A stretch of DNA of 64,000 nt. Source: Bacillus pumilus. Lineage in GTDB: Bacteria > Bacillota > Bacilli > Bacillales > Bacillaceae. Position 1 is the stretch's first letter, and every line of letters starts with the position of its first letter. The notes under the pieces were generated by a model. It was not told where the DNA came from, did not search any database, and was given only the letters and a program-made list of their open reading frames with translations. The position numbers and the translations under genes are program-made. Of the stretch, positions 1 to 64,000 are shown in pieces. The stretch covers positions 1,426,001 through 1,490,000 of the forward strand of contig NZ_CP046128.1 of NCBI RefSeq assembly GCF_038738535.1. Direction: 5' to 3'.

Positions 1-1
1 A

Positions 2-1507
2 GAGGATGCGAAAATTAAGCCGGTGAAAACAGATGAAGATGGCGAATTTTCTCTAGAGGCATTGAGCGGTGTCTATACCGTCAAAGTATTTGCGAAAGGG
101 TTTAAAGGATATTCTTTTACAGCAGATGTGACAGAAAAGCCGGTTGAAAAAGCCATTCAGCTGGAGCCATTCATCGGCTTTGCTGGTGAAATTGGCTACG
201 ATGACGGAACAGCTGAAAATGCGCGAGCCTTCTATGATCCTGGCAATGGCTGGGCTGTGAAGTTTTCGTTAGAAAAGGGGAAGAAACAAGCGCAACTCAC
301 AGGAGGGCTTTTCCGTTTCTGGTCATCAGAGTGGCCAGCTCCTGGCGGGAATGAATTTGCGGTTGAAGTGTATGATGCTTCTGGGAAGAATGGAGCTCCA
401 GGGGAGAAAATTGCAGGACCTCTAAAAGCGAATGCGCTGCGTAATGGTGAATGGACAAAAGTAGATTTAGAAGATCAAGCCATTACGGTGGATGGAGATT
501 TCTATCTTGTCTATATTCAAACGAAAAAGAATACGGAGTCTCCAGGACTTGCAACGGACGAAGATGGTCCAAATGCTGAAAGAAGCTGGCAGCTGACAAG
601 CGGTGCTTTTTCTCCTTCTCCAAAAGAAGAAGGGAATTATATGATTCGGGCGCTTGTTGACTATGAAGCAGATGTGCCAGAGATTATATCTCCGAAGGCC
701 GGAACCATTTCGAACAAAGGTGAACTGGAGATTGAAGGCAAAGCCTCCCCTGGGCTTGATGTAGCGATTTATCAAAACGATGAAGAGATTGCCAAAGTGA
801 AAGCAGATCAGTCAGGCGCTTTCAAAGAAAAGGTCACAGTTTCAAGTGGAGAGCATGTATTCACAGCTGCGACTGTTACGGATAAAGGCGCAACGAAACG
901 ATCCAAACCAGTAAAGGTGATCATTGATCAAACAGCTCCAGCGCTCACCATAGATACACCTAAAAAAGGGGGAAAGTCTAATAAAGAATCACTCACTGTA
1001 GAAGGAAAGGTCACAGATGATCATCTTGATCAAGTCACTGTAAATGGAAAAAAGGCAACCGTAAAAGATGGAAAATATTCCGCAAGAATACTGCTTGAGA
1101 ACGGGAAAAATACAATAAAAGTAACAGCGAAAGATGCAGCAGGAAACAAAACGACTAAAAAAGTCAATATCGATGTCCAATACGAGGCACCTGAAATTTC
1201 TAAGCTGACTCCAGCAGAGAATGTCCATCTATCATCAGGAGAGTCTGTTAAAATTTCATTTAACAGCAGGGAAAAGCTAGACGCAACGTTTGTTATTCAC
1301 ATGCCGCTGACAAACGCGAGATCAAAGCTTCAAAATACAACAGAGCTGCCGCTTCGCGAAGTATCTAGCGGAACATATGAAGGCTACTGGACAGCTACTT
1401 CTACCGCCAAAGCAAAAGGTGCGGTCATTGAAGTAATTGTGCGAGATGATTATGGAAATGTCACAAGACAAAAGGCTTCAGGCACATTAAACATCAATGA
1501 AAAGTAA
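2..1507 (+). CDS. bpr: Bacillopeptidase F-like secreted serine protease, C-terminal part (5' end outside window)
   Basis: The reading frame is open from base 2, so the gene starts before the window and its catalytic domain is not visible. The visible ~500 residues are extracellular-type beta modules. First comes a carboxypeptidase-regulatory-like segment (GEFSLEALSGVYTVKVFAKG). A jelly-roll-like domain rich in Trp and Gly follows, and then two Ig/bacterial-type repeats (PEIISPKAG and APALTIDTPKKGG), each ending in a TVKV-type strand. Such tails are typical of large Bacillus subtilisin-family proteases, which are secreted and processed at the C terminus. The assignment to Bpr rests mainly on its place just upstream of spoIIGA, as in B. 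subtilis; no catalytic residue can be seen here. A strong terminator follows the stop codon. Confidence 0.78.
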   Translation, partial: EDAKIKPVKTDEDGEFSLEALSGVYTVKVFAKGFKGYSFTADVTEKPVEKAIQLEPFIGFAGEIGYDDGTAENARAFYDPGNGWAVKFSLEKGKKQAQLTGGLFRFWSSEWPAPGGNEFAVEVYDASGKNGAPGEKIAGPLKANALRNGEWTKVDLEDQAITVDGDFYLVYIQTKKNTESPGLATDEDGPNAERSWQLTSGAFSPSPKEEGNYMIRALVDYEADVPEIISPKAGTISNKGELEIEGKASPGLDVAIYQNDEEIAKVKADQSGAFKEKVTVSSGEHVFTAATVTDKGATKRSKPVKVIIDQTAPALTIDTPKKGGKSNKESLTVEGKVTDDHLDQVTVNGKKATVKDGKYSARILLENGKNTIKVTAKDAAGNKTTKKVNIDVQYEAPEISKLTPAENVHLSSGESVKISFNSREKLDATFVIHMPLTNARSKLQNTTELPLREVSSGTYEGYWTATSTAKAKGAVIEVIVRDDYGNVTRQKASGTLNINEK

Positions 1508-1514
1508 CTTAAAC

Positions 1515-1548
1515 AAAAGACACGATTTCCAGGAGCGTGTCTTTTTTT
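1515..1548 (+). terminator. Rho-independent terminator of bpr
   Basis: A perfect 10-bp stem AAAAGACACG / CGTGTCTTTT with an 11-nt loop is followed by further T residues, 8 bases after the bpr stop codon. A terminator with the identical stem occurs at 36649-36677. Confidence 0.9.
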
Positions 1549-1610
1549 CTTTCGAGCAATTGTTTGAAAGCTTGTCCAGAAGAACACTCTCTTGCTTCGC
1601 GCTCTCATTC

Positions 1611-1698
1611 CTCGACAAAAACAATAATAATCCACCAAAAGTTCTCTATCATCCCCAACAAGAATTGACAGACTTCCATCTCTTGACTGTTTTATACT
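1611..1698 (+). promoter_or_regulatory. spoIIG promoter, Spo0A-activated, 22-bp spacer
   Basis: TTGACA (1665-1670) and TATACT (1693-1698) are separated by 22 bp. This abnormal spacing is the hallmark of the B. subtilis spoIIG promoter, which sigma-A polymerase uses only with Spo0A~P. A 0A-box-like CTCGACA (reverse of TGTCGAG) lies at 1611-1617, and a second weak match overlaps the -35 (ATTGACA). The rest of the 1549-1757 gap contains nothing else that I recognise. Confidence 0.8.
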
Positions 1699-1757
1699 GG
1701 TACAAACAAGTGCAAGTACTGCTTTTGATTCTTTGTTTCAGATGAAAGGAGCAGAAG

Positions 1758-2687
1758 GTGGTCATTTATTTAGATGTGATCTGGCTGTTAAACTTTTGTT
1801 TTGATCTATTGCTTCTCTTACTCACTGCATTTATTCTCAAACGACAAGTAAAAAAAAGGCGATATATGTTAGGAGCTCTCATTGGATCGAGCATTGTTCT
1901 CTTGCTCTTTACACCATTTGCAATGGTTGTGTCACACCCTTTAGGCAAACTATTTTTTTCTGTCTTCATCGTTCTTGCAACCTTTGGTTTTCAAAGATTT
2001 CGTTCCTTTTTTCAAAATCTGTTTGCTTTTTACTTTGTAACATTTTTGATGGGAGGAGGCATGATCGGGGTTCATTCGTTTTTGCAAACCAACACAGTGA
2101 TCCAAGATGGCCTGCTCATTTCACAAAATGATGGCTTTGGTGATCCGATTAGCTGGCTTTTTGTTTTAACCGGCTTTCCTGCGATATGGCTGTTTTCAAA
2201 GAAAAGATTAGGAGAGGTTGGTGCGAAAAAAAGACAGTATGATGAACAAGTGCTTGTAGAGATACACATTCACGGGGAGACCATCCGCTTAAATGGACTC
2301 GTCGATTCTGGCAATCAGCTGTATGATCCTATGACAAAAACACCTGTCATGATCGTTCAGGCCGATCAGCTAACGGCCATTTGCGGAGAGCCATTTATAG
2401 AGCTCATGAAACAGTCTCATCCTGTTGAAGTGATGCAAAAGATCGATGATCAATTTCCCCTTCTTGATCGATTAAGACTTGTTCCATATCGAGCAGTCGG
2501 TCATGATCACGGTTTTCTACTATGCCTAAAACCAGATACTGTCGTCATTTATTCAAAGACGCATATGATTCAGCCGGCCAAGTGTTTTGTAGGGTTGAGT
2601 CTGAGCGGTTTATCAGCAGATCAGGAATTTCAATCCATCATTCATCCAGATATGTTAGACGGGAAAATCATCCAGGGAGTGTCGTAG
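1758..2687 (+). CDS. spoIIGA: Pro-sigma-E processing aspartic protease SpoIIGA
   Basis: This mother-cell membrane protease removes the pro-sequence of sigma-E after activation by SpoIIR from the forespore. The 309-aa length equals that of B. subtilis SpoIIGA. The N-terminal ~145 residues form about five hydrophobic segments. The C-terminal domain carries the aspartic-protease motif VDSGNQLYD, with the catalytic Asp at residue 183. The start is GTG at 1758, preceded by AAAGGAG with 6-nt spacing. The gene is first in the spoIIG operon, with sigE 59 bp downstream and no terminator between. Expression is expected from the Spo0A-dependent promoter just upstream. Confidence 0.97.
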   Translation: MVIYLDVIWLLNFCFDLLLLLLTAFILKRQVKKRRYMLGALIGSSIVLLLFTPFAMVVSHPLGKLFFSVFIVLATFGFQRFRSFFQNLFAFYFVTFLMGGGMIGVHSFLQTNTVIQDGLLISQNDGFGDPISWLFVLTGFPAIWLFSKKRLGEVGAKKRQYDEQVLVEIHIHGETIRLNGLVDSGNQLYDPMTKTPVMIVQADQLTAICGEPFIELMKQSHPVEVMQKIDDQFPLLDRLRLVPYRAVGHDHGFLLCLKPDTVVIYSKTHMIQPAKCFVGLSLSGLSADQEFQSIIHPDMLDGKIIQGVS

Positions 2688-2746
2688 TTTTTTGGTGATG
2701 TCTTTTATCTTACGAGGTCAACTTGACATTTAGAAGGGAGAAGAAG

Positions 2747-3466
2747 ATGAAAAAATTAAAATTTAAACTCACTTACTACTGGTATAAACTCCTCATGAAG
2801 CTAGGTCTAAAGAGTGATGAAATTTATTATATTGGTGGAAGTGAAGCGCTGCCGCCTCCATTATCAAAGGATGAAGAGCAGGAACTGCTTGTCAAATTAC
2901 CAAAAGGTGATCAAACCGCAAGGGCGATTCTGATCGAAAGAAATTTGCGTTTAGTCGTTTACATCGCAAGGAAATTTGAAAACACAGGTATTAATATCGA
3001 GGATTTAATTAGTATCGGAACCATTGGCCTGATCAAAGCAGTCAATACATTTAACCCTGAAAAAAAGATCAAGCTGGCAACATATGCTTCGAGATGTATT
3101 GAAAATGAGATTCTGATGTACTTGAGGCGAAATAATAAAATCCGTTCAGAAGTCTCGTTTGATGAACCGCTCAACATTGATTGGGACGGAAATGAACTGC
3201 TTTTATCAGACGTACTTGGAACAGATGATGATATTATCACGCGGGATATTGAAGCAAATGTAGATAAAAAACTGCTGAAAAAAGCGCTGGAGCAATTAAA
3301 TGACCGCGAAAAGCAGATCATGGAACTGAGATTTGGCTTGGTCGGCGGTGAGGAAAAAACCCAAAAAGATGTCGCTGACATGCTTGGGATTTCCCAGTCG
3401 TATATTTCGAGGCTTGAAAAAAGAATCATTAAACGATTACAAAAAGAATTTAATAAAATGGTCTAA
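2747..3466 (+). CDS. sigE: Mother-cell sigma factor pro-sigma-E
   Basis: This is a 239-aa sigma-70 family factor that directs early mother-cell transcription in sporulation. It is made as an inactive precursor: about the first 27 residues ([20 protein letters not shown]...) form the basic, membrane-associating pro-sequence cut by SpoIIGA. Region 2 follows ([36 protein letters not shown]). Region 4 carries the helix-turn-helix [21 protein letters not shown]. The ATG at 2747 was chosen over an upstream ATG at 2723 because AAGGGAG precedes it and it gives exactly the B. subtilis length. It is the second gene of the spoIIG operon. Confidence 0.97.
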
Positions 3467-3542
3467 AAAAATTTTTTGAAAGCTCGATCCCTGTACTGCC
3501 AAAGGGATAACCATTTTTTCACATGATTCTCGTCATCGCTCG

Positions 3543-3605
3543 TGCATATTTTTCCATCCCAAGGAGATACTGAACTTTGTACAACAGCTCCTGTAGGGAG
3601 GGAAA
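3543..3605 (+). promoter_or_regulatory. sigG leader: candidate forespore promoter and RBS-sequestering hairpin
   Basis: TGCATA (3543-3548) followed 17 bp later by GATACTG (3566-3572) resembles a sigma-F/sigma-G promoter. The ribosome site GGGAGGG (3596-3602) can pair with the upstream CTCC (3588-3591) to form a small hairpin, which could limit translation of read-through spoIIG transcripts. In 3486-3522 an imperfect ATCCCT...AGGGAT stem with trailing T residues may act as a weak terminator after sigE. The promoter call is pattern matching only. Confidence 0.45.
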
Positions 3606-3608
3606 AAA

Positions 3609-4388
3609 GTGTCCAGAAATAAAGTGGAAATCTGCGGAGTCGACACCTCCAAACTGCCTGTTCTGAAAAACGACGAGATGAGAAAATTGTTCAGACAGCT
3701 GCAAGATGAGGGTGACGATACAGCAAGAGAAAAGCTAGTCAATGGCAATTTACGGTTGGTTTTAAGTGTGATTCAGCGTTTTAACAACAGAGGCGAGTAT
3801 GTCGATGATCTCTTCCAAGTAGGCTGTATCGGATTAATGAAATCAATTGATAATTTTGATTTAAGCCACAATGTCAGATTTTCAACTTATGCGGTTCCTA
3901 TGATCATAGGAGAAATCCGTCGATACTTGCGTGATAACAACCCGATTCGGGTGTCTCGTTCACTAAGAGATATTGCCTATAAGGCACTTCAGGTCCGTGA
4001 GAGGCTGATTAGTGAGACAAGCAAGGAGCCAACAGCAGAAGACATTGCCAAAGTGCTGGAAGTGCCTCATGAGGAAATTGTCTTTGCCCTAGATGCGATT
4101 CAAGATCCTGTATCTTTGTTTGAACCGATCTATAATGACGGAGGAGATCCGATTTATGTGATGGATCAAATTAGTGATGAACGGAACAAAGACACACAAT
4201 GGGTGGAAGAATTGGCCTTAAAAGAGGGCATGCGCAGATTGAACGACAGGGAAAAAATGATTCTTCGTAAACGCTTTTTCCAGGGCAAAACGCAAATGGA
4301 AGTCGCTGAAGAGATCGGGATTTCTCAAGCACAAGTCTCAAGGCTTGAAAAAGCAGCCATCAAACAAATGAATAAAAACATCTTTTAA
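3609..4388 (+). CDS. sigG: Forespore sigma factor sigma-G
   Basis: Late forespore sigma factor of 259 aa, nearly identical in the parts I can recall to B. subtilis SigG (MSRNKVEICGVDTSKLPVLK...). Region 2 contains NLRLVLSVIQRFNNRGEYVDDLFQVGCIGLMKSIDNF and TYAVPMIIGEIRRYLRDNN. Region 3 contains SLRDIAYKALQVRERL. Region 4 ends with the HTH MEVAEEIGISQAQVSRLEKAAIKQM. The GTG start at 3609 lies 6 nt after GGGAGGG. It sits downstream of sigE, as in other Bacillus, but has its own leader. The C terminus ends NKNIF, slightly shorter than the B. subtilis NKNIHQ. Confidence 0.97.
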   Translation: MSRNKVEICGVDTSKLPVLKNDEMRKLFRQLQDEGDDTAREKLVNGNLRLVLSVIQRFNNRGEYVDDLFQVGCIGLMKSIDNFDLSHNVRFSTYAVPMIIGEIRRYLRDNNPIRVSRSLRDIAYKALQVRERLISETSKEPTAEDIAKVLEVPHEEIVFALDAIQDPVSLFEPIYNDGGDPIYVMDQISDERNKDTQWVEELALKEGMRRLNDREKMILRKRFFQGKTQMEVAEEIGISQAQVSRLEKAAIKQMNKNIF

Positions 4389-4415
4389 AGCCGCCGCTTG
4401 ATGTGCGGCTTTTTT
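4389..4415 (+). terminator. Rho-independent terminator of sigG
   Basis: An AGCCGC / GCGGCT stem is followed by a run of T residues and overlaps the sigG stop region. It separates the conserved backbone from the accessory polyol block. Confidence 0.85.
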
Positions 4416-4444
4416 CATTCTTGTTAGAGAACACGCCTCTAGTA

Positions 4445-4509
4445 TTGACTCGGTTATTTTTTTCATTTAATCTGTTTTTAACAAATGTTATTTTAGATAT
4501 CATTTGTTA
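4445..4509 (+). promoter_or_regulatory. Regulator-gene promoter region with two operator-like palindromes
   Basis: TTGACT (4445-4450) and TTTAAT (4466-4471) form a possible sigma-A promoter with a short 15-bp spacer. Downstream lie two copies of a 12-bp palindrome. TAACAAATGTTA (4479-4490) is a perfect TAACA-N2-TGTTA, and TATCATTTGTTA (4498-4509) has one mismatched half. Their starts are 19 bp apart. The same motif, with the same spacing, precedes the oxidoreductase gene, so these are probably binding sites of the adjacent SorC-family regulator (autoregulation). Confidence 0.65.
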
Positions 4510-4539
4510 GGGAACACTTAAGCGGAAAGAAGGGTTATT

Positions 4540-5478
4540 ATGACATTCCATGATGAAAGAAGGCTGCTCATTAAGGTTGCGCATATGTATTATGAAGAAG
4601 GCGCCACCCAATCTAACATTGCAGAAGCTGTTGGGGTTAGCCGTTCGCTCATATCGAAATATTTGGCAAAAGCACGTGAAGCAGGAATCGTGGAAATCAT
4701 TATTCATGATGAAGTCAATCAACAGTATGGATCGTTAGAAAGAAAAATAGAACGCAAATATGGGCTGCGAGAAGTCGTCTGTGTGGAAACGCTTAGCAAA
4801 GACACAACCAAAAGCCGAATCGGTGCCGCGGCAGCAAGCTTTTTATTAAAAGTGATGAAAGATGGACAAGTCATCGGGTTTTCCTCAGGGACAACGCTGC
4901 ATGAAATGGCGAAAGCGCTTACCTCTGTTCAGCACTATCCATCCGTGACATTTGTTCCGCTTGTCGGAGGTGTGGGAAATGAAGATGTCGATATCCACGC
5001 TAACTATATTATTGCGAGATGCACAGAGGCACTCAAATCTAAATGTGAGTTTTTACATGTACCCGTCATGCTTGATACGAAAGAAGCGAAAGATGTACTG
5101 ATCCGGCAGCCGTCGATCAAAAAAGTGATTGAACTAGGAGAATCATCAAATATCGCGGTTGTCGGAATTGGCGGTGTTCCGCAGCATTCAACGATGGTGA
5201 AATCTTATATGACAAGCGGCGAGGAGGACATCCTTCAAGCGAAGGATGTAGCAGGTGACATTTGCTATAACTTTATTGATCATCAAGGGGAAGTATATCC
5301 CCACCCATGGAACGACCGGGTGATGGGCATAAGCCCGCAAAAGCTGAAAGAAATTCCGCTTGTCATAGGTGTCGCTGGTGGCGAAGAGAAAATTGAAGCG
5401 ATCCGGGCGGCATTAGCAGGTGGATTAATTCATGTATTAATTACCGATGAACGAACAGGAGATGCCTTATTAAAGTAA
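4540..5478 (+). CDS. SorC/DeoR-type sugar-binding transcriptional regulator
   Basis: This is a 312-aa regulator. An N-terminal helix-turn-helix (residues ~20-45, ATQSNIAEAVGVSRSLISKYLAKAREAG) is followed by a SorC-type sugar-phosphate sensing domain. That domain shows IGFSSGTTLHEMAKAL, the FVPLVGG loop, VGIGGV near the middle and a C-terminal AALAGGLIHVLITDE. SorC-family proteins respond to a phosphorylated sugar or polyol and commonly control the PTS operon beside them. The start ATG at 4540 is preceded by AAGAAGGG. It is expected to bind the TAACA-N2-TGTTA sites on both sides of its gene. The specific effector cannot be read from the sequence. Confidence 0.9.
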   Translation: MTFHDERRLLIKVAHMYYEEGATQSNIAEAVGVSRSLISKYLAKAREAGIVEIIIHDEVNQQYGSLERKIERKYGLREVVCVETLSKDTTKSRIGAAAASFLLKVMKDGQVIGFSSGTTLHEMAKALTSVQHYPSVTFVPLVGGVGNEDVDIHANYIIARCTEALKSKCEFLHVPVMLDTKEAKDVLIRQPSIKKVIELGESSNIAVVGIGGVPQHSTMVKSYMTSGEEDILQAKDVAGDICYNFIDHQGEVYPHPWNDRVMGISPQKLKEIPLVIGVAGGEEKIEAIRAALAGGLIHVLITDERTGDALLK

Positions 5479-5500
5479 CTACCTAATATCATTAGGTAGT
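5478..5500 (+). terminator. Proximal copy of terminator hairpin A (no T-tract)
   Basis: A perfect 10-bp stem ACTACCTAAT / ATTAGGTAGT with an ATC loop overlaps the regulator stop codon. No T-tract follows, so it is unlikely to terminate by itself. A 26-bp segment containing it (5475-5500) is repeated without change at 5675-5700, exactly 200 bp on. The inverted-end repeat element begins at the next base. Confidence 0.85.
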
Positions 5501-5620
5501 CAGCGTGTAGATAAACCCTCGCATTCGGTGTCAGTCCTGCGTGCCGGTGCTCACGAATATCAAATTCGCTCCGCTCCGGTACTCGTCCTTCCTAGACTGC
5601 AAAGGTTTTCTATCACGCTG
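5501..5620 (+). mobile_element. Small inverted-end repeat element, copy 1 (MITE-like)
   Basis: This 120-bp non-coding element has ends CAGCGTG...CACGCTG. The terminal inverted repeat extends about 17 bp, with two one-base bulges (5501-5517 against 5604-5620). A second copy lies at 31651-31765. By hand alignment the two differ at about nine positions plus a 5-bp duplication (CGCTC repeat near 5567-5576), and their last ~44 bp are identical. The interior shows the direct pair CCGGTGCTC / CCGGTACTC. It has no ORF. It lies between two copies of the regulator gene's terminator hairpin. Whether it is a mobile element or an RNA module is inference. Confidence 0.75.
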
Positions 5621-5627
5621 AAAAGAA

Positions 5628-5666
5628 GACAAAGGGCTAAAATGAAGATCATTTTAGCCCTTTGTC
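5628..5666. repeat. Perfect 18-bp inverted repeat between repeat element and terminator
   Basis: Arms GACAAAGGGCTAAAATGA (5628-5645) and their exact complement (5649-5666) leave a 3-nt loop. There is no T-tract on the + strand side, so it is a terminator-like stem without the tail. It is present only at the first of the two repeat-element sites. Confidence 0.85.
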
Positions 5667-5677
5667 AAGAATCTGTA

Positions 5678-5707
5678 ACTACCTAATATCATTAGGTAGT
5701 TTTTTTT
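5678..5707 (+). terminator. Distal, functional copy of terminator hairpin A
   Basis: The same ACTACCTAAT / ATTAGGTAGT stem as at 5478-5500, here followed by eight T residues. This is the copy able to terminate transcription of the regulator gene. Confidence 0.88.
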
Positions 5708-5751
5708 GAGTCTAAAGACTCAAAAAGATTGAAAATTTTATCGATTTTAGC

Positions 5752-5858
5752 TTGACACAAAGTTGACACATCATATAAACTAAGTTCATAACAAATGATA
5801 AATAAAATAACAAATGTTACAAGAAACAGATTTTTGTTAATTTTTATAACATTTGTTA
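5752..5858 (+). promoter_or_regulatory. Polyol operon promoter with downstream operator array
   Basis: TTGACA (5752-5757) and TATAAA (5774-5779) form a sigma-A promoter with a 16-bp spacer; a second TTGACA lies at 5763. Downstream are operator-like sites TAACAAATGATA (5789-5800), TAACAAATGTTA (5808-5819), a half site ending TTTGTTA (5828-5839) and TAACATTTGTTA (5847-5858). Start-to-start spacings are 19, 20 and 19 bp, close to two helical turns. The placement just after the start point suggests repression by blocking polymerase, with the SorC-type protein as binder. Confidence 0.72.
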
Positions 5859-5922
5859 AAAGTTTCAGATTATATTTCTAGCAATCTATTGAGAAGCAAG
5901 AAAACCTGAAAGGATGATTTAG

Positions 5923-7167
5923 ATGTCAATCTATCAACAGTTGTTAGCTCGAGAACGCAGTGGAGACCCGATCAAAGTAGGGATTATTGGAGCAGGCCAA
6001 ATGGGCTTTGGACTCATTTCACAAATTTCTAAAATTCCAGGCATGATTGTCGCTGGTGTTTGTGATATTCACCTTAGTGCAGCAGAAAAGGCAGCAAATT
6101 TCTACAAGCAGCATGCGAAGCCGCATCAAATGGTTGTCACAAATGATTACAGAGAAGTGATTCAATCAGATTTCGTGGAAGTTGTAGTAGATGCAACAGG
6201 TGTCCCAGAGGTCGGAGCAAACATTTCTTTGGAAGCGCTTAATTCGAAAAAACATCTCGTTCTTTTAAATGTAGAAGTTGATATTACTATCGGTTTGGTC
6301 ATGCATAAGTTATTCACAAATGCAGGGCTTGTTTACTCAGGATCAGCTGGAGACGAACCAGCAGCAACACTAGAATTATATGAATTTGCGAAAACAATGG
6401 GTCTTGAGGTGCTCGTTGCCGGGAAAGGAAAGAACAACCCATTCTTCCCAGAAGCAAATCCAGATACGTGTAAAGCAGAAGCAGATAGTAAACATATGAG
6501 TGCACATATGCTGGCTGCATTCCAGGACGGCACAAAAACAATGGCCGAAATGAACTTATTAAGTAATGCGACAGGGCTTCTGCCTGATAAAGTCGGTATG
6601 CACGGAGTCGAAGCGAATTTAGAGAATGTAGCAGATAAATTGAATCAAAAACAGCAAGGCGGCGTGCTGGATAACTTCGGAGTCGTTGAATATGTAAATG
6701 GACTTGCACCAGGCGTATTTGTCATCGTCAAGAGTGATCTTGAGCCAGTGGATGAAGAACTGCGCTATTTAAAAGTTGGAAAAGGTCCGCACTACACACT
6801 TTACCGTCCTTTCCACTTAGCCAGTCTTGAAACACCTGTCACCATCGCAAAAGCGGTCTTACAGCATGATTCATCCATCCACCCAATTGGTGTACCAGTG
6901 TCAGAAACAGTAGCTGTTGCGAAAAGAGAGATTAAAGCAGGGGAATCACTTGACGGAATTGGCGGGTACTCCGTAAGAGGTGTACTTGAAACACATCAAG
7001 ACATGAAAACGAACGGCCACATTCCAATTGGCTTAATCAGCGGAAAAGTCGTAGCGAAAAAAGACATCAAATTAGGACAATTCCTGACTCATGATGATGT
7101 AGAACTTGATTCAAACACAACGGTCTGGAAGCTGCGTTCATTACAAGATCATTTATTTCAATCATAA
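5923..7167 (+). CDS. NAD(P)-dependent oxidoreductase with C-terminal SAF domain
   Basis: This 414-aa protein has an N-terminal Rossmann fold (residues ~18-30, KVGIIGAGQMGFG). A middle domain similar to homoserine-dehydrogenase-like proteins is followed by a C-terminal SAF domain (about residues 345-405, GYSVRGVLETHQ ... HIPIGLISGKVVAKKDIKLGQFLTHDDVEL). Proteins of this type are usually annotated as predicted homoserine dehydrogenases or SAF-domain oxidoreductases. As first gene of a PTS operon it probably oxidises the phosphorylated polyol, taking the place of sorbitol-6-phosphate dehydrogenase, which is absent. The ATG at 5923 follows GAAAGGATG. The true substrate is unknown to me. Confidence 0.85.
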   Translation: MSIYQQLLARERSGDPIKVGIIGAGQMGFGLISQISKIPGMIVAGVCDIHLSAAEKAANFYKQHAKPHQMVVTNDYREVIQSDFVEVVVDATGVPEVGANISLEALNSKKHLVLLNVEVDITIGLVMHKLFTNAGLVYSGSAGDEPAATLELYEFAKTMGLEVLVAGKGKNNPFFPEANPDTCKAEADSKHMSAHMLAAFQDGTKTMAEMNLLSNATGLLPDKVGMHGVEANLENVADKLNQKQQGGVLDNFGVVEYVNGLAPGVFVIVKSDLEPVDEELRYLKVGKGPHYTLYRPFHLASLETPVTIAKAVLQHDSSIHPIGVPVSETVAVAKREIKAGESLDGIGGYSVRGVLETHQDMKTNGHIPIGLISGKVVAKKDIKLGQFLTHDDVELDSNTTVWKLRSLQDHLFQS

Positions 7168-7179
7168 GGACGTGAAGCT

Positions 7180-7611
7180 ATGGAAAAATTAGCAATCGTA
7201 CTTTGTATCATTCTCATTGTGCAGTATGGGTTATCTTTTATTCAAATCAAGTACTACCGCAAGAGCATGGATTCACTTATTGATGACTACAAAGGGAAGC
7301 AAGGCTATCACTTGTTTTCGGGAATGGAACGGCGCAAAGTTGGCCCTGGAGCCATAGCGCTCATCATTGTGGATGAATCTTATATCATTCAAAAATGCCA
7401 TGTGCTTGGCGGTGTGTCGATCTTATCTAAATTTAAAGAAGTTCCTTCATATGAAGGAAAGCATGTTGGTGCAGTGCTAGACGAGCACCATATGATGAAG
7501 CAGACATTGAAAAAACGCAAAAAGGGGCCAGCTGTCATGCACGCACTTTCCATGGCGGCTGAACAAGCACTTGTCTCGATTTCGAAAAAAAATATAACAA
7601 ATGTGAACTAG
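7180..7611 (+). CDS. gutM: GutM/SrlM-type glucitol operon activator-like protein
   Basis: This 143-aa protein has one N-terminal membrane segment (residues ~4-21, LAIVLCIILIVQYGLSFIQ). The rest is a basic soluble part with the GutM-type core (GYHLFSGMERRKVGPGAIALIIVDE...VLGGVSILSKF). GutM was described as an activator in the E. coli glucitol operon and nearly always travels with glucitol-family PTS genes. It starts 12 bp after the oxidoreductase stop and is followed 18 bp later by the PTS IIC gene, so it is co-transcribed. Its last codons overlap an 11/12 match to the operator motif (7595-7606). Confidence 0.85.
   Translation: MEKLAIVLCIILIVQYGLSFIQIKYYRKSMDSLIDDYKGKQGYHLFSGMERRKVGPGAIALIIVDESYIIQKCHVLGGVSILSKFKEVPSYEGKHVGAVLDEHHMMKQTLKKRKKGPAVMHALSMAAEQALVSISKKNITNVN
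7595..7606 (+). promoter_or_regulatory. Possible internal operator in gutM 3' end
   Basis: TAACAAATGTGA matches 11 of 12 bases of the operator TAACAAATGTTA seen before both transcription units of this block. It lies inside the last codons of gutM, just before the PTS IIC ribosome site. It could be an auxiliary operator or a chance match in AT-rich DNA. Confidence 0.35.
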
Positions 7612-7629
7612 AGAAAGGGGAGATGAAAC

Positions 7630-8160
7630 ATGGAATGGATTCAATGGTTTGGAGAGCACTTTATCGGAATGTTTGAAGCCGGTGGAAAGCAATTCATGGG
7701 TCTTGTTACAGGCATCGTTCCAACGCTTGTTGTGTTACTTACTTTCACTTATGCTGTCATGAAGTTTATTGGAGAAGAGCGAGTGAATAGAGCGATCCAG
7801 TTTGCAGCGAAATATACGATTTTGCGCTATACGTTAATGCCGATCTTATCTGTTCTTATTTTGACAAACCCAATGGCTTATACGTTTGGCCGCTTCTTAC
7901 CTGAAAAACAAAAACCAGCATTCTATGATTCAGCTGTTTCATTTGTTCATCCGGTGACATCACTGTTCCCGTATGCCAACGCAGGAGAACTGTTTGTCTA
8001 CTTAGGGATTGCAAACGGGATTAAAGAAGCAGGATATTCAATGTCAGAACTTGCTGTTCGTTACTTCTTAGTCGGGATCGTCGTCATTTTACTTCGCGGT
8101 ATTATTACTGAATGGATTACAAAATACTTGGCAGGAAAAATGAAAGCGAATTCACAATAG
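7630..8160 (+). CDS. srlA: PTS glucitol/sorbitol-family transporter, IIC component
   Basis: This 176-aa integral membrane protein has several hydrophobic spans ([42 protein letters not shown] and [19 protein letters not shown]). The conserved features of SrlA/GutA are visible: [12 protein letters not shown]-like start, GIVPTLVVL and [23 protein letters not shown]. With the IIBC protein downstream it forms the membrane channel of the PTS. The ATG at 7630 follows AAAGGGGAG. The gene symbol denotes family membership only; the transported polyol may not be sorbitol. Confidence 0.88.
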
Positions 8161-8173
8161 GGGAGGGTTAGAC

Positions 8174-9184
8174 ATGACAAACCACAAAGTATTTGTTGCA
8201 AAAGGTGCTGGCGGATGGGGAAAAGGCTTAGAGCTTGAACCGACTGGTAAAAGAAGAAAGGTTGTTTCCATTACAGGGGGAGGCATTCACCCAGTTGCTC
8301 GTAAAATTGCAGAAATGACAGGGACAGAAGCATGTGACGGCTTTAAAAACTCGATACCAGAAGATGAAATGATGTGTGTTGTCATTGACTGCGGTGGAAC
8401 CGCGCGAATCGGACTGTATCCAATGAAGCGCATTCCAACTGTAGACGTTTTGGCTTCCTCTCCTTCTGGACCGCTTGCAAAACATATTACAGAGGATATC
8501 TTCGTATCAGGCGTAACAGAAAAGGATATTTCCTTTGCGGAAGCATCTGATGGTGAGGCGAAAGTAGAAGGTCAAGAAAACAGTGAGCCGATTGACAAAG
8601 AGAATTTCAAAGAAACCTATTCAAAACTGAAAGAGGAAAATATCGAGCGTCAGGAAAAAGGTAATTTCCTCATGAGATTCTCAAGAGGAATCGGGAAAGT
8701 CACCGGTACGTTCTATCAGGCTGGCCGTGATTCCGTTGATATGCTTTTGAAAAACATTATTCCATTCATGGCATTTGTCAGTATGTTAATTGGAATTATC
8801 AATTATACAAAAATCGGTGACTTGATTGCTCATTTTCTATCGCCACTGGCAGGATCTATATGGGGGCTCTTACTGCTCGTCGTGGTCTGTACATTGCCGT
8901 TCCTATCGCCTGTCTTAGGACCTGGAGCAGTCATTGCACAAGTCATCGGTGTTCTCATTGGTAGTCAAATTGCACTAGGGAATATCCCGCCTCAATTTGC
9001 ACTCCCTGCACTATTTGCCATCAACGGTCAAGTAGGGTGTGATTTCATTCCAGTTGGGCTGTCACTTGGTGAAGCGAAGCCGGAAACGGTACAATATGGG
9101 GTACCAGCTGTTTTGTATAGCCGTCTCATTACAGGGGTTCTATCTGTTGTGATCGCATACGTTGCCAGCTTCGGTATGTATTAA
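8174..9184 (+). CDS. srlE: PTS glucitol/sorbitol-family transporter, IIBC component
   Basis: This 336-aa protein has an N-terminal cytosolic IIB domain ([43 protein letters not shown]...[23 protein letters not shown]). A charged linker follows (residues ~115-160), and then a IIC2-type membrane domain ([26 protein letters not shown] ... [28 protein letters not shown] ... [23 protein letters not shown]). The order and motifs match SrlE/GutE. It receives phosphate from the IIA protein encoded next and passes it to the incoming polyol. RBS GGGGAGGG precedes the ATG. It is 13 bp after srlA and clearly in the same operon. Confidence 0.9.
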
Positions 9185-9210
9185 ACGTATTAAAGGAGGA
9201 ATCGAGATAC

Positions 9211-9567
9211 ATGGTAACACAATCTGTCGTAAAAGAAATCGGGATCTTAGTCCCGCAATTTAAAGAAGATAAGCTGATTGTTTTATTTGGACCCGCAGCG
9301 CCGCAGGAATTAAGAGATATGTCCGTCATTCATGAGTTCGAACATTTAGAAGAAGAGCCGCTGAAGCTGGGCGGTACCATTCAAGTGGGCGATCAAACGT
9401 ACACGATCACAGCCCTCGGCAATAAAGCAAATGACAACTTTAAAGAGCTCGGCCATATTTCGATCTACTTCCAAGAGCCGTTTGATGATGTATTACCGGG
9501 AGCTGTCTTTGCATCTCCGCACAAGTTTCCTGATATAAAAGAAGGCGTACGAATTGAAATTTCGTAA
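9211..9567 (+). CDS. srlB: PTS glucitol/sorbitol-family transporter, IIA component
   Basis: This 118-aa soluble protein belongs to the PTSIIA-gutA family, accepting phosphate from HPr and passing it to the IIB domain of the preceding gene product. Candidate phosphorylation His residues are in MSVIHEFEHLEEEPLKLGG (His41, His45); I cannot decide between them. It has the family features GGTIQVGDQTYTITALGNKANDNFKELGHISIYF and a length close to that of E. coli SrlB. Its RBS is AAAGGAGG. It is the last gene of the block, followed by a strong terminator. No sorbitol-6-phosphate dehydrogenase gene accompanies it. Confidence 0.9.
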   Translation: MVTQSVVKEIGILVPQFKEDKLIVLFGPAAPQELRDMSVIHEFEHLEEEPLKLGGTIQVGDQTYTITALGNKANDNFKELGHISIYFQEPFDDVLPGAVFASPHKFPDIKEGVRIEIS

Positions 9568-9572
9568 CGATA

Positions 9573-9610
9573 AAGAAAAGCTGTTCCGTAAAAGGAGCAG
9601 CTTTTCTTAT
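9573..9610 (+). terminator. Terminator of polyol PTS operon
   Basis: A 15-bp stem (AAGAAAAGCTGTTCC against GGAGCAGCTTTTCTT, one G-U pair) with a 6-nt loop starts 6 bases after the srlB stop. The descending arm is T-rich. It marks the downstream edge of the accessory block. Confidence 0.88.
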
Positions 9611-9694
9611 GTGAGGTTTACCAGAAAGAGCAATTGCGATATGCTGTAAACATTCATTATTTGTTTATTCAGAATTTTTACTCAGGGGGAAATG

Positions 9695-10474
9695 ATGGTG
9701 TCACTTGAATTGAAGGATGTTTCTTTAAAACGAAATGGGAAATGGCTGCTGCAATCTGTTGACTGGCAGGTGAACAAAGAGGAGCACTGGGTGCTTTACG
9801 GTTTAAATGGTGCGGGAAAAACCGCTTTATTAAATATGCTCTGCTCATATTACTTCCCCACGTCAGGTGAGATGACCGTGCTGGGACATGTCTTTGGCAA
9901 GGAGGCGCTTGGCGAAAAGCTCAGGAAGAAAATTGGCCTCATTTCTGCGGGACTTGAAAAGAAACTGCACAGAGACGACAATGCATTTGAAATAGTTCTC
10001 AGCGGAGCATTTGCTTCGATCGGGCTTTATGAAACCCCGACAGATGAGATAAGAGAGAAAGCCATTGATCTATTAAAAGCATTTGGTTCATTCAAATATG
10101 CGAACCGGACATATGAAACACTCTCACAAGGAGAAAAGCAAAAAGTCCTGATTGCGAGGGCTTTAATGAATGATCCCAAGCTCTTGATTTTAGATGAGCC
10201 TGTGACGGGTCTTGATTTTTTAGCAAGAGAACAGGTGCTGGAGACCATCTCATTCATTGCTTCAAAGCCTGATGCGCCTACTTTACTTTATACGACCCAT
10301 CATGCAGAAGAGATTTTGCCTGTTTTTCAGCACACCTTATTATTAAAAGATGGGACTGTTTTTGATCAAGGAGAAACAAAAGAGATGATGACAAGCGATT
10401 TGCTTTCTTCCTTCTTTGAATGTCCGGTAGATGTGATGTGGAGAAATGGCCGTCCTCACTTAAGTAAATTGTAG
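9695..10474 (+). CDS. ylmA: ABC transporter ATP-binding protein YlmA
   Basis: This is an ABC-type ATPase of ~259 aa. It has Walker A GLNGAGKTALLN (near residue 40), the signature LSQGEKQKVLIARAL, and Walker B LLILDEPVTGLD with the switch His in TTHHAEE. There is no membrane domain and no permease gene nearby, so its partner is unknown. Three possible starts (ATG 9692, ATG 9695, GTG 9698) follow CAGGGGG; I chose the middle one on spacing. In B. subtilis ylmA directly follows sigG. Here the polyol block separates them. Confidence 0.88.
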   Translation: MVSLELKDVSLKRNGKWLLQSVDWQVNKEEHWVLYGLNGAGKTALLNMLCSYYFPTSGEMTVLGHVFGKEALGEKLRKKIGLISAGLEKKLHRDDNAFEIVLSGAFASIGLYETPTDEIREKAIDLLKAFGSFKYANRTYETLSQGEKQKVLIARALMNDPKLLILDEPVTGLDFLAREQVLETISFIASKPDAPTLLYTTHHAEEILPVFQHTLLLKDGTVFDQGETKEMMTSDLLSSFFECPVDVMWRNGRPHLSKL

Positions 10475-10490
10475 ATGAAAGAAACTATTG

Positions 10491-10520
10491 GTCTGTATCC
10501 CTGCTTTTCCATCATACATA
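10491..10520 (+). promoter_or_regulatory. Possible sigma-E-type promoter of ylmC
   Basis: CATACATA (10513-10520) resembles a sigma-E -10 region, and CTGTATC about 13 bp upstream could be the -35. The ylmC/ymxH family is sporulation-associated in B. subtilis, which fits. This is pattern-level evidence only. Confidence 0.4.
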
Positions 10521-10553
10521 TTATAGTAGAAAACGAAAGGCGGGGAAGGACAG

Positions 10554-10790
10554 ATGATCAGTATTTCTGAATTCCAAATCAAGGATGTCGTCGATGTGTC
10601 GAGCGGAAAAAAACTAGGCACCATTGGGGACATTGATATTAATGTCACGAGCGGTAAAATACAAGCGATCATTATCGGCGGCACAGGTAAAATGATGGGA
10701 TTTTTCGGAAAAGAAGAGGAAATGATTGTGCCGTGGCGAAATATAGTAAAAATTGGCGAAGATGTGATACTTGTCCGATTGTCTTCTTAA
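10554..10790 (+). CDS. ylmC: YlmC/YmxH family sporulation protein (PRC-barrel)
   Basis: This small 78-aa protein is made of one PRC-barrel-like domain (SEFQIKDVVDVSSGKKLGTIGDIDINVTSGKIQAIIIGG ... EEMIVPWRNIVKIGEDVILVRL). The family is conserved in endospore formers and is paralogous to YmxH; its molecular function is not known. The ATG at 10554 follows GGGGAAGG. It is separated from ylmA by 79 bp containing a sigma-E-like promoter. The 237-bp gap to pgeF holds a candidate sigma-A promoter (extended -10 TGGTAAAAT at 10975-10983) but no clear terminator. Confidence 0.9.
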   Translation: MISISEFQIKDVVDVSSGKKLGTIGDIDINVTSGKIQAIIIGGTGKMMGFFGKEEEMIVPWRNIVKIGEDVILVRLSS

Positions 10791-10974
10791 AATTCGTATA
10801 ACTCCTCAATGAATTATTCAATGATCCTTAAAATAAGCTCTCCATTCTTAGCAAACAATGTCTTTTTCGGGTAAAAAGATTACGTTTTCATATCAATTTG
10901 AAAAAAAACCTGTAGAAAGGGCACATTTGAGTGTAATATTTAATGAATCCCACTAACTGTCTACGCATGTCTTG

Positions 10975-10983
10975 TGGTAAAAT
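10975..10983 (+). promoter_or_regulatory. Extended -10 promoter candidate for pgeF-ylmE-sepF
   Basis: TGGTAAAAT is an extended -10 element; the -35 region 17 bp upstream (AACTGT) is weak. It sits ~45 bp before the pgeF start codon. The remaining sequence between 10791 and 10974 is AT-rich, with no feature that I can name. Confidence 0.45.
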
Positions 10984-11027
10984 AGGAGCGAAATAAAGAG
11001 AGATGAATGAAAGGTGGGAGGGCAGCT

Positions 11028-11867
11028 TTGACACACAAATATGACCCCTTTCAGCAGAAATCACCTTATGCAATGACCATTCATGATTGGACGAACATGA
11101 CATGTTCTGGTAAAGAGGTATTGGCCGGATTTACGACAAAAAATGGCGGCTTCAGCCTTTCTCCATATCAATCATTGAACACTGGACTCCATGTAGGAGA
11201 TGATGCTTCTAGTGTCCAAATGAATCGTCAAGTCATAGCAGATGCTACTGCTGTGCCGCTCTCTGATTGGGTGTTTGCAGACCAAACACACGATGACCGC
11301 ATCAAGAAAGTCACCAAGGAGCAAAGAGGAAGAGGAAGTCTTCATTATCATGAGGCACTGCCTGGAACAGACGGTTTATATACGTCTGAACCGAACATGA
11401 TGCTCGCTCTTTGTTTCGCCGATTGTGTTCCGCTTTATTTTCTAGCTCCGCAAAATGGACTCATCGGAACAGCCCATGCCGGATGGAAAGGAACCGTCAA
11501 GCAAATTGGTGCAAAGATGGTAGATCTATGGGTCAACCAAGAAGGTGCCAAGACCGATCAAATACAAGTCGTCATTGGACCATCCATTGGCAGCTGCTGC
11601 TACATAGTCGATGACGTGGTCATGGATCAAGTGAAACAGCTTCCCTTTTCAACAGAGGATGTGTATTCCGAGATTTCACAGGGACAATATAAATTAGACT
11701 TGAAAACATTAAACAAAAACGTATTGCTTCATGCAGGGATGAAAGAAGAAAACATACATGTCAGTTCGATGTGCACAAGCTGCAGTGATCAGCTTTTCTT
11801 CTCACACCGCCGTGATCAAGGGAAAACAGGACGTATGATGTCTTTTGTCGGGTTTAAGGAGGCATAA
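11028..11867 (+). CDS. pgeF: Peptidoglycan editing factor PgeF / purine nucleoside-active multicopper-like protein YlmD
   Basis: This is a 279-aa YfiH/laccase-domain protein. The metal/active-site signatures are visible: LCFADCVPLYFL, GTAHAGWKGTVKQI and the C-terminal CTSCSDQLFFSHRRDQGKTGRMMSFVG. Family members act on purine nucleosides and, in E. coli, help keep L-Ser out of peptidoglycan stems. I chose TTG at 11028 as the start because GGGAGGG lies 7 nt upstream. The in-frame ATG at 11007 has no ribosome site and would place the Shine-Dalgarno inside the gene. It is followed immediately by ylmE. Confidence 0.9.
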   Translation: MTHKYDPFQQKSPYAMTIHDWTNMTCSGKEVLAGFTTKNGGFSLSPYQSLNTGLHVGDDASSVQMNRQVIADATAVPLSDWVFADQTHDDRIKKVTKEQRGRGSLHYHEALPGTDGLYTSEPNMMLALCFADCVPLYFLAPQNGLIGTAHAGWKGTVKQIGAKMVDLWVNQEGAKTDQIQVVIGPSIGSCCYIVDDVVMDQVKQLPFSTEDVYSEISQGQYKLDLKTLNKNVLLHAGMKEENIHVSSMCTSCSDQLFFSHRRDQGKTGRMMSFVGFKEA

Positions 11868-12563
11868 GTGCAATTGAATGTACGAGAGAATCTCAGACAA
11901 ATAAATGAACAAATAAACGAAGCATGTAAAAGAGCCGGCCGGAACCCAGTGGATGTATCGGTCGTCGCTGTCACAAAGTATGTCTCGATTGAGCGAGCAC
12001 AAGAAGCCAAGGAAGCAGGAATTTTGCACTTTGGAGAAAATCGTGACCAAGGGTTACTTGAAAAACAAGCGGCCATAACCGATGAAAGCATTAGCTGGCA
12101 CTTCATCGGCAGTTTACAAACACGAAAAGTAAAATCTGTCATTCAAACAATTGACTACTTACATTCGCTCGACAGGATGTCTCTTGCGAATGAAATTGAA
12201 AAAAGAGCGGATCACACGGTTCGCTGTTTTGTACAGGTAAACACATCGCTGGAGGAGTCAAAACACGGCTTACAAAGTGAAGACGTGATTCCATTTGTGA
12301 AGCAGCTCGCTGATTTCAAAAAGATTGAAATTGCTGGACTGATGACGATGGCTCCATTTACAGATGATCACACTGTGATACGAAACTGCTTTAAAACATT
12401 AAAAAATCTTCAAGAAGAAGTAAAACATCTTAACCAAGTAAATGCACCTTGTCAGCATTTATCGATGGGCATGTCAAATGATTTTGAAATCGCAATTGAA
12501 GAAGGTGCGACATTCGTTCGGATTGGCTCTTCACTTGTTGGAAATGAAACAGGAGGTGCGTGA
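11868..12563 (+). CDS. ylmE: YggS-family PLP-binding protein YlmE
   Basis: This 231-aa PLP homeostasis protein has an alanine-racemase-like N-terminal barrel. The PLP-lysine segment is [15 protein letters not shown], followed by [33 protein letters not shown] and the C-terminal phosphate-binding [27 protein letters not shown]. It binds PLP but has no known catalytic role. The GTG at 11868 starts directly after the pgeF stop (no gap) with AAGGAGG upstream. Its position between pgeF and sepF is conserved in Firmicutes. Confidence 0.95.
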
Positions 12564-12564
12564 C

Positions 12565-13023
12565 ATGAGCATAAAAAATAAGTTTAAAAGCTTTTTCACT
12601 CTCGACGATGAAGAGTATGAGTACGAATATATTGATGAAGAAAGAGAACCAGTCCAAGAAGAAAAAGGAACGAAGGACAAAGCGGCATTTCAAGAGCGTC
12701 CGCAGACTGGAAAACAAAATGTCGTCAGCTTGCAAAGCTTGCAGAAATCCTCTAAAGTGGTGTTAAGTGAGCCGCGTGTTTATGCAGAAGCGCAAGAGAT
12801 TGCAGACCATATTAAAAACAGACGTGCAGTCGTCGTGAATTTGCAGCGCATTCAGCACGATCAAGCAAAGCGAATCATTGACTTCTTAAGCGGAACTGTT
12901 TATGCAATCGGTGGAGACATCCAGCGCATTGGCTCGAATATATTCCTCTGCACACCTGATAATGTGGATGTATCTGGCACAATATCAGAACTTTTGACAG
13001 AGGAAGAACCTCAGAGGTGGTAA
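12565..13023 (+). CDS. sepF: Cell division protein SepF
   Basis: This 152-aa FtsZ-binding protein organises FtsZ filaments at the septum. It has an N-terminal amphipathic membrane-binding segment ([13 protein letters not shown]), an acidic linker rich in Glu and Tyr, and a C-terminal SepF core ([67 protein letters not shown]). The ATG at 12565 has AGGAGGTG ahead and follows ylmE by one base. An upstream in-frame ATG at 12442 lies within ylmE and is rejected. Confidence 0.96.
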
Positions 13024-13029
13024 ATCAAA

Positions 13030-13311
13030 GTGATTTTATATTACATTTTCCAGCTTTTACAGACTGTATTAACGATTTACTCATTCGCGATTATTATTTA
13101 CATCTTTATGTCATGGGTGCCATCTGCAAGAGAAACATCGATTGGGCGTTTTCTGACAAATATTTGCGAACCGTATTTAGAACCATTTCGTAAAATTATT
13201 CCGCCAATTGGCATGATTGACATCTCGCCAATTGTGGCATTGCTTGTGATTCGTTTTGCATCATCATATGGACTAACTGGTCTTTACAATATGATTGTAC
13301 GCTTCATGTAG
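13030..13311 (+). CDS. ylmG: YggT-family membrane protein YlmG
   Basis: This 93-aa membrane protein has two hydrophobic spans ([24 protein letters not shown] and [26 protein letters not shown]), with [31 protein letters not shown] between them. It is the YggT/YlmG family, linked by context to division and cell shape. The GTG start at 13030 is 6 bp after the sepF stop, with AGAGGTGG overlapping the end of sepF, so the two are coupled. The 53-bp gap to ylmH is GC-rich but does not form a clean terminator. Confidence 0.93.
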
Positions 13312-13364
13312 ACAGGCTGCCGGGCTTGGCGCTGCCAGGCTCTTTTACATAAGAGGGGAACAAT

Positions 13365-14141
13365 ATGAGCGATATTTATCAACATTTTAGAAAAGACGAA
13401 CAGCCATTTGTCGACCAAGTGTTAGGCTGGAAAAAAATCGCACTCGACCAGTATCGAATGAAATTAACAGACTTTCTTGATCCGCGTGAGCAGTTTATTA
13501 CCGAGTCCGTCATCCAGCATGCTGATGAGCTTGGGATCATGTTTTTTGGCGGGTATGAAGGAGCGGAGCGCAAAAGAGCTCTCATTTATCCTGAATATTT
13601 AGAACCGGCTACTCAGGATGTTGAGCTGTCTTATTTTCAGGTGAATTATGCGAAAAAGTTTATTTCCTTAGAACACCCGAAGCTTCTCGGCTCACTGATT
13701 GGGACAGGCTTGAAGCGTCAAAAATTCGGAGATCTGTTATTTTCAGAGGAAGATGTGCAGTTTATTTGTACAAGTGATGTCGCTGATTTTGTGCGGGCGC
13801 AGCTGACGCATGTCGGCAGAGCCTCCGTTTCATTAGAGGAAATCACGCAGGCAGATTTAAAACCGGTTATGAGCAAGACTGACATCAAAGAAGATACTAT
13901 TTCTTCACTGCGGCTTGATGCGGTATGTGCTGCAATCAGCCGTCAGTCTCGGCAAAAGGCACAGCTTTTGGTCAAAAATGGGCTTGTCAAAGTTAATTGG
14001 AAAGTCACTGAGGACCCTTCCTTTACAATCGGCGAAGGCGATCAGCTCTCTGTACGGGGATTTGGCCGATTTAGCTTGAAAACGATTGATGGGAAGACCA
14101 AAAAAGATAAATTTAAAGTAACATTTGAGCTTCTGACATAA
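13365..14141 (+). CDS. ylmH: S4-domain RNA-binding protein YlmH
   Basis: This is a 258-aa protein. The N-terminal ~170 residues are the YlmH-specific domain (FRKDEQPFVDQVLGWKKIALDQYRMKLTDFLDPREQ). A C-terminal S4 RNA-binding domain follows (SLRLDAVCAAISRQSRQKAQLLVKNGLVKVNWKV ... LSVRGFGRFSLKTIDGKTKKDK). In B. subtilis YlmH binds ribosome/50S-tRNA complexes and works alongside RqcH in rescue; rqcH itself is in this window at 38011-39720. RBS is AGAGGGG before ATG 13365. The gene lies between ylmG and divIVA, as in other Bacillus. Confidence 0.94.
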   Translation: MSDIYQHFRKDEQPFVDQVLGWKKIALDQYRMKLTDFLDPREQFITESVIQHADELGIMFFGGYEGAERKRALIYPEYLEPATQDVELSYFQVNYAKKFISLEHPKLLGSLIGTGLKRQKFGDLLFSEEDVQFICTSDVADFVRAQLTHVGRASVSLEEITQADLKPVMSKTDIKEDTISSLRLDAVCAAISRQSRQKAQLLVKNGLVKVNWKVTEDPSFTIGEGDQLSVRGFGRFSLKTIDGKTKKDKFKVTFELLT

Positions 14142-14167
14142 CGAACTTGAATCTGGAGGTGGCGAGG

Positions 14168-14662
14168 TTGCCATTAACACCTAATGATATTCATAATAAA
14201 ACGTTCACAAAAAGCTTTCGCGGCTATGATGAAGATGAAGTAAACGAGTTTTTAAGCCAAGTACGTAAAGATTACGAAATCGTGCTTCGCAAAAAGAACG
14301 AACTTGAAGAAAAAGTAAACGAACTTGACGAAAGACTTGGTCATTTTGCGACAATTGAAGAGACATTAAACAAATCAATTCTTGTGGCGCAGGAAGCAGC
14401 AGAAGACGTCAAACGTCATTCTGATAAAGAAGCGAAATTGATTATTCGTGAAGCAGAGAAAAATGCAGATCGTATTATCAACGAAGCGCTATCAAAATCA
14501 AGAAAGATTGCGATGGAAATCGAAGAGCTGAAGAAACAGTCGAAGGTCTTTAGAACTCGCTTCCAAATGCTCATCGAAGCTCAGCTTGATCTTCTAAAAA
14601 ATGACGATTGGGATCATTTACTGGAATATGAAGTTGACGCTGTCTTTGACGAAAAAGAATAA
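14168..14662 (+). CDS. divIVA: Cell-pole and septum protein DivIVA
   Basis: This 164-aa coiled-coil scaffold recognises negatively curved membrane and recruits MinJ and other pole proteins. The N terminus (PLTPNDIHNKTFTKSFRGYDEDEVNEFL) carries the membrane-contact residues Phe17 and Arg18. Long heptad-rich helices follow, ending in DHLLEYEVDAVFDEKE. I place the start at TTG 14168, five bases after GGAGGTGG. This gives exactly the B. subtilis N terminus and length. The in-frame ATG at 14147 would read through the ribosome site. A TTG start probably lowers expression. Confidence 0.93.
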   Translation: MPLTPNDIHNKTFTKSFRGYDEDEVNEFLSQVRKDYEIVLRKKNELEEKVNELDERLGHFATIEETLNKSILVAQEAAEDVKRHSDKEAKLIIREAEKNADRIINEALSKSRKIAMEIEELKKQSKVFRTRFQMLIEAQLDLLKNDDWDHLLEYEVDAVFDEKE

Positions 14663-14672
14663 GCGCGTCATC

Positions 14673-14702
14673 TTGACATGACGTGCACATGTTGCATATA
14701 AT
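14673..14702 (+). promoter_or_regulatory. Sigma-A promoter of ileS
   Basis: TTGACA (14673-14678) and TATAAT (14697-14702) are both consensus hexamers, with an 18-bp spacer. Transcription would start near 14709 and run through the T-box leader. Confidence 0.88.
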
Positions 14703-14708
14703 ACCATC

Positions 14709-14978
14709 ATAAATTAACAAGAGATAAACGTTTGAAAGGGACACTCGCAGTTGTCATATGCGTAATAAAGCGAATCAGGGATGGTGGAAGCCTGACATTA
14801 CGAGACGCTGCAATGAGATCACCCCTTTAGTTCCTTTTCTGAAATGAATGAGTAAGAAAAGGCGTCTGATCACGTTACGATTTTAGAGTGGATAAGCGGC
14901 TGTTTCATAGCGCTGTCTAAAAGGGTGGTACCGCGAGACAAGCCTTCTCGTCCCTTATGGGATGAGAGGGCTTTTTTT
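14709..14978 (+). ncRNA. T-box leader of ileS (tRNA-Ile sensor)
   Basis: The leader has the T-box GGGTGGTACCGCG (14923-14935) just before the terminator. The terminator is 14941-14978, a 14-bp stem of AGCCTTCTCGTCCC with its near-complement plus seven T residues. The Stem I region starts near 14735, and a plausible specifier ATC (14818-14820, followed by A) reads isoleucine. Uncharged tRNA-Ile should pair with the T-box and disrupt the terminator. This accounts for the 355-bp gap before ileS. Confidence 0.92.
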
Positions 14979-15017
14979 ATTGTTTTTTAATCAGAATTTG
15001 CATATGGAGGAATGGGT

Positions 15018-17783
15018 ATGAACTACAAAGACACCTTATTAATGCCGAAAACAGAATTCCCAATGAGAGGGAACTTGCCGAACAAAGAGCCTGAAATCCA
15101 AGAGGAGTGGGCAGAAAAAGACATCTATCAAATGGTTTTAGAGCGGACAAAAGGACGCCCGACCTTTATTTTGCATGATGGACCTCCATATGCGAATGGT
15201 GACATTCATATGGGGCACGCACTCAATAAAATCCTAAAAGATTTTATTGTCCGTTTTAAATCAATGAATGGGTTCCACGCACCGTACGTACCGGGCTGGG
15301 ATACACACGGCTTACCAATTGAAACGGCTCTTACTAAAAATAAAAAAGTCAAACGTAAAGAAATGTCGACAGCTGAATTCCGCAAACTATGTGAAGAGTA
15401 TGCTTGGAAGCAAATCGAAGGTCAGCGCAATCAGTTTAAGCGATTAGGCGTAAGAGCAGACTGGGACAATCCATATGTAACCTTAAAGCCTGAGTACGAA
15501 GCGCAGCAAATTCTTGTCTTTGGTGAAATGGCGAAGAGAGGCTATATTTACAAAGGACTAAAGCCTGTTAACTGGTCTCCTTCAAGTGAGTCAGCACTTG
15601 CTGAAGCGGAAATTGAATATAAAGACAAACGTTCACCATCCATTTACGTTTCATTTAAAGTGAAAGATGGCAAAGGCGTACTTGAAAACGGCGAACAATT
15701 CATCATCTGGACAACAACCCCTTGGACACTTCCTGCAAACCTTGGGATTTGTGTTCATCCAAACCTAGAGTACAGCGTTCTTCAAGTGGGTGCTGAGCGA
15801 TATGTTGTCGCATCTGAGCTAGTTGAACAAGTGGCAAAAACACTTGGCTTTGAAGAGTATGAAGTCGTGAAAACATTAAAAGGAAAAGAATTAGATACCA
15901 TCGTTGCAGAGCATCCGATCTACGGCAGAGATTCTCTTGTCATGCTTGGCGACCACGTGACAACGGATGCAGGAACAGGCTGTGTTCACACAGCTCCAGG
16001 TCACGGGGAAGATGACTTTATTGTCAGTATGAAATACGGTCTTGATGTGCTATGTCCAGTAGACGAAAAAGGTGTGATGACAGAAGAAGCGCCTGGTTTT
16101 GAAGGATTATTCTACGAGGATGCCAATAAAGCGATCACAGAACAGCTTGAAGCAAAAGGCGCACTGAAAAAGCTCGACTTTATCACGCACTCTTACCCGC
16201 ATGACTGGAGAACGAAAAAACCAACCATTTATCGTGCGACAGCTCAGTGGTTTGCATCGATTAAGGATTTCAGAGAAGCGCTATTAGACAATATTAAAGA
16301 AACGAAATGGGTTCCAGCATGGGGCGAAACACGCCTATTCAACATGGTGCGAGACAGAGGCGACTGGTGCATTTCAAGACAGCGTGTATGGGGCGTTCCA
16401 ATTCCGGTCTTTTATGCGGAAAATGGCGAGCCGATCATCACAGATGAAACGATTCAGCATGTCTCTCAATTATTTAGAGAACATGGCTCTAATATTTGGT
16501 TTGAAAAAGAAGCGAAAGAACTATTGCCAGAAGGCTTTACACATCCAGGAAGCCCGAACGGTGAATTCACAAAAGAGCAGGACATCATGGATGTATGGTT
16601 TGATTCCGGTTCTTCTCACCAGGCCGTTTTAGAAGAAAGAGATGACCTTGTCCGTCCGGCAGACCTTTACCTTGAAGGCTCTGACCAATATCGCGGCTGG
16701 TTTAACTCTTCCTTATCAACAGCAGTTGCTGTCACTGGAAAAGCACCGTATAAAGGTGTTCTAAGCCACGGCTTTACGCTTGATAAAGAAGGACGCAAGA
16801 TGAGTAAATCATTAGGCAATACGATTGACCCAACAAAGGTAGCGAAGCAGCTTGGGGCGGAGATTCTTAGACTTTGGGTATCTTCTGTCAACTATCAAGC
16901 CGATCACCCAGTGTCTGATGATATCTTGAAACAAGTAGCAGAGGTCTATCGTAAAATCCGTAACACGTTCCGATTCCTGCATGGAAACCTATTTGACTTT
17001 AACCCAGCAGTCAATGCGGTGCCGGTAGAAGAGCTTCGCGAAGTGGATCAATATATCTTGATCAAATTAAACAAATTGATTGATAAAGTGAAAAAGGCCT
17101 ATGATGATTACGAATTTGCGGTCGTATATCATGCGATTCACAATTTCTGTACGATTGAGCTAAGCTCTTTCTATCTCGATTTTGCAAAGGATGTCGTGTA
17201 CATTGAGCATGCAGATCATCCAGACCGCCGCAGCATGCAAACGGTCTTCTACGAAACATTAATGGCATTAGTGAAGCTGACTGCACCAATTCTTCCGCAT
17301 ACAGCAGATGAATTATGGAGCCACTTAAGCTTTGTTGAAGAGCCAAGTGTTCAGTTAACAGATATGCCAGAAGGTGTGACTGTTCCTCAAGCGGAAGCGA
17401 CAGAAGTGAAGTTTGACCGCTTTATGGAAGTGCGTGACGATGTTCTAAAAGCGCTCGAAATTGCGCGTAATGAGAAAGTCATCGGACGTTCACTTGAAGC
17501 AAGTGTGACCCTTTATGCGACAGATGAAGTGAAAAATCTTCTTGAATCTATCAAAGAAGATGTGAAGCAGCTCTTTATCATCTCAGAATTAACGGTAGAA
17601 GATGAGCAAAATGCTGACGCTTCAGCGCCTGAATACACATCAGGACGGATTCTGGTTCAAAAAGCAGAAGGAGAACTGTGCGAACGTTCCCGCATTATTT
17701 CAAAAGATGTTGGTGCAAATCCGAAATACCCAACATTGTCACTGAAAAATGCTGAAATCGTGGAAAAATATTACCAGAATTAA
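15018..17783 (+). CDS. ileS: Isoleucyl-tRNA synthetase
   Basis: This class I synthetase of 921 aa is the length of the B. subtilis enzyme. It has the HIGH motif in [16 protein letters not shown] and KMSKS in [13 protein letters not shown]. The CP1 editing domain contains [13 protein letters not shown] and the editing loop around [15 protein letters not shown]. The ATG at 15018 is chosen because TGGAGG lies 7 nt upstream (15005-15010); ATG 15012 is too close. Oddity: the C-terminal zinc-knuckle region reads CERS ... PTLSLKN (residues ~888-912), so three of the four usual zinc cysteines appear missing. It is regulated by the T-box upstream. Confidence 0.97.
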
Positions 17784-17804
17784 CAGTGTGATATGACCAA
17801 CTAG

Positions 17805-17829
17805 CGCCCCGCCATATGCGGGGCGTTTT
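17805..17829 (+). terminator. Terminator of ileS
   Basis: A perfect 8-bp CGCCCCGC / GCGGGGCG stem with a CATAT loop is followed by TTTT. Confidence 0.88.
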
Positions 17830-17943
17830 CTTTTTTGAGAAAATGACAGCGTTTAGAACGAAAGGAAAAATCTTATGGCTTTAAAGTGGACAGCCGGGGC
17901 AACAATATGATTATCACGACAGGGCAGGAGTTGAAATAGCGAC

Positions 17944-18318
17944 ATGAATGGCGATCTAGAGACGATTTACACGGAACTCCTTCAAATGAAAGAAGAGCTG
18001 CAATCTAAACTGTTTGAATACGCATCATTTCGTTCACCCGCTGAGCATGTCTCAATGAACGAGGTCCAAACGACCACGCTTCTTTATCACATCAAAGAAG
18101 AGCTGCAAGATGTGTCTCTCGCTATTGCAAAAATTGAGCAGGGAACCTATGGTATATGTGAGGCGACAGGTGATGCCATTCCGCTTGAACAAATGAGTAT
18201 TCTTCCTACCGCCCGCACGGCTGACGACTTTCTATATCATAAGCAATACGAGAAAAAAGCATTCACTCCTTATCCTCATGAATCAGATGATTCTCATTTT
18301 GAAGCCTTCCACATGTAG
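17944..18318 (+). CDS. ylyA: RNA polymerase-binding protein YlyA (DksA/TraR-like)
   Basis: This 124-aa protein combines an N-terminal helical hairpin (LETIYTELLQMKEELQSKLFEY...LYHIKEELQDVSLAIAKIEQGTYG) with a degenerate DksA/TraR-type C-terminal motif (YGICEATGDAIPLEQMSILPTARTADDF). In that motif only the first zinc-type Cys is kept. In B. subtilis YlyA binds RNA polymerase in the forespore and tunes sigma-G genes for germination. The ATG at 17944 has only a weak AGGAG about 12 nt upstream. It stands alone between ileS and lspA. Confidence 0.85.
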   Translation: MNGDLETIYTELLQMKEELQSKLFEYASFRSPAEHVSMNEVQTTTLLYHIKEELQDVSLAIAKIEQGTYGICEATGDAIPLEQMSILPTARTADDFLYHKQYEKKAFTPYPHESDDSHFEAFHM

Positions 18319-18347
18319 GGAGGTTTTTGTCTGTCAACTAAAGTTTC

Positions 18348-18376
18348 TTTACTCCTTCCTGTTTTCTTGATAAAAT
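18348..18376 (+). promoter_or_regulatory. Sigma-A promoter candidate of lspA-ylyB
   Basis: TTTACT (18348-18353) and TAAAAT (18371-18376) have a 17-bp spacer and an extended TGA before the -10. It lies ~37 bp before the lspA start. Confidence 0.55.
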
Positions 18377-18412
18377 GCTTAAAGACCAAAGTATGAAGAT
18401 GGAGGAACGTGT

Positions 18413-18880
18413 GTGTTCTATTACATAATCGCATTCGTGATGATTTGTTTAGATCAATTAACAAAATGGCTCATTGTCAAAAATATGATGCTCGGAGATT
18501 CTTATCCAGTGATTGATGGCTTCTTTTATATCACGTCTCACCGAAATTCAGGAGCCGCATGGGGAATTCTCCAAGGACAAATGTGGTTTTTCTATGTGAT
18601 CACACTCGTTGTTATTGCGGGAATTGTTTATTATTTGCAAAAGCATGGGCAAAAGGACAAGCTGCTTGGAGTAGCACTGGCCTTAATGCTTGGCGGAGCA
18701 ATTGGAAACTTTATCGACCGCGTTTTCCGTCAGGAAGTGGTAGATTTTGCTCATTTCGTCTTTGGGAATTATCACTACCCAATCTTTAATATTGCAGATT
18801 CTTCTCTATGTGTAGGGGTTATTCTGCTCTTCATTCAAATGCTGTTAGATGGAAAGAAAACGAAGGAGTCAACTACATGA
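18413..18880 (+). CDS. lspA: Lipoprotein signal peptidase (signal peptidase II)
   Basis: This 155-aa membrane aspartic protease cleaves prolipoprotein signal peptides after lipidation. It has four hydrophobic spans. The conserved boxes are DQLTKW (Asp14), NSGAAWGI (residues 55-62), [11 protein letters not shown] with catalytic Asp102, and [10 protein letters not shown] with catalytic Asp129. Both aspartates are at the B. subtilis positions. The GTG start at 18413 follows GGAGGAACG. The stop overlaps the ylyB start (ATGA), so the two genes are translationally coupled. Confidence 0.97.
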
Positions 18881-19791
18881 ATCAAGTAAATATTGCCGTT
18901 TCAGAAGAACAAACGAGTGAACGGCTTGATAAATTTCTAAGCACGACAGAACCAGAATGGTCAAGAACCCAAGTCCAGCAGTGGGTAAAGGATGGGCTGA
19001 TCGAAGTAAACGGGAAACAAGTGAAAGCCAATTACAAAGTACAAGCTGGAGATCAGATTAAAGTCGAGATTCCAGACCCAGAAGTACTAGATGTAGAAGC
19101 AGAACCAATGGATCTTGATATTTATTATGAGGATGCAGATGTGCTAGTGGTGAATAAACCACGAGGAATGGTTGTTCATCCAGCGCCAGGTCACGTCTCT
19201 GGAACACTTGTAAATGGCCTGATGGCACATTGCACGGACTTATCAGGCATTAATGGTGTGATGCGTCCTGGAATTGTCCACCGAATTGATAAAGACACGT
19301 CTGGACTGTTAATGGTCGCGAAAAACGATATGGCGCATGAATCACTCGTCAATCAGCTCGTGGCTAAGACCGTCACAAGAAAATATACGGCCGTTGTCCA
19401 TGGCATTATCCAGCATGATACAGGCACAATTGATGCCCCAATTGGCAGAGACAAAAAAGACCGCCAAAGCATGACGGTTACAAAAGAAAGTGCAAAACAA
19501 GCAGTCACTCACTTTGATGTGATTGAACGCTTTCAGGACTTCACGGTTGTGGAGTGCCGTCTTGAAACAGGAAGAACACACCAAATTCGTGTTCATATGA
19601 AATATATCGGCTATCCGCTTGCAGGAGATCCGAAATATGGACCGAGAAAGACAGTCGATTTTAATGGACAGCTGCTTCATGCAGGTGTTCTAGGATTTGA
19701 TCATCCTAGAACAGGAGAATATATCGAGTTCACAGCACCGATTCCTGCTGATATGCAAGCTTTTATCGATTCATTAAGAAATAACGATTGA
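18877..19791 (+). CDS. ylyB: RluD-family 23S rRNA pseudouridine synthase YlyB
   Basis: This 304-aa protein has an N-terminal S4 domain ([33 protein letters not shown]) and a RluA/RluD catalytic domain. The catalytic Asp is in [17 protein letters not shown], and [26 protein letters not shown] is also present. The ATG at 18877 follows GAAGGAG and overlaps the lspA stop. An upstream in-frame ATG inside lspA was rejected. The ylyB stop codon lies within the -35 of the pyr promoter, an arrangement found in other Bacillus genomes. Confidence 0.94.
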
Positions 19792-19816
19792 CAGGCAGTT
19801 CTTTTTTTGAAATAAT
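19788..19816 (+). promoter_or_regulatory. Sigma-A promoter of the pyr operon
   Basis: A consensus TTGACA (19788-19793), a 17-bp spacer and AATAAT (19811-19816) overlap the end of ylyB. It drives the PyrR-controlled leader and the ten pyr genes. Confidence 0.85.
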
Positions 19817-19842
19817 AAACGAAGAAATGAAGATTCTTTAAA

Positions 19843-19942
19843 ACAGTCCAGAGAGGCTGAGAAGGATAACGGATCAATTTGTGCACGTGTATGCACAAAT
19901 GAACGCCCCTCTCTGCCCTTTGCAGAAGGGGCTTTTTATTTG
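19843..19942 (+). promoter_or_regulatory. PyrR attenuator 1 (pyr leader)
   Basis: The PyrR-binding motif AGTCCAGAGAGGCT (19845-19858) is followed by an antiterminator region. The terminator GCCCCTCTCTGC ... GCAGAAGGGGC plus T-run lies at 19905-19937. PyrR with UMP should stabilise the anti-antiterminator and cause termination before pyrR. Confidence 0.92.
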
Positions 19943-19958
19943 TCAAAAAGAGGTGTAA

Positions 19959-20504
<546 letters not shown>

Positions 20505-20517
20505 CCTTTTTAAATGC

Positions 20518-20628
20518 ATTCCAGAGAGTTTGCAAAGAGGGCAATAACAGAGACACCGAGCACACGGCTTAAGTTGCGTGTACGGTTTTTCTAGGCCTCT
20601 TTGCGCATACTCGCAAAGAGGCTTTTTT
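20518..20628 (+). promoter_or_regulatory. PyrR attenuator 2 (pyrR-pyrP)
   Basis: A variant PyrR-binding motif ATTCCAGAGAGTTT (20518-20531) is followed by a terminator with a perfect 11-bp stem GCCTCTTTGCG / CGCAAAGAGGC and T-run (20595-20627). The binding motif differs from the other two at AT/AG and TTT/GCT positions. Confidence 0.9.
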
Positions 20629-20659
20629 AATGAAAAAGGACACATCTAGGAGGAAAATC

Positions 20660-21978
20660 ATGAGTCAGCAAAAAGCCAATTTAGGCATTCGAGATATCCC
20701 AAAACCGTTCACATGGCTGTCACTTAGCCTTCAGCATTTGTTTGCCATGTTTGGCGCGACCATTCTTGTACCAAAAATCATTGATATGAGTCCGGCCGTC
20801 GCGCTCATCTCAAGTGGTGTTGGAACCATTGTTTACTTAATCATCACAAGAGGACAAATTCCGGCGTATCTTGGATCGTCCTTTGCCTTTATCGCCCCCA
20901 TACTGAATGTCAAAGCAACAGGCGGCCCTGGAGCCGCAATGGTTGGTGCCTTCATGGCGGGTGTCGCTTATGCACTCATTGCACTATTTATTAAATGGCT
21001 CGGCACAGGCTGGCTGATGAAACTTCTGCCGCCGGTCGTCGTAGGGCCAGTCATTATGGTCATCGGACTCGGACTCGCTGGAACAGCTGTCAACATGGCG
21101 ATGTATGTTGATCCGAATGCAACCGAGCTTGTTTACAGCCTTAAGCACCTAATGGTCGCCGGCTTCACACTGGCTGTCACGATTATCAGCATGATCTTCC
21201 TAAGAGGATTCCTAAGCTTGATCCCAGTATTAATCGGAATTATCAGCGGCTATCTCTTTGCTTTAACACAAGGCATTGTGAACTTCCAGCCGGTCATTGA
21301 CGCGAAATGGTTTGCTGTACCAGACTTCGTCGTACCATTTGTCGACTACACACCTGCTGTGACTTTAAGCATTCTCACAGTGATGGTGCCGGTTGCCTTT
21401 GTGACAATGTCTGAGCACATCGGCCACCAAGTGGTGTTAAGTAAAGTTGTAGGGCAAGATTTTATTAAAAAACCTGGTCTTCACCGCTCCATTTTAGGAG
21501 ACAGTGCAGCGACGATCTTCGCTTCACTCATTGGCGGACCGCCAACAACAACGTATGGAGAGAACATCGGGGTCCTTGCCATCACAAGAGTGTTCAGTAT
21601 CTTCGTCATCGGCGGAGCAGCAGTCTTTGCGATCTGCTTCGGCTTTGTCGGAAAAATTTCAGCATTAATCAGTACAGTGCCGTCCGCGGTCATGGGAGGC
21701 GTTTCGTTCCTGCTCTTTGGGATCATTGCCTCAAGCGGTCTGAGAATCCTGATTGATCATAAAGTGAATTTTGAAGAAAAGCGTAATCTCATTATCGCAT
21801 CAGTCATCTTAGTCATCGGAATTGGCGGGGCATTCATTGAGGTGAAACAAATCAACCTCACTCTATCTGGAATGGCACTTGCTGCCATCACGGGTGTCCT
21901 GTTAAACCTGATCCTGCCACAGCAAAAAGCGGAGGATGACGAGTCAAATGAATCGAATACAGAAAACCTTTTAAAAGA

Positions 21979-21988
<10 letters not shown>
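20660..21988 (+). CDS. pyrP: Uracil permease PyrP
   Basis: This 442-aa member of the nucleobase:cation symporter-2 (UraA) family imports uracil across the cytoplasmic membrane. It has 12-14 hydrophobic segments. Family motifs include the N-terminal LSLQHLFAMFGATILVP, the beta-strand region YLGSSFAFIAP, SEHIGHQ and GGPPTTTYGENIGVLAITRVFS. The ATG at 20660 has TAGGAGG upstream; the earlier in-frame ATG at 20630 lies in the attenuator T-run and is rejected. The third attenuator's PyrR site overlaps its last codons. Confidence 0.96.
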
Positions 21989-24308
<2,320 letters not shown>

Positions 24309-24312
<4 letters not shown>

Positions 24313-25403
24313 AGAGACGCTTAGTGCTAGAAAACGGAACAGTATTCGAAGGAACAGGCTTTGGCAGCTTAGAATCGTCAGTCGGAGAAGTCGTCTTTAA
24401 TACAGGGATGACGGGCTATCAAGAAATTTTGTCTGATCCATCATACTGCGGACAAATTGTCACACTCACTTATCCGCTCATCGGCAACTATGGCATTAAC
24501 CGTGATGATTTTGAATCGATCACACCGTTTGTAAAAGGGCTGATTGTGAAGGAGCTTTGTGAAAAGCCCTCAAACTGGCGCTCTTCATATTCACTAGATG
24601 AATACTTAAAAATGAAAAACATTCCAGGTCTTAGCGGAATCGATACACGGAAGCTGACGAGAATGATTCGAAGTGCAGGGACTTTAAGAGGGGCGTTTGC
24701 AGGACCGGAAGAACAAGTGGAAGACGTAGTCCGCCGCCTTCAAACAATGCAGCTGCCGACTGATCAAGTGAGTCAAGTATCTGTGAAAAATGCGTATCCA
24801 AGCCCGGGAAGAGGAAAAAGAATTGTCCTTGTCGATTTCGGCATGAAGCATGGCATTTTGCGCGAGCTCAATAAACGTGACTGTGATGTCATCGTGGTGC
24901 CGTACAATATCACGGCAGATGAAGTGCTGCAGTTAAAGCCTGATGGAATCATGCTTTCAAACGGCCCTGGGGATCCTGTTGATGTACCGGAAGCAGTCGA
25001 GATGATTCAGCAATTGATTGGAAAGGTTCCGCTCTTTGGCATTTGTCTTGGACATCAATTATTCGCTCTTGCGTGCGGCGCAAGTACTGAAAAAATGAAA
25101 TTCGGTCACAGAGGCTCGAATCACCCAGTCAAAGAACTAGCCACCGGCAAGGTGACACTGACATCTCAAAATCACGGCTACACAGTTAGTGCAATTAACG
25201 AGGACGTGCTCGAAGTCACACATATCGCCCTAAACGACAATACGATTGAAGGGTTAAAACATAAAGAAGCACAAGCATTCACTGTCCAGTATCACCCAGA
25301 AGCGTCACCAGGTCCAGAAGATGCGAACTACTTATTCGACCAGTTCATGGACATGATTCATACAACTGAGAAAGAAGGGGAAGAAGTATGCCAAAACGCG
25401 TAG
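24309..25403 (+). CDS. pyrAA: Carbamoyl phosphate synthase small subunit (pyrimidine-specific)
   Basis: This 364-aa glutaminase subunit supplies ammonia to the large subunit. The N-terminal CPSase small-chain domain is followed by a class I glutamine amidotransferase domain. The catalytic Cys is in [13 protein letters not shown] and the His/Glu in [17 protein letters not shown] 24309 overlaps the pyrC stop, and the 3' end overlaps pyrAB by 16 bp. It is the pyrimidine-repressible isozyme by operon position. Confidence 0.97.
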
Positions 25404-28400
25404 ACATCAAAAAGATTTTAGTCATCGGTTCAGGTCCAATCATCATCGGACAGGCAGCGGAGTTTGACTATGCAGGCACACAGGCTTGCTTAGCACTGAA
25501 AGAAGAGGGCTATGAAGTCGTTCTTGTGAATTCCAATCCAGCGACCATCATGACAGATACAGAAATGGCCGATAAGGTATACATCGAACCACTGACACCA
25601 GAATTCTTAACACGAATCATTCGAAAAGAACGTCCTGATGCGATCTTGCCAACACTTGGCGGACAAACTGGACTTAACCTTGCTGTTGAATTATCAGACC
25701 TTGGCGTATTAGCTGAATGCGGTGTTGAAGTATTAGGAACAAAGCTGTCAGCTATTCAAAAAGCAGAGGACAGAGATTTATTCCGTAATCTGATGAATGA
25801 ACTAAATGAGCCTGTACCAGAAAGTGAAATCATCCATAACCTTGAAGAAGCGATGGCGTTTACGAATCAAATCGGTTTCCCTGTCATTGTGAGACCAGCT
25901 TATACATTAGGCGGAACAGGCGGCGGAATTTGTACAAACGAGCAAGAGCTGAAGGAAATCGTCGAAAACGGACTGAAGTTAAGCCCAGTCACACAATGCT
26001 TACTTGAAAAAAGCATTGCAGGTTTTAAAGAAATTGAATATGAAGTCATGCGTGATAGCGGTGATCATGCGATCGTTGTTTGTAACATGGAAAACTTTGA
26101 TCCTGTCGGTATCCACACAGGTGACAGTATCGTTGTGGCGCCAAGCCAAACATTAAGTGACCGTGAATATCAGCTGCTTCGCAATGTGTCGCTCAAGCTG
26201 ATCCGGGCACTTGGCATTGAAGGCGGCTGTAACGTACAGCTGGCGATTGACCCAGACAGCTTTCAATACTATATCATCGAAGTAAACCCGCGCGTCAGTC
26301 GTTCTTCTGCACTTGCGTCGAAAGCAACTGGTTATCCAATTGCCAAACTTGCAGCGAAAATTGCTGTCGGCTTAACGCTTGATGAAATGATGAATCCAGT
26401 CACAGGGAAAACCTATGCTGCCTTCGAACCAGCACTTGACTATATTGTGTCTAAAATCCCGCGCTGGCCGTTTGATAAATTCGAATCTGCCAACAGACGT
26501 CTTGGGACGCAAATGAAAGCAACTGGTGAAGTGATGGCGATCGGCCGTACATTAGAAGAGTCTCTTCTAAAGGCTGTCCGTTCACTTGAAGCTGATGTGC
26601 ATCACATTGAATTAAAAGATGAAGCAGATATCACAAACGAAGTGCTTGAAAAGCGGATTATCAAGGCGGGAGACGAACGATTATTCTATATCGCCGAGGC
26701 GCTTAGAAGAGGCTATACGGTTGAACAAATACATGAATTCTCAAAAATTGATTACTTCTTCCTTCATAAGCTGGAAGGCATCATCGCATTTGAAAAGACA
26801 TTAAAAGAAAACAAAGGCAATACAGACGTATTAAAAGAAGCGAAAGATAAAGGCTTCTCAGACATCTATATTAGCCGTGAGTGGAATATGAATGAAGCGG
26901 ATGTCTACAAGCTAAGACAAGAAGCAGGCATCGTACCTGTCTACAAAATGGTAGATACTTGTGCGGCTGAATTTGAATCCGAGACGCCATATTTCTATAG
27001 CACGTATGAAGATGAAAATGAATCAGAACGCACAGACAAGAAAAGCGTCATCGTATTAGGCTCAGGTCCTATCAGAATCGGTCAAGGAGTTGAATTTGAT
27101 TATGCGACGGTTCATTCTGTGTGGGCAATTAAACAAGCAGGCTATGAAGCAATCATTATTAACAACAACCCTGAAACGGTCTCAACAGACTTTAGTATTT
27201 CAGATAAGCTCTACTTTGAACCACTCACTGTAGAAGATGTGATGCACATCATTGATCTTGAGCAGCCTGAAGGAGTCGTCGTCCAGTTCGGCGGACAAAC
27301 GGCGATCAACCTAGCAGATGAATTATCAAATAGAGGGGTGAAGATTCTCGGCACTTCTCTTGAAGACCTAGACCGCGCCGAAAACCGAGACAAGTTTGAA
27401 CAAACATTAGAAGCACTCGGCGTGCCGCAGCCTAAAGGGAAAACAGCTACGTCTGTGCCTGAAGCTGTAGCGATTGCCAATCAGATCGGCTACCCAGTCC
27501 TTGTCCGTCCTTCCTATGTATTAGGCGGTCGTGCGATGGAAATCGTTTATCAAGAAGAAGAGCTTCTTCACTACATGGAGAATGCGGTGAGAGTCAATCC
27601 GCAGCACCCAGTGTTAATTGACAAATATTTGACGGGAAAAGAAATTGAAGTAGATGCCGTATCTGATGGGGAAACTGTCGTGATCCCAGGCATTATGGAA
27701 CATATTGAAAGAGCCGGGGTTCACTCTGGTGACTCGATTGCGGTTTACCCGCCGCAAACATTGTCTGTTGAGATCAAAGCGAAGATCGCAGAATACACGA
27801 TCAAGCTTGCAAAAGGCCTCAATATTATTGGGCTGCTAAACATTCAATTTGTTCTCTCGAAAGGTGAAGTGTACGTACTTGAAGTGAATCCTCGTTCAAG
27901 CCGGACAGTTCCTTTCTTAAGTAAAATTACAGGCATCCCGATGGCAAATCTAGCGACAAAAGTCATTTTAGGTGACAAGCTTAAAAACTATAGCTACGAA
28001 GAAGGACTTCACACAGAGCAAGAAGGGGTGTACGTCAAAGTTCCAGTCTTCTCTTTTGCAAAACTAAGAAGAGTGGATATTACACTCGGGCCTGAAATGA
28101 AATCTACAGGTGAGGTCATGGGGAAAGATGTCACAATTGAAAAAGCCCTCTACAAAGGATTAATTGCATCAGGCATTCAAATTCCTAAAGACGGGACAGT
28201 TCTTCTAACAGTTGCTGATAAGGATAAAGAAGAAGGACTTGAGATTGCAAGAAGATTCCACTCGATCGGCTATCATATTTTAGCAACAGAAGGAACGGCG
28301 AATTACTTAAAACAAGCCTCCATCCCATCAAGTGTTGTCGGCAAAATAGGAGAAGAAGGCAAAAACCTTCTCGATGTCATTCGAAACGGGGAAGCCCAAT

Positions 28401-28599
28401 TTGTCATCAACACTCTAACAAAAGGAAAACAGCCGGCAAGAGACGGCTTTAGAATCAGACGTGAAGCTGTTGAAAATGGCGTAGCTTGCTTAACGTCGCT
28501 AGATACAGCAGAAGCCATTTTAAGAGTGCTGGAAAGCATGACATTTAGAGCGGATGAAATGCCAGAAGTGAAAACGAATGCTGAGGTGACAGTAACGAT

Positions 28600-28603
<4 letters not shown>
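25388..28603 (+). CDS. pyrAB: Carbamoyl phosphate synthase large subunit (pyrimidine-specific)
   Basis: This 1071-aa synthetase subunit has two homologous ATP-grasp halves. Each half starts with a [18 protein letters not shown]-type motif (residues ~13 and ~560) and contains an [22 protein letters not shown] / [22 protein letters not shown] block. The C-terminal MGS-like allosteric domain starts near residue 935 ([22 protein letters not shown]). It makes carbamoyl phosphate from bicarbonate, ammonia and 2 ATP. Start ATG 25388 with AAGGGGAAG upstream. It ends in a 4-bp overlap with pyrK. Confidence 0.97.
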
Positions 28604-30978
<2,375 letters not shown>

Positions 30979-30985
30979 CTGCCAG

Positions 30986-31624
30986 ATGAAAACAAAAATC
31001 GCTAAACACCTATTACAAATCAAAGCGGTCTCATTAAAACCAGACGAACCGTTTACATGGGCAAGCGGTATCAAATCACCGATCTATTGTGACAACCGTC
31101 TTACCTTGTCCTACCCAGAAGTAAGACACGACATTGCTGAAGGTCTTAAAGAGTTGATTCTCACCCATTTTGAGGGAGCGGAGGTTGTTGCTGGTACTGC
31201 AACAGCAGGCATCCCGCATGCGGCATTAGCGGCAGACCGTCTGAACGTGCCGATGTGTTATGTGAGAAGTAAGCCAAAAGCACATGGAAAAGGGAATCAA
31301 ATTGAAGGAGCCGTATCAAAAGGTCAAAAGGTGGTCGTCGTAGAAGACTTGATTTCAACAGGAGGCAGTGTGCTTGAAGTGGTCGCTGCTCTTCAAGAAG
31401 CGGGCTGTGACGTACTAGGAGTTGCCGCGATCTTCACATACGGACTGCCAAAAGCTGCGGCAGCATTTCAAGAGAAAAACATTCCATATGTCACCCTAAC
31501 AGACTATGACACACTGACAGACGTGGCACTTGAGCTGAAAGCGATCGAGCCTTCTGCTATGAATAAACTAAAACGCTGGAGACAAGATCCTTCCTCTGAA
31601 TCTTGGATGAAAGAAACCGTCTAA
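30986..31624 (+). CDS. pyrE: Orotate phosphoribosyltransferase
   Basis: This 212-aa type I PRTase forms OMP from orotate and PRPP. The PRPP motif is [21 protein letters not shown], and the substrate loop segment is [20 protein letters not shown]. It is the last gene of the pyr operon, and ATG 30986 follows a modest GAGTGA site. The operon's terminator stem follows the stop at once, duplicated on both sides of a small repeat element. The element therefore lies in the pyr mRNA 3' end. Confidence 0.97.
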
Positions 31625-31625
31625 A

Positions 31626-31650
31626 AAGCTGCGCGTACCCGCACAGCTTT
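31626..31650 (+). terminator. Proximal copy of pyr operon terminator hairpin (no full T-tract)
   Basis: The stem AAGCTGCGCG / CGCACAGCTT (one C-A mismatch) with a TACC loop and a single extra T is cut off by the repeat element at 31651. The same 25 bp recur at 31777-31801. Confidence 0.85.
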
Positions 31651-31765
31651 CGGCGTGTAGACAAACCCTCGCATTCTTTGTCAGAACTGCGTGCCGGTGC
31701 TCACGAATGTTCAATTCGCTCCGGTACTCGTCCTTCCTAGACTGCAAAGGTTTTCTATCACGCTG
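31651..31765 (+). mobile_element. Small inverted-end repeat element, copy 2 (MITE-like)
   Basis: This 115-bp element is homologous to 5501-5620 and in the same orientation relative to the gene upstream. Its left end is CGGCGTG (one change from copy 1) and its right end CACGCTG. The interior is the same apart from scattered substitutions and lacks the 5-bp duplication. It starts at the base after the proximal terminator copy, and 11 bp separate it from the distal copy. Confidence 0.75.
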
Positions 31766-31776
31766 AATACAATATG

Positions 31777-31808
31777 AAGCTGCGCGTACCCGCACAGCTT
31801 TTTTATTT
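31777..31808 (+). terminator. Distal, functional pyr operon terminator
   Basis: The same stem as at 31626-31650, followed by TTTTTTATTT. This copy has the T-tract required for Rho-independent termination. Confidence 0.88.
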
Positions 31809-31870
31809 GGTTAAAAATAGTAAAATAGACTCAAATTCAAATAAAAACTAATCCTATCAATAAAGTCGGG

Positions 31871-31898
31871 TTGACTTTTGTTTGAATTGTGTTAATAT
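31871..31898 (+). promoter_or_regulatory. Sigma-A promoter of the cysH operon
   Basis: TTGACT (31871-31876) and TAATAT (31893-31898) have a 16-bp spacer and lie ~20 bp before the S-box leader. Confidence 0.65.
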
Positions 31899-31918
31899 TT
31901 AAGACAAATTAAAACACT

Positions 31919-32064
31919 TATCCAGAGAGGTGGAGGGACTGGCCCGATGAAGCCCGGCAACCTGCGATTTGCAAGGTGCTACTTCCTGCAAAATGATTCT
32001 ATTTTGAAAGATAAGGAAATGAGCTTCCTCATCTTTCTTTCGGACTGAAAGGAAGTTTTTTTAT
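31919..32064 (+). ncRNA. SAM-I (S-box) riboswitch of the cysH operon
   Basis: The S-box core is plain: TATCCAGAGAGGTGGAGGGA, then CCCGATGAAGCCCGGCAACC, in the order of helices P1-P3. The terminator stem CTTTCTTTC / GAAAGGAAG with a T-run is at 32033-32062. High SAM should favour the terminator and switch off sulfate assimilation. The downstream operon makes sulfide and siroheme, which fits this logic. Confidence 0.95.
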
Positions 32065-32088
32065 TTTAACGGTGAGGAGGAAGACGAG

Positions 32089-32234
32089 ATGGAAGTGAAG
32101 CGAAATCAGTATGAAGACTTATTGAAGCATATGCAGAAACTGATTGGGGATATGAATTCGGTTCAGTTATGTTGATTGTTCAGGACGGTCAAGTGATTCA
32201 AGTGGAAGAAAACAGAAAAATTCGGTTGACGTAG
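32089..32234 (+). pseudogene. YezD-like (DUF2292) small protein gene with frameshift
   Basis: ATG 32089 has a strong GAGGAGG upstream and opens MEVKRNQYEDLLKHMQKLIG. The frame then stops at 32173-32175. Another frame continues from the run TTGGGGATATG (~32147) as GYEFGSVMLIVQDGQVIQVEENRKIRLT and stops at 32232-32234. The second part is the core of the DUF2292/YezD family, which often sits beside sulfur genes. A single missing base near 32146-32151 explains the break and would give a 48-aa protein. It may be a true pseudogene or a sequencing error at the G-run. The function of the family is unknown to me. Confidence 0.72.
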
Positions 32235-32270
32235 TGCGGAGAGTAGTGATACTCCGGAAGGGGAGAAACA

Positions 32271-32972
32271 ATGTTAACTTATGAAAATTGGCAAGAGCCG
32301 TCCATTACATTTCAAGAGGATGATTTGTATAAAGGGGCCTTATCTGTGCTGAAATGGGCATACGGTCATTATGGTGATCAGCTCGTTTATGCATGCAGCT
32401 TTGGTATTGAAGGCATCGTCCTCATTGATCTTATTGCGAAAGTAAAAAAGGATGCAAGAATTGTCTTTTTAGATACAGGTCTGCATTTTAAGGAAACGTA
32501 CGACACTATTGATGCGGTAAAGGAAAGATACCCTGGTTTAGATATTGTGCTGAAAACCCCTGAGCTGACGGTTGAGGAGCAAAACGAGCAGCATGGTGAT
32601 CAGCTATGGAAAACGGACCCTCAAAGCTGCTGCCATATGCGTAAGGTCATTCCTTTGCAAGAAGCGCTATCCGGCTATCCGGCATGGCTTTCTGGCTTAA
32701 GAAGAGAGCAGTCACCCAAGCGAGCAGGGACGAACTTTTTAAATCAGGATGAAAAATTCAAATCAGTGAAAGTATGTCCGCTTATCCACTGGACGTGGAA
32801 GGACATATGGAGATATGCATCTAGAGAGGAACTTACTTATAATCCGCTGCATGATCAGGGATATCCAAGTATCGGCTGTGCCCCGTGTACACAGCCGGCA
32901 TTTACTGCCGAGGATCTTCGTTCTGGCAGATGGTCAGGCACAGCTAAGACTGAGTGCGGATTACATGAGTAA
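32271..32972 (+). CDS. cysH: Phosphoadenylyl/adenylyl-sulfate reductase (thioredoxin)
   Basis: This 233-aa enzyme reduces activated sulfate (APS/PAPS) to sulfite. It has the PP-loop-like ACSFGIEGIVLIDLI and the substrate-binding LSGLRREQSPKRAGTNFLN. The [4Fe-4S] cysteine pattern is SCCHMRK plus IGCAPCT, typical of the APS-type bacterial enzymes, and the C-terminal catalytic Cys is in KTECGLHE. ATG 32271 follows AAGGGGAG. It is the first intact gene of the SAM-riboswitch operon. Confidence 0.96.
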   Translation: MLTYENWQEPSITFQEDDLYKGALSVLKWAYGHYGDQLVYACSFGIEGIVLIDLIAKVKKDARIVFLDTGLHFKETYDTIDAVKERYPGLDIVLKTPELTVEEQNEQHGDQLWKTDPQSCCHMRKVIPLQEALSGYPAWLSGLRREQSPKRAGTNFLNQDEKFKSVKVCPLIHWTWKDIWRYASREELTYNPLHDQGYPSIGCAPCTQPAFTAEDLRSGRWSGTAKTECGLHE

Positions 32973-32985
32973 GGGAGCATAATGT

Positions 32986-34050
32986 ATGGAAATCGCCGCA
33001 ATTTTATTTAGTTTATTTTTCGCTCTAAACATTGGCGCGAGTGGTGCAGCTGCTTCGATGGGCATCGCGTACGGGTCAGGTGCTATTCAAAAGCCTATCT
33101 ATGCACTCAGTGTATGTGCAGTTGGGATTTTAGCAGGTTCAGTCATTGGCGGCGGTGAGGTCGTCAAAACGATTAGCTCTGGAATTATGCCTGAATCCGT
33201 CATTACACTTGAAATTGTTTGTATTATTATTGGTTCTGCTGCATTATCACTCTTTATAGCGAATCTGATGGCCATCCCTTTATCAACAAGTGAGGTCACA
33301 GTAGGTGCTGTCGTTGGAGTTGCGGTAGCGTATAAAGTATTGTATGTGAAATCCATTTTAGTCATTGTGTCATTTTGGGTCATCATTCCTATTGTTGCTT
33401 TTCTTTTTACATTCGTTGTAGTCAAAATCATCAGAATGTTCCCGAAACGAACCTTTTCAAAAAAAGGCACCATGATTTTATCGATCGTTTTGATCATCAG
33501 TGGATTTCTAGAAGCGTTTTCTGCTGGGATGAACAATGTCGCAAATGCTGTAGGCCCCCTTGTTGCTTCAGGCATTTTATCCGTTGGGCAAGGAACGCTT
33601 TACGGCGGACTTTTCGTTGCACTGGGTGCCCTTTTATTAGGAAGAAGAGTGCTTGAAACAAACGGAAAGAAAATCACCCGCTATCAAACAGGTGAAGGGA
33701 TTTTGCTTTCGAGTACCGGTGCTGGACTTGTCATCGTCAGCTCTATTTTTGGGCTGCCAGTTCCACTTACCCAAATCACCTCCTCGTCTATCATTGGGCT
33801 TGGAATGGCAAAAGGCGGACCAAATATTTTTCATAAACATGTGGTGAAAAAAATGCTGAAAGTGTGGGTAGTGTCACCCTTTTTATCACTCAGCCTATCG
33901 TATTTGCTGGTGAGCCTTTTCTTAAAAGGAGACTATTATTCTATCTTTATTATGATGAGTGTACTGCTTGCCTCACTTGGTGCGCTGAGTCTGATGAAGG
34001 CAGTCAAAAATGAAAGCAGCTCGATTCATGAACAGGGCGGCGGGATTTAA
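32986..34050 (+). CDS. cysP: Sulfate permease CysP (PiT family)
   Basis: This 354-aa membrane protein of the inorganic phosphate transporter fold is known in B. subtilis as a sulfate importer. Two PiT-type repeats are visible: NIGASGAAASMGIAYGSGAI near the N terminus and SAGMNNVANAVGPLVASGIL mid-protein. Several hydrophobic spans accompany them. Context (between cysH and sat) supports sulfate over phosphate. RBS is AAGGGAG before ATG 32986. Confidence 0.93.
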   Translation: MEIAAILFSLFFALNIGASGAAASMGIAYGSGAIQKPIYALSVCAVGILAGSVIGGGEVVKTISSGIMPESVITLEIVCIIIGSAALSLFIANLMAIPLSTSEVTVGAVVGVAVAYKVLYVKSILVIVSFWVIIPIVAFLFTFVVVKIIRMFPKRTFSKKGTMILSIVLIISGFLEAFSAGMNNVANAVGPLVASGILSVGQGTLYGGLFVALGALLLGRRVLETNGKKITRYQTGEGILLSSTGAGLVIVSSIFGLPVPLTQITSSSIIGLGMAKGGPNIFHKHVVKKMLKVWVVSPFLSLSLSYLLVSLFLKGDYYSIFIMMSVLLASLGALSLMKAVKNESSSIHEQGGGI

Positions 34051-34107
34051 CGACAAATCCGACTATTTACATCTAATAAATATGAACATTGAGAGGAAGA
34101 TGAACAA

Positions 34108-35244
34108 ATGAGTTTAACACCACATGGTGGCGTATTAATTAATCGAGTAAATGAAGAGTATGATCTCAGCACGGCTGCAAAGGAAATTGAACTAGATGCT
34201 ATCTCATTTGCAGACCTTGAACTCATAGCAATTGGCGGGTATAGTCCAATTGAAGGGTTTTTAACAAAAGCTGATTATGAAGCCGTTGTGAGCAGTATGC
34301 GGTTAGCAAGTGGTGTCGTTTGGTCTCTTCCTATTACACTGCCAGTGACAAAGGAAAAAGCAGCGGAAATCCATCAAGGCGATATTGTGCGTCTATCGTA
34401 TAATGGAACTGTATATGGGGTGATTGAAGTAGAGGATCAATACACACCAGATAAGGAAAAAGAAGCGGTGAATGTATATAAAACTGATGACCGCAATCAT
34501 CCAGGCGTGAAAAAATTATTTGAACGCGGTGACATATACATTGGTGGTAAAATTACACTGACGAAACGCAGTGAAAAACCATTCCCTCAATTTACGTATG
34601 AGCCAGAAGAAACAAGACGGCATTTCAAAGAAAACGGCTGGAAAACCATTGTTGGTTTCCAAACGAGAAACCCTGTTCACCGTGCCCATGAATATATTCA
34701 AAAGACAGCACTTGAAACAGTAGATGGTTTGTTTTTAAATCCACTTGTCGGTGAAACAAAATCAGACGATATTCCGGCAGACGTGAGAATGAAAAGCTAT
34801 CAAGTGTTATTGAACGGTTATTATCCAAAGGATCGCGTCTTTTTAGGTGTTTTTCCTGCGGCAATGCGTTATGCTGGACCAAAGGAAGCAATCTTTCACG
34901 CGCTTGTTCGTAAAAATTACGGCTGCACTCATTTTATTGTGGGAAGAGATCATGCGGGTGTTGGTGATTATTACGGCACATACGAGGCGCAGGAGTTATT
35001 TGAACAATTTACAAGTGAAGAAATTGGCATTACCCCGTTAAAATTTGAACATAGCTTCTACTGTAATACATGTGAAGCAATGGCAACACCAAAAACATGT
35101 CCTCACGATAAAAGCGAGCATGTCATTCTTTCAGGTACAAAGGTTCGAACGATGCTGAGAAACGGTGAAATACCGCCAAGCACGTTCAGCCGAAAAGAAG
35201 TTATTGAAACATTAATCGAAGGATTAAAAACGACGGTATCTTAA
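34108..35244 (+). CDS. sat: Sulfate adenylyltransferase (ATP sulfurylase)
   Basis: This 378-aa enzyme activates sulfate to APS. It has the conserved nucleotide motif [16 protein letters not shown] and [18 protein letters not shown]. The cysteine cluster [17 protein letters not shown] is typical of the single-chain Bacillus-type enzyme. It is a homomeric sat rather than the CysDN pair. ATG 34108 follows GAGAGGAAG. The next gene, cysC, starts 14 bp after its stop. Confidence 0.97.
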
Positions 35245-35258
35245 TGGGAGGGTATGAC

Positions 35259-35852
35259 ATGAGCAATGAACATATCGTGTGGCATGATTCATCTATTACA
35301 AAAAAAGAATATCAACAGAAAAACAATCATACGAGCGGCATTATTTGGCTCACGGGTCTAAGTGGGTCAGGTAAATCAACAATCGCAAATGCAGCGGCTA
35401 GAGAGCTGTTTGAACAAGGCTATCAAGTCACCGTTCTTGATGGCGATAATGTAAGGCATGGACTGAATAAAGATTTAGGATTTTCAGATGATGACAGAAA
35501 AGAGAACATCCGCCGCATCGGAGAAGTGGCAAAGTTATTTGTTGAACAAGGAACGATTGTCATCACGGCTTTTATTTCTCCATTTCAAGAAGACCGCCGC
35601 ATTGTCAGACAGTTAGTTGAAGCGGGAGAATTTCACGAAGTGTTTGTGAAATGTGATCTGAACGTATGCGAAGAGCGTGATCCAAAGGGCTTATATAAAA
35701 AAGCTAGAAATGGCGAAATTCCATTTTTCACCGGAATTGATTCGCCGTATGAAGAACCAGCAGCACCTGAGCTCGTTCTAGATACAGGTGAATTATCTCG
35801 TGAAGAGTCCAAACAGCGTCTTGTTGATTATGTAAAGGGAAGAGCGAAATAA
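35259..35852 (+). CDS. cysC: Adenylyl-sulfate kinase
   Basis: This 197-aa APS kinase makes PAPS. It has the P-loop [51 protein letters not shown], and the CysC signature [25 protein letters not shown]. The start is ATG 35259, with GGGAGGG 6 nt upstream. That matches the B. subtilis length better than the in-frame upstream start overlapping the sat stop. Confidence 0.96.
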
Positions 35853-35881
35853 TCGCCTGATGGCAGGGGGAGAAAAGCACG

Positions 35882-36637
35882 ATGGGGAAAGTATACATTG
35901 TGGGGGCTGGACCTGGAGATCCAGACTTAATTACATTAAAAGCCCATAAGGCAATACAGCAGGCAGATGTCATTTTATATGATCGCCTTGTCAATCAAGA
36001 AATACTCGCCCACGCCAAACCCGAGGCGGAATTAATCTATTGCGGCAAGCTGCCGAATCATCATACGATGAGACAGGAAGCCATCAATGAAGCCCTTGTG
36101 GCCCATGCAAAGGAAGGGAACGTTGTCGTTCGGCTGAAAGGCGGCGACCCCTTTGTATTCGGCCGAGGCGGTGAAGAAATCGAATGCTTAGCTGAGCACG
36201 GAATTCCGTATGAAGTCGTCCCTGGAATTACCTCTGGTATTGCAGCGGCCGCTTATGCAGGCATTCCCGTGACGCATCGTGAATTCAGCTCAAATGTCGC
36301 TTTTGTCACGGGTCACTATCAAAAGGATGAGCATTTTGAAGAAAAGTGGGAAGCGCTGGCTACAGGGATTGATACCCTTGTGATTTACATGGGCGTCAAA
36401 AATGTGAAAAGAGTGCAGCAGCTTCTTTTAAAAAATGGACGCGATCCTGAAACGCCAGCAGCGTTTATACACTGGGGAACTACGACGAGGCAAAAGACGA
36501 CTTGCTGCACTGTGGCGACACTGTCTGAAACAGTTGAAAAAGAAGGCATCGAGCATCCAAGTTTAATTGTAGTTGGAGATGTCGTTCATTTTCACCAAAA
36601 ACTGAGCTGGTTTGAACCCGCCTTAATCGAGAAATGA
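35882..36637 (+). CDS. sumT: Uroporphyrinogen-III C-methyltransferase
   Basis: This 251-aa SAM-dependent enzyme (YlnD) makes precorrin-2, the first step from uroporphyrinogen III to siroheme. Family boxes are YIVGAGPGDPDLITLKAHKAI, VVRLKGGDPFVFGRGGEEIECL and VVPGITSGIAAAAYAGIPVTHR. Siroheme is the cofactor of sulfite reductase, so its place in the sulfur operon is logical. ATG 35882 follows CAGGGGGAG. A hairpin follows its stop codon. Confidence 0.95.
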   Translation: MGKVYIVGAGPGDPDLITLKAHKAIQQADVILYDRLVNQEILAHAKPEAELIYCGKLPNHHTMRQEAINEALVAHAKEGNVVVRLKGGDPFVFGRGGEEIECLAEHGIPYEVVPGITSGIAAAAYAGIPVTHREFSSNVAFVTGHYQKDEHFEEKWEALATGIDTLVIYMGVKNVKRVQQLLLKNGRDPETPAAFIHWGTTTRQKTTCCTVATLSETVEKEGIEHPSLIVVGDVVHFHQKLSWFEPALIEK

Positions 36638-36648
36638 GAATGATAAAG

Positions 36649-36677
36649 AAAAGACACGTACATCGATCGTGTCTTTT
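36649..36677 (+). terminator. Hairpin between sumT and sirB (possible partial terminator)
   Basis: An AAAAGACACG / CGTGTCTTTT stem with a 9-nt loop ends in only four T residues, then C. It could attenuate transcription into sirB-sirC. The stem sequence is identical to that of the bpr terminator at 1515-1545. Confidence 0.65.
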
Positions 36678-36710
36678 CGTCTGATCAAAACAAGTAGAGG
36701 GAGGAGCCAC

Positions 36711-37496
36711 ATGAAACAAGCTGTACTTTATGTCGGGCATGGAAGCAGAGTAAAAGAAGCACAAGATAAAGCCATTTCTTTTATGAAAAGCTGTATGCCG
36801 TTAGTAGAAGCAGATATACAAGAAATTTGTTTTTTAGAACTGACAGCCCCTTCTATAGAAGAAGGATTTGAAGCCTGTGTGAAAAAAGGAGCTACACACA
36901 TTGCGATCGTCCCGCTCCTCCTTTTAACTGCCATGCATGCCAAATCAGATATTCCAGTCGAGATTGAGAAAGTACAAAAGCGATATCCGCAAGTGAAGGT
37001 CACATACGGAAAACCAATCGGGGTCAATCAAGAAGTGACAAAAGCGGTTGCTGCAAGAATTGAAGAGGCAGGATATCAAGGCGGGAAAGCACAGATTCTT
37101 TTAATTGGCCGCGGAAGCTCTGACCCCGATGTGAAGCGGGATGTGTTTGGCATTGCAGACGATGTCCGGCGCCTGCTCCCTTTCGCAGAGGTCTTGCCAT
37201 GTTTTATTACGGCATGTGAGCCAAATTACCGAGATGTTCTTGCGCAATTAACAGCAGATGATGATGCGCCTGTTTATCTCGTTCCTTACTTGTTGTTTAC
37301 GGGTATTTTAATGAAAGAGATTGAAAATGAAGCGGCTCAGGCGAGAAAGAGGCTGAAAGATGTCCGGGTATGCCGGTATATTGGCTTTCATCCGCATGTA
37401 AAAGCGGCTTATATTGAACGCGTGCAAGAAACCATTTTAAACAAAGACGATGCGTTTCATTTCCAAGGAGAAAGCCATGCTTCCAGTCCATCTTGA
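36711..37496 (+). CDS. sirB: Sirohydrochlorin ferrochelatase (SirB/CbiX type)
   Basis: This 261-aa protein (YlnE) inserts Fe2+ into sirohydrochlorin. It has the CbiX N-terminal metal-binding motif VLYVGHGSRVKEAQ and the second-half equivalent LLIGRGSSDPDVKRDVF, plus VPYLLFTGILMKEIE. ATG 36711 follows GGGAGGAG; the longer frame from 36669 starts inside the hairpin and is rejected. The 3' end overlaps sirC by 20 bp. Confidence 0.93.
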   Translation: MKQAVLYVGHGSRVKEAQDKAISFMKSCMPLVEADIQEICFLELTAPSIEEGFEACVKKGATHIAIVPLLLLTAMHAKSDIPVEIEKVQKRYPQVKVTYGKPIGVNQEVTKAVAARIEEAGYQGGKAQILLIGRGSSDPDVKRDVFGIADDVRRLLPFAEVLPCFITACEPNYRDVLAQLTADDDAPVYLVPYLLFTGILMKEIENEAAQARKRLKDVRVCRYIGFHPHVKAAYIERVQETILNKDDAFHFQGESHASSPS

Positions 37497-37980
37497 TTTA
37501 ACCGATCAACAAGTGCTCATCGCCGGCGGTGGACGAATAGCCGCAAGAAGGGCAGAGGCGCTATGCATAGAGCCTTGCCATATAACCGTCGTGAGTCCTG
37601 ATATTTCTAAAGAGATGGCACGTCTCATTGATACATACAACCTGAATTGGAAGGAAAAGAAAGTGGACGTGGAAGATTTAGAGGGTGCATTTTTCATTGT
37701 AGCTGCTACAAACGATCCAGCGGTAAATGAATGGATTGCACAAACAGCCCGGCCTCACCAGCTTGTGAATTGTGTGAGCCAATCAGAGCTTGGCAATGTG
37801 ATCGTGCCAAAGGTGGTCAAAGCAGGGAAAGTGACGATTTCAGTCTCTACAAGCGGTGCGAGCCCAGCTCGGACAAAACAACTGGCTGCGGAAATTGAGG
37901 CGTTGCTTGAACAAGAGGATGTAGATGCACTTGACGCTCTCTATATCGAAAGAAAAAAACAACAAAGAAAAAGCCGATAA
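37477..37980 (+). CDS. sirC: Precorrin-2 dehydrogenase SirC
   Basis: This 167-aa protein (YlnF) oxidises precorrin-2 to sirohydrochlorin with NAD. It has the Rossmann motif VLIAGGGRIAARRAEAL near the N terminus and VNCVSQSELGNVIVPKVVKAGKVTISVSTSGASPARTKQLAAEIE in the middle. It lacks the methyltransferase domain found in CysG fusions. I chose ATG 37477 (AAGGAG upstream, MLPVHLDL...) over ATG 37450. It is the last gene of the operon; its final codons form part of a bidirectional terminator. Confidence 0.92.
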   Translation: MLPVHLDLTDQQVLIAGGGRIAARRAEALCIEPCHITVVSPDISKEMARLIDTYNLNWKEKKVDVEDLEGAFFIVAATNDPAVNEWIAQTARPHQLVNCVSQSELGNVIVPKVVKAGKVTISVSTSGASPARTKQLAAEIEALLEQEDVDALDALYIERKKQQRKSR

Positions 37981-38008
37981 AATCTCTTTAAGGGATTTTA
38001 TCGGCTTT
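37970..38008. terminator. Bidirectional terminator between sirC and rqcH
   Basis: A perfect 15-bp stem AAAGCCGATAAAATC / GATTTTATCGGCTTT has A/T tails on both sides. It lies between converging genes and overlaps the sirC stop codon. Confidence 0.9.
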
Positions 38009-38010
38009 TA

Positions 38011-39720
38011 TTATTTTCGCAGCTTTAGGACCACATCTTCGTCAGGCGTGACAAATAATGTTTGCTGCTGATCATACGTCACAAATCCTGGCTTTGCTCC
38101 ATTTGGTTTTTTCACATGCCGGATTTTCGTATAATCGACAGGAACGGAGCTCGACTCTTTTGCTTTCGAGAAGTAGGCAGCGATTTGAGCCGCTTCAAGC
38201 AGCGTCTCTTCATCAGGCGCTTGATGACGGATGACGACATGTGATCCAGGAATATCCTTCGTATGCAGCCAAATGTCGTCACGGGCAGCAGCCTTTGTGG
38301 TTAAATACTCGTTTTGTTTGTTGTTTTTTCCGACTAAAATCGGAATACCTTGAGACGATTCATACGTTTCAAGCTGAATGGCCGCCTGTTTTTTCTTTTT
38401 GGCGTTGCGCTTTTGTTTGGCGCGTAAATATTTTCCTTCAACAAGTTCTTCTCTCATTTCCTCTAAATCCTTCGGTGAGGCAGAGGATAGCTGCTGAATC
38501 AACTCTTCAAAATAAGCAATCTCTTCATGCGTCCGCTCAATTTGTTCATTGACCGCTTCTACTGCATTTTTTGCCTTTTGATATTTTGTGAAATATGCCT
38601 GTGCATTTTCAGAAGGGGTTTTGTTTGTTTTAAGCGGGATCGTGATCTCTCCGCCATCTTCATCGTAATAATTGATGACAGTCGCTTCTTTATCCCCTTT
38701 TTTGATGGCATATAAATTGGCTGTTAACAATTCGCCATAGAGCTGATATTTATGTGCATGTTGAGATTCTTCAAGAGTTCTTTTCAGTTTTTTGAGCTTG
38801 TTTTCATTTTTCTTTTTTTCATTTACGACAAACCGTTCAAGGTCAGACGCCTGCTGTTTAACTCTGTCTCTCTCAGCTTTTCCGAAATAAAAGCGGTCAA
38901 GCAGCTGGCTGAGAGAGTCGAATGTCTTCATCTCGCCATGGACATGCTGAAGTTCTAATAAATAGAAATATTCTTTCCCGTCTTTTCTTGTGAGCTGCGG
39001 GGTAAAGGAGTGCATGCGAATAAGCTGGAACATGTCGAGCAGTGTATTTGGAATCGTTTCCTGATTGGCAAGACCGGCCCTGTGTACAGCTTCCTTTGCA
39101 AACAGCGGAGAAACCCCAGAGAATGTATCGACAATTTGATTTGCGATCTTTCCTTCTTGAAAGCGTAAATGCTTTAAAATATCATCCTTCGTCACTTCAA
39201 ACGGATTCAATTTTTGCTGTGCAGGCGGCAGAAGGTATTCGTGACCAGGAAGTACCGTTCGATAGCTGTTCACAGATGGAGAAAGATGCTTTAGGCCATC
39301 GATGATCTGCTGCGTGTCATCTTCGACAAGAATCAAATTACTATGCCTTCCCATGATTTCAATGTAGAGCTTTCGAGTCTGTTCGTCGCCAATTTCATTG
39401 CGGCTTCGTACATGAAGTACGATTACCCGGTCAAATCCAATCTGTTCAAAACGTTCAATGAATCCGCCCTCAAGATGCTTTCTGAGGAGCATACAAAACA
39501 TTGGAGGTTCGCTTGGATTGTCATATTGATGCTCTGTGAGCTGAATTCTAGCGTAGCTCGGATGAGCGGATAAAAGGAGCTTATGATTTTTTCCGTTTGC
39601 CCGGATATGAAAAATCAGCTCGTGCTTATATGGCTGATGAATTTTTGAAATTCTTCCGCCAGTTAATGTCTCTTGCAATTCATTTGTCATACCATATGTA
39701 AAAATGCCGTCAAATGACAT
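38011..39720 (-). CDS. rqcH: Ribosome quality-control protein RqcH (NFACT/Rqc2 family, YloA)
   Basis: This 569-aa protein adds C-terminal Ala tails to nascent chains on obstructed 50S subunits. It has an NFACT-N domain with the key DR motif at residues 97-98 ([10 protein letters not shown]). A central long coiled coil follows (roughly residues 280-430), and then a C-terminal NFACT-R domain ([18 protein letters not shown]). The start on the minus strand is the ATG at 39720, preceded by GAGGGTG; a longer frame from 39744 lacks a ribosome site. It is the only long minus-strand gene in the window, convergent with sirC and divergent from yloB. Confidence 0.96.
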
Positions 39721-39795
39721 GTTGGATACACCCTCTTCTTTCACACAAATCTACTGAAAGAACCTTCCGTTTCTCGTTCTTTAGGCAGTCTTATT

Positions 39796-39824
39796 ATTAT
39801 AGCATGATTTAGGACGAGTCTGAA
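39796..39824 (-). promoter_or_regulatory. Sigma-A promoter of rqcH
   Basis: On the minus strand, TTCAGA (39824-39819) and TATAAT (39801-39796) have a 17-bp spacer and TGC before the -10 (extended -10). It lies ~75 bp upstream of the rqcH start, in the divergent region with yloB. Confidence 0.7.
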
Positions 39825-39884
39825 TAAACTGGCTTATAGAACACTGCATATGAGAGAGAACAAAAGAGGAGTGGACGAGGTCAA

Positions 39885-42560
39885 ATGAATTGGCATGAAC
39901 TGAACCAAACCGATTTATTAAAAACAATGAATACATCGATAGGTGACGGACTGTCAGAAAAAGATGTGCAAAAACGGCTTGAAAAACACGGGCCAAATGA
40001 ATTGCAGGAAGGGAAAAAGGCGTCGGCTCTGATCATTTTTTTAGCGCAATTTAAAGATTTTATGGTGTTAATTTTGCTTGCGGCAACGATCATTTCTGCT
40101 TTTTTAGGCGAATACATTGATGCTGTAGCAATTGTAGCGATTGTTCTGATTAATGGAGTGCTCGGCTTTTATCAAGAACGTCGCGCGGAAAAATCTCTTC
40201 AAGCGCTAAAGGAATTATCAACCCCGCATGTGTATGCAAGGAGAAATAATGAATGGGTCAAGATCCCGTCTAAACATCTCGTGCCAGGGGATATTGTGAA
40301 ATTTTCGAGTGGAGACCGGATTGGGGCAGACATTAGATTACTAGAAACCAAAAGTTTAGAAATTGAAGAGTCCGCTCTCACTGGCGAGTCCATCCCTGCG
40401 GTCAAACACGCAAGTCCGCTTTCACGAGACCATGTCTCGCTTGGAGATTTGACGAACATGGCCTTTATGGGGACGCTTGTCACTAGAGGAAGCGGCGTGG
40501 GCGTTGTGATTGGTACAGGAATGAATACAGCGATGGGACAAATTGCCGGCATGCTGGATGCAGCAGGGAATATGGAAACACCGCTGCAAAGACGTCTCGA
40601 ACAGCTGGGAAAAATCCTGATTGTTGCTGCTTTATTTTTAACGGTGCTCGTTGTGGTTCTTGGCGTTGTACAAGGACATGATTTGTATCATATGTTCCTG
40701 GCGGGAGTATCTCTTGCAGTTGCTGCCATTCCTGAAGGACTGCCGGCGATTGTTACCGTCGCACTTTCCTTAGGAGTGCAGCGGATGATCAAACAAAAAT
40801 CGATTGTCAGAAAGCTTCCGGCGGTGGAAACACTTGGCTGCGCGTCGATCATTTGCTCAGATAAAACAGGAACTATGACGCAAAATAAAATGACTGTGAC
40901 ACATGTATGGGCAGAGGGCAAAACGTGGAATATTTCTGGTACGGGCTATGAGCCATCTGGTGATTTCACCTTAAACGGAGAACTTGTCCATGTAGACAAA
41001 CATCCAAGTCTGCAAAAGGTGTTATTATACGGGGCGCTTTGTAATACATCGACCATCATTGAAAAAGATGGGGAGATGAGGCTTGATGGAGATCCGACAG
41101 AGGGGGCACTTCTCACCGCAGCACGTAAAGCAGGGTTTACAGAGCAATTCATCGAAGCCGGATTTCACGTTGTAGAGGAGTTTCCTTTTGATTCAGAAAG
41201 AAAGATGATGTCAGTCGTCGTCGAAACGAATCAAAAAGAGCGGTATGTCATTGCAAAAGGTGCGCCGGATGTCCTGATGAACCGTTCAAGTCATATCATG
41301 CACGGCGGCCGCACAGCTTCTTTTTCAACCACTCACAGGCAAGAAACAGAGGCTGCGATTCAAGGCTTAGCAAGACAAGCGCTGAGAACGATTGCCATTG
41401 CGTATAAAAAAGTCGGTCTGACAGAAAAAATCAACTCTGTCCAGCAGGCTGAAACCGATTTGACATTTATCGGGTTAGAGGGCATGATCGATCCACCTCG
41501 TCCTGAAGTCAGACGAGCGATTAAAGAGTGCAGGGATGCTGGCATAAAAACAGTCATGATTACAGGGGATCACGTGGAAACAGCCAAAGCGATTGCCAAA
41601 GACTTGAGCCTTTTACCAAAGCAAGGAAAGGTGCTCGACGGAAAAGCGCTGGATCAGATGAGTGACAAAGAGCTTGAGCAAACGGCTGAAAATGTATACG
41701 TCTTTGCACGGGTATCACCTGAGCATAAGCTGAGAATTGTGAAGGCCTATCAAAAAAATGGACATATTGTGGCGATGACAGGTGACGGGGTCAATGATGC
41801 GCCTGCGATTAAGCAAGCAGATATCGGCATCTCCATGGGCATCACTGGAACAGACGTAGCCAAAGAAGCATCTTCTCTTATTTTACTTGATGACAACTTT
41901 GCGACCATTAAATCCGCCATTAAAGAAGGCCGGAATATTTATGAAAACATTCGGAAGTTTGTCCGGTATTTGCTGGCATCCAATGTTGGAGAAATTTTGG
42001 TTATGCTGTTCGCGATGCTCCTAGCGCTTCCGCTTCCTCTCGTTCCTATTCAAATTTTATGGGTCAACCTTGTCACAGATGGTCTTCCAGCGATGGCACT
42101 TGGCATGGATAAGCCAGAAGGCGATGTCATGAAGCGAAAGCCGAGGAACATGAAAGAGGGCATTTTTGCTAGAGGGCTCGGCTGGAAGGTTGTATCTAGA
42201 GGATTCCTCATCGGGCTTGCGACCCTTTTAGCATTTATGTTTGTGTATCACCGCGATCCAAACAACCTGCAATATGCACAGACTGTTGCATTTAGTACGC
42301 TTGTTTTGGCGCAGCTCATTCATGTATTTGACTGCCGCAGTGAACGGTCCATCTTTGAACGCAATCCATTCGGGAATCTTTACTTGATCGGTGCGGTTTT
42401 GTCATCACTTTTACTTATGTTTGTGGTCATTTATTATCCGCCGCTTCAGCCGATTTTCAAAACGGTGGCCATTGCACCAATTGATTGGCTGCTGATCATC
42501 GGTATGTCTGCACTGCCAACTTTTTTACTGGCAGGATCACTTTTGACAAGAAAAAAATAA
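39885..42560 (+). CDS. yloB: P-type Ca2+-transporting ATPase YloB
   Basis: This 891-aa P2A-type ATPase has an N-terminal cation ATPase domain and the TGES dephosphorylation loop (ALTGESIP). The phosphorylation site is [13 protein letters not shown], and the hinge is [22 protein letters not shown]. About ten membrane spans are visible, including PEGL in [12 protein letters not shown] (M4 Ca2+ site). B. subtilis YloB is a Ca2+ pump expressed in sporulation. ATG 39885 has a modest GAGTGGACGAGG upstream. It is followed by a terminator. Confidence 0.95.
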
Positions 42561-42580
42561 TTCGTTATGGTATAATTTTG

Positions 42581-42608
42581 AGGTAATAGTGTCTGCTATT
42601 ACCTTTTT
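42581..42608 (+). terminator. Terminator of yloB
   Basis: A GGTAATAG / CTATTACC stem with a 6-nt loop is followed by TTTTT. A TATAAT with a preceding TGG lies at 42571-42576, immediately upstream (see rejected items). Confidence 0.82.
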
Positions 42609-42643
42609 CATTTTATTAATATGAAAGAATTGGGTGTTTTGAC

Positions 42644-43519
42644 ATGATACGCAGTATGACGGGATTCGGCCAAGCGAGTAAAACGGATGGAGAACTGACA
42701 GTGTCAGTTGAGCTAAAATCGGTCAATCACCGTTTTAAAGAGGTTCATGCCCGTTTGCCGAGGCCGCTTTTATATTTCGAAGACACATTAAAAAAAATCA
42801 TTCTTCGTTACGTGCAGCGCGGTAGAATTGAGCTGTTTGTCACGATTGAAGGCGGTAAACTAGCAAGCCGGTCCTTGCAGATCGACTGGCCGCTGCTTGA
42901 TGAATACATGAAAGCCGCAAAAGACCTCGAGAAGCGCTATCACATTTCAGGCATTCAGCATGTACATGACTTACTGGGGCTGGAGCATGCCGTTCAAGTA
43001 GAAGAGTCGGCCAGCCGAAATGAGCAGTTAGAGCAATTGCTGATGGATGCTTGTGAAACGGCTGTCAAGGAGCTTTGCTTCATGAGAGAGCAGGAGGGGA
43101 CATCACTTCAAAAAGACTGTGAGCTGAGGCTTTCTGAATTAGAGGCCTATACAGAAGAAATCAAAGTCTTTGCACCAGAAGTTGTGACTCAGTATAAAGA
43201 CAGGCTCAATCAGCGATTGCAAGAATGGATCGGAGAGGCGCTTGACGAAAGCAGATTGACAACAGAGGCTGCCATCTTTGCTGACCGCTGTGACATTACA
43301 GAAGAGATTACGAGATTGAAAAGTCACTTTCAACAGTTCCAGCAAATCTTGATGCAAGGCGGTGCTGCCGGCAGAAAACTTGATTTTCTTGTACAGGAGC
43401 TCAACCGTGAAGTGAACACCATTGGCTCAAAAGCGAACCATCATCATTTAACAAAGCTGGTGGTTGAAATGAAAAGTGCTATTGAAAAAATAAAAGAACA
43501 AGTGCAAAATATAGAATAG
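42644..43519 (+). CDS. yloC: YicC/YloC-family endoribonuclease
   Basis: This 291-aa YicC-family protein has the conserved N terminus MIRSMTGFGQASKTDGELTVSVELKSVNHRFKEVHARLPR. Its DUF1732 C terminus is DRCDITEEITRLKSHFQQFQQIL...GRKLDFLVQELNREVNTIGSKANHHHLTKLVVEMKSAIEKIKEQVQNIE. Family members are metal-dependent ribonucleases. The C-terminal end is among the most conserved parts. Start ATG 42644. The next gene is remA, in the same order as in B. subtilis. Confidence 0.94.
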   Translation: MIRSMTGFGQASKTDGELTVSVELKSVNHRFKEVHARLPRPLLYFEDTLKKIILRYVQRGRIELFVTIEGGKLASRSLQIDWPLLDEYMKAAKDLEKRYHISGIQHVHDLLGLEHAVQVEESASRNEQLEQLLMDACETAVKELCFMREQEGTSLQKDCELRLSELEAYTEEIKVFAPEVVTQYKDRLNQRLQEWIGEALDESRLTTEAAIFADRCDITEEITRLKSHFQQFQQILMQGGAAGRKLDFLVQELNREVNTIGSKANHHHLTKLVVEMKSAIEKIKEQVQNIE

Positions 43520-43595
43520 TCATTGTGTATGCTGTTTACAGTACGTCTCTTTCGGCGAGACTAGAGACGTTTATATTACAGGGGGACGTTAGAAG

Positions 43596-43865
43596 ATGAC
43601 CATAAAGTTGATCAATATCGGATTTGGAAACATCATTTCAGCGAATCGGATGATTTCGATCGTCAGTCCAGAATCAGCACCGATTAAACGAATGATACAA
43701 GACGCAAGAGATCGAGGCATGCTCATAGATGCTACATACGGAAGAAGAACCCGTGCTGTTGTCATTATGGACAGTGACCATGTCATCTTATCTGCCGTTC
43801 AGCCTGAGACTGTCGCGCAAAGACTTTCTGTAAAAGAAGAAATCATAGATGAAGGGCAGGGGTAA
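43596..43865 (+). CDS. remA: Extracellular matrix regulator RemA
   Basis: This 89-aa DNA-binding protein activates biofilm matrix and osmoprotection genes in B. subtilis. It has the strongly conserved N terminus [80 protein letters not shown] 43596 follows AGGGGGACG. The 76-bp leader contains ACGTCTC ... GAGACGT, a 7-bp hairpin of unknown role. The gmk gene follows 9 bp later. Confidence 0.96.
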
Positions 43866-44489
<624 letters not shown>

Positions 44490-44492
44490 ACT

Positions 44493-44696
44493 ATGTTAGA
44501 TCCTTCAATTGACTCATTGATGAACAAACTTGATTCAAAATATACACTTGTGACAGTGTCTGCACGCCGTGCACGTGAAATGCAGATCCACCAAGATCAG
44601 CAAATCGAAAATACAAAGTCTTACAAATTCGTAGGCAAAGCACTGGAAGAAATCGATGCCGGTCTTTTGACATTTGAAAAAGAGGATCAAGAATAA
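44493..44696 (+). CDS. rpoZ: RNA polymerase omega subunit
   Basis: This 67-aa subunit assists assembly of the beta' subunit. Omega-family features are [33 protein letters not shown] and [20 protein letters not shown] 44493 is 3 bp after gmk, with GGGGGTAG upstream. The operon is closed by a long perfect inverted repeat. Confidence 0.96.
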
Positions 44697-44727
44697 CACA
44701 TCGCTTCTGCTATGCAGATACGATACG

Positions 44728-44769
44728 TTCAAAAAAGTCAAAACTATGATTGGTTTTGACTTTTTTGAA
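44728..44769. terminator. Long perfect hairpin terminator after rpoZ
   Basis: A 17-bp perfect stem TTCAAAAAAGTCAAAAC / GTTTTGACTTTTTTGAA with an 8-nt loop is U-rich on the descending arm. It also reads as a terminator on the opposite strand. The coaBC start is 45 bp further on. Confidence 0.82.
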
Positions 44770-44813
44770 TTGTAGACGAATTTGTGAAAAAGGCCTTTAA
44801 GGGGGACAAACAA

Positions 44814-46031
44814 ATGTTACAGTCAAAAAATATTTTGCTCGGCGTCAGCGGAGGAATCGCCGTATATAAAGCAGCTGCTCTTACTAGTAAACTCGTACAG
44901 GCGGGCGCAAATGTAAGAGTGATTATGACGGAATCTGCCCGTGAATTTGTGTCTCCGCTTACCTTCCAAGCTCTGTCTCGACATGAGGTGTATGTGGATA
45001 CATTTAAAGAAAACAATCCAAAAGTCATTGCGCATATTGACGTAGCTGACTGGGCCGATCTCATTCTTGTTGCCCCTGCAACAGCACATACGATTGGTAA
45101 AATGGCGGCAGGGCTTGCAGATGATATGCTCACGACGACCTTACTTGCTTCAACCGCTCCTGTATGGATCGCACCAGCAATGAATGTGCATATGTATGAT
45201 CACCCGGCTGTAAAGCGGAACATTCGCACATTATATGAGGACGGCTACCGGTTTATTGAGCCGAGTGAAGGTTATTTAGCCTGCGGCTACATTGGAAAAG
45301 GGCGGTTAGAGGAGCCTGAAAAAATTGTTGAGCACATCCGTGCATTTTTTGAAAAGCCAAAAAGCTTACCGCTTTCAGGTAAAAAAGTCGTGGTGACAGC
45401 AGGTCCTACACGAGAAGTCATCGATCCTGTGCGTTTCTTTACAAATCGATCGTCAGGAAAAATGGGCTATGCGATTGCAGAGGCTGCGCAGCAAATGGGG
45501 GCTGATGTCACGCTCATTTCAGGACCTGTTTCTTTAACGGCACCTGACCATGTACATGTGGTGCACGTTGAATCGGCAGAGGACATGTATCAAGCCGTAT
45601 TAGATGTGTACGAGGAAGCGGACCTTGTCATTAAATCAGCAGCTGTCGCCGACTATACCCCTGTGACATCATATCCTCATAAAATGAAAAAACAGGACGG
45701 CGCCTTAGAGATTGAATTCACCCGGACAAAAGATATTTTAAAAGAGCTGGGGAAAAGAAAAGAGCATCAAGTGCTTGTCGGTTTTGCAGCTGAAACGCAG
45801 GATGTAGAATATTACGCGAAAAAGAAAATCGAATCCAAGCATTTAGATATGATTGTGGCCAACAACGTCACAAAAGAAGGTGCAGGCTTTGGCACAGACA
45901 CAAATGTAGCAGCCGTCATCAAAGCAGATGGTACAACAAAAGAGCTGCCGATGATGAGCAAAAAAGACCTCGCTTTTGAAATCTTAAAGGAGGCAAAACA
46001 GCTGTTGCCAAAAGAGCGTGATCGAGCATGA
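44814..46031 (+). CDS. coaBC: Bifunctional phosphopantothenoylcysteine decarboxylase / phosphopantothenate-cysteine ligase
   Basis: This 405-aa bifunctional enzyme of coenzyme A synthesis has an N-terminal FMN-dependent CoaC domain (LGVSGGIAVYKAAALTSKLVQAGA, APAMNVHMYDHP and LACGYIGKGRLEEPE). The CoaB ligase domain begins near residue 185 (GKKVVVTAGPTREVIDPVRFFTNRSSGKMGYAIAEAA). ATG 44814 follows AAGGGGG; an in-frame ATG at 44784 falls next to the terminator and is rejected. It overlaps priA by 4 bp. Confidence 0.96.
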   Translation: MLQSKNILLGVSGGIAVYKAAALTSKLVQAGANVRVIMTESAREFVSPLTFQALSRHEVYVDTFKENNPKVIAHIDVADWADLILVAPATAHTIGKMAAGLADDMLTTTLLASTAPVWIAPAMNVHMYDHPAVKRNIRTLYEDGYRFIEPSEGYLACGYIGKGRLEEPEKIVEHIRAFFEKPKSLPLSGKKVVVTAGPTREVIDPVRFFTNRSSGKMGYAIAEAAQQMGADVTLISGPVSLTAPDHVHVVHVESAEDMYQAVLDVYEEADLVIKSAAVADYTPVTSYPHKMKKQDGALEIEFTRTKDILKELGKRKEHQVLVGFAAETQDVEYYAKKKIESKHLDMIVANNVTKEGAGFGTDTNVAAVIKADGTTKELPMMSKKDLAFEILKEAKQLLPKERDRA

Positions 46032-48436
46032 TTGCTGAAGTCATCGTGGATGTCACAACGAAAGCCATTGACCGGCCATTCGATTACCGTGTACCAGATC
46101 GATTCAAAGATCTCGTCAAAGCGGGAATGAGGGTGGTCGTTCCCTTTGGCCCAAGGAAGATTCAAGGGTTTGTGACAAAAGTCAAAGACGAAACAGACAT
46201 AAAGACAGGAAACATCAAGGACATTGTCGATTTATTTGATTTATCACCTGTTCTGACAGATGAGCTATTGGAGCTTTCCCACTGGCTGACGGAAAAAACA
46301 TTGTCCTATCACATTACGGCACTTCAATCGATGCTGCCTGCAGCCATGAAGGCGAAGTATGAAAAAGAAATTCAGGTGCTGTCAGATGAAGAACTTCCGC
46401 AGTCATTGAAAGAGCTTTTCGGTCAGCGAGATAGCATTCTTTACGCTGACATCCCGGCCGAACAACTAAAACAGATTCAAAAGCATGTCCAAAAAGGTCA
46501 TCTAGAGGTAAGGTATCATGTCTCGCAAAAATCTGGAAAGAAAAAGGTACGCATGCTCCATCTAGCTGTATCGAAAGATAAGCTTGAAGAAAAACAACAG
46601 CAGCTTAAGAAAAATGCGGTGAAACAAAAGGCACTGCTCTCCTTTTTGCTTCAAGCGAGTGAGACGGCCTTTTTAGCGAAAGACTTGCAGCAGCAAACAG
46701 GCGCGAGTTCTCAAACGCTTAAAACCTTTATTCAAGAAGGGCTGCTAACAGAAAGCTATGAAGAGGTCTACCGTGATCCTTATCGTGACCGGGCGTTTAC
46801 ACCATCTGCTTCACTTGATCTCATGCCAGAACAAGCAGAAGCGGCAAAACATATTCATCAAGCAGTCAGTGATGACCGGCATGAAACCTTTCTGCTGCAC
46901 GGGGTGACAGGAAGCGGTAAAACGGAAATATACTTGCAGACGATTGATCATGCCCTTCAAAAAGGAAAAGAAGCGATCGTCCTCGTTCCTGAAATCTCGT
47001 TAACCCCTCAAATGGTTCAGCGGTTTAAAGAACGATTCGGCTCAAATGTGGCTGTACTTCACAGCGGCTTATCGACAGGGGAAAAATATGATGAATGGCG
47101 GAAAATCCACCGCAAGGAAGTCAAGCTTGTCGTGGGCGCGAGATCTGCTGTTTTCGCTCCATTTGAAAATCTAGGCATGATTATCATAGATGAAGAGCAT
47201 GAATCTTCTTATAAACAAGAAGAAATGCCTCGTTATCATGCCAAGGATGTCGCCATTGAACGAGCCAGAAGGCATCGATGCCCAGTCGTATTAGGCAGTG
47301 CAACCCCTTCACTTGAAACCTATGCGCGTGCGAAAAAAGGCGTGTTTACATTGCTGGCGCTCAAAAACCGCGTCAACCAGCAGCAGCTGCCGCACGTTTC
47401 GTTAATTGATATGAGAGAAGAATTGAGAAATGGCAACAGGTCCATGTTTTCAGAAGAATTAATGCTCAGATTAAAGGAAGTGCTTGAAAGAAAAGAACAA
47501 GCCGTCTTATTTCTGAATAAAAGGGGCTATTCATCCTTTGTGATGTGCCGTGATTGCGGATATGTGGAGCAATGTCCTCATTGCGAAATTTCTCTCACCT
47601 ATCACCGCTATCAAAAACGGCTGAAATGCCATTATTGCGGGCACGAAGCACCGGTGCCTGCTGAATGTCCAGAATGCCATAGTGAGCATATTCGCTATTT
47701 TGGGACGGGTACGCAGCGTGTAGAAGAAGAGCTTACAAAAGTACTGCCTGAGGCAAGAGTGATCCGAATGGATGTGGATACAACGTCTCGTAAAGGTGCT
47801 CACGAAAAGCTCCTCACGTCTTTTGGCAATAAAGAAGCGGACATTTTGCTCGGGACGCAGATGATAGCAAAAGGGCTAGATTTCCCAGATGTCACACTTG
47901 TTGGTGTTCTCAGTGCGGATACGTCTCTTCATATTCCTGATTTTCGTTCAAGTGAAAAAACATTTCAGCTTCTCACGCAGGTCAGCGGCAGGGCAGGACG
48001 TCATGAAAAAGCGGGTTCTGTGATCATTCAATCGTATACGCCTTCTCACTATAGTATTGAATTAACGAAGCAGCATGACTATGAAGCCTTTTATGAACAG
48101 GAGATGCTGCATCGCCGCCACCAGTCCTATCCGCCGTATTACTATTTGGCAATGGTGACGGTATCACACGAGGAAGTGACGAAGGCAGCGCATGTCACTG
48201 ATCAAATTGTCCAGTTCCTAAAAATGAACTGTGCACCGAATACAAGAATCCTTGGTCCGGCTGCATCACCAATCGCTAAGATCAAAGATAGATATCGATA
48301 TCAATGCGTGATAAAATACAAAAGGGAAAATGAACTGGCAAGTTTACTACGGAAAATACAAGATCATTATCAAAAGGAAATGGAACAAAAACAATTGATG
48401 ATTTCAATAGATATGAATCCATATATGATGATGTAA
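46028..48436 (+). CDS. priA: Primosomal replication restart helicase PriA
   Basis: This 802-aa superfamily-2 helicase reloads the replisome at stalled forks. It has an N-terminal 3'-end binding domain, Walker A LLHGVTGSGKTEIY, and DEEH in MIIIDEEHESSYKQ. Two zinc-binding cysteine clusters are inserted in the helicase core (MCRDCGYVEQCPHCE and CHYCGHEAPVPAECPECHS). Motif V/VI is GTQMIAKGLDFPDVTLVGVL and QVSGRAGRHEKAG. ATG 46028 overlaps the coaBC stop. Confidence 0.97.
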   Translation: MIAEVIVDVTTKAIDRPFDYRVPDRFKDLVKAGMRVVVPFGPRKIQGFVTKVKDETDIKTGNIKDIVDLFDLSPVLTDELLELSHWLTEKTLSYHITALQSMLPAAMKAKYEKEIQVLSDEELPQSLKELFGQRDSILYADIPAEQLKQIQKHVQKGHLEVRYHVSQKSGKKKVRMLHLAVSKDKLEEKQQQLKKNAVKQKALLSFLLQASETAFLAKDLQQQTGASSQTLKTFIQEGLLTESYEEVYRDPYRDRAFTPSASLDLMPEQAEAAKHIHQAVSDDRHETFLLHGVTGSGKTEIYLQTIDHALQKGKEAIVLVPEISLTPQMVQRFKERFGSNVAVLHSGLSTGEKYDEWRKIHRKEVKLVVGARSAVFAPFENLGMIIIDEEHESSYKQEEMPRYHAKDVAIERARRHRCPVVLGSATPSLETYARAKKGVFTLLALKNRVNQQQLPHVSLIDMREELRNGNRSMFSEELMLRLKEVLERKEQAVLFLNKRGYSSFVMCRDCGYVEQCPHCEISLTYHRYQKRLKCHYCGHEAPVPAECPECHSEHIRYFGTGTQRVEEELTKVLPEARVIRMDVDTTSRKGAHEKLLTSFGNKEADILLGTQMIAKGLDFPDVTLVGVLSADTSLHIPDFRSSEKTFQLLTQVSGRAGRHEKAGSVIIQSYTPSHYSIELTKQHDYEAFYEQEMLHRRHQSYPPYYYLAMVTVSHEEVTKAAHVTDQIVQFLKMNCAPNTRILGPAASPIAKIKDRYRYQCVIKYKRENELASLLRKIQDHYQKEMEQKQLMISIDMNPYMMM

Positions 48437-48451
48437 AACGGAGGGCTTTAA

Positions 48452-48934
48452 GTGGCAGTAAAACCAATAGTCATACATCCGGCAGAAGTACTTGAACAAA
48501 AGGCAGAGCCTGTTGATACGTTCGATAAAAAGCTCAAAAAACTGCTTGATGATATGTATGATACAATGCTTGAGCTAGATGGAGTCGGACTAGCAGCACC
48601 ACAAATCGGCATTTCACAAAGAATGGCTGTTGTCGATATCGGAGAAGAACCTGGCAGAATTGATTTAGTGAATCCCGAGGTTCTTGAAGTGAAAGGAAGT
48701 CAAACAGATATTGAAGGCTGCCTGAGCTTTCCATCTTTATATGGCACAGTAGAAAGACCGAGCTATGTGAAGGTAAAAGCCTTTGATAAGAAAGGCAAAC
48801 CATTTACAATAGAAGCAGAAGGATTTTTAGCAAGAGCCTTATTGCACGAAATTGATCATTTAGACGGCATATTATTCACGTCGAAAACCATTCAAACCTA
48901 TACAGAAAAAGAACTTGCGGAAATGGAAGGGTGA
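48452..48934 (+). CDS. def: Peptide deformylase
   Basis: This 160-aa metalloenzyme removes the formyl group from nascent N termini. The three motifs are [10 protein letters not shown] (I), EGCLSFP with a metal-binding Cys (II), and [12 protein letters not shown] with the HExxH-type metal site (III). The GTG start at 48452 follows CGGAGGG. It lies upstream of fmt, its functional counterpart, and the short 3' spacing implies co-translation. Confidence 0.96.
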
Positions 48935-48939
48935 AGAAA

Positions 48940-49893
48940 ATGGCACGTATTGTATTTATGGGAACCCCTGATTTCTCAGTACCTGTGCTGCAAACACTCA
49001 TAACAGAAGGATACGAAGTTGTCGGGGTCGTCACGCAGCCAGATCGCCCAAAAGGCAGAAAACGAGTACTCACACCGCCTCCTGTGAAAGTAGAAGCCTT
49101 AAAGCACGGCATTCCTGTACTGCAGCCTGAAAAGGTGCGTCTTGATGAAGAAATTGATAAAGTGCTTTCATTAAAGCCCGATTTAATTGTAACGGCGGCA
49201 TTTGGACAAATTCTACCAAAACGATTACTGGATGAACCTCAGTTTGGCTGTATCAATGTTCATGCCTCACTGCTGCCAGAACTAAGAGGCGGCGCGCCGA
49301 TCCATTATGCGATCCTTCAAGGTAAAAAGAAAACAGGCGTCACCATCATGTACATGGTGGAACGACTCGATGCAGGGGACATGATCAGTAAAGTAGAAGT
49401 AGAAATCGACGAATTAGACAATGTCGGTACATTACATGACAAATTAAGTGTAGCAGGCGCCGCATTGCTGAAAGATACTGTGCCAAATGTTCTGAGCGGA
49501 TCTATTTCTCCAATTCCGCAAAATGAAGAAGCGGCAACGTACGCACCTAATATAAAGCGAGAGCAAGAAAGGTTAGACTGGACAAAGACCGGAGAAGAGC
49601 TTTACAACCAAGTTCGCGGCTTAAATCCATGGCCAGTTGCCTATACTGAATGGAACGGGGCTCATCTAAAAGTATGGGAAGCGAAAAAAGTTCCACTTCA
49701 AGTGCAAGAAGAACCTGGGAAAGTGATTGAGCTTCAAAAAGAAGGTCCGGTCATTGGAACTGGGAATAAGCAAGGCCTTTTATTAACAGGTGTGCAGCCA
49801 GCTGGTAAGAAAAAAATGAGCGGCGAAGACTTCTTAAGAGGCGCAAATATCGAAATTGGACAGAAATTAGGGTTAATGAATGAAGAAAAGTAA
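48940..49893 (+). CDS. fmt: Methionyl-tRNA formyltransferase
   Basis: This 317-aa enzyme formylates initiator Met-tRNA. Motifs: N-terminal [15 protein letters not shown], the formyl-THF site [22 protein letters not shown], and [10 protein letters not shown]-terminal OB-like tRNA-binding domain starts near residue 210 ([23 protein letters not shown]). ATG 48940 gives the B. subtilis length; an in-frame GTG at 48931 has no room for a ribosome site. It overlaps rsmB by 14 bp. Confidence 0.96.
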
Positions 49894-51223
49894 TGTGAGA
49901 GAAGTAGCGCTGGACGCTTTAATCAAACTTGAACAAAACCAAGCTTACAGTAATTTGCTTTTGCAGTCAGTCATGAAAGACAAAGACTTGGCAGATCAGG
50001 ACAAACCGCTCTTAACAGAGCTTGTGTACGGTACACTGCAAAATAAGCTGGCATTAGATTATATGCTGGCACCATTTGTGAAAAAACCGCAAAAGGTGGC
50101 TTCATGGGTCATGCAGCTTTTGCGAATGTCTCTTTATCAAATGGTCTACCTTGAAAAGATTCCAGACCGTGCAGCCATCCATGAAGCAGTTGAGCTAACG
50201 AAAAAGAGAGGGCACAAGGGCATTTCTTCACTTGTGAACGGCGTTCTTCGTTCCGTGCAAAGAGAAGGTGTTCCGGCTTTTGATGACATCAAAGATCCGG
50301 TCAAGCGGCTTTCAATTGAGACAAGCCACCCATTATGGCTCGTGCAGGAATGGGTTCAGTCGTACGGATTTGAAGCGGCAGAAAGCATGTGCCGCATTCA
50401 TTTAGTACCGCCAAAGCAAACCCTCCGTGTCAATCGAATGAAAACCGGCCGCGCGGCATTGCAGCAAGAACTGCTGGATGCTGGAATCGAAACGGAGCTC
50501 GGCGACTTATCTGAAGATGCACTCAAGCTGATGAAAGGGTCCATCGTTTCAACCCCTTCTTTTCAAGAAGGCTATGTGACCATTCAAGATGAAAGCTCAA
50601 TGCTTGTCGCAAGAGCACTAGACCCTCAGCCGGGAGAAACAGTGCTTGACGCCTGTGCGGCTCCAGGCGGAAAATCAACACATATCGCAGAGCGTATGAA
50701 CGACGAAGGACAAATTGTTTCACTTGATTTACATGAACACAAAGTGAAACTCATCAAACAAGCAGCAAAACGCCTGAACCTTACTCAGATTGAGGCAAAA
50801 GCGCTTGATGCGAGGAAAGCGAAAGACTATTACAGCGAAGCTTCATTTGACCGTATTCTGATTGATGCGCCGTGTTCTGGTTTTGGCGTCATCAGACGAA
50901 AACCAGATATGAAATATACTAAGTCTCCAGAAGACTCAGCAAGGCTTGCTGCTATTCAGCAGGCAATTTTAAAAGAAGCAGCTCCGCTTTTAAAGCCTGG
51001 CGGAACCCTTGTATATAGTACATGTACAATGGACCCAACAGAAAATCAACAAGTGATTCATGCGTTTTTACAAGAACACCAAGACTTCGAACCCGATCTA
51101 TCTCTTAATGAACGGCTGCCTGAGCAGGTTGCTCCGTTTGTTCAAAACGGAAGTGTACAAATTCTTCCTCATTATTTCGGAACAGATGGTTTCTTTATTT
51201 GCAGCATGAGAAAGAAGGGATAA
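49880..51223 (+). CDS. rsmB: 16S rRNA m5C967 methyltransferase RsmB
   Basis: This 447-aa SAM-dependent RNA methyltransferase has an N-terminal NusB-like domain ([27 protein letters not shown]). The catalytic domain follows: SAM motif [18 protein letters not shown], motif [17 protein letters not shown] and motif [18 protein letters not shown], which holds the catalytic Cys. ATG 49880 lies within the end of fmt. The rlmN gene follows 3 bp later. Confidence 0.95.
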
Positions 51224-51226
51224 AAA

Positions 51227-52309
51227 ATGACAGAACAAAAAGTAAGAAAAGAACTGAAAACAGATATGCCGTCGATTTATTCATTTGAGCTTCACGAAAT
51301 GAAAGAATGGTTAAAAGAACAAGACGAAAAGCCTTTCCGCGCAGCTCAAATTTTTGAGTGGCTTTATGAGAAACGTGTGACATCCTTTGATGAAATGTCT
51401 AACCTCTCCAAAGATTTAAGAGAAAAATTAAAAGATCAATTTACTATCACAACTTTAAAAACCGTGATCAAACAAACGTCTCAGGACGGAACGATCAAGT
51501 TTTTATTTGAACTGCATGATGGCTATACAATTGAAACAGTGCTTATGCGTCACGAATATGGAAACTCTGTCTGTGTCACAACTCAGGTTGGCTGTAGAAT
51601 TGGCTGTACATTCTGTGCATCTACACTTGGCGGTTTAAAACGAAACCTTGAAGCGGGAGAAATCGTTGCACAAGTATTAAAAGTGCAGCAGGCACTTGAC
51701 GAAACAGATGAGAGGGTCAGCTCTGTTGTCATCATGGGAATTGGCGAACCGTTTGATAACTTTGAAGAAATGCTTGCCTTCCTTAAAATCATCAACCATG
51801 ACAACGGCTTAAATATTGGTGCACGTCATATTACAGTTTCGACAAGCGGAATCATTCCAAAGATCTATCAATTCGCTGATGAGCAAATGCAAATCAACTT
51901 TGCTGTATCTCTGCACGCACCGAACACAGAGATCAGAAGCCGCCTGATGCCGATCAATAAGGCATATAAGCTGCCAAAATTAATGGAAGCCATTGAATAC
52001 TACATTCAAAAGACGGGTAGACGTGTCAGCTTTGAATACGGCCTGTTTGGCGGAGTAAATGATCAAGTTCACCATGCGGAAGAACTTGCAGACCTATTAA
52101 AAGGAATCAAGTGCCACGTAAACCTCATTCCGGTGAACTATGTACCAGAGAGAGATTATGTGAGAACACCTAGAGAACAAATCTTCCTATTTGAAAAAAC
52201 GCTGAAAGAACGCGGCGTAAACGTAACGATTAGACGAGAGCAAGGCCATGACATTGATGCTGCTTGCGGTCAGCTAAGAGCGAAGGAGCGTCAGGAAGAG
52301 ACGAGGTGA
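51227..52309 (+). CDS. rlmN: Dual-specificity 23S rRNA/tRNA A2 methyltransferase RlmN
   Basis: This 360-aa radical-SAM enzyme makes m2A in 23S rRNA and in tRNA. The [4Fe-4S] motif is [12 protein letters not shown] (CxxxCxxC), and [12 protein letters not shown] and [17 protein letters not shown] are typical. The C-terminal catalytic Cys is in [18 protein letters not shown] 51227 has AAGAAGGGA upstream, and the gene is 3 bp from rsmB and 3 bp from prpC, so it is in a tight operon. Confidence 0.96.
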
Positions 52310-52312
52310 CGA

Positions 52313-53083
52313 ATGTTGATAAGGGCAGCCTTTCTTACCGATACAGGAAAAGTCCGTCAGCATAATGAAGATGATGCAGGTATTTTTGAAGCAAAAGAAG
52401 ACTCACTTCTCGCTGTTGTAGCAGACGGCATGGGAGGTCATCTTGCTGGTGATGTCGCCAGCAAGATGGCAGTCTCTTCTTTGAAAGAATACTGGGAAAA
52501 AACATCTTCAATTCCAGAAAAGCCAGCCGATCAAGAAAGCTGGTTAATCTCAAAAATCAGTGACATTAATGACCAAGTATATGAACATGCGAAAAACAAT
52601 GAGGAGTGCCAAGGAATGGGGACGACCATTGTGTGTGCGCTCGTTCATTTGCAAACGGTCACAATTGCGCATATTGGAGACAGCCGCTGCTACCTGCTAA
52701 GAGAAGGAGCGCTGACCCAATTAACGGATGATCATTCACTTGTGAATGAACTTGTGAAAACAGGTGAAATTTCAAAAGCGGATGCAGAATATCATCCAAG
52801 AAAAAATGTGCTCACGAAAGCATTAGGAACAGATAAACGTGTTCAAATTGATGCACGCACCTTTGAAGTGGACCCAGGAGATCAAATCCTGCTTTGCTCA
52901 GATGGTCTATCGAATAAAGTAGAAGAAGAGAATTTGATTCATATTTTAACGCAAACGAACGCACCAGATGAAAAAGTAACAGAGTTAATTCAAACAGCGA
53001 ATGACAACGGCGGTGAAGATAACATTACAGCAGTACTGTTAGAAATCTCCTCCCAGCCAGAGGAGGGTGACAGCAAGTGTTGA
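52313..53083 (+). CDS. prpC: PP2C-family protein phosphatase PrpC
   Basis: This 256-aa Mn2+-dependent serine/threonine phosphatase reverses PrkC phosphorylation. PP2C metal-binding motifs are [35 protein letters not shown]-like [23 protein letters not shown] and [16 protein letters not shown] 52313 follows ACGAGGTGA. It overlaps prkC by 7 bp, matching their antagonistic partnership. Confidence 0.96.
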
Positions 53084-55032
53084 TCGGAAAAAGGATCAGC
53101 GGCCGTTATCAGATTCTTCGCGTCATAGGCGGAGGCGGAATGGCAAACGTCTATTTGGCGGAGGATATGATTTTAGATCGCGAAGTAGCGATTAAAATTT
53201 TGCGGTTTGACTTTGCGAGCGATGATGATTTTATTAGACGATTCCGGCGGGAAGCGCAATCAGCTGCAAGCTTAGATCATTCGAATATTGTCAGCATCTA
53301 CGATGTAGGGGAAGAAGATGACATTTATTATATTGTCATGGAATATGTCGAGGGGATGACGCTGAAAGAATACATACACGCCAATGGCCCGCTTCATCCG
53401 AAAGAAGCCGTTCGCATCATGGAGCAAGTCGTTGCGGCGATGGAAGAAGCCCATGCGAAACAGCTCGTCCACCGTGACATTAAGCCTCACAATATATTAA
53501 TAGACAATATGGGGAATATCAAAGTCACTGATTTTGGGATTGCCATGGCACTCAGCTCAGCGACCATTACCCATACAAATTCTGTCCTAGGCTCCGTGCA
53601 CTATTTGTCTCCAGAACAAGCACGCGGAGGTCTTGCAACGAAAAAGTCAGACATCTATTCGCTTGGGATTGTGCTTTATGAACTCATCTCAGGACGCATG
53701 CCATTTGAAGGGGAATCGGCTGTCAGTGTCGCACTGAAGCATTTGCAATCAGAGCCTCCATCTGTGAGGAGATGGAATCCTTCTGTTCCACAAAGCGTGG
53801 AAAACATCATTTTAAAGGCGATGGCCAAAGATCCATTTTATCGATATGAAGATGCATCTGAAATGCAAAAAGACTTAAAAACCGCTTTCGATCCAGCCAG
53901 ATTAAAAGAAAAACGCTTTGTCATTGAAGAAGACCATGAAGCAACGAAAGCGATCCCAATCATTCAAGATCATCTAATCGATCAAGACAATGAAAAAACA
54001 GCTGTCCACCCGGCTCAAAAACCGAAGAAAAAAGAGAAACAAAAGCCGAAAAAGAAACGAAAAAAATGGCCATGGATTGTGGCATCCATCTTATTTATAT
54101 TGACTGCTGCGACAATTTTAGCCATCACTGTGTTTCCAGGGCTGCTTTTTCCAAAAGATGTGGAAGTCACAGATGTATCTGGCATGACGGTTGAAAAAGC
54201 AGAAGATGCCTTGAAGAAAGCTGGGTTTACCGTCGCTTCGGAGTCAATAGAGATCGCTGATGAGAAAATTGAAAAAGGTCTCGTCGTCAAAACAGATCCG
54301 AAAATCGGCACAAAGGTCAAAGAAGGAACAGAGATTCAGCTTTACGAAAGTACTGGCAAGGAAAAGACCGAATTACCTGATGTTACAGGCGAAAAGGTCG
54401 ATAAAGCAAAAGAAATATTAGAGAAAAAAGGGTTTAAACAGGTCGTTGTGGAGGAAGTGAATGATAATGACACCGAATCTGGGATTGTCATGGAACAGAA
54501 TCCATCAGCGAATACAGAGCTTGTAGCAGCAGATGAGGAAGTCACGTTGACTGTCAGCATAGGTCCTGCCGATATTACATTACGTGATTTAACGACGTAT
54601 AGTAAGCAGGCGGCATCGAATTATTTAGAGGATAACGGATTAAAGCTTGATGAAAAAGAAGCGCATTCTGACGATGTGCCAAAAGGCGAGGTCATGAAGC
54701 AGGAACCAGGAGCAGGAACTGCTGTTAAACCAGGTGATACGGTTAAGATTACATTCTCTCTTGGACCGAAGGAAAAACCAGCCAAAACGGTGACTGAAAA
54801 GATTGCGATTCCTTATGAACCAGAAACGGAAGGGCAGGAGATGAATGTCCAAATTTCCATTGATGATGCGGAGCATAGCATCTCTGATTCATATGAAAGC
54901 TTTACAATCACTGCGCCGACTGAGCGGACCATTAAGTTTAAGATTGAACCAGGTCAAAAAGGATATTATCAAGTGACGGTTGATGATAAAGTCGTAAGCT
55001 CTAAAACGATCGAATACCCTGATGATGAATAA
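53077..55032 (+). CDS. prkC: PASTA-domain serine/threonine kinase PrkC
   Basis: This 651-aa membrane kinase senses muropeptides and can trigger spore germination. It has an N-terminal Hanks kinase domain: glycine loop [15 protein letters not shown], catalytic [15 protein letters not shown] and a SPEQARGG segment. A basic juxtamembrane stretch ([16 protein letters not shown]) and one membrane span near residue 335-355 follow. Three PASTA repeats come next, with [42 protein letters not shown] and [22 protein letters not shown], and then a C-terminal Ig-like domain. The GTG start at 53077 has GAGGAGG upstream. Confidence 0.96.
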
Positions 55033-55044
55033 AGGAGGGACTTT

Positions 55045-55941
55045 ATGCCTGAGGGCAAAATTATAAAAGCATTAAGCGGATTCTACTATGTGCTGGATGA
55101 ATCGCAAGAGAGTGGAAAAGTGGTTCAGTGCAGAGCGAGAGGCATCTTTCGAAAAAACAAAATTACACCTCTTGTTGGCGATTACGTCGTGTATCAAGCA
55201 GACAACGATAAAGAAGGCTACTTATTAGAAGTAAAAGAACGGACAAACGAACTTGTTCGTCCGCCTATTAGTAATGTTGATCAAGCGGTACTTGTTTTCT
55301 CAGCAGCAGAACCAACTTTTAGTACATCACTTTTAGACAGATTTTTAGTGCTTGTTGAAGCCAATCATATTGAGCCGATTATCTGCATCACTAAAATGGA
55401 CTTATTGAAAACAGACGAAGAGCGTGAAACGATCATGGCATATGCAGACGACTATCGGCAAATTGGCTATGAGGTTCATTTAACCTCTACGATTGAAGGA
55501 GATGGCATTGAGAAGCTGACTCCGCACTTTCACAATAAAATTACGGTATTTGCCGGTCAGTCTGGTGTAGGCAAGTCCTCTCTTTTAAATGCGATGAGTC
55601 CTGAATTGGCGCTGAAAACAGATGATATCTCATCCCATCTCGGACGAGGAAAGCATACGACAAGACATGTCGAACTCATTCGAACAGCAGACGGGCTCAT
55701 TGCAGATACTCCGGGCTTTAGCTCGCTTGAATTTACTGGCATCGAAGCAGAAGATCTAGGTCTATACTTTTTAGATATTAGAGACCGAAGTGCAGATTGT
55801 AAATTTCGAGGCTGCCTGCACGTGAAAGAGCCTGGGTGTGCGATAAAAGATGCGGTCGAGCATGATCAAATCAAAGAGTATCGTTATCAGCATTATTTAG
55901 AGTTTTTAACTGAAATCAAAGACAGAAAGCCGAGGTACTAA
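55045..55941 (+). CDS. rsgA: Ribosome small subunit-dependent GTPase RsgA
   Basis: This 298-aa circularly permuted GTPase (CpgA/YloQ) matures the 30S subunit. It has an N-terminal OB fold, then G4 ITKMDLLKT, then G1 FAGQSGVGKSSLLNAM, then G3 DTPGFSS, in permuted order. The C-terminal zinc knuckle is CKFRGCLHVKEPGCAIK. ATG 55045 follows AAAGGAGGGA. Position after prkC, and before rpe 3 bp on, is conserved. Confidence 0.96.
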   Translation: MPEGKIIKALSGFYYVLDESQESGKVVQCRARGIFRKNKITPLVGDYVVYQADNDKEGYLLEVKERTNELVRPPISNVDQAVLVFSAAEPTFSTSLLDRFLVLVEANHIEPIICITKMDLLKTDEERETIMAYADDYRQIGYEVHLTSTIEGDGIEKLTPHFHNKITVFAGQSGVGKSSLLNAMSPELALKTDDISSHLGRGKHTTRHVELIRTADGLIADTPGFSSLEFTGIEAEDLGLYFLDIRDRSADCKFRGCLHVKEPGCAIKDAVEHDQIKEYRYQHYLEFLTEIKDRKPRY

Positions 55942-55944
55942 ATC

Positions 55945-56595
55945 ATGGTTTATATTGCCCCTTCCATTTTATCAGCAGATTTTGCCAATTTGGAGAAAGA
56001 TATCCGTGATGTGGAACAAGGCGGTGCGGATTACATTCATATCGATGTCATGGACGGTCATTTTGTACCGAATATGACATTTGGGCCAAATGTCGTCGAA
56101 GCGATTAGACCGCATACGCGTCTTCCGCTTGATGTTCACTTAATGATTGAGCAGCCAGACCGGTATATTCCTGCATTCGCAAAAGCAGGCGCTGACATTA
56201 TTTCTGTTCATGTGGAAGCTTGTCCGCACTTACACCGAACAATACAGCACATTAAAGAACAAGGTGTAAAAGCAGGGGTCGTCTTGAATCCTCACACACC
56301 TGTTTCTCACATTGAGCATGTATTAGAGGATGTGGACCTTGTGTTATTCATGACGGTGAATCCTGGTTTTGGGGGACAGGCATTTATTCCATCTGTCCTC
56401 ACGAAGGTAAAAGAAGTAAAAGCACTGAGTGAACAAAAGGGCTTAACCGATTTACTGATAGAAATAGACGGCGGTGTCAATGTAGAGACTGCAAAGAGCT
56501 GCAGGGAAGCAGGCGCTAATTTACTTGTAGCGGGCTCTGCGGTATACGGTAAAGACAACCGCGCAGCAGCTATCCAGGCAATTCGAGAAGCGTAA
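55945..56595 (+). CDS. rpe: Ribulose-phosphate 3-epimerase
   Basis: This 216-aa TIM-barrel enzyme of the pentose phosphate pathway has IAPSILSADFANLEKDI at the N terminus. It also has the metal-binding YIHIDVMDGHFVPNMTFGP, LDVHLMIEQPDRY, MTVNPGFGGQAFIP and EIDGGVNVETAKSCREAGANLLVAGSAVYG. ATG 55945 follows the rsgA stop by 3 bp. A terminator follows. Confidence 0.97.
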   Translation: MVYIAPSILSADFANLEKDIRDVEQGGADYIHIDVMDGHFVPNMTFGPNVVEAIRPHTRLPLDVHLMIEQPDRYIPAFAKAGADIISVHVEACPHLHRTIQHIKEQGVKAGVVLNPHTPVSHIEHVLEDVDLVLFMTVNPGFGGQAFIPSVLTKVKEVKALSEQKGLTDLLIEIDGGVNVETAKSCREAGANLLVAGSAVYGKDNRAAAIQAIREA

Positions 56596-56599
56596 AGAA

Positions 56600-56634
56600 A
56601 GGAACCAAAGTCATTGTGATCTTTGGTTCTTTTT
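56600..56634 (+). terminator. Terminator of the priA-rpe gene run
   Basis: A perfect 9-bp stem GAACCAAAG / CTTTGGTTC with a 10-nt loop is followed by TTTTT. Confidence 0.86.
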
Positions 56635-56655
56635 ATATAGAGAGGAGCGTATATC

Positions 56656-57300
56656 ATGCACATACATATCGTAGCCGGCGGTCCTTTTGAATACATTCCG
56701 CCACTTGAACATGAAGCATCACAGAAGGATATTCTCTGGATTGGCGTAGACCGTGGAACCCTCTTCTTACTAGAGCAAGGCATCATCCCTGCCAAAGCCT
56801 TTGGTGATTTTGACAGTGTGACAGAAGAAGAGCTTCGGGAGCTGAAAGAAAAATTGCCTGCCCTGAATGTATTTCAAGCTGAAAAGGATGAAACCGATTT
56901 AGAGCTTGCACTGAACTGGGCACTGAGTCAGCATCCAGCACATATTTACATCTACGGTATTACGGGAGGAAGGGCTGATCATTTTCTAGGAAATATCCAT
57001 CTTCTTTACAAAGGGATTCAGCACAAGCAGAATATCACCCTTGTAGACAAACAAAATATCATTCAAATGTTTGAACCTGGTACATACGAAATAAAAGAAG
57101 ATCAGGATAAAAAATATGTGTCGTTTCTACCCTTTGGAACACCGGTTGAAAAGCTGACATTAAAAGGTTTCAAATATCCTCTGAAAAATTGTCATATTGA
57201 GCCTGGTTCCACACTATGTATTAGTAACGAACTCATCCACTCAAATGGTACTTTTTCTTTTCATGAAGGCATATTAATAATGGTAAGAAGCAAAGATTGA
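56656..57300 (+). CDS. thiN: Thiamine pyrophosphokinase
   Basis: This 214-aa enzyme (YloS) makes thiamine diphosphate from thiamine. It has WIGVDRGTLFLLEQGIIPAKAFGDFDSVTEEEL near the N terminus, the catalytic EKDETDLELALNWAL, ITGGRADHFLGNIHLL, and a C-terminal beta-rich thiamine-binding half. ATG 56656 follows GAGAGGAGCG. It sits after the rpe terminator and before spoVM, as in B. subtilis. Confidence 0.95.
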   Translation: MHIHIVAGGPFEYIPPLEHEASQKDILWIGVDRGTLFLLEQGIIPAKAFGDFDSVTEEELRELKEKLPALNVFQAEKDETDLELALNWALSQHPAHIYIYGITGGRADHFLGNIHLLYKGIQHKQNITLVDKQNIIQMFEPGTYEIKEDQDKKYVSFLPFGTPVEKLTLKGFKYPLKNCHIEPGSTLCISNELIHSNGTFSFHEGILIMVRSKD

Positions 57301-57371
57301 CCAACCTATCAATGTGGATGGCTGATTAAGCTCAATTGTGCTGCAAGCGGTACTTTTAGGAGGGGGACAAA

Positions 57372-57452
57372 ATGAAATTTTATACAATCAAACTGCCTAG
57401 ATTTCTTGGCGGCATTGTCCGTGCGATGCTTGGTTCATTTAAGAAAGATTAA
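57372..57452 (+). CDS. spoVM: Stage V sporulation peptide SpoVM
   Basis: This 26-residue amphipathic peptide, MKFYTIKLPRFLGGIVRAML followed by GSFKKD, is read directly from the sequence. It recognises the positively curved forespore outer membrane, anchors SpoIVA there and inhibits FtsH. The helix-disturbing Pro9 known to matter for curvature sensing is present. A very strong ribosome site TAGGAGGGGG lies just upstream. The gene is too short for ordinary ORF finders. The 71-bp gap from thiN should hold its mother-cell promoter, which I cannot place with confidence. Confidence 0.97.
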   Translation: MKFYTIKLPRFLGGIVRAMLGSFKKD

Positions 57453-57479
57453 TGAGTAATCTCCTTTATTTCCACATAA

Positions 57480-57513
57480 AAACGCCTGCTACAATTAATT
57501 GTAGCAGGCGTTT
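57480..57513. terminator. Bidirectional terminator between spoVM and rpmB
   Basis: A perfect 16-bp stem AAACGCCTGCTACAAT / ATTGTAGCAGGCGTTT has a 2-base loop. It lies between converging genes. Confidence 0.88.
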
Positions 57514-57521
57514 ACTCTTGC

Positions 57522-57710
57522 TTATACACGCTCAACTTTACCAGATTTCAAAGCTCGAGCTGATACATATACTCTTTTAGGCTTACCGTCCACTAGAATA
57601 CGAACTTTTTGAAGGTTCGCGCCCCATGTACGTTTTGTAGAGTTCATTGCGTGAGAACGGTTGTTCCCAGCTTTTGTTTTTCTGCCTGTAATAACGCATT
57701 TACGTGCCAT
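57522..57710 (-). CDS. rpmB: 50S ribosomal protein L28
   Basis: This 62-aa protein has the typical L28 start [29 protein letters not shown] and the [23 protein letters not shown] end. It lacks the CxxC zinc pairs found in some L28 forms, having one Cys only. The minus-strand ATG at 57710 is preceded by TAGGAGGG. A longer frame from 57752 includes the ribosome site and is rejected. Confidence 0.97.
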
Positions 57711-57786
57711 TTGTTTCCCTCCTAACTGCGAAAACATCATCATATTCTTCATATACGTACTTAGAGATGCCTCAAGATACTTTAAT

Positions 57787-57815
57787 AATTTACCACAGCT
57801 TCAAGGGGTTTGCAA
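57787..57815 (-). promoter_or_regulatory. Sigma-A promoter of rpmB
   Basis: On the minus strand, TTGCAA (57815-57810) and TAAATT (57792-57787) have a 17-bp spacer and TGG before the -10. It lies ~80 bp before rpmB. Confidence 0.6.
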
Positions 57816-57855
57816 GGATTGTTTACTCCTCTTTCAAGAAAAATACCTTGACATC

Positions 57856-57884
57856 TTGATAAAAAATCAAGGCTATAGTATAAG
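57856..57884 (+). promoter_or_regulatory. Promoter candidate of yloU-fakA
   Basis: TTGATA (57856-57861) and TATAAG (57879-57884) have a 17-bp spacer. An overlapping TTGACA (57848) and TATAGT (57874) are spaced 20 bp. A second TAAAAT lies at 57935. Which is used is uncertain. The rest of the 57716-57981 gap shows nothing else. Confidence 0.4.
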
Positions 57885-57981
57885 TAGGATTGGGTCGGAT
57901 TGAATGATTTCTTTTAAAAAGAAGGGTCTTATAGTAAAATAGTGATAACTCAGGGCAATTTCTCAAAAAGGGGGAACCAAT

Positions 57982-58344
57982 GTGTCCATTGAACTTAGAA
58001 CGAAATACGGACAAATTGATATATCAAATGAAGTCATTGCAATGGTGGCAGGAGGCGCTGCGATCGATTGCTATGGTATTGTTGGGATGGCGTCCAAAAA
58101 TCAAATCAAGGACGGCTTGACGGATATTCTCCGCAAAGAGAACTTCAGCCGGGGTGTTCTTGTGCGTCAAAAAGAAGACCGCATTCATATTGATATGTAC
58201 ATCATCGTCAGCTACGGTACAAAAATATCAGAAGTCGCACATAATGTTCAAACGAAAGTCAAATATACGATTTCTCACACAGTTGGACTTTCTGTTGATT
58301 CGGTCAACATTTATGTACAAGGAGTAAGAGTTACGAACCCGTAG
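57982..58344 (+). CDS. yloU: Asp23/Gls24-family protein YloU
   Basis: This 120-aa protein of the alkaline-shock/Asp23 family has IDISNEVIAMVAGGAAIDCYGIVGMASKNQIKDGL and the conserved IDMYIIVSYGTKISEVAHNVQTKVKYTISHTVGLSVDSVNIYVQGVRV. Asp23-family proteins cluster at the membrane and with fatty acid kinase genes, as here. The GTG start at 57982 has AAAGGGGGA upstream. It is followed 15 bp later by fakA. Confidence 0.94.
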   Translation: MSIELRTKYGQIDISNEVIAMVAGGAAIDCYGIVGMASKNQIKDGLTDILRKENFSRGVLVRQKEDRIHIDMYIIVSYGTKISEVAHNVQTKVKYTISHTVGLSVDSVNIYVQGVRVTNP

Positions 58345-58359
58345 TAAGGAGGAAATATA

Positions 58360-60033
58360 TTGTCTATTAGAAATCTTGATGGCCGCTCATTTGCAAAAAT
58401 GATTCTTGCAGGTGCTCACCATCTTTCTCAAAACGCACAAATTGTTGATGCGTTAAATGTTTTTCCAGTGCCAGACGGAGACACGGGGACAAATATGAAT
58501 TTGTCGATGACTTCAGGGGCAAAAGCAGTTGAAGAAACAAATACCGATCATATTGGGAAGGTCGGCGTGGCCCTGTCAAAAGGGCTATTGATGGGCGCAA
58601 GAGGAAACTCAGGCGTGATCCTTTCACAGCTCTTTAGAGGTTTCAGTAAACATATCGAACAAAAAGAAACGATTGATGCAAAAGAATTTGCCCTTGCCTT
58701 ACAGGCAGGTGTTGATACAGCATATAAAGCCGTGATGAAACCGATTGAAGGGACCATCTTAACGGTTGCAAAGGATGCAGCAAAGAAAGCGGTTGCTGTT
58801 TCAGCGGCAGAAAATGACATTGACCGCGTTCTTGAGTTAACGATTGAGGAAGCGAGAGCATCACTTGATCGAACGCCGGATCTGCTTCCTGTTTTAAAAG
58901 AAGTGGGCGTTGTCGATAGTGGGGGTAAAGGACTTCTATGCGTATATGAAGGTTTCCTTGCTTCATTAAGAGGAGAGGACCTCCATCTGAAAGCGGCCTC
59001 TTTGCCAACGTTAAAAGAACTTGTCAGTGCAGAGCATCATAAAAGTGCACAAAGCCATATGAACACTGAAGATATCGAATTTGGTTATTGTACTGAATTT
59101 ATGGTGAAATTTGAAGAAGACAAACAGTCCTTTGATGAGAATGCCTTCAGAGAAGACTTAAGCGAATTCGGAGATTCACTTCTTGTGGTGTCTGATGAAA
59201 CGCTGGCGAAAGTTCATATTCATGCAGAGCAGCCTGGAGATGTCTTATCCTATGCACAGCGCTACGGCAGCCTGATCAATATGAAAATTGAAAATATGAG
59301 AGAGCAGCATAGCTCGATTGTGAATGAAGAAAGAGAACACGCGCCCGCTGCACCAGAGGCACCTGCTGCTGAAAAACAGCGCTTTGGAGTCGTCAGTGTC
59401 GCAATGGGAGAAGGAATTGCTGACTTGTTTAAAAGTATCGGAGCTTCCGTCGTCATTGAAGGCGGACAGACGATGAACCCGAGCACAGAAGACATTGTCA
59501 CAGCAATTGAAAGCGTACATGCCGAAACCGTCTTTATCTTACCTAATAATTCTAATATTGTCATGGCAGCGAAACAGGCGGCAACTGTCTCAAGCCGTGA
59601 GGTCGTTGTCATTCCGACGAAGACCGTTCCCCAAGGAATGTCGGCACTTCTTTCTCTAAATGAAGCAGCTTCAAATGAAGACAACGAAGCAGCAATGCTA
59701 GAAGCGATTGACCACGTGAAAAGCGGCCAAATTACCTTTGCAGTGAGAGATACCCAAATTGATGGAATCGACATTGCCAAAGGCGATTATATGGGTCTCT
59801 TTAACGGGAAAATTACCTTAACCTCGAAAAATCAATTAGATGCAGCAAAAGAGCTTTTGACCAAAATGGTGACAGAAGATGATGAGATTGTCACGATCAT
59901 TAAAGGGGAAGATGCATCATCTGAAGAGATGGATGCGTTAGAAGCCTTTATTGAAGAAACATTTGAAGATGTAGAAGTTGAAGTCCACGATGGAAAACAG
60001 CCGCTTTATTCATATATTTTGGCTGTTGAATAA
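58360..60033 (+). CDS. fakA: Fatty acid kinase catalytic subunit FakA (YloV)
   Basis: This 557-aa protein has an N-terminal DAK2/DhaL ATP-binding domain (DALNVFPVPDGDTGTNMNLSM...GARGNSGVILSQLFRG), with the Asp triad for Mg-ATP. A middle domain and a C-terminal DegV-interacting DAK1-like domain follow (PNNSNIVMAAKQAATVSSREVVVIPTKTVPQGMSALL). It phosphorylates fatty acids bound to DegV/FakB proteins for phospholipid synthesis. The TTG start at 58360 has AAGGAGG upstream. In this window the next lipid gene is fapR, with sda and recG between. Confidence 0.93.
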   Translation: MSIRNLDGRSFAKMILAGAHHLSQNAQIVDALNVFPVPDGDTGTNMNLSMTSGAKAVEETNTDHIGKVGVALSKGLLMGARGNSGVILSQLFRGFSKHIEQKETIDAKEFALALQAGVDTAYKAVMKPIEGTILTVAKDAAKKAVAVSAAENDIDRVLELTIEEARASLDRTPDLLPVLKEVGVVDSGGKGLLCVYEGFLASLRGEDLHLKAASLPTLKELVSAEHHKSAQSHMNTEDIEFGYCTEFMVKFEEDKQSFDENAFREDLSEFGDSLLVVSDETLAKVHIHAEQPGDVLSYAQRYGSLINMKIENMREQHSSIVNEEREHAPAAPEAPAAEKQRFGVVSVAMGEGIADLFKSIGASVVIEGGQTMNPSTEDIVTAIESVHAETVFILPNNSNIVMAAKQAATVSSREVVVIPTKTVPQGMSALLSLNEAASNEDNEAAMLEAIDHVKSGQITFAVRDTQIDGIDIAKGDYMGLFNGKITLTSKNQLDAAKELLTKMVTEDDEIVTIIKGEDASSEEMDALEAFIEETFEDVEVEVHDGKQPLYSYILAVE

Positions 60034-60037
60034 CGAA

Positions 60038-60070
60038 AGAAGGGCAAATAAAGCCCTTCTTCTTCTTTTG
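60038..60070 (+). terminator. Terminator of yloU-fakA
   Basis: A GAAGGGC / GCCCTTC stem with a 7-nt loop is followed by a T-rich tail (TTCTTCTTTT). Confidence 0.8.
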
Positions 60071-60182
60071 CAATTTTTTACTAGTGATTCAACGGTGAAA
60101 TGAGTTGCGGGAAACGAATGAATCCATTAGTCTAAAGAAAGAACCAAACCAATATGTGAGTGGTTATGAGAGGGGAAGACCT

Positions 60183-60845
60183 ATGAAATTTAGAAGTGTG
60201 TTTGATATTATTGGACCCGTCATGATTGGTCCATCAAGTTCGCACACAGCGGGTGCGGCTCGTATAGGGAGAGTGGCTCGCAGCTTATTTGGAAGAGAAC
60301 CGAAACAAATTGTCGTTTCATTTTATGGCTCTTTTAAAGATACGTATAAAGGACACGGTACAGATGTCGCCATTATCGGCGGTGTTCTTGATTTTGATAC
60401 ATTTGATGAACGCATCAAAACAGCGATTGATATTGCAAAAAGCAAAGAGATCGACATTGAATTTAAAGAAGAAGATGCGGTGCCAGCGCATCCGAATACA
60501 GCAAAAGTAGAGATATCAGATGCAAATGGAAAGCTTGAATTAATCGGGATTTCCATCGGCGGTGGTAAAATTGAAATCACTGAACTGAATGGCTTTGAGC
60601 TCAGGCTTTCAGGAAATCATCCTGCCATTCTTGTGGTTCATAACGATCGCTACGGCACGATTGCAGCAGTGGCCAATGTGTTAGCGAAATTCGCCATCAA
60701 CATCGGTCATATGGAAGTGGCACGTAAAGATGTCGGGCAAGAGGCTCTGATGACCATCGAAGTGGATCAAAATATTGACCCAGCTGTCCTATCAGAGCTT
60801 GAAACGCTGCCAAACATTATTCAAGTCACACAAATTGCAGAGTAA
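60183..60845 (+). CDS. sdaAB: L-serine dehydratase, beta subunit
   Basis: This 220-aa subunit of the iron-sulfur serine deaminase (serine to pyruvate and ammonia) has the SDH beta domain KFRSVFDIIGPVMIGPSSSHTAGAARIGRVARSL. A C-terminal ACT domain follows (AILVVHNDRYGTIAAVANVLAKFAINIGHMEVAR). ATG 60183 follows GAGGGGAAG and gives the B. subtilis length. An in-frame ATG at 60105 extends it by 26 unlikely residues. The 60071-60182 stretch shows no clear promoter. Confidence 0.95.
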   Translation: MKFRSVFDIIGPVMIGPSSSHTAGAARIGRVARSLFGREPKQIVVSFYGSFKDTYKGHGTDVAIIGGVLDFDTFDERIKTAIDIAKSKEIDIEFKEEDAVPAHPNTAKVEISDANGKLELIGISIGGGKIEITELNGFELRLSGNHPAILVVHNDRYGTIAAVANVLAKFAINIGHMEVARKDVGQEALMTIEVDQNIDPAVLSELETLPNIIQVTQIAE

Positions 60846-60865
60846 CAACAAGGAGGTTATGAATG

Positions 60866-61768
60866 ATGTTTAAAAACGTCAAAGAACTCGTGCAGCTAAC
60901 AGAAGAACGGAATACCTCCATTTCAGAAATAATGATCGCGCAAGAAATGGAAGTGACAGGGAAGTCACGTGAAGATATTTTCTCCCAGATGTACCGCAAC
61001 CTAGAAGTGATGGAACAGGCCGTAGAAAACGGGCTGAAAGGTGTGAAATCATTATCAGGTTTAACAGGCGGAGATGCGGTCAAACTTCAAGCATATATCG
61101 CATCAGGCAAAACGCTGTCTGGACATACAATATTAGATGCTGTCAGTAAGGCAGTGGCAACGAATGAAGTCAATGCCGCAATGGGGACGATTTGTGCAAC
61201 GCCTACAGCAGGCTCAGCAGGTGTTGTGCCGGGTACGTTATTTGCAGTAAAAGAAACATTAAAGCCAACTAAGGAACAAATGGTCAGATTCCTATTCACC
61301 TCTGGCGCATTTGGCTTTGTTGTGGCCAATAATGCGAGCATCTCTGGTGCAGCAGGCGGCTGTCAGGCAGAGGTAGGTTCAGCATCAGGTATGGCGGCAG
61401 CAGCCATTGTCGAAATGGCAGGCGGTACACCTCAGCAATCTGCTGAAGCGATGGCGATTACACTGAAAAATATGCTTGGACTTGTTTGTGACCCAGTAGC
61501 TGGACTTGTCGAGGTACCGTGCGTAAAACGAAACGCAATGGGTGCATCAAATGCGATGATCGCAGCAGATATGGCACTTGCCGGCATCACAAGCCGTATT
61601 CCATGTGATGAAGTCATTGATGCGATGTATAAAATCGGTCAAACCATGCCAACGGCACTTCGTGAAACAGCACAAGGCGGACTTGCTGCAACACCGACAG
61701 CAAGAGAGCTTGAAAAGAAGATTTTCGGAGGTGTGACCTCATCTCGTGATACAGAAACTGCAAGATAA
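60866..61768 (+). CDS. sdaAA: L-serine dehydratase, alpha subunit
   Basis: This ~300-aa subunit holds the [4Fe-4S] cluster. Cys residues typical of the family occur in GTICATPTAGSAGVVPGTLFAV, SGAAGGCQAEVGSASGMAAAA, LVCDPVAGLVEVPCVKRNAMGA and RIPCDEVIDAM. The start is ATG 60866 or ATG 60863; AAGGAGG lies 9 or 6 nt upstream. It follows sdaAB by ~20 bp. The 3' end overlaps recG by 23 bp. Confidence 0.95.
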   Translation: MFKNVKELVQLTEERNTSISEIMIAQEMEVTGKSREDIFSQMYRNLEVMEQAVENGLKGVKSLSGLTGGDAVKLQAYIASGKTLSGHTILDAVSKAVATNEVNAAMGTICATPTAGSAGVVPGTLFAVKETLKPTKEQMVRFLFTSGAFGFVVANNASISGAAGGCQAEVGSASGMAAAAIVEMAGGTPQQSAEAMAITLKNMLGLVCDPVAGLVEVPCVKRNAMGASNAMIAADMALAGITSRIPCDEVIDAMYKIGQTMPTALRETAQGGLAATPTARELEKKIFGGVTSSRDTETAR

Positions 61769-63794
61769 CGTCTCTGTCCTCAAAGGGATTGGAGAAGAAA
61801 CCGAAAAAACACTCAATGAACTTGGAATCTATACAGTAGCCGATTTGCTTGGCTACTTTCCTTATCGATATGACGACTATGAGCTTCGTAATTTAGAAGA
61901 AGTTAAGCATGATGAACGTGTCACAGTTGAAGGGAAAGTGCACAGTGAGCCCGTCCTCACCTATTATGGAAAAAAACGAAGCAGGCTGACATTCAGGCTG
62001 CTTGTCGGGCGTTTTCTCATCACAGCGATTTGCTTCAATCGCCCTTATTTAAAACGAAGCCTTGTTTTAGGTGATACAGTATCCGTCACTGGGAAATGGG
62101 ATAAAAACCGTCAATCCATCATGGTGCAGGAATTTAAAAAAGGGACGCACGAGCAAGATGGCAGTATAGAGCCTGTTTATTCAGTAAAAGAAAATGTAAC
62201 CGTGAAGATGATGAGACGCTTTGTGAAACAGGCCCTGTCACTTTATGTAGACAAAGCCGAAGATCCACTGCCAAAGCAGCTTGCCTTTGCCTATAAACTC
62301 ATGTCCTATCAGGAAGCGTTAAAAGCCATTCACCTGCCAGAAACAAGAGACTCGCTCAAGCAAGCAAGACGCCGCTTTGTGTACGAAGAATTTCTCATCT
62401 TTCAATTGAAGATGCAGGCAATCAGAAAGAAAGAGCGAGAAAAAACATCAGGCATCCAGCATCCGTTTTCCAAAGAGGCTGTTTTTGAGTTTGTTCACAG
62501 CCTGCCATTTCCGCTGACGAAGGCACAATCAAGAGTGCTTGATGAAATTATGTCTGATATGGCATCCCCGTACCGGATGAACCGTCTGCTCCAAGGAGAT
62601 GTTGGCTCAGGGAAAACAGCTGTTGCAGCCATTGCGCTTTATGCCGCTCATTTATCCGGCTATCAAGGTGCATTGATGGTCCCAACAGAGATTTTGGCAG
62701 AACAGCATGCAGATTCACTTTACCAGCTGTTTGAAAAATGGGGACTGAATATCGCCCTTCTGACAAGCTCTGTGAAAGGAAAGCGCCGCAGAGAATTGCT
62801 GGAACGTCTAAAAGAGGGCGAGATTGATATATTAGTCGGTACGCATGCGCTCATTCAAGACGAAGTCGAATTTCAGCAGCTCGGTCTTGTTATCACAGAT
62901 GAGCAGCACCGATTTGGCGTAGAACAGCGAAAAAAACTAAGAAGTAAAGGACAGGATCCAGATGTCTTGTTTATGACTGCCACACCTATTCCGCGAACAC
63001 TTGCGATCACTGTTTTTGGAGAAATGGACGTATCCGTCATTGATGAATTACCAGCCGGCAGAAAACAGATCGAAACGTATTGGGTCAAGCATGACATGCT
63101 TGAGAGGATTCTTGCATTTGTGGATAAAGAGCTGAGAAAAGGAAGACAGGCGTATATTATTTGTCCGCTCATAGAAGAATCAGACAAGCTGGATGTGCAA
63201 AACGCGATCGATGTCCACAGTATGCTGACAGAGGCTTACCGCGGTAAGTGGTCGATCGGCTTAATGCACGGGAAACTGGCGAGTGATGAAAAAGATCAGG
63301 TGATGAGAGACTTTACAGCAAATGAAGTTCAAATTCTCGTTTCAACCACAGTCGTTGAAGTCGGGGTCAACGTACCGAATGCGACTATCATGGTCATTTA
63401 TGATGCAGACCGCTTCGGACTGTCTCAGCTTCATCAGCTCAGAGGCCGGGTTGGACGCGGAGAGCATCAATCATTTTGTGTTTTAATGGCGGATCCAAAA
63501 TCAGAAACGGGGAAAGAGCGGATGCGGATCATGTCCGAAACAACCGACGGTTTTGAGCTGTCAGAAAAGGACTTAGAACTAAGAGGACCCGGCGATTTCT
63601 TCGGTAAAAAACAAAGCGGAATGCCTGAATTTAAAGTAGCAGATATGGTTCATGACTACAGAGCGCTGGAAACCGCTAGAAAAGATGCGGCAGAACTTGT
63701 GCAATCAGACGCATTTTGGACAGATCCCGAATACAAAGAACTTCGGCAAACGCTGGTAGACAGCGGGGTGCTGGGCGGAGATAAATTAAGCTGA
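61746..63794 (+). CDS. recG: ATP-dependent DNA helicase RecG
   Basis: This 682-aa branch-migration helicase regresses stalled forks. It has an N-terminal wedge/OB domain (GIGEETEKTLNELGIYTVADLLGYFPYRYDDYELR...VTVEGKVHSEP). Helicase motifs follow: Walker A LLQGDVGSGKTAVAAIAL, motif II ITDEQHRFGVEQR, TATPIPRTLAITVFGEMDVSVIDELP, and VVEVGVNVPNATIMVI with QLRGRVGRGEHQSFCVL. The GTG start at 61746 lies in the sdaAA end, with GGAGGT rather far (13 nt) upstream. Confidence 0.96.
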   Translation: MIQKLQDNVSVLKGIGEETEKTLNELGIYTVADLLGYFPYRYDDYELRNLEEVKHDERVTVEGKVHSEPVLTYYGKKRSRLTFRLLVGRFLITAICFNRPYLKRSLVLGDTVSVTGKWDKNRQSIMVQEFKKGTHEQDGSIEPVYSVKENVTVKMMRRFVKQALSLYVDKAEDPLPKQLAFAYKLMSYQEALKAIHLPETRDSLKQARRRFVYEEFLIFQLKMQAIRKKEREKTSGIQHPFSKEAVFEFVHSLPFPLTKAQSRVLDEIMSDMASPYRMNRLLQGDVGSGKTAVAAIALYAAHLSGYQGALMVPTEILAEQHADSLYQLFEKWGLNIALLTSSVKGKRRRELLERLKEGEIDILVGTHALIQDEVEFQQLGLVITDEQHRFGVEQRKKLRSKGQDPDVLFMTATPIPRTLAITVFGEMDVSVIDELPAGRKQIETYWVKHDMLERILAFVDKELRKGRQAYIICPLIEESDKLDVQNAIDVHSMLTEAYRGKWSIGLMHGKLASDEKDQVMRDFTANEVQILVSTTVVEVGVNVPNATIMVIYDADRFGLSQLHQLRGRVGRGEHQSFCVLMADPKSETGKERMRIMSETTDGFELSEKDLELRGPGDFFGKKQSGMPEFKVADMVHDYRALETARKDAAELVQSDAFWTDPEYKELRQTLVDSGVLGGDKLS

Positions 63795-63835
63795 TCAAGC
63801 GCTGGAGGAATTTTCTTGTCTTTTTGAAACAAGGA

Positions 63836-63887
63836 TTGATTTATCATCTATGAGATTATATACTACTATTAGTACCTAGTCATAAAT
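63836..63887 (+). promoter_or_regulatory. fapR promoter with FapR operator
   Basis: TTGATT (63836-63841) and TATACT (63859-63864) have a 17-bp spacer. The operator ATTAGTACCTAGTCATAAAT (63868-63887) spans the start point and closely matches the FapR consensus known in B. subtilis. FapR should repress its own gene and the fap regulon until malonyl-CoA releases it. Confidence 0.9.
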
Positions 63888-63905
63888 GTACGGATGGTGT
63901 CTGCA

Positions 63906-64000
63906 TATGAAACTAAATAAAAAAGAACGTCAAAAGCTTCTCCAGCAAACGATCAGCTCGACTCCGTTCATTACTGATGAAGAATTGGCAAGTAAATTCG
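63906..64000 (+). CDS. fapR: Fatty acid biosynthesis repressor FapR, 5' end only
   Basis: Thirty-one codons are visible before the window ends: [20 protein letters not shown] then [11 protein letters not shown]. This is the N-terminal DNA-binding part of FapR (YlpC); the malonyl-CoA-binding hot-dog domain is outside. It has the FapR operator right upstream and follows recG, as in B. subtilis, where plsX-fabD-fabG come next. The ribosome site before ATG 63906 is weak (GGATGGTG). Confidence 0.92.

Follow-up and report, generated by a model that had tools for sequence, protein, structure and literature searches.

The repeat that separates two copies of the pyrE terminator in a stretch of Bacillus pumilus DNA of 64,000 nucleotides (the window, i.e. 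the whole stretch analyzed here) is, with a probability that we put at roughly 0.88, a MITE-type non-autonomous relative of IS1182 that inserted into stem-loops and duplicated the whole hairpin. The duplication looks like a target-site duplication by an IS1182-type transposase. Most DNA transposons produce a target duplication of fixed length. The duplicate described here takes its length from the hairpin present, an indication that the transposase recognizes DNA structure, in the form of a cruciform junction, and not sequence.

The pyrE site of the window is arranged as follows.

30986..31624, + strand: pyrE, orotate phosphoribosyltransferase (TIGR00336, 171 bits vs a cut-off of 106.8), upstream of the target terminator
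31626..31650, + strand: left target duplicate, the first pyrE terminator stem-loop, without T-tract
31651..31776, + strand: element copy at pyrE, a 126-bp deletion form
31777..31801, + strand: right target duplicate, the second pyrE terminator stem-loop, identical to the first
31802..31808, + strand: T-tract TTTATTT of the original pyrE terminator, after the second copy only

The duplicate is 25 bp long (AAGCTGCGCGTACCCGCACAGCTTT) and its two copies are 100% identical, in agreement with the preliminary description, according to which the 25-bp stem at 31626-31650 recurs at 31777-31801 and the T-tract is present only at the second copy. The same description had the element extend from 31651 to 31765 and estimated its length at 115-120 bp; the start was right, the end had to be moved to 31776, and the full form of the element proved to be about 175 bp long. 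Hairpin, element, and hairpin follow each other with zero spare bases, the right end of the element abutting the second hairpin. The left end of this copy reads CGGCGTGTAGACAAACCC, with CAG changed to CGG, the right end reads ACAATATG where the majority of copies have ACAATCTG, and the internal tail hairpin carried by most copies is missing. The second stem-loop has a predicted fold of -11.8 kcal/mol; a simple terminator scan did not flag it on the + strand, which was attributed to its stem containing a C.A mismatch. Three PyrR binding sites lie upstream of pyrE, and cysH, with a SAM riboswitch ahead of it, is located 3' of pyrE.

The second site in the window, downstream of a regulator gene, contains a full-length copy.

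5476..5500, + strand: first terminator stem-loop, downstream of the regulator gene 4540-5478 and including the TAA stop of that gene
5501..5675, + strand: full-length 175-bp element, CAGCGTGTAGATAAACCC ... TTTGTCAAGAATCTG, right end AATCTG
5628..5666, + strand: tail hairpin within the element, resembling a terminator on the - strand, with base changes that compensate each other in different copies (helix 6)
5676..5700, + strand: second terminator stem-loop
5701..5707, + strand: T-tract, after the second copy only

The product of the regulator gene is DeoR/LsrR-like, with 248 bits for the DeoR model, short of the cut-off of 420. At this site, the second stem-loop was picked up by the simple terminator scan, at 5677-5701 on the + strand. 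No open reading frame of at least 80 amino acids overlapped 5501-5675, and 175 bp can accommodate at most 58 codons; the element is thus, like a MITE, short and non-coding. The argument that two cases with the same layout make chance unlikely was upheld, since the second case was confirmed and the genome-wide repeat described below was far above that of mismatched pairs.

In the relatives, the two sites were found both with and without the element. At the 5476 site, 15 of 16 relatives have a single terminator, and in the sixteenth (G020) the contig stops just after the hairpin and one C. At the pyrE site, a single terminator, seen at the corresponding position in L140 and L147, was present in 7 of 16 relatives (G022, G023, G020, G034, G041, G019, and G013); the element was present in four (G018, G021, G042, and G030), tail-like remnants in another four (G025, G043, G004, and G024), and G001 was left unclassed. 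The full-length form of the element occupies the pyrE site in L141. Because of this empty-site pattern, the single hairpin is taken as the plain state, and the doubled hairpin goes with the element; a target-site duplication together with empty sites is a further MITE character. At two pyrE sites, L145 (G042) and L148 (G030), we observed that the tail hairpin of the element, joined to the T-tract, replaces the second terminator copy, and here the mobile element seems to supply the terminator.

To describe the flanks across genomes, 109 distinct full-length copies were taken from 121 hits, of which nine were dropped as partial and three as lying near a locus end or as duplicated. The 45 bases before the element were compared with the 130 bases after it, and a repeat was called at a score of at least 14. 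A repeat between a copy's own flanks was found in 96 of the 109 copies, compared with 2.0% of the mismatched pairs; these 96 are not all independent, as copies in different genomes may descend from one insertion, and they include a spurious case (L016, a match to the tail hairpin of the element itself), a marginal repeat (L053), and a weak hairpin (L244). The window's genome contributed 31 of 36 copies, L016 among them (mismatched control 36/1,260), and the other genomes 65 of 73 (mismatched control 90/5,256). A T-tract after the pair or an A-tract before it accompanied 91 of the 96 repeat-bearing sites; nine of the 96 had the A-tract only, as expected of a terminator of the other strand, and five had neither. 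The results support the view, put forward in the preliminary description, that the duplication follows the element and not the target sequence: we asked whether most copies lie away from terminators or lack the repeated stem, and found the opposite. Thirteen of the 109 copies were without a detectable repeat. In 11 of these, one flank or both can still fold at -10 kcal/mol or better, and the remaining two (L017 and L245) have no such fold on either side.

The geometry of the duplicate was determined in 46 copies chosen for clean ends and a repeat of at least 12. The duplicate was 18-31 nt long (median 25), and in all 46 copies it contained a hairpin of at least 6 bp, which was centered within 1 nt in 43. 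When folded alone, 45 of the 46 duplicates formed at least six pairs, as compared with 238 of 920 random segments of the same length. The sequence of the duplicated hairpin varies from site to site. According to crude ORF calls, the orientation of the element was mildly biased in tandem gene contexts (31 vs 16), and 55 of the 109 copies lie between convergent genes. Sites with a T-tract only outnumbered those with an A-tract only by 28 to 9, or by 21 to 9 in a stricter tally.

The element is abundant in the genus. The window's genome gave 42 matches, corresponding to about 40 places after two split pairs had been merged; as 40 of 46 candidate stretches were scored, the true copy number may be somewhat higher. 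All 40 places were inspected together with their flanking sequence. A match was present in 38 of 44 genomes of the genus, and five relatives contained 75-82 matching pieces each. When 80 genomes of the family were scanned with a covariance model of the element, 44 gave matches, namely the 38 of the genus and six of a second genus. Two elements 198 bp apart were observed in G018:C1:3376774-3377145. The search for a phage origin yielded zero phage matches at E 1e-5, and a plasmid search with the element matched four records, one of them from Bacillus. The plasmid records NZ_CP078511.1, NZ_CP078512.1, and CP063894.1, which are filed under Stutzerimonas and Klebsiella, carry the Bacillus element, probably as mixed-sample carry-over.

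Matches to the IS1182 transposase were present in 37 of the 44 genomes of the genus, with scores above the cut-off in 13. The transposases of the insertion sequences gave 478.7 and 477.0 bits with the IS1182 model NF033551 (cut-off 270) and carry DDE_Tnp_1_6 and DUF772, which places them in the IS1182 family. Two types were distinguished, A (about 1,549 bp) and B (about 1,505 bp), with transposases that are 46% identical. Both types begin with CAG and end with CTG, as does the element. The left and right ends of the element consensus each match the left end of type B in 14 of 16 bases, a level reached by 2 of 3,127,130 16-mers from 80 pyrE loci. The element thus has terminal inverted repeats in common with an autonomous element, as a MITE does. 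Beyond the ends, the interior of the element showed no similarity to either IS, and an origin by internal deletion of a resident IS was rejected on account of the dissimilar interiors.

The insertion sequences themselves treat their targets in the same way. Of the 55 listed copies that were intact and full-length, 30 were examined, all of types A and B. In 27 of these 30, a repeat with a score of at least 15 abutted both ends, and 24 of the 30 exceeded the maximum (17) of 870 mismatched pairs. The three copies without a repeat of their own were L207, which has none, and two copies at L194. At L194 (G021:C1:1480000-1485000), two IS copies, one of type A and one of type B, lie directly against each other, and the type-A copy has an outer end that is hybrid between the two types. 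A single duplicated stem-loop (AGAGCAGCC...GGCTGCTCT) encloses the two copies together, and the type-A copy taken alone does not have a target duplication. For one IS1182 insertion in the window's genome, each of the 12 relatives compared has a single hairpin at the corresponding position. The nested arrangement at L172 (G018), which reads terminator, element, terminator, IS1182, terminator, with the hairpin tripled, shows that the element and IS1182 use the same hairpin target. Among the copies listed, the window's genome has three intact type-A copies and zero intact type-B copies; thus, the likely partner is absent there now.

Of 20 IS entries listed on named plasmids, 10 were also examined, and the stem-loop duplication was present at seven of these 10 plasmid IS copies. 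These belonged to B. pumilus, B. subtilis, Sutcliffiella, Cytobacillus, Peribacillus (one of three copies), Brevibacillus, and Alkalihalophilus; the copies without it among the 10 were those of a record filed as Arthrobacter and the two other Peribacillus copies. The second genus contains a 158-bp sister element that duplicated hairpins in 21 of 23 copies (control 5/506), seven of the 30 loci having been left out as too short. Its ends match, by eye, those of the Peribacillus and Cytobacillus IS. In G063, a genome of the second genus (loci L335-L366), 16 IS1182 copies belonging to other types were examined (17 matches in all), and none showed a repeat above controls. Stem-loop duplication as a rule for the whole IS1182 family was therefore rejected, and since none of the 16 copies duplicates the stem-loop, target handling differs within the family.

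On these grounds, we propose that an IS1182-type DDE transposase would recognize the ends of the element (CAGNNTGTAGACAAA.../...CTG) and mobilize it in trans. Insertion would take place in DNA capable of forming a stem-loop, in most cases the intrinsic terminator that follows a gene. Each strand would be attacked at a different foot of the hairpin, the one opposite to that used on the other strand, and gap repair would then copy the whole stem-loop onto both sides of the insertion. We infer that a cruciform is extruded and that strand transfer takes place at its two 5' feet. These feet would adjoin at the four-way junction, so that the reach of the transposase could stay constant in space even when the duplicate varies between 18 and 31 bp; the meeting of the two feet at the junction would explain a constant geometry with a varying duplicate length. 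The mild orientation bias is something that a perfectly symmetric cruciform does not predict. As regards the host, the sequence shows the upstream hairpin cut off from its U-tract and the downstream hairpin with the U-tract retained. As only the downstream hairpin has the U-tract, transcription should therefore cross the element and stop after it. The host would keep its terminator and gain a structured 3' UTR.

The possibility exists that the target is not a DNA hairpin but termination itself, i.e. a paused RNA polymerase, an R-loop, or an RNA hairpin, with the element entering co-transcriptionally. The tracts that accompany 91 of the 96 repeat-bearing sites would fit such a route, as would the orientation bias with upstream transcription (31 vs 16, and 28 vs 9). 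However, the duplicate is centered on the hairpin dyad in 43 of 46 copies, nine of the 96 sites have an A-tract only and five have neither tract, and the excerpts available of work on IS1272, a member of the same family, describe use of a coding-region hairpin as well (PMC4923244). A strict orientation rule, which would point to an RNA route, was rejected, since the bias is only mild. We therefore consider entry through termination unlikely, while giving it some weight.

It is very improbable that the repeat brings its own hairpins, or that recombination or slippage between hairpins, instead of target duplication, produced the pair. Rearrangements between tail hairpin and terminator do exist, as seen in L145 and L148, but the duplicated hairpin is specific to the site and equals the single terminator of the relatives where this was checked, full-length IS copies show the same duplication, and empty sites were found at the three insertions checked (two of the element and one of an IS). 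A retro-mechanism, in which an element resembling a group IIC intron enters downstream of terminators, has a similarly slight chance of being right. Group IIC introns do target terminators; they are characterized by a group II intron RNA and are not known to make a target duplication. Here, in contrast, the target is duplicated and the ends are those of a DDE transposon, and no group II intron model was among the Rfam matches of the window or of the element up to E = 1. The identity of the element as a group IIC intron was thus rejected, since there was no Rfam group II match and the target is duplicated. The reading that we prefer remains that of an IS1182-related element inserted into hairpin DNA.

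The element also has a covarying fold of its own. Covariation was examined in 35 diverse copies with 47 proposed pairs, the structure having been derived from the same alignment. The results showed that 98.2% of the 1,637 cells in the proposed pairs are paired, that 13 pairs have changes on both sides, and that 84 cells have double changes (internal helix included), the covariation counts being inflated by related copies. None of 500 shuffles reached the values for pairing, two-sided changes, or double changes, and slid controls were 32-44% paired. Further pair types were no more numerous than in the shuffles, 411 of 500 being as high. Compensations in a single copy were seen at the pairs 142-177, 143-176, and 150-169. 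The covarying fold may reflect selection on an RNA, selection on the DNA ends, or correction of the palindrome by template switching. Rfam gave no match at the gathering threshold at the element; the best weak match was the PyrR site model, with 29.4 bits (E 0.025) where 54 are required. Identity with a known RNA family was accordingly rejected, as no Rfam match at the element was above threshold.

It is conceivable, and in our opinion rather doubtful, that the element, rather than being only a parasite, acts as a mobile RNA module with a structure of its own and provides many host transcripts with their 3' UTR. Each insertion would then place a 175-nt fold, maintained by compensatory changes, ahead of the terminator. 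If this is true, host genes would gain a common 3' UTR element, which might, e.g., stabilize mRNAs, bind proteins, or insulate convergent genes from each other. The covarying fold raises the question whether insertions shape 3' UTRs across the genus. The doubling of the terminator leaves the host with a stop signal, which amounts to a self-insulating strategy, and this may explain why about 40 copies are tolerated in the genome studied here and 75-82 pieces in each of five relatives. Moreover, with many natural insertions for which the empty sites are known, structure-guided target choice is directly testable.

Several short repeats of other bacteria can be compared with the element. The B. 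subtilis genome paper reportedly describes an intergenic repeat of 190 bp, similar in size to the element. The repeats bcr1-bcr3, which like the element are short interspersed repeats in UTRs, are MITE-like, specific to the B. cereus group, and characterized by a TTTAT motif in the portions of the reports at hand (PMC3446304, PMC6542083), which would distinguish them from the element. The pneumococcal repeats BOX, RUP, and SPRITE are small and intergenic, SPRITE being terminator-like, and terminator duplication is unmentioned for them in the accessible portion of the source (PMC10969869). Searches of the open-access literature, which leaves most subscription papers outside, yielded no description in which a MITE or an IS duplicates terminators as a rule. 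What is already known is the IS1182 family and the palindrome preference of some of its members, as far as the available parts of two papers go (PMC4923244, PMC5678879); the regular duplication of a whole terminator and a high-copy element exploiting it did not appear in the open literature.

According to the same partial texts (PMC4923244, PMC5678879), IS1272 and TnSha1, members of the IS1182 family from staphylococci, show little preference for sequence and choose inverted repeats, terminator hairpins among them, as insertion sites. In the same texts, insertion of IS1272 removes the hairpin, by deletion or replacement, without duplicating the target, and hairpin duplication was drawn in the 2017 IS1272 paper as a hypothetical branch of the model. 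The element resembles IS1272 and TnSha1 in being inserted at terminator hairpins. Unlike with IS1272, the hairpin is here kept and doubled, and replacement of the IS1272 type was not what the sites showed. The closest correspondence is with IS1182 of the Bacillaceae type, the ends of which are CAG...CTG. Examples are found on the plasmids pBP-T2 of B. pumilus and pBpOF4-01 of Alkalihalophilus, the latter copy being ISBspe1-like. The element differs from these in being 175 bp long and non-coding and in having a dissimilar interior, whereas its ends, the family of its putative DDE transposase, its hairpin target, and the exact duplication of the whole stem-loop are the same.
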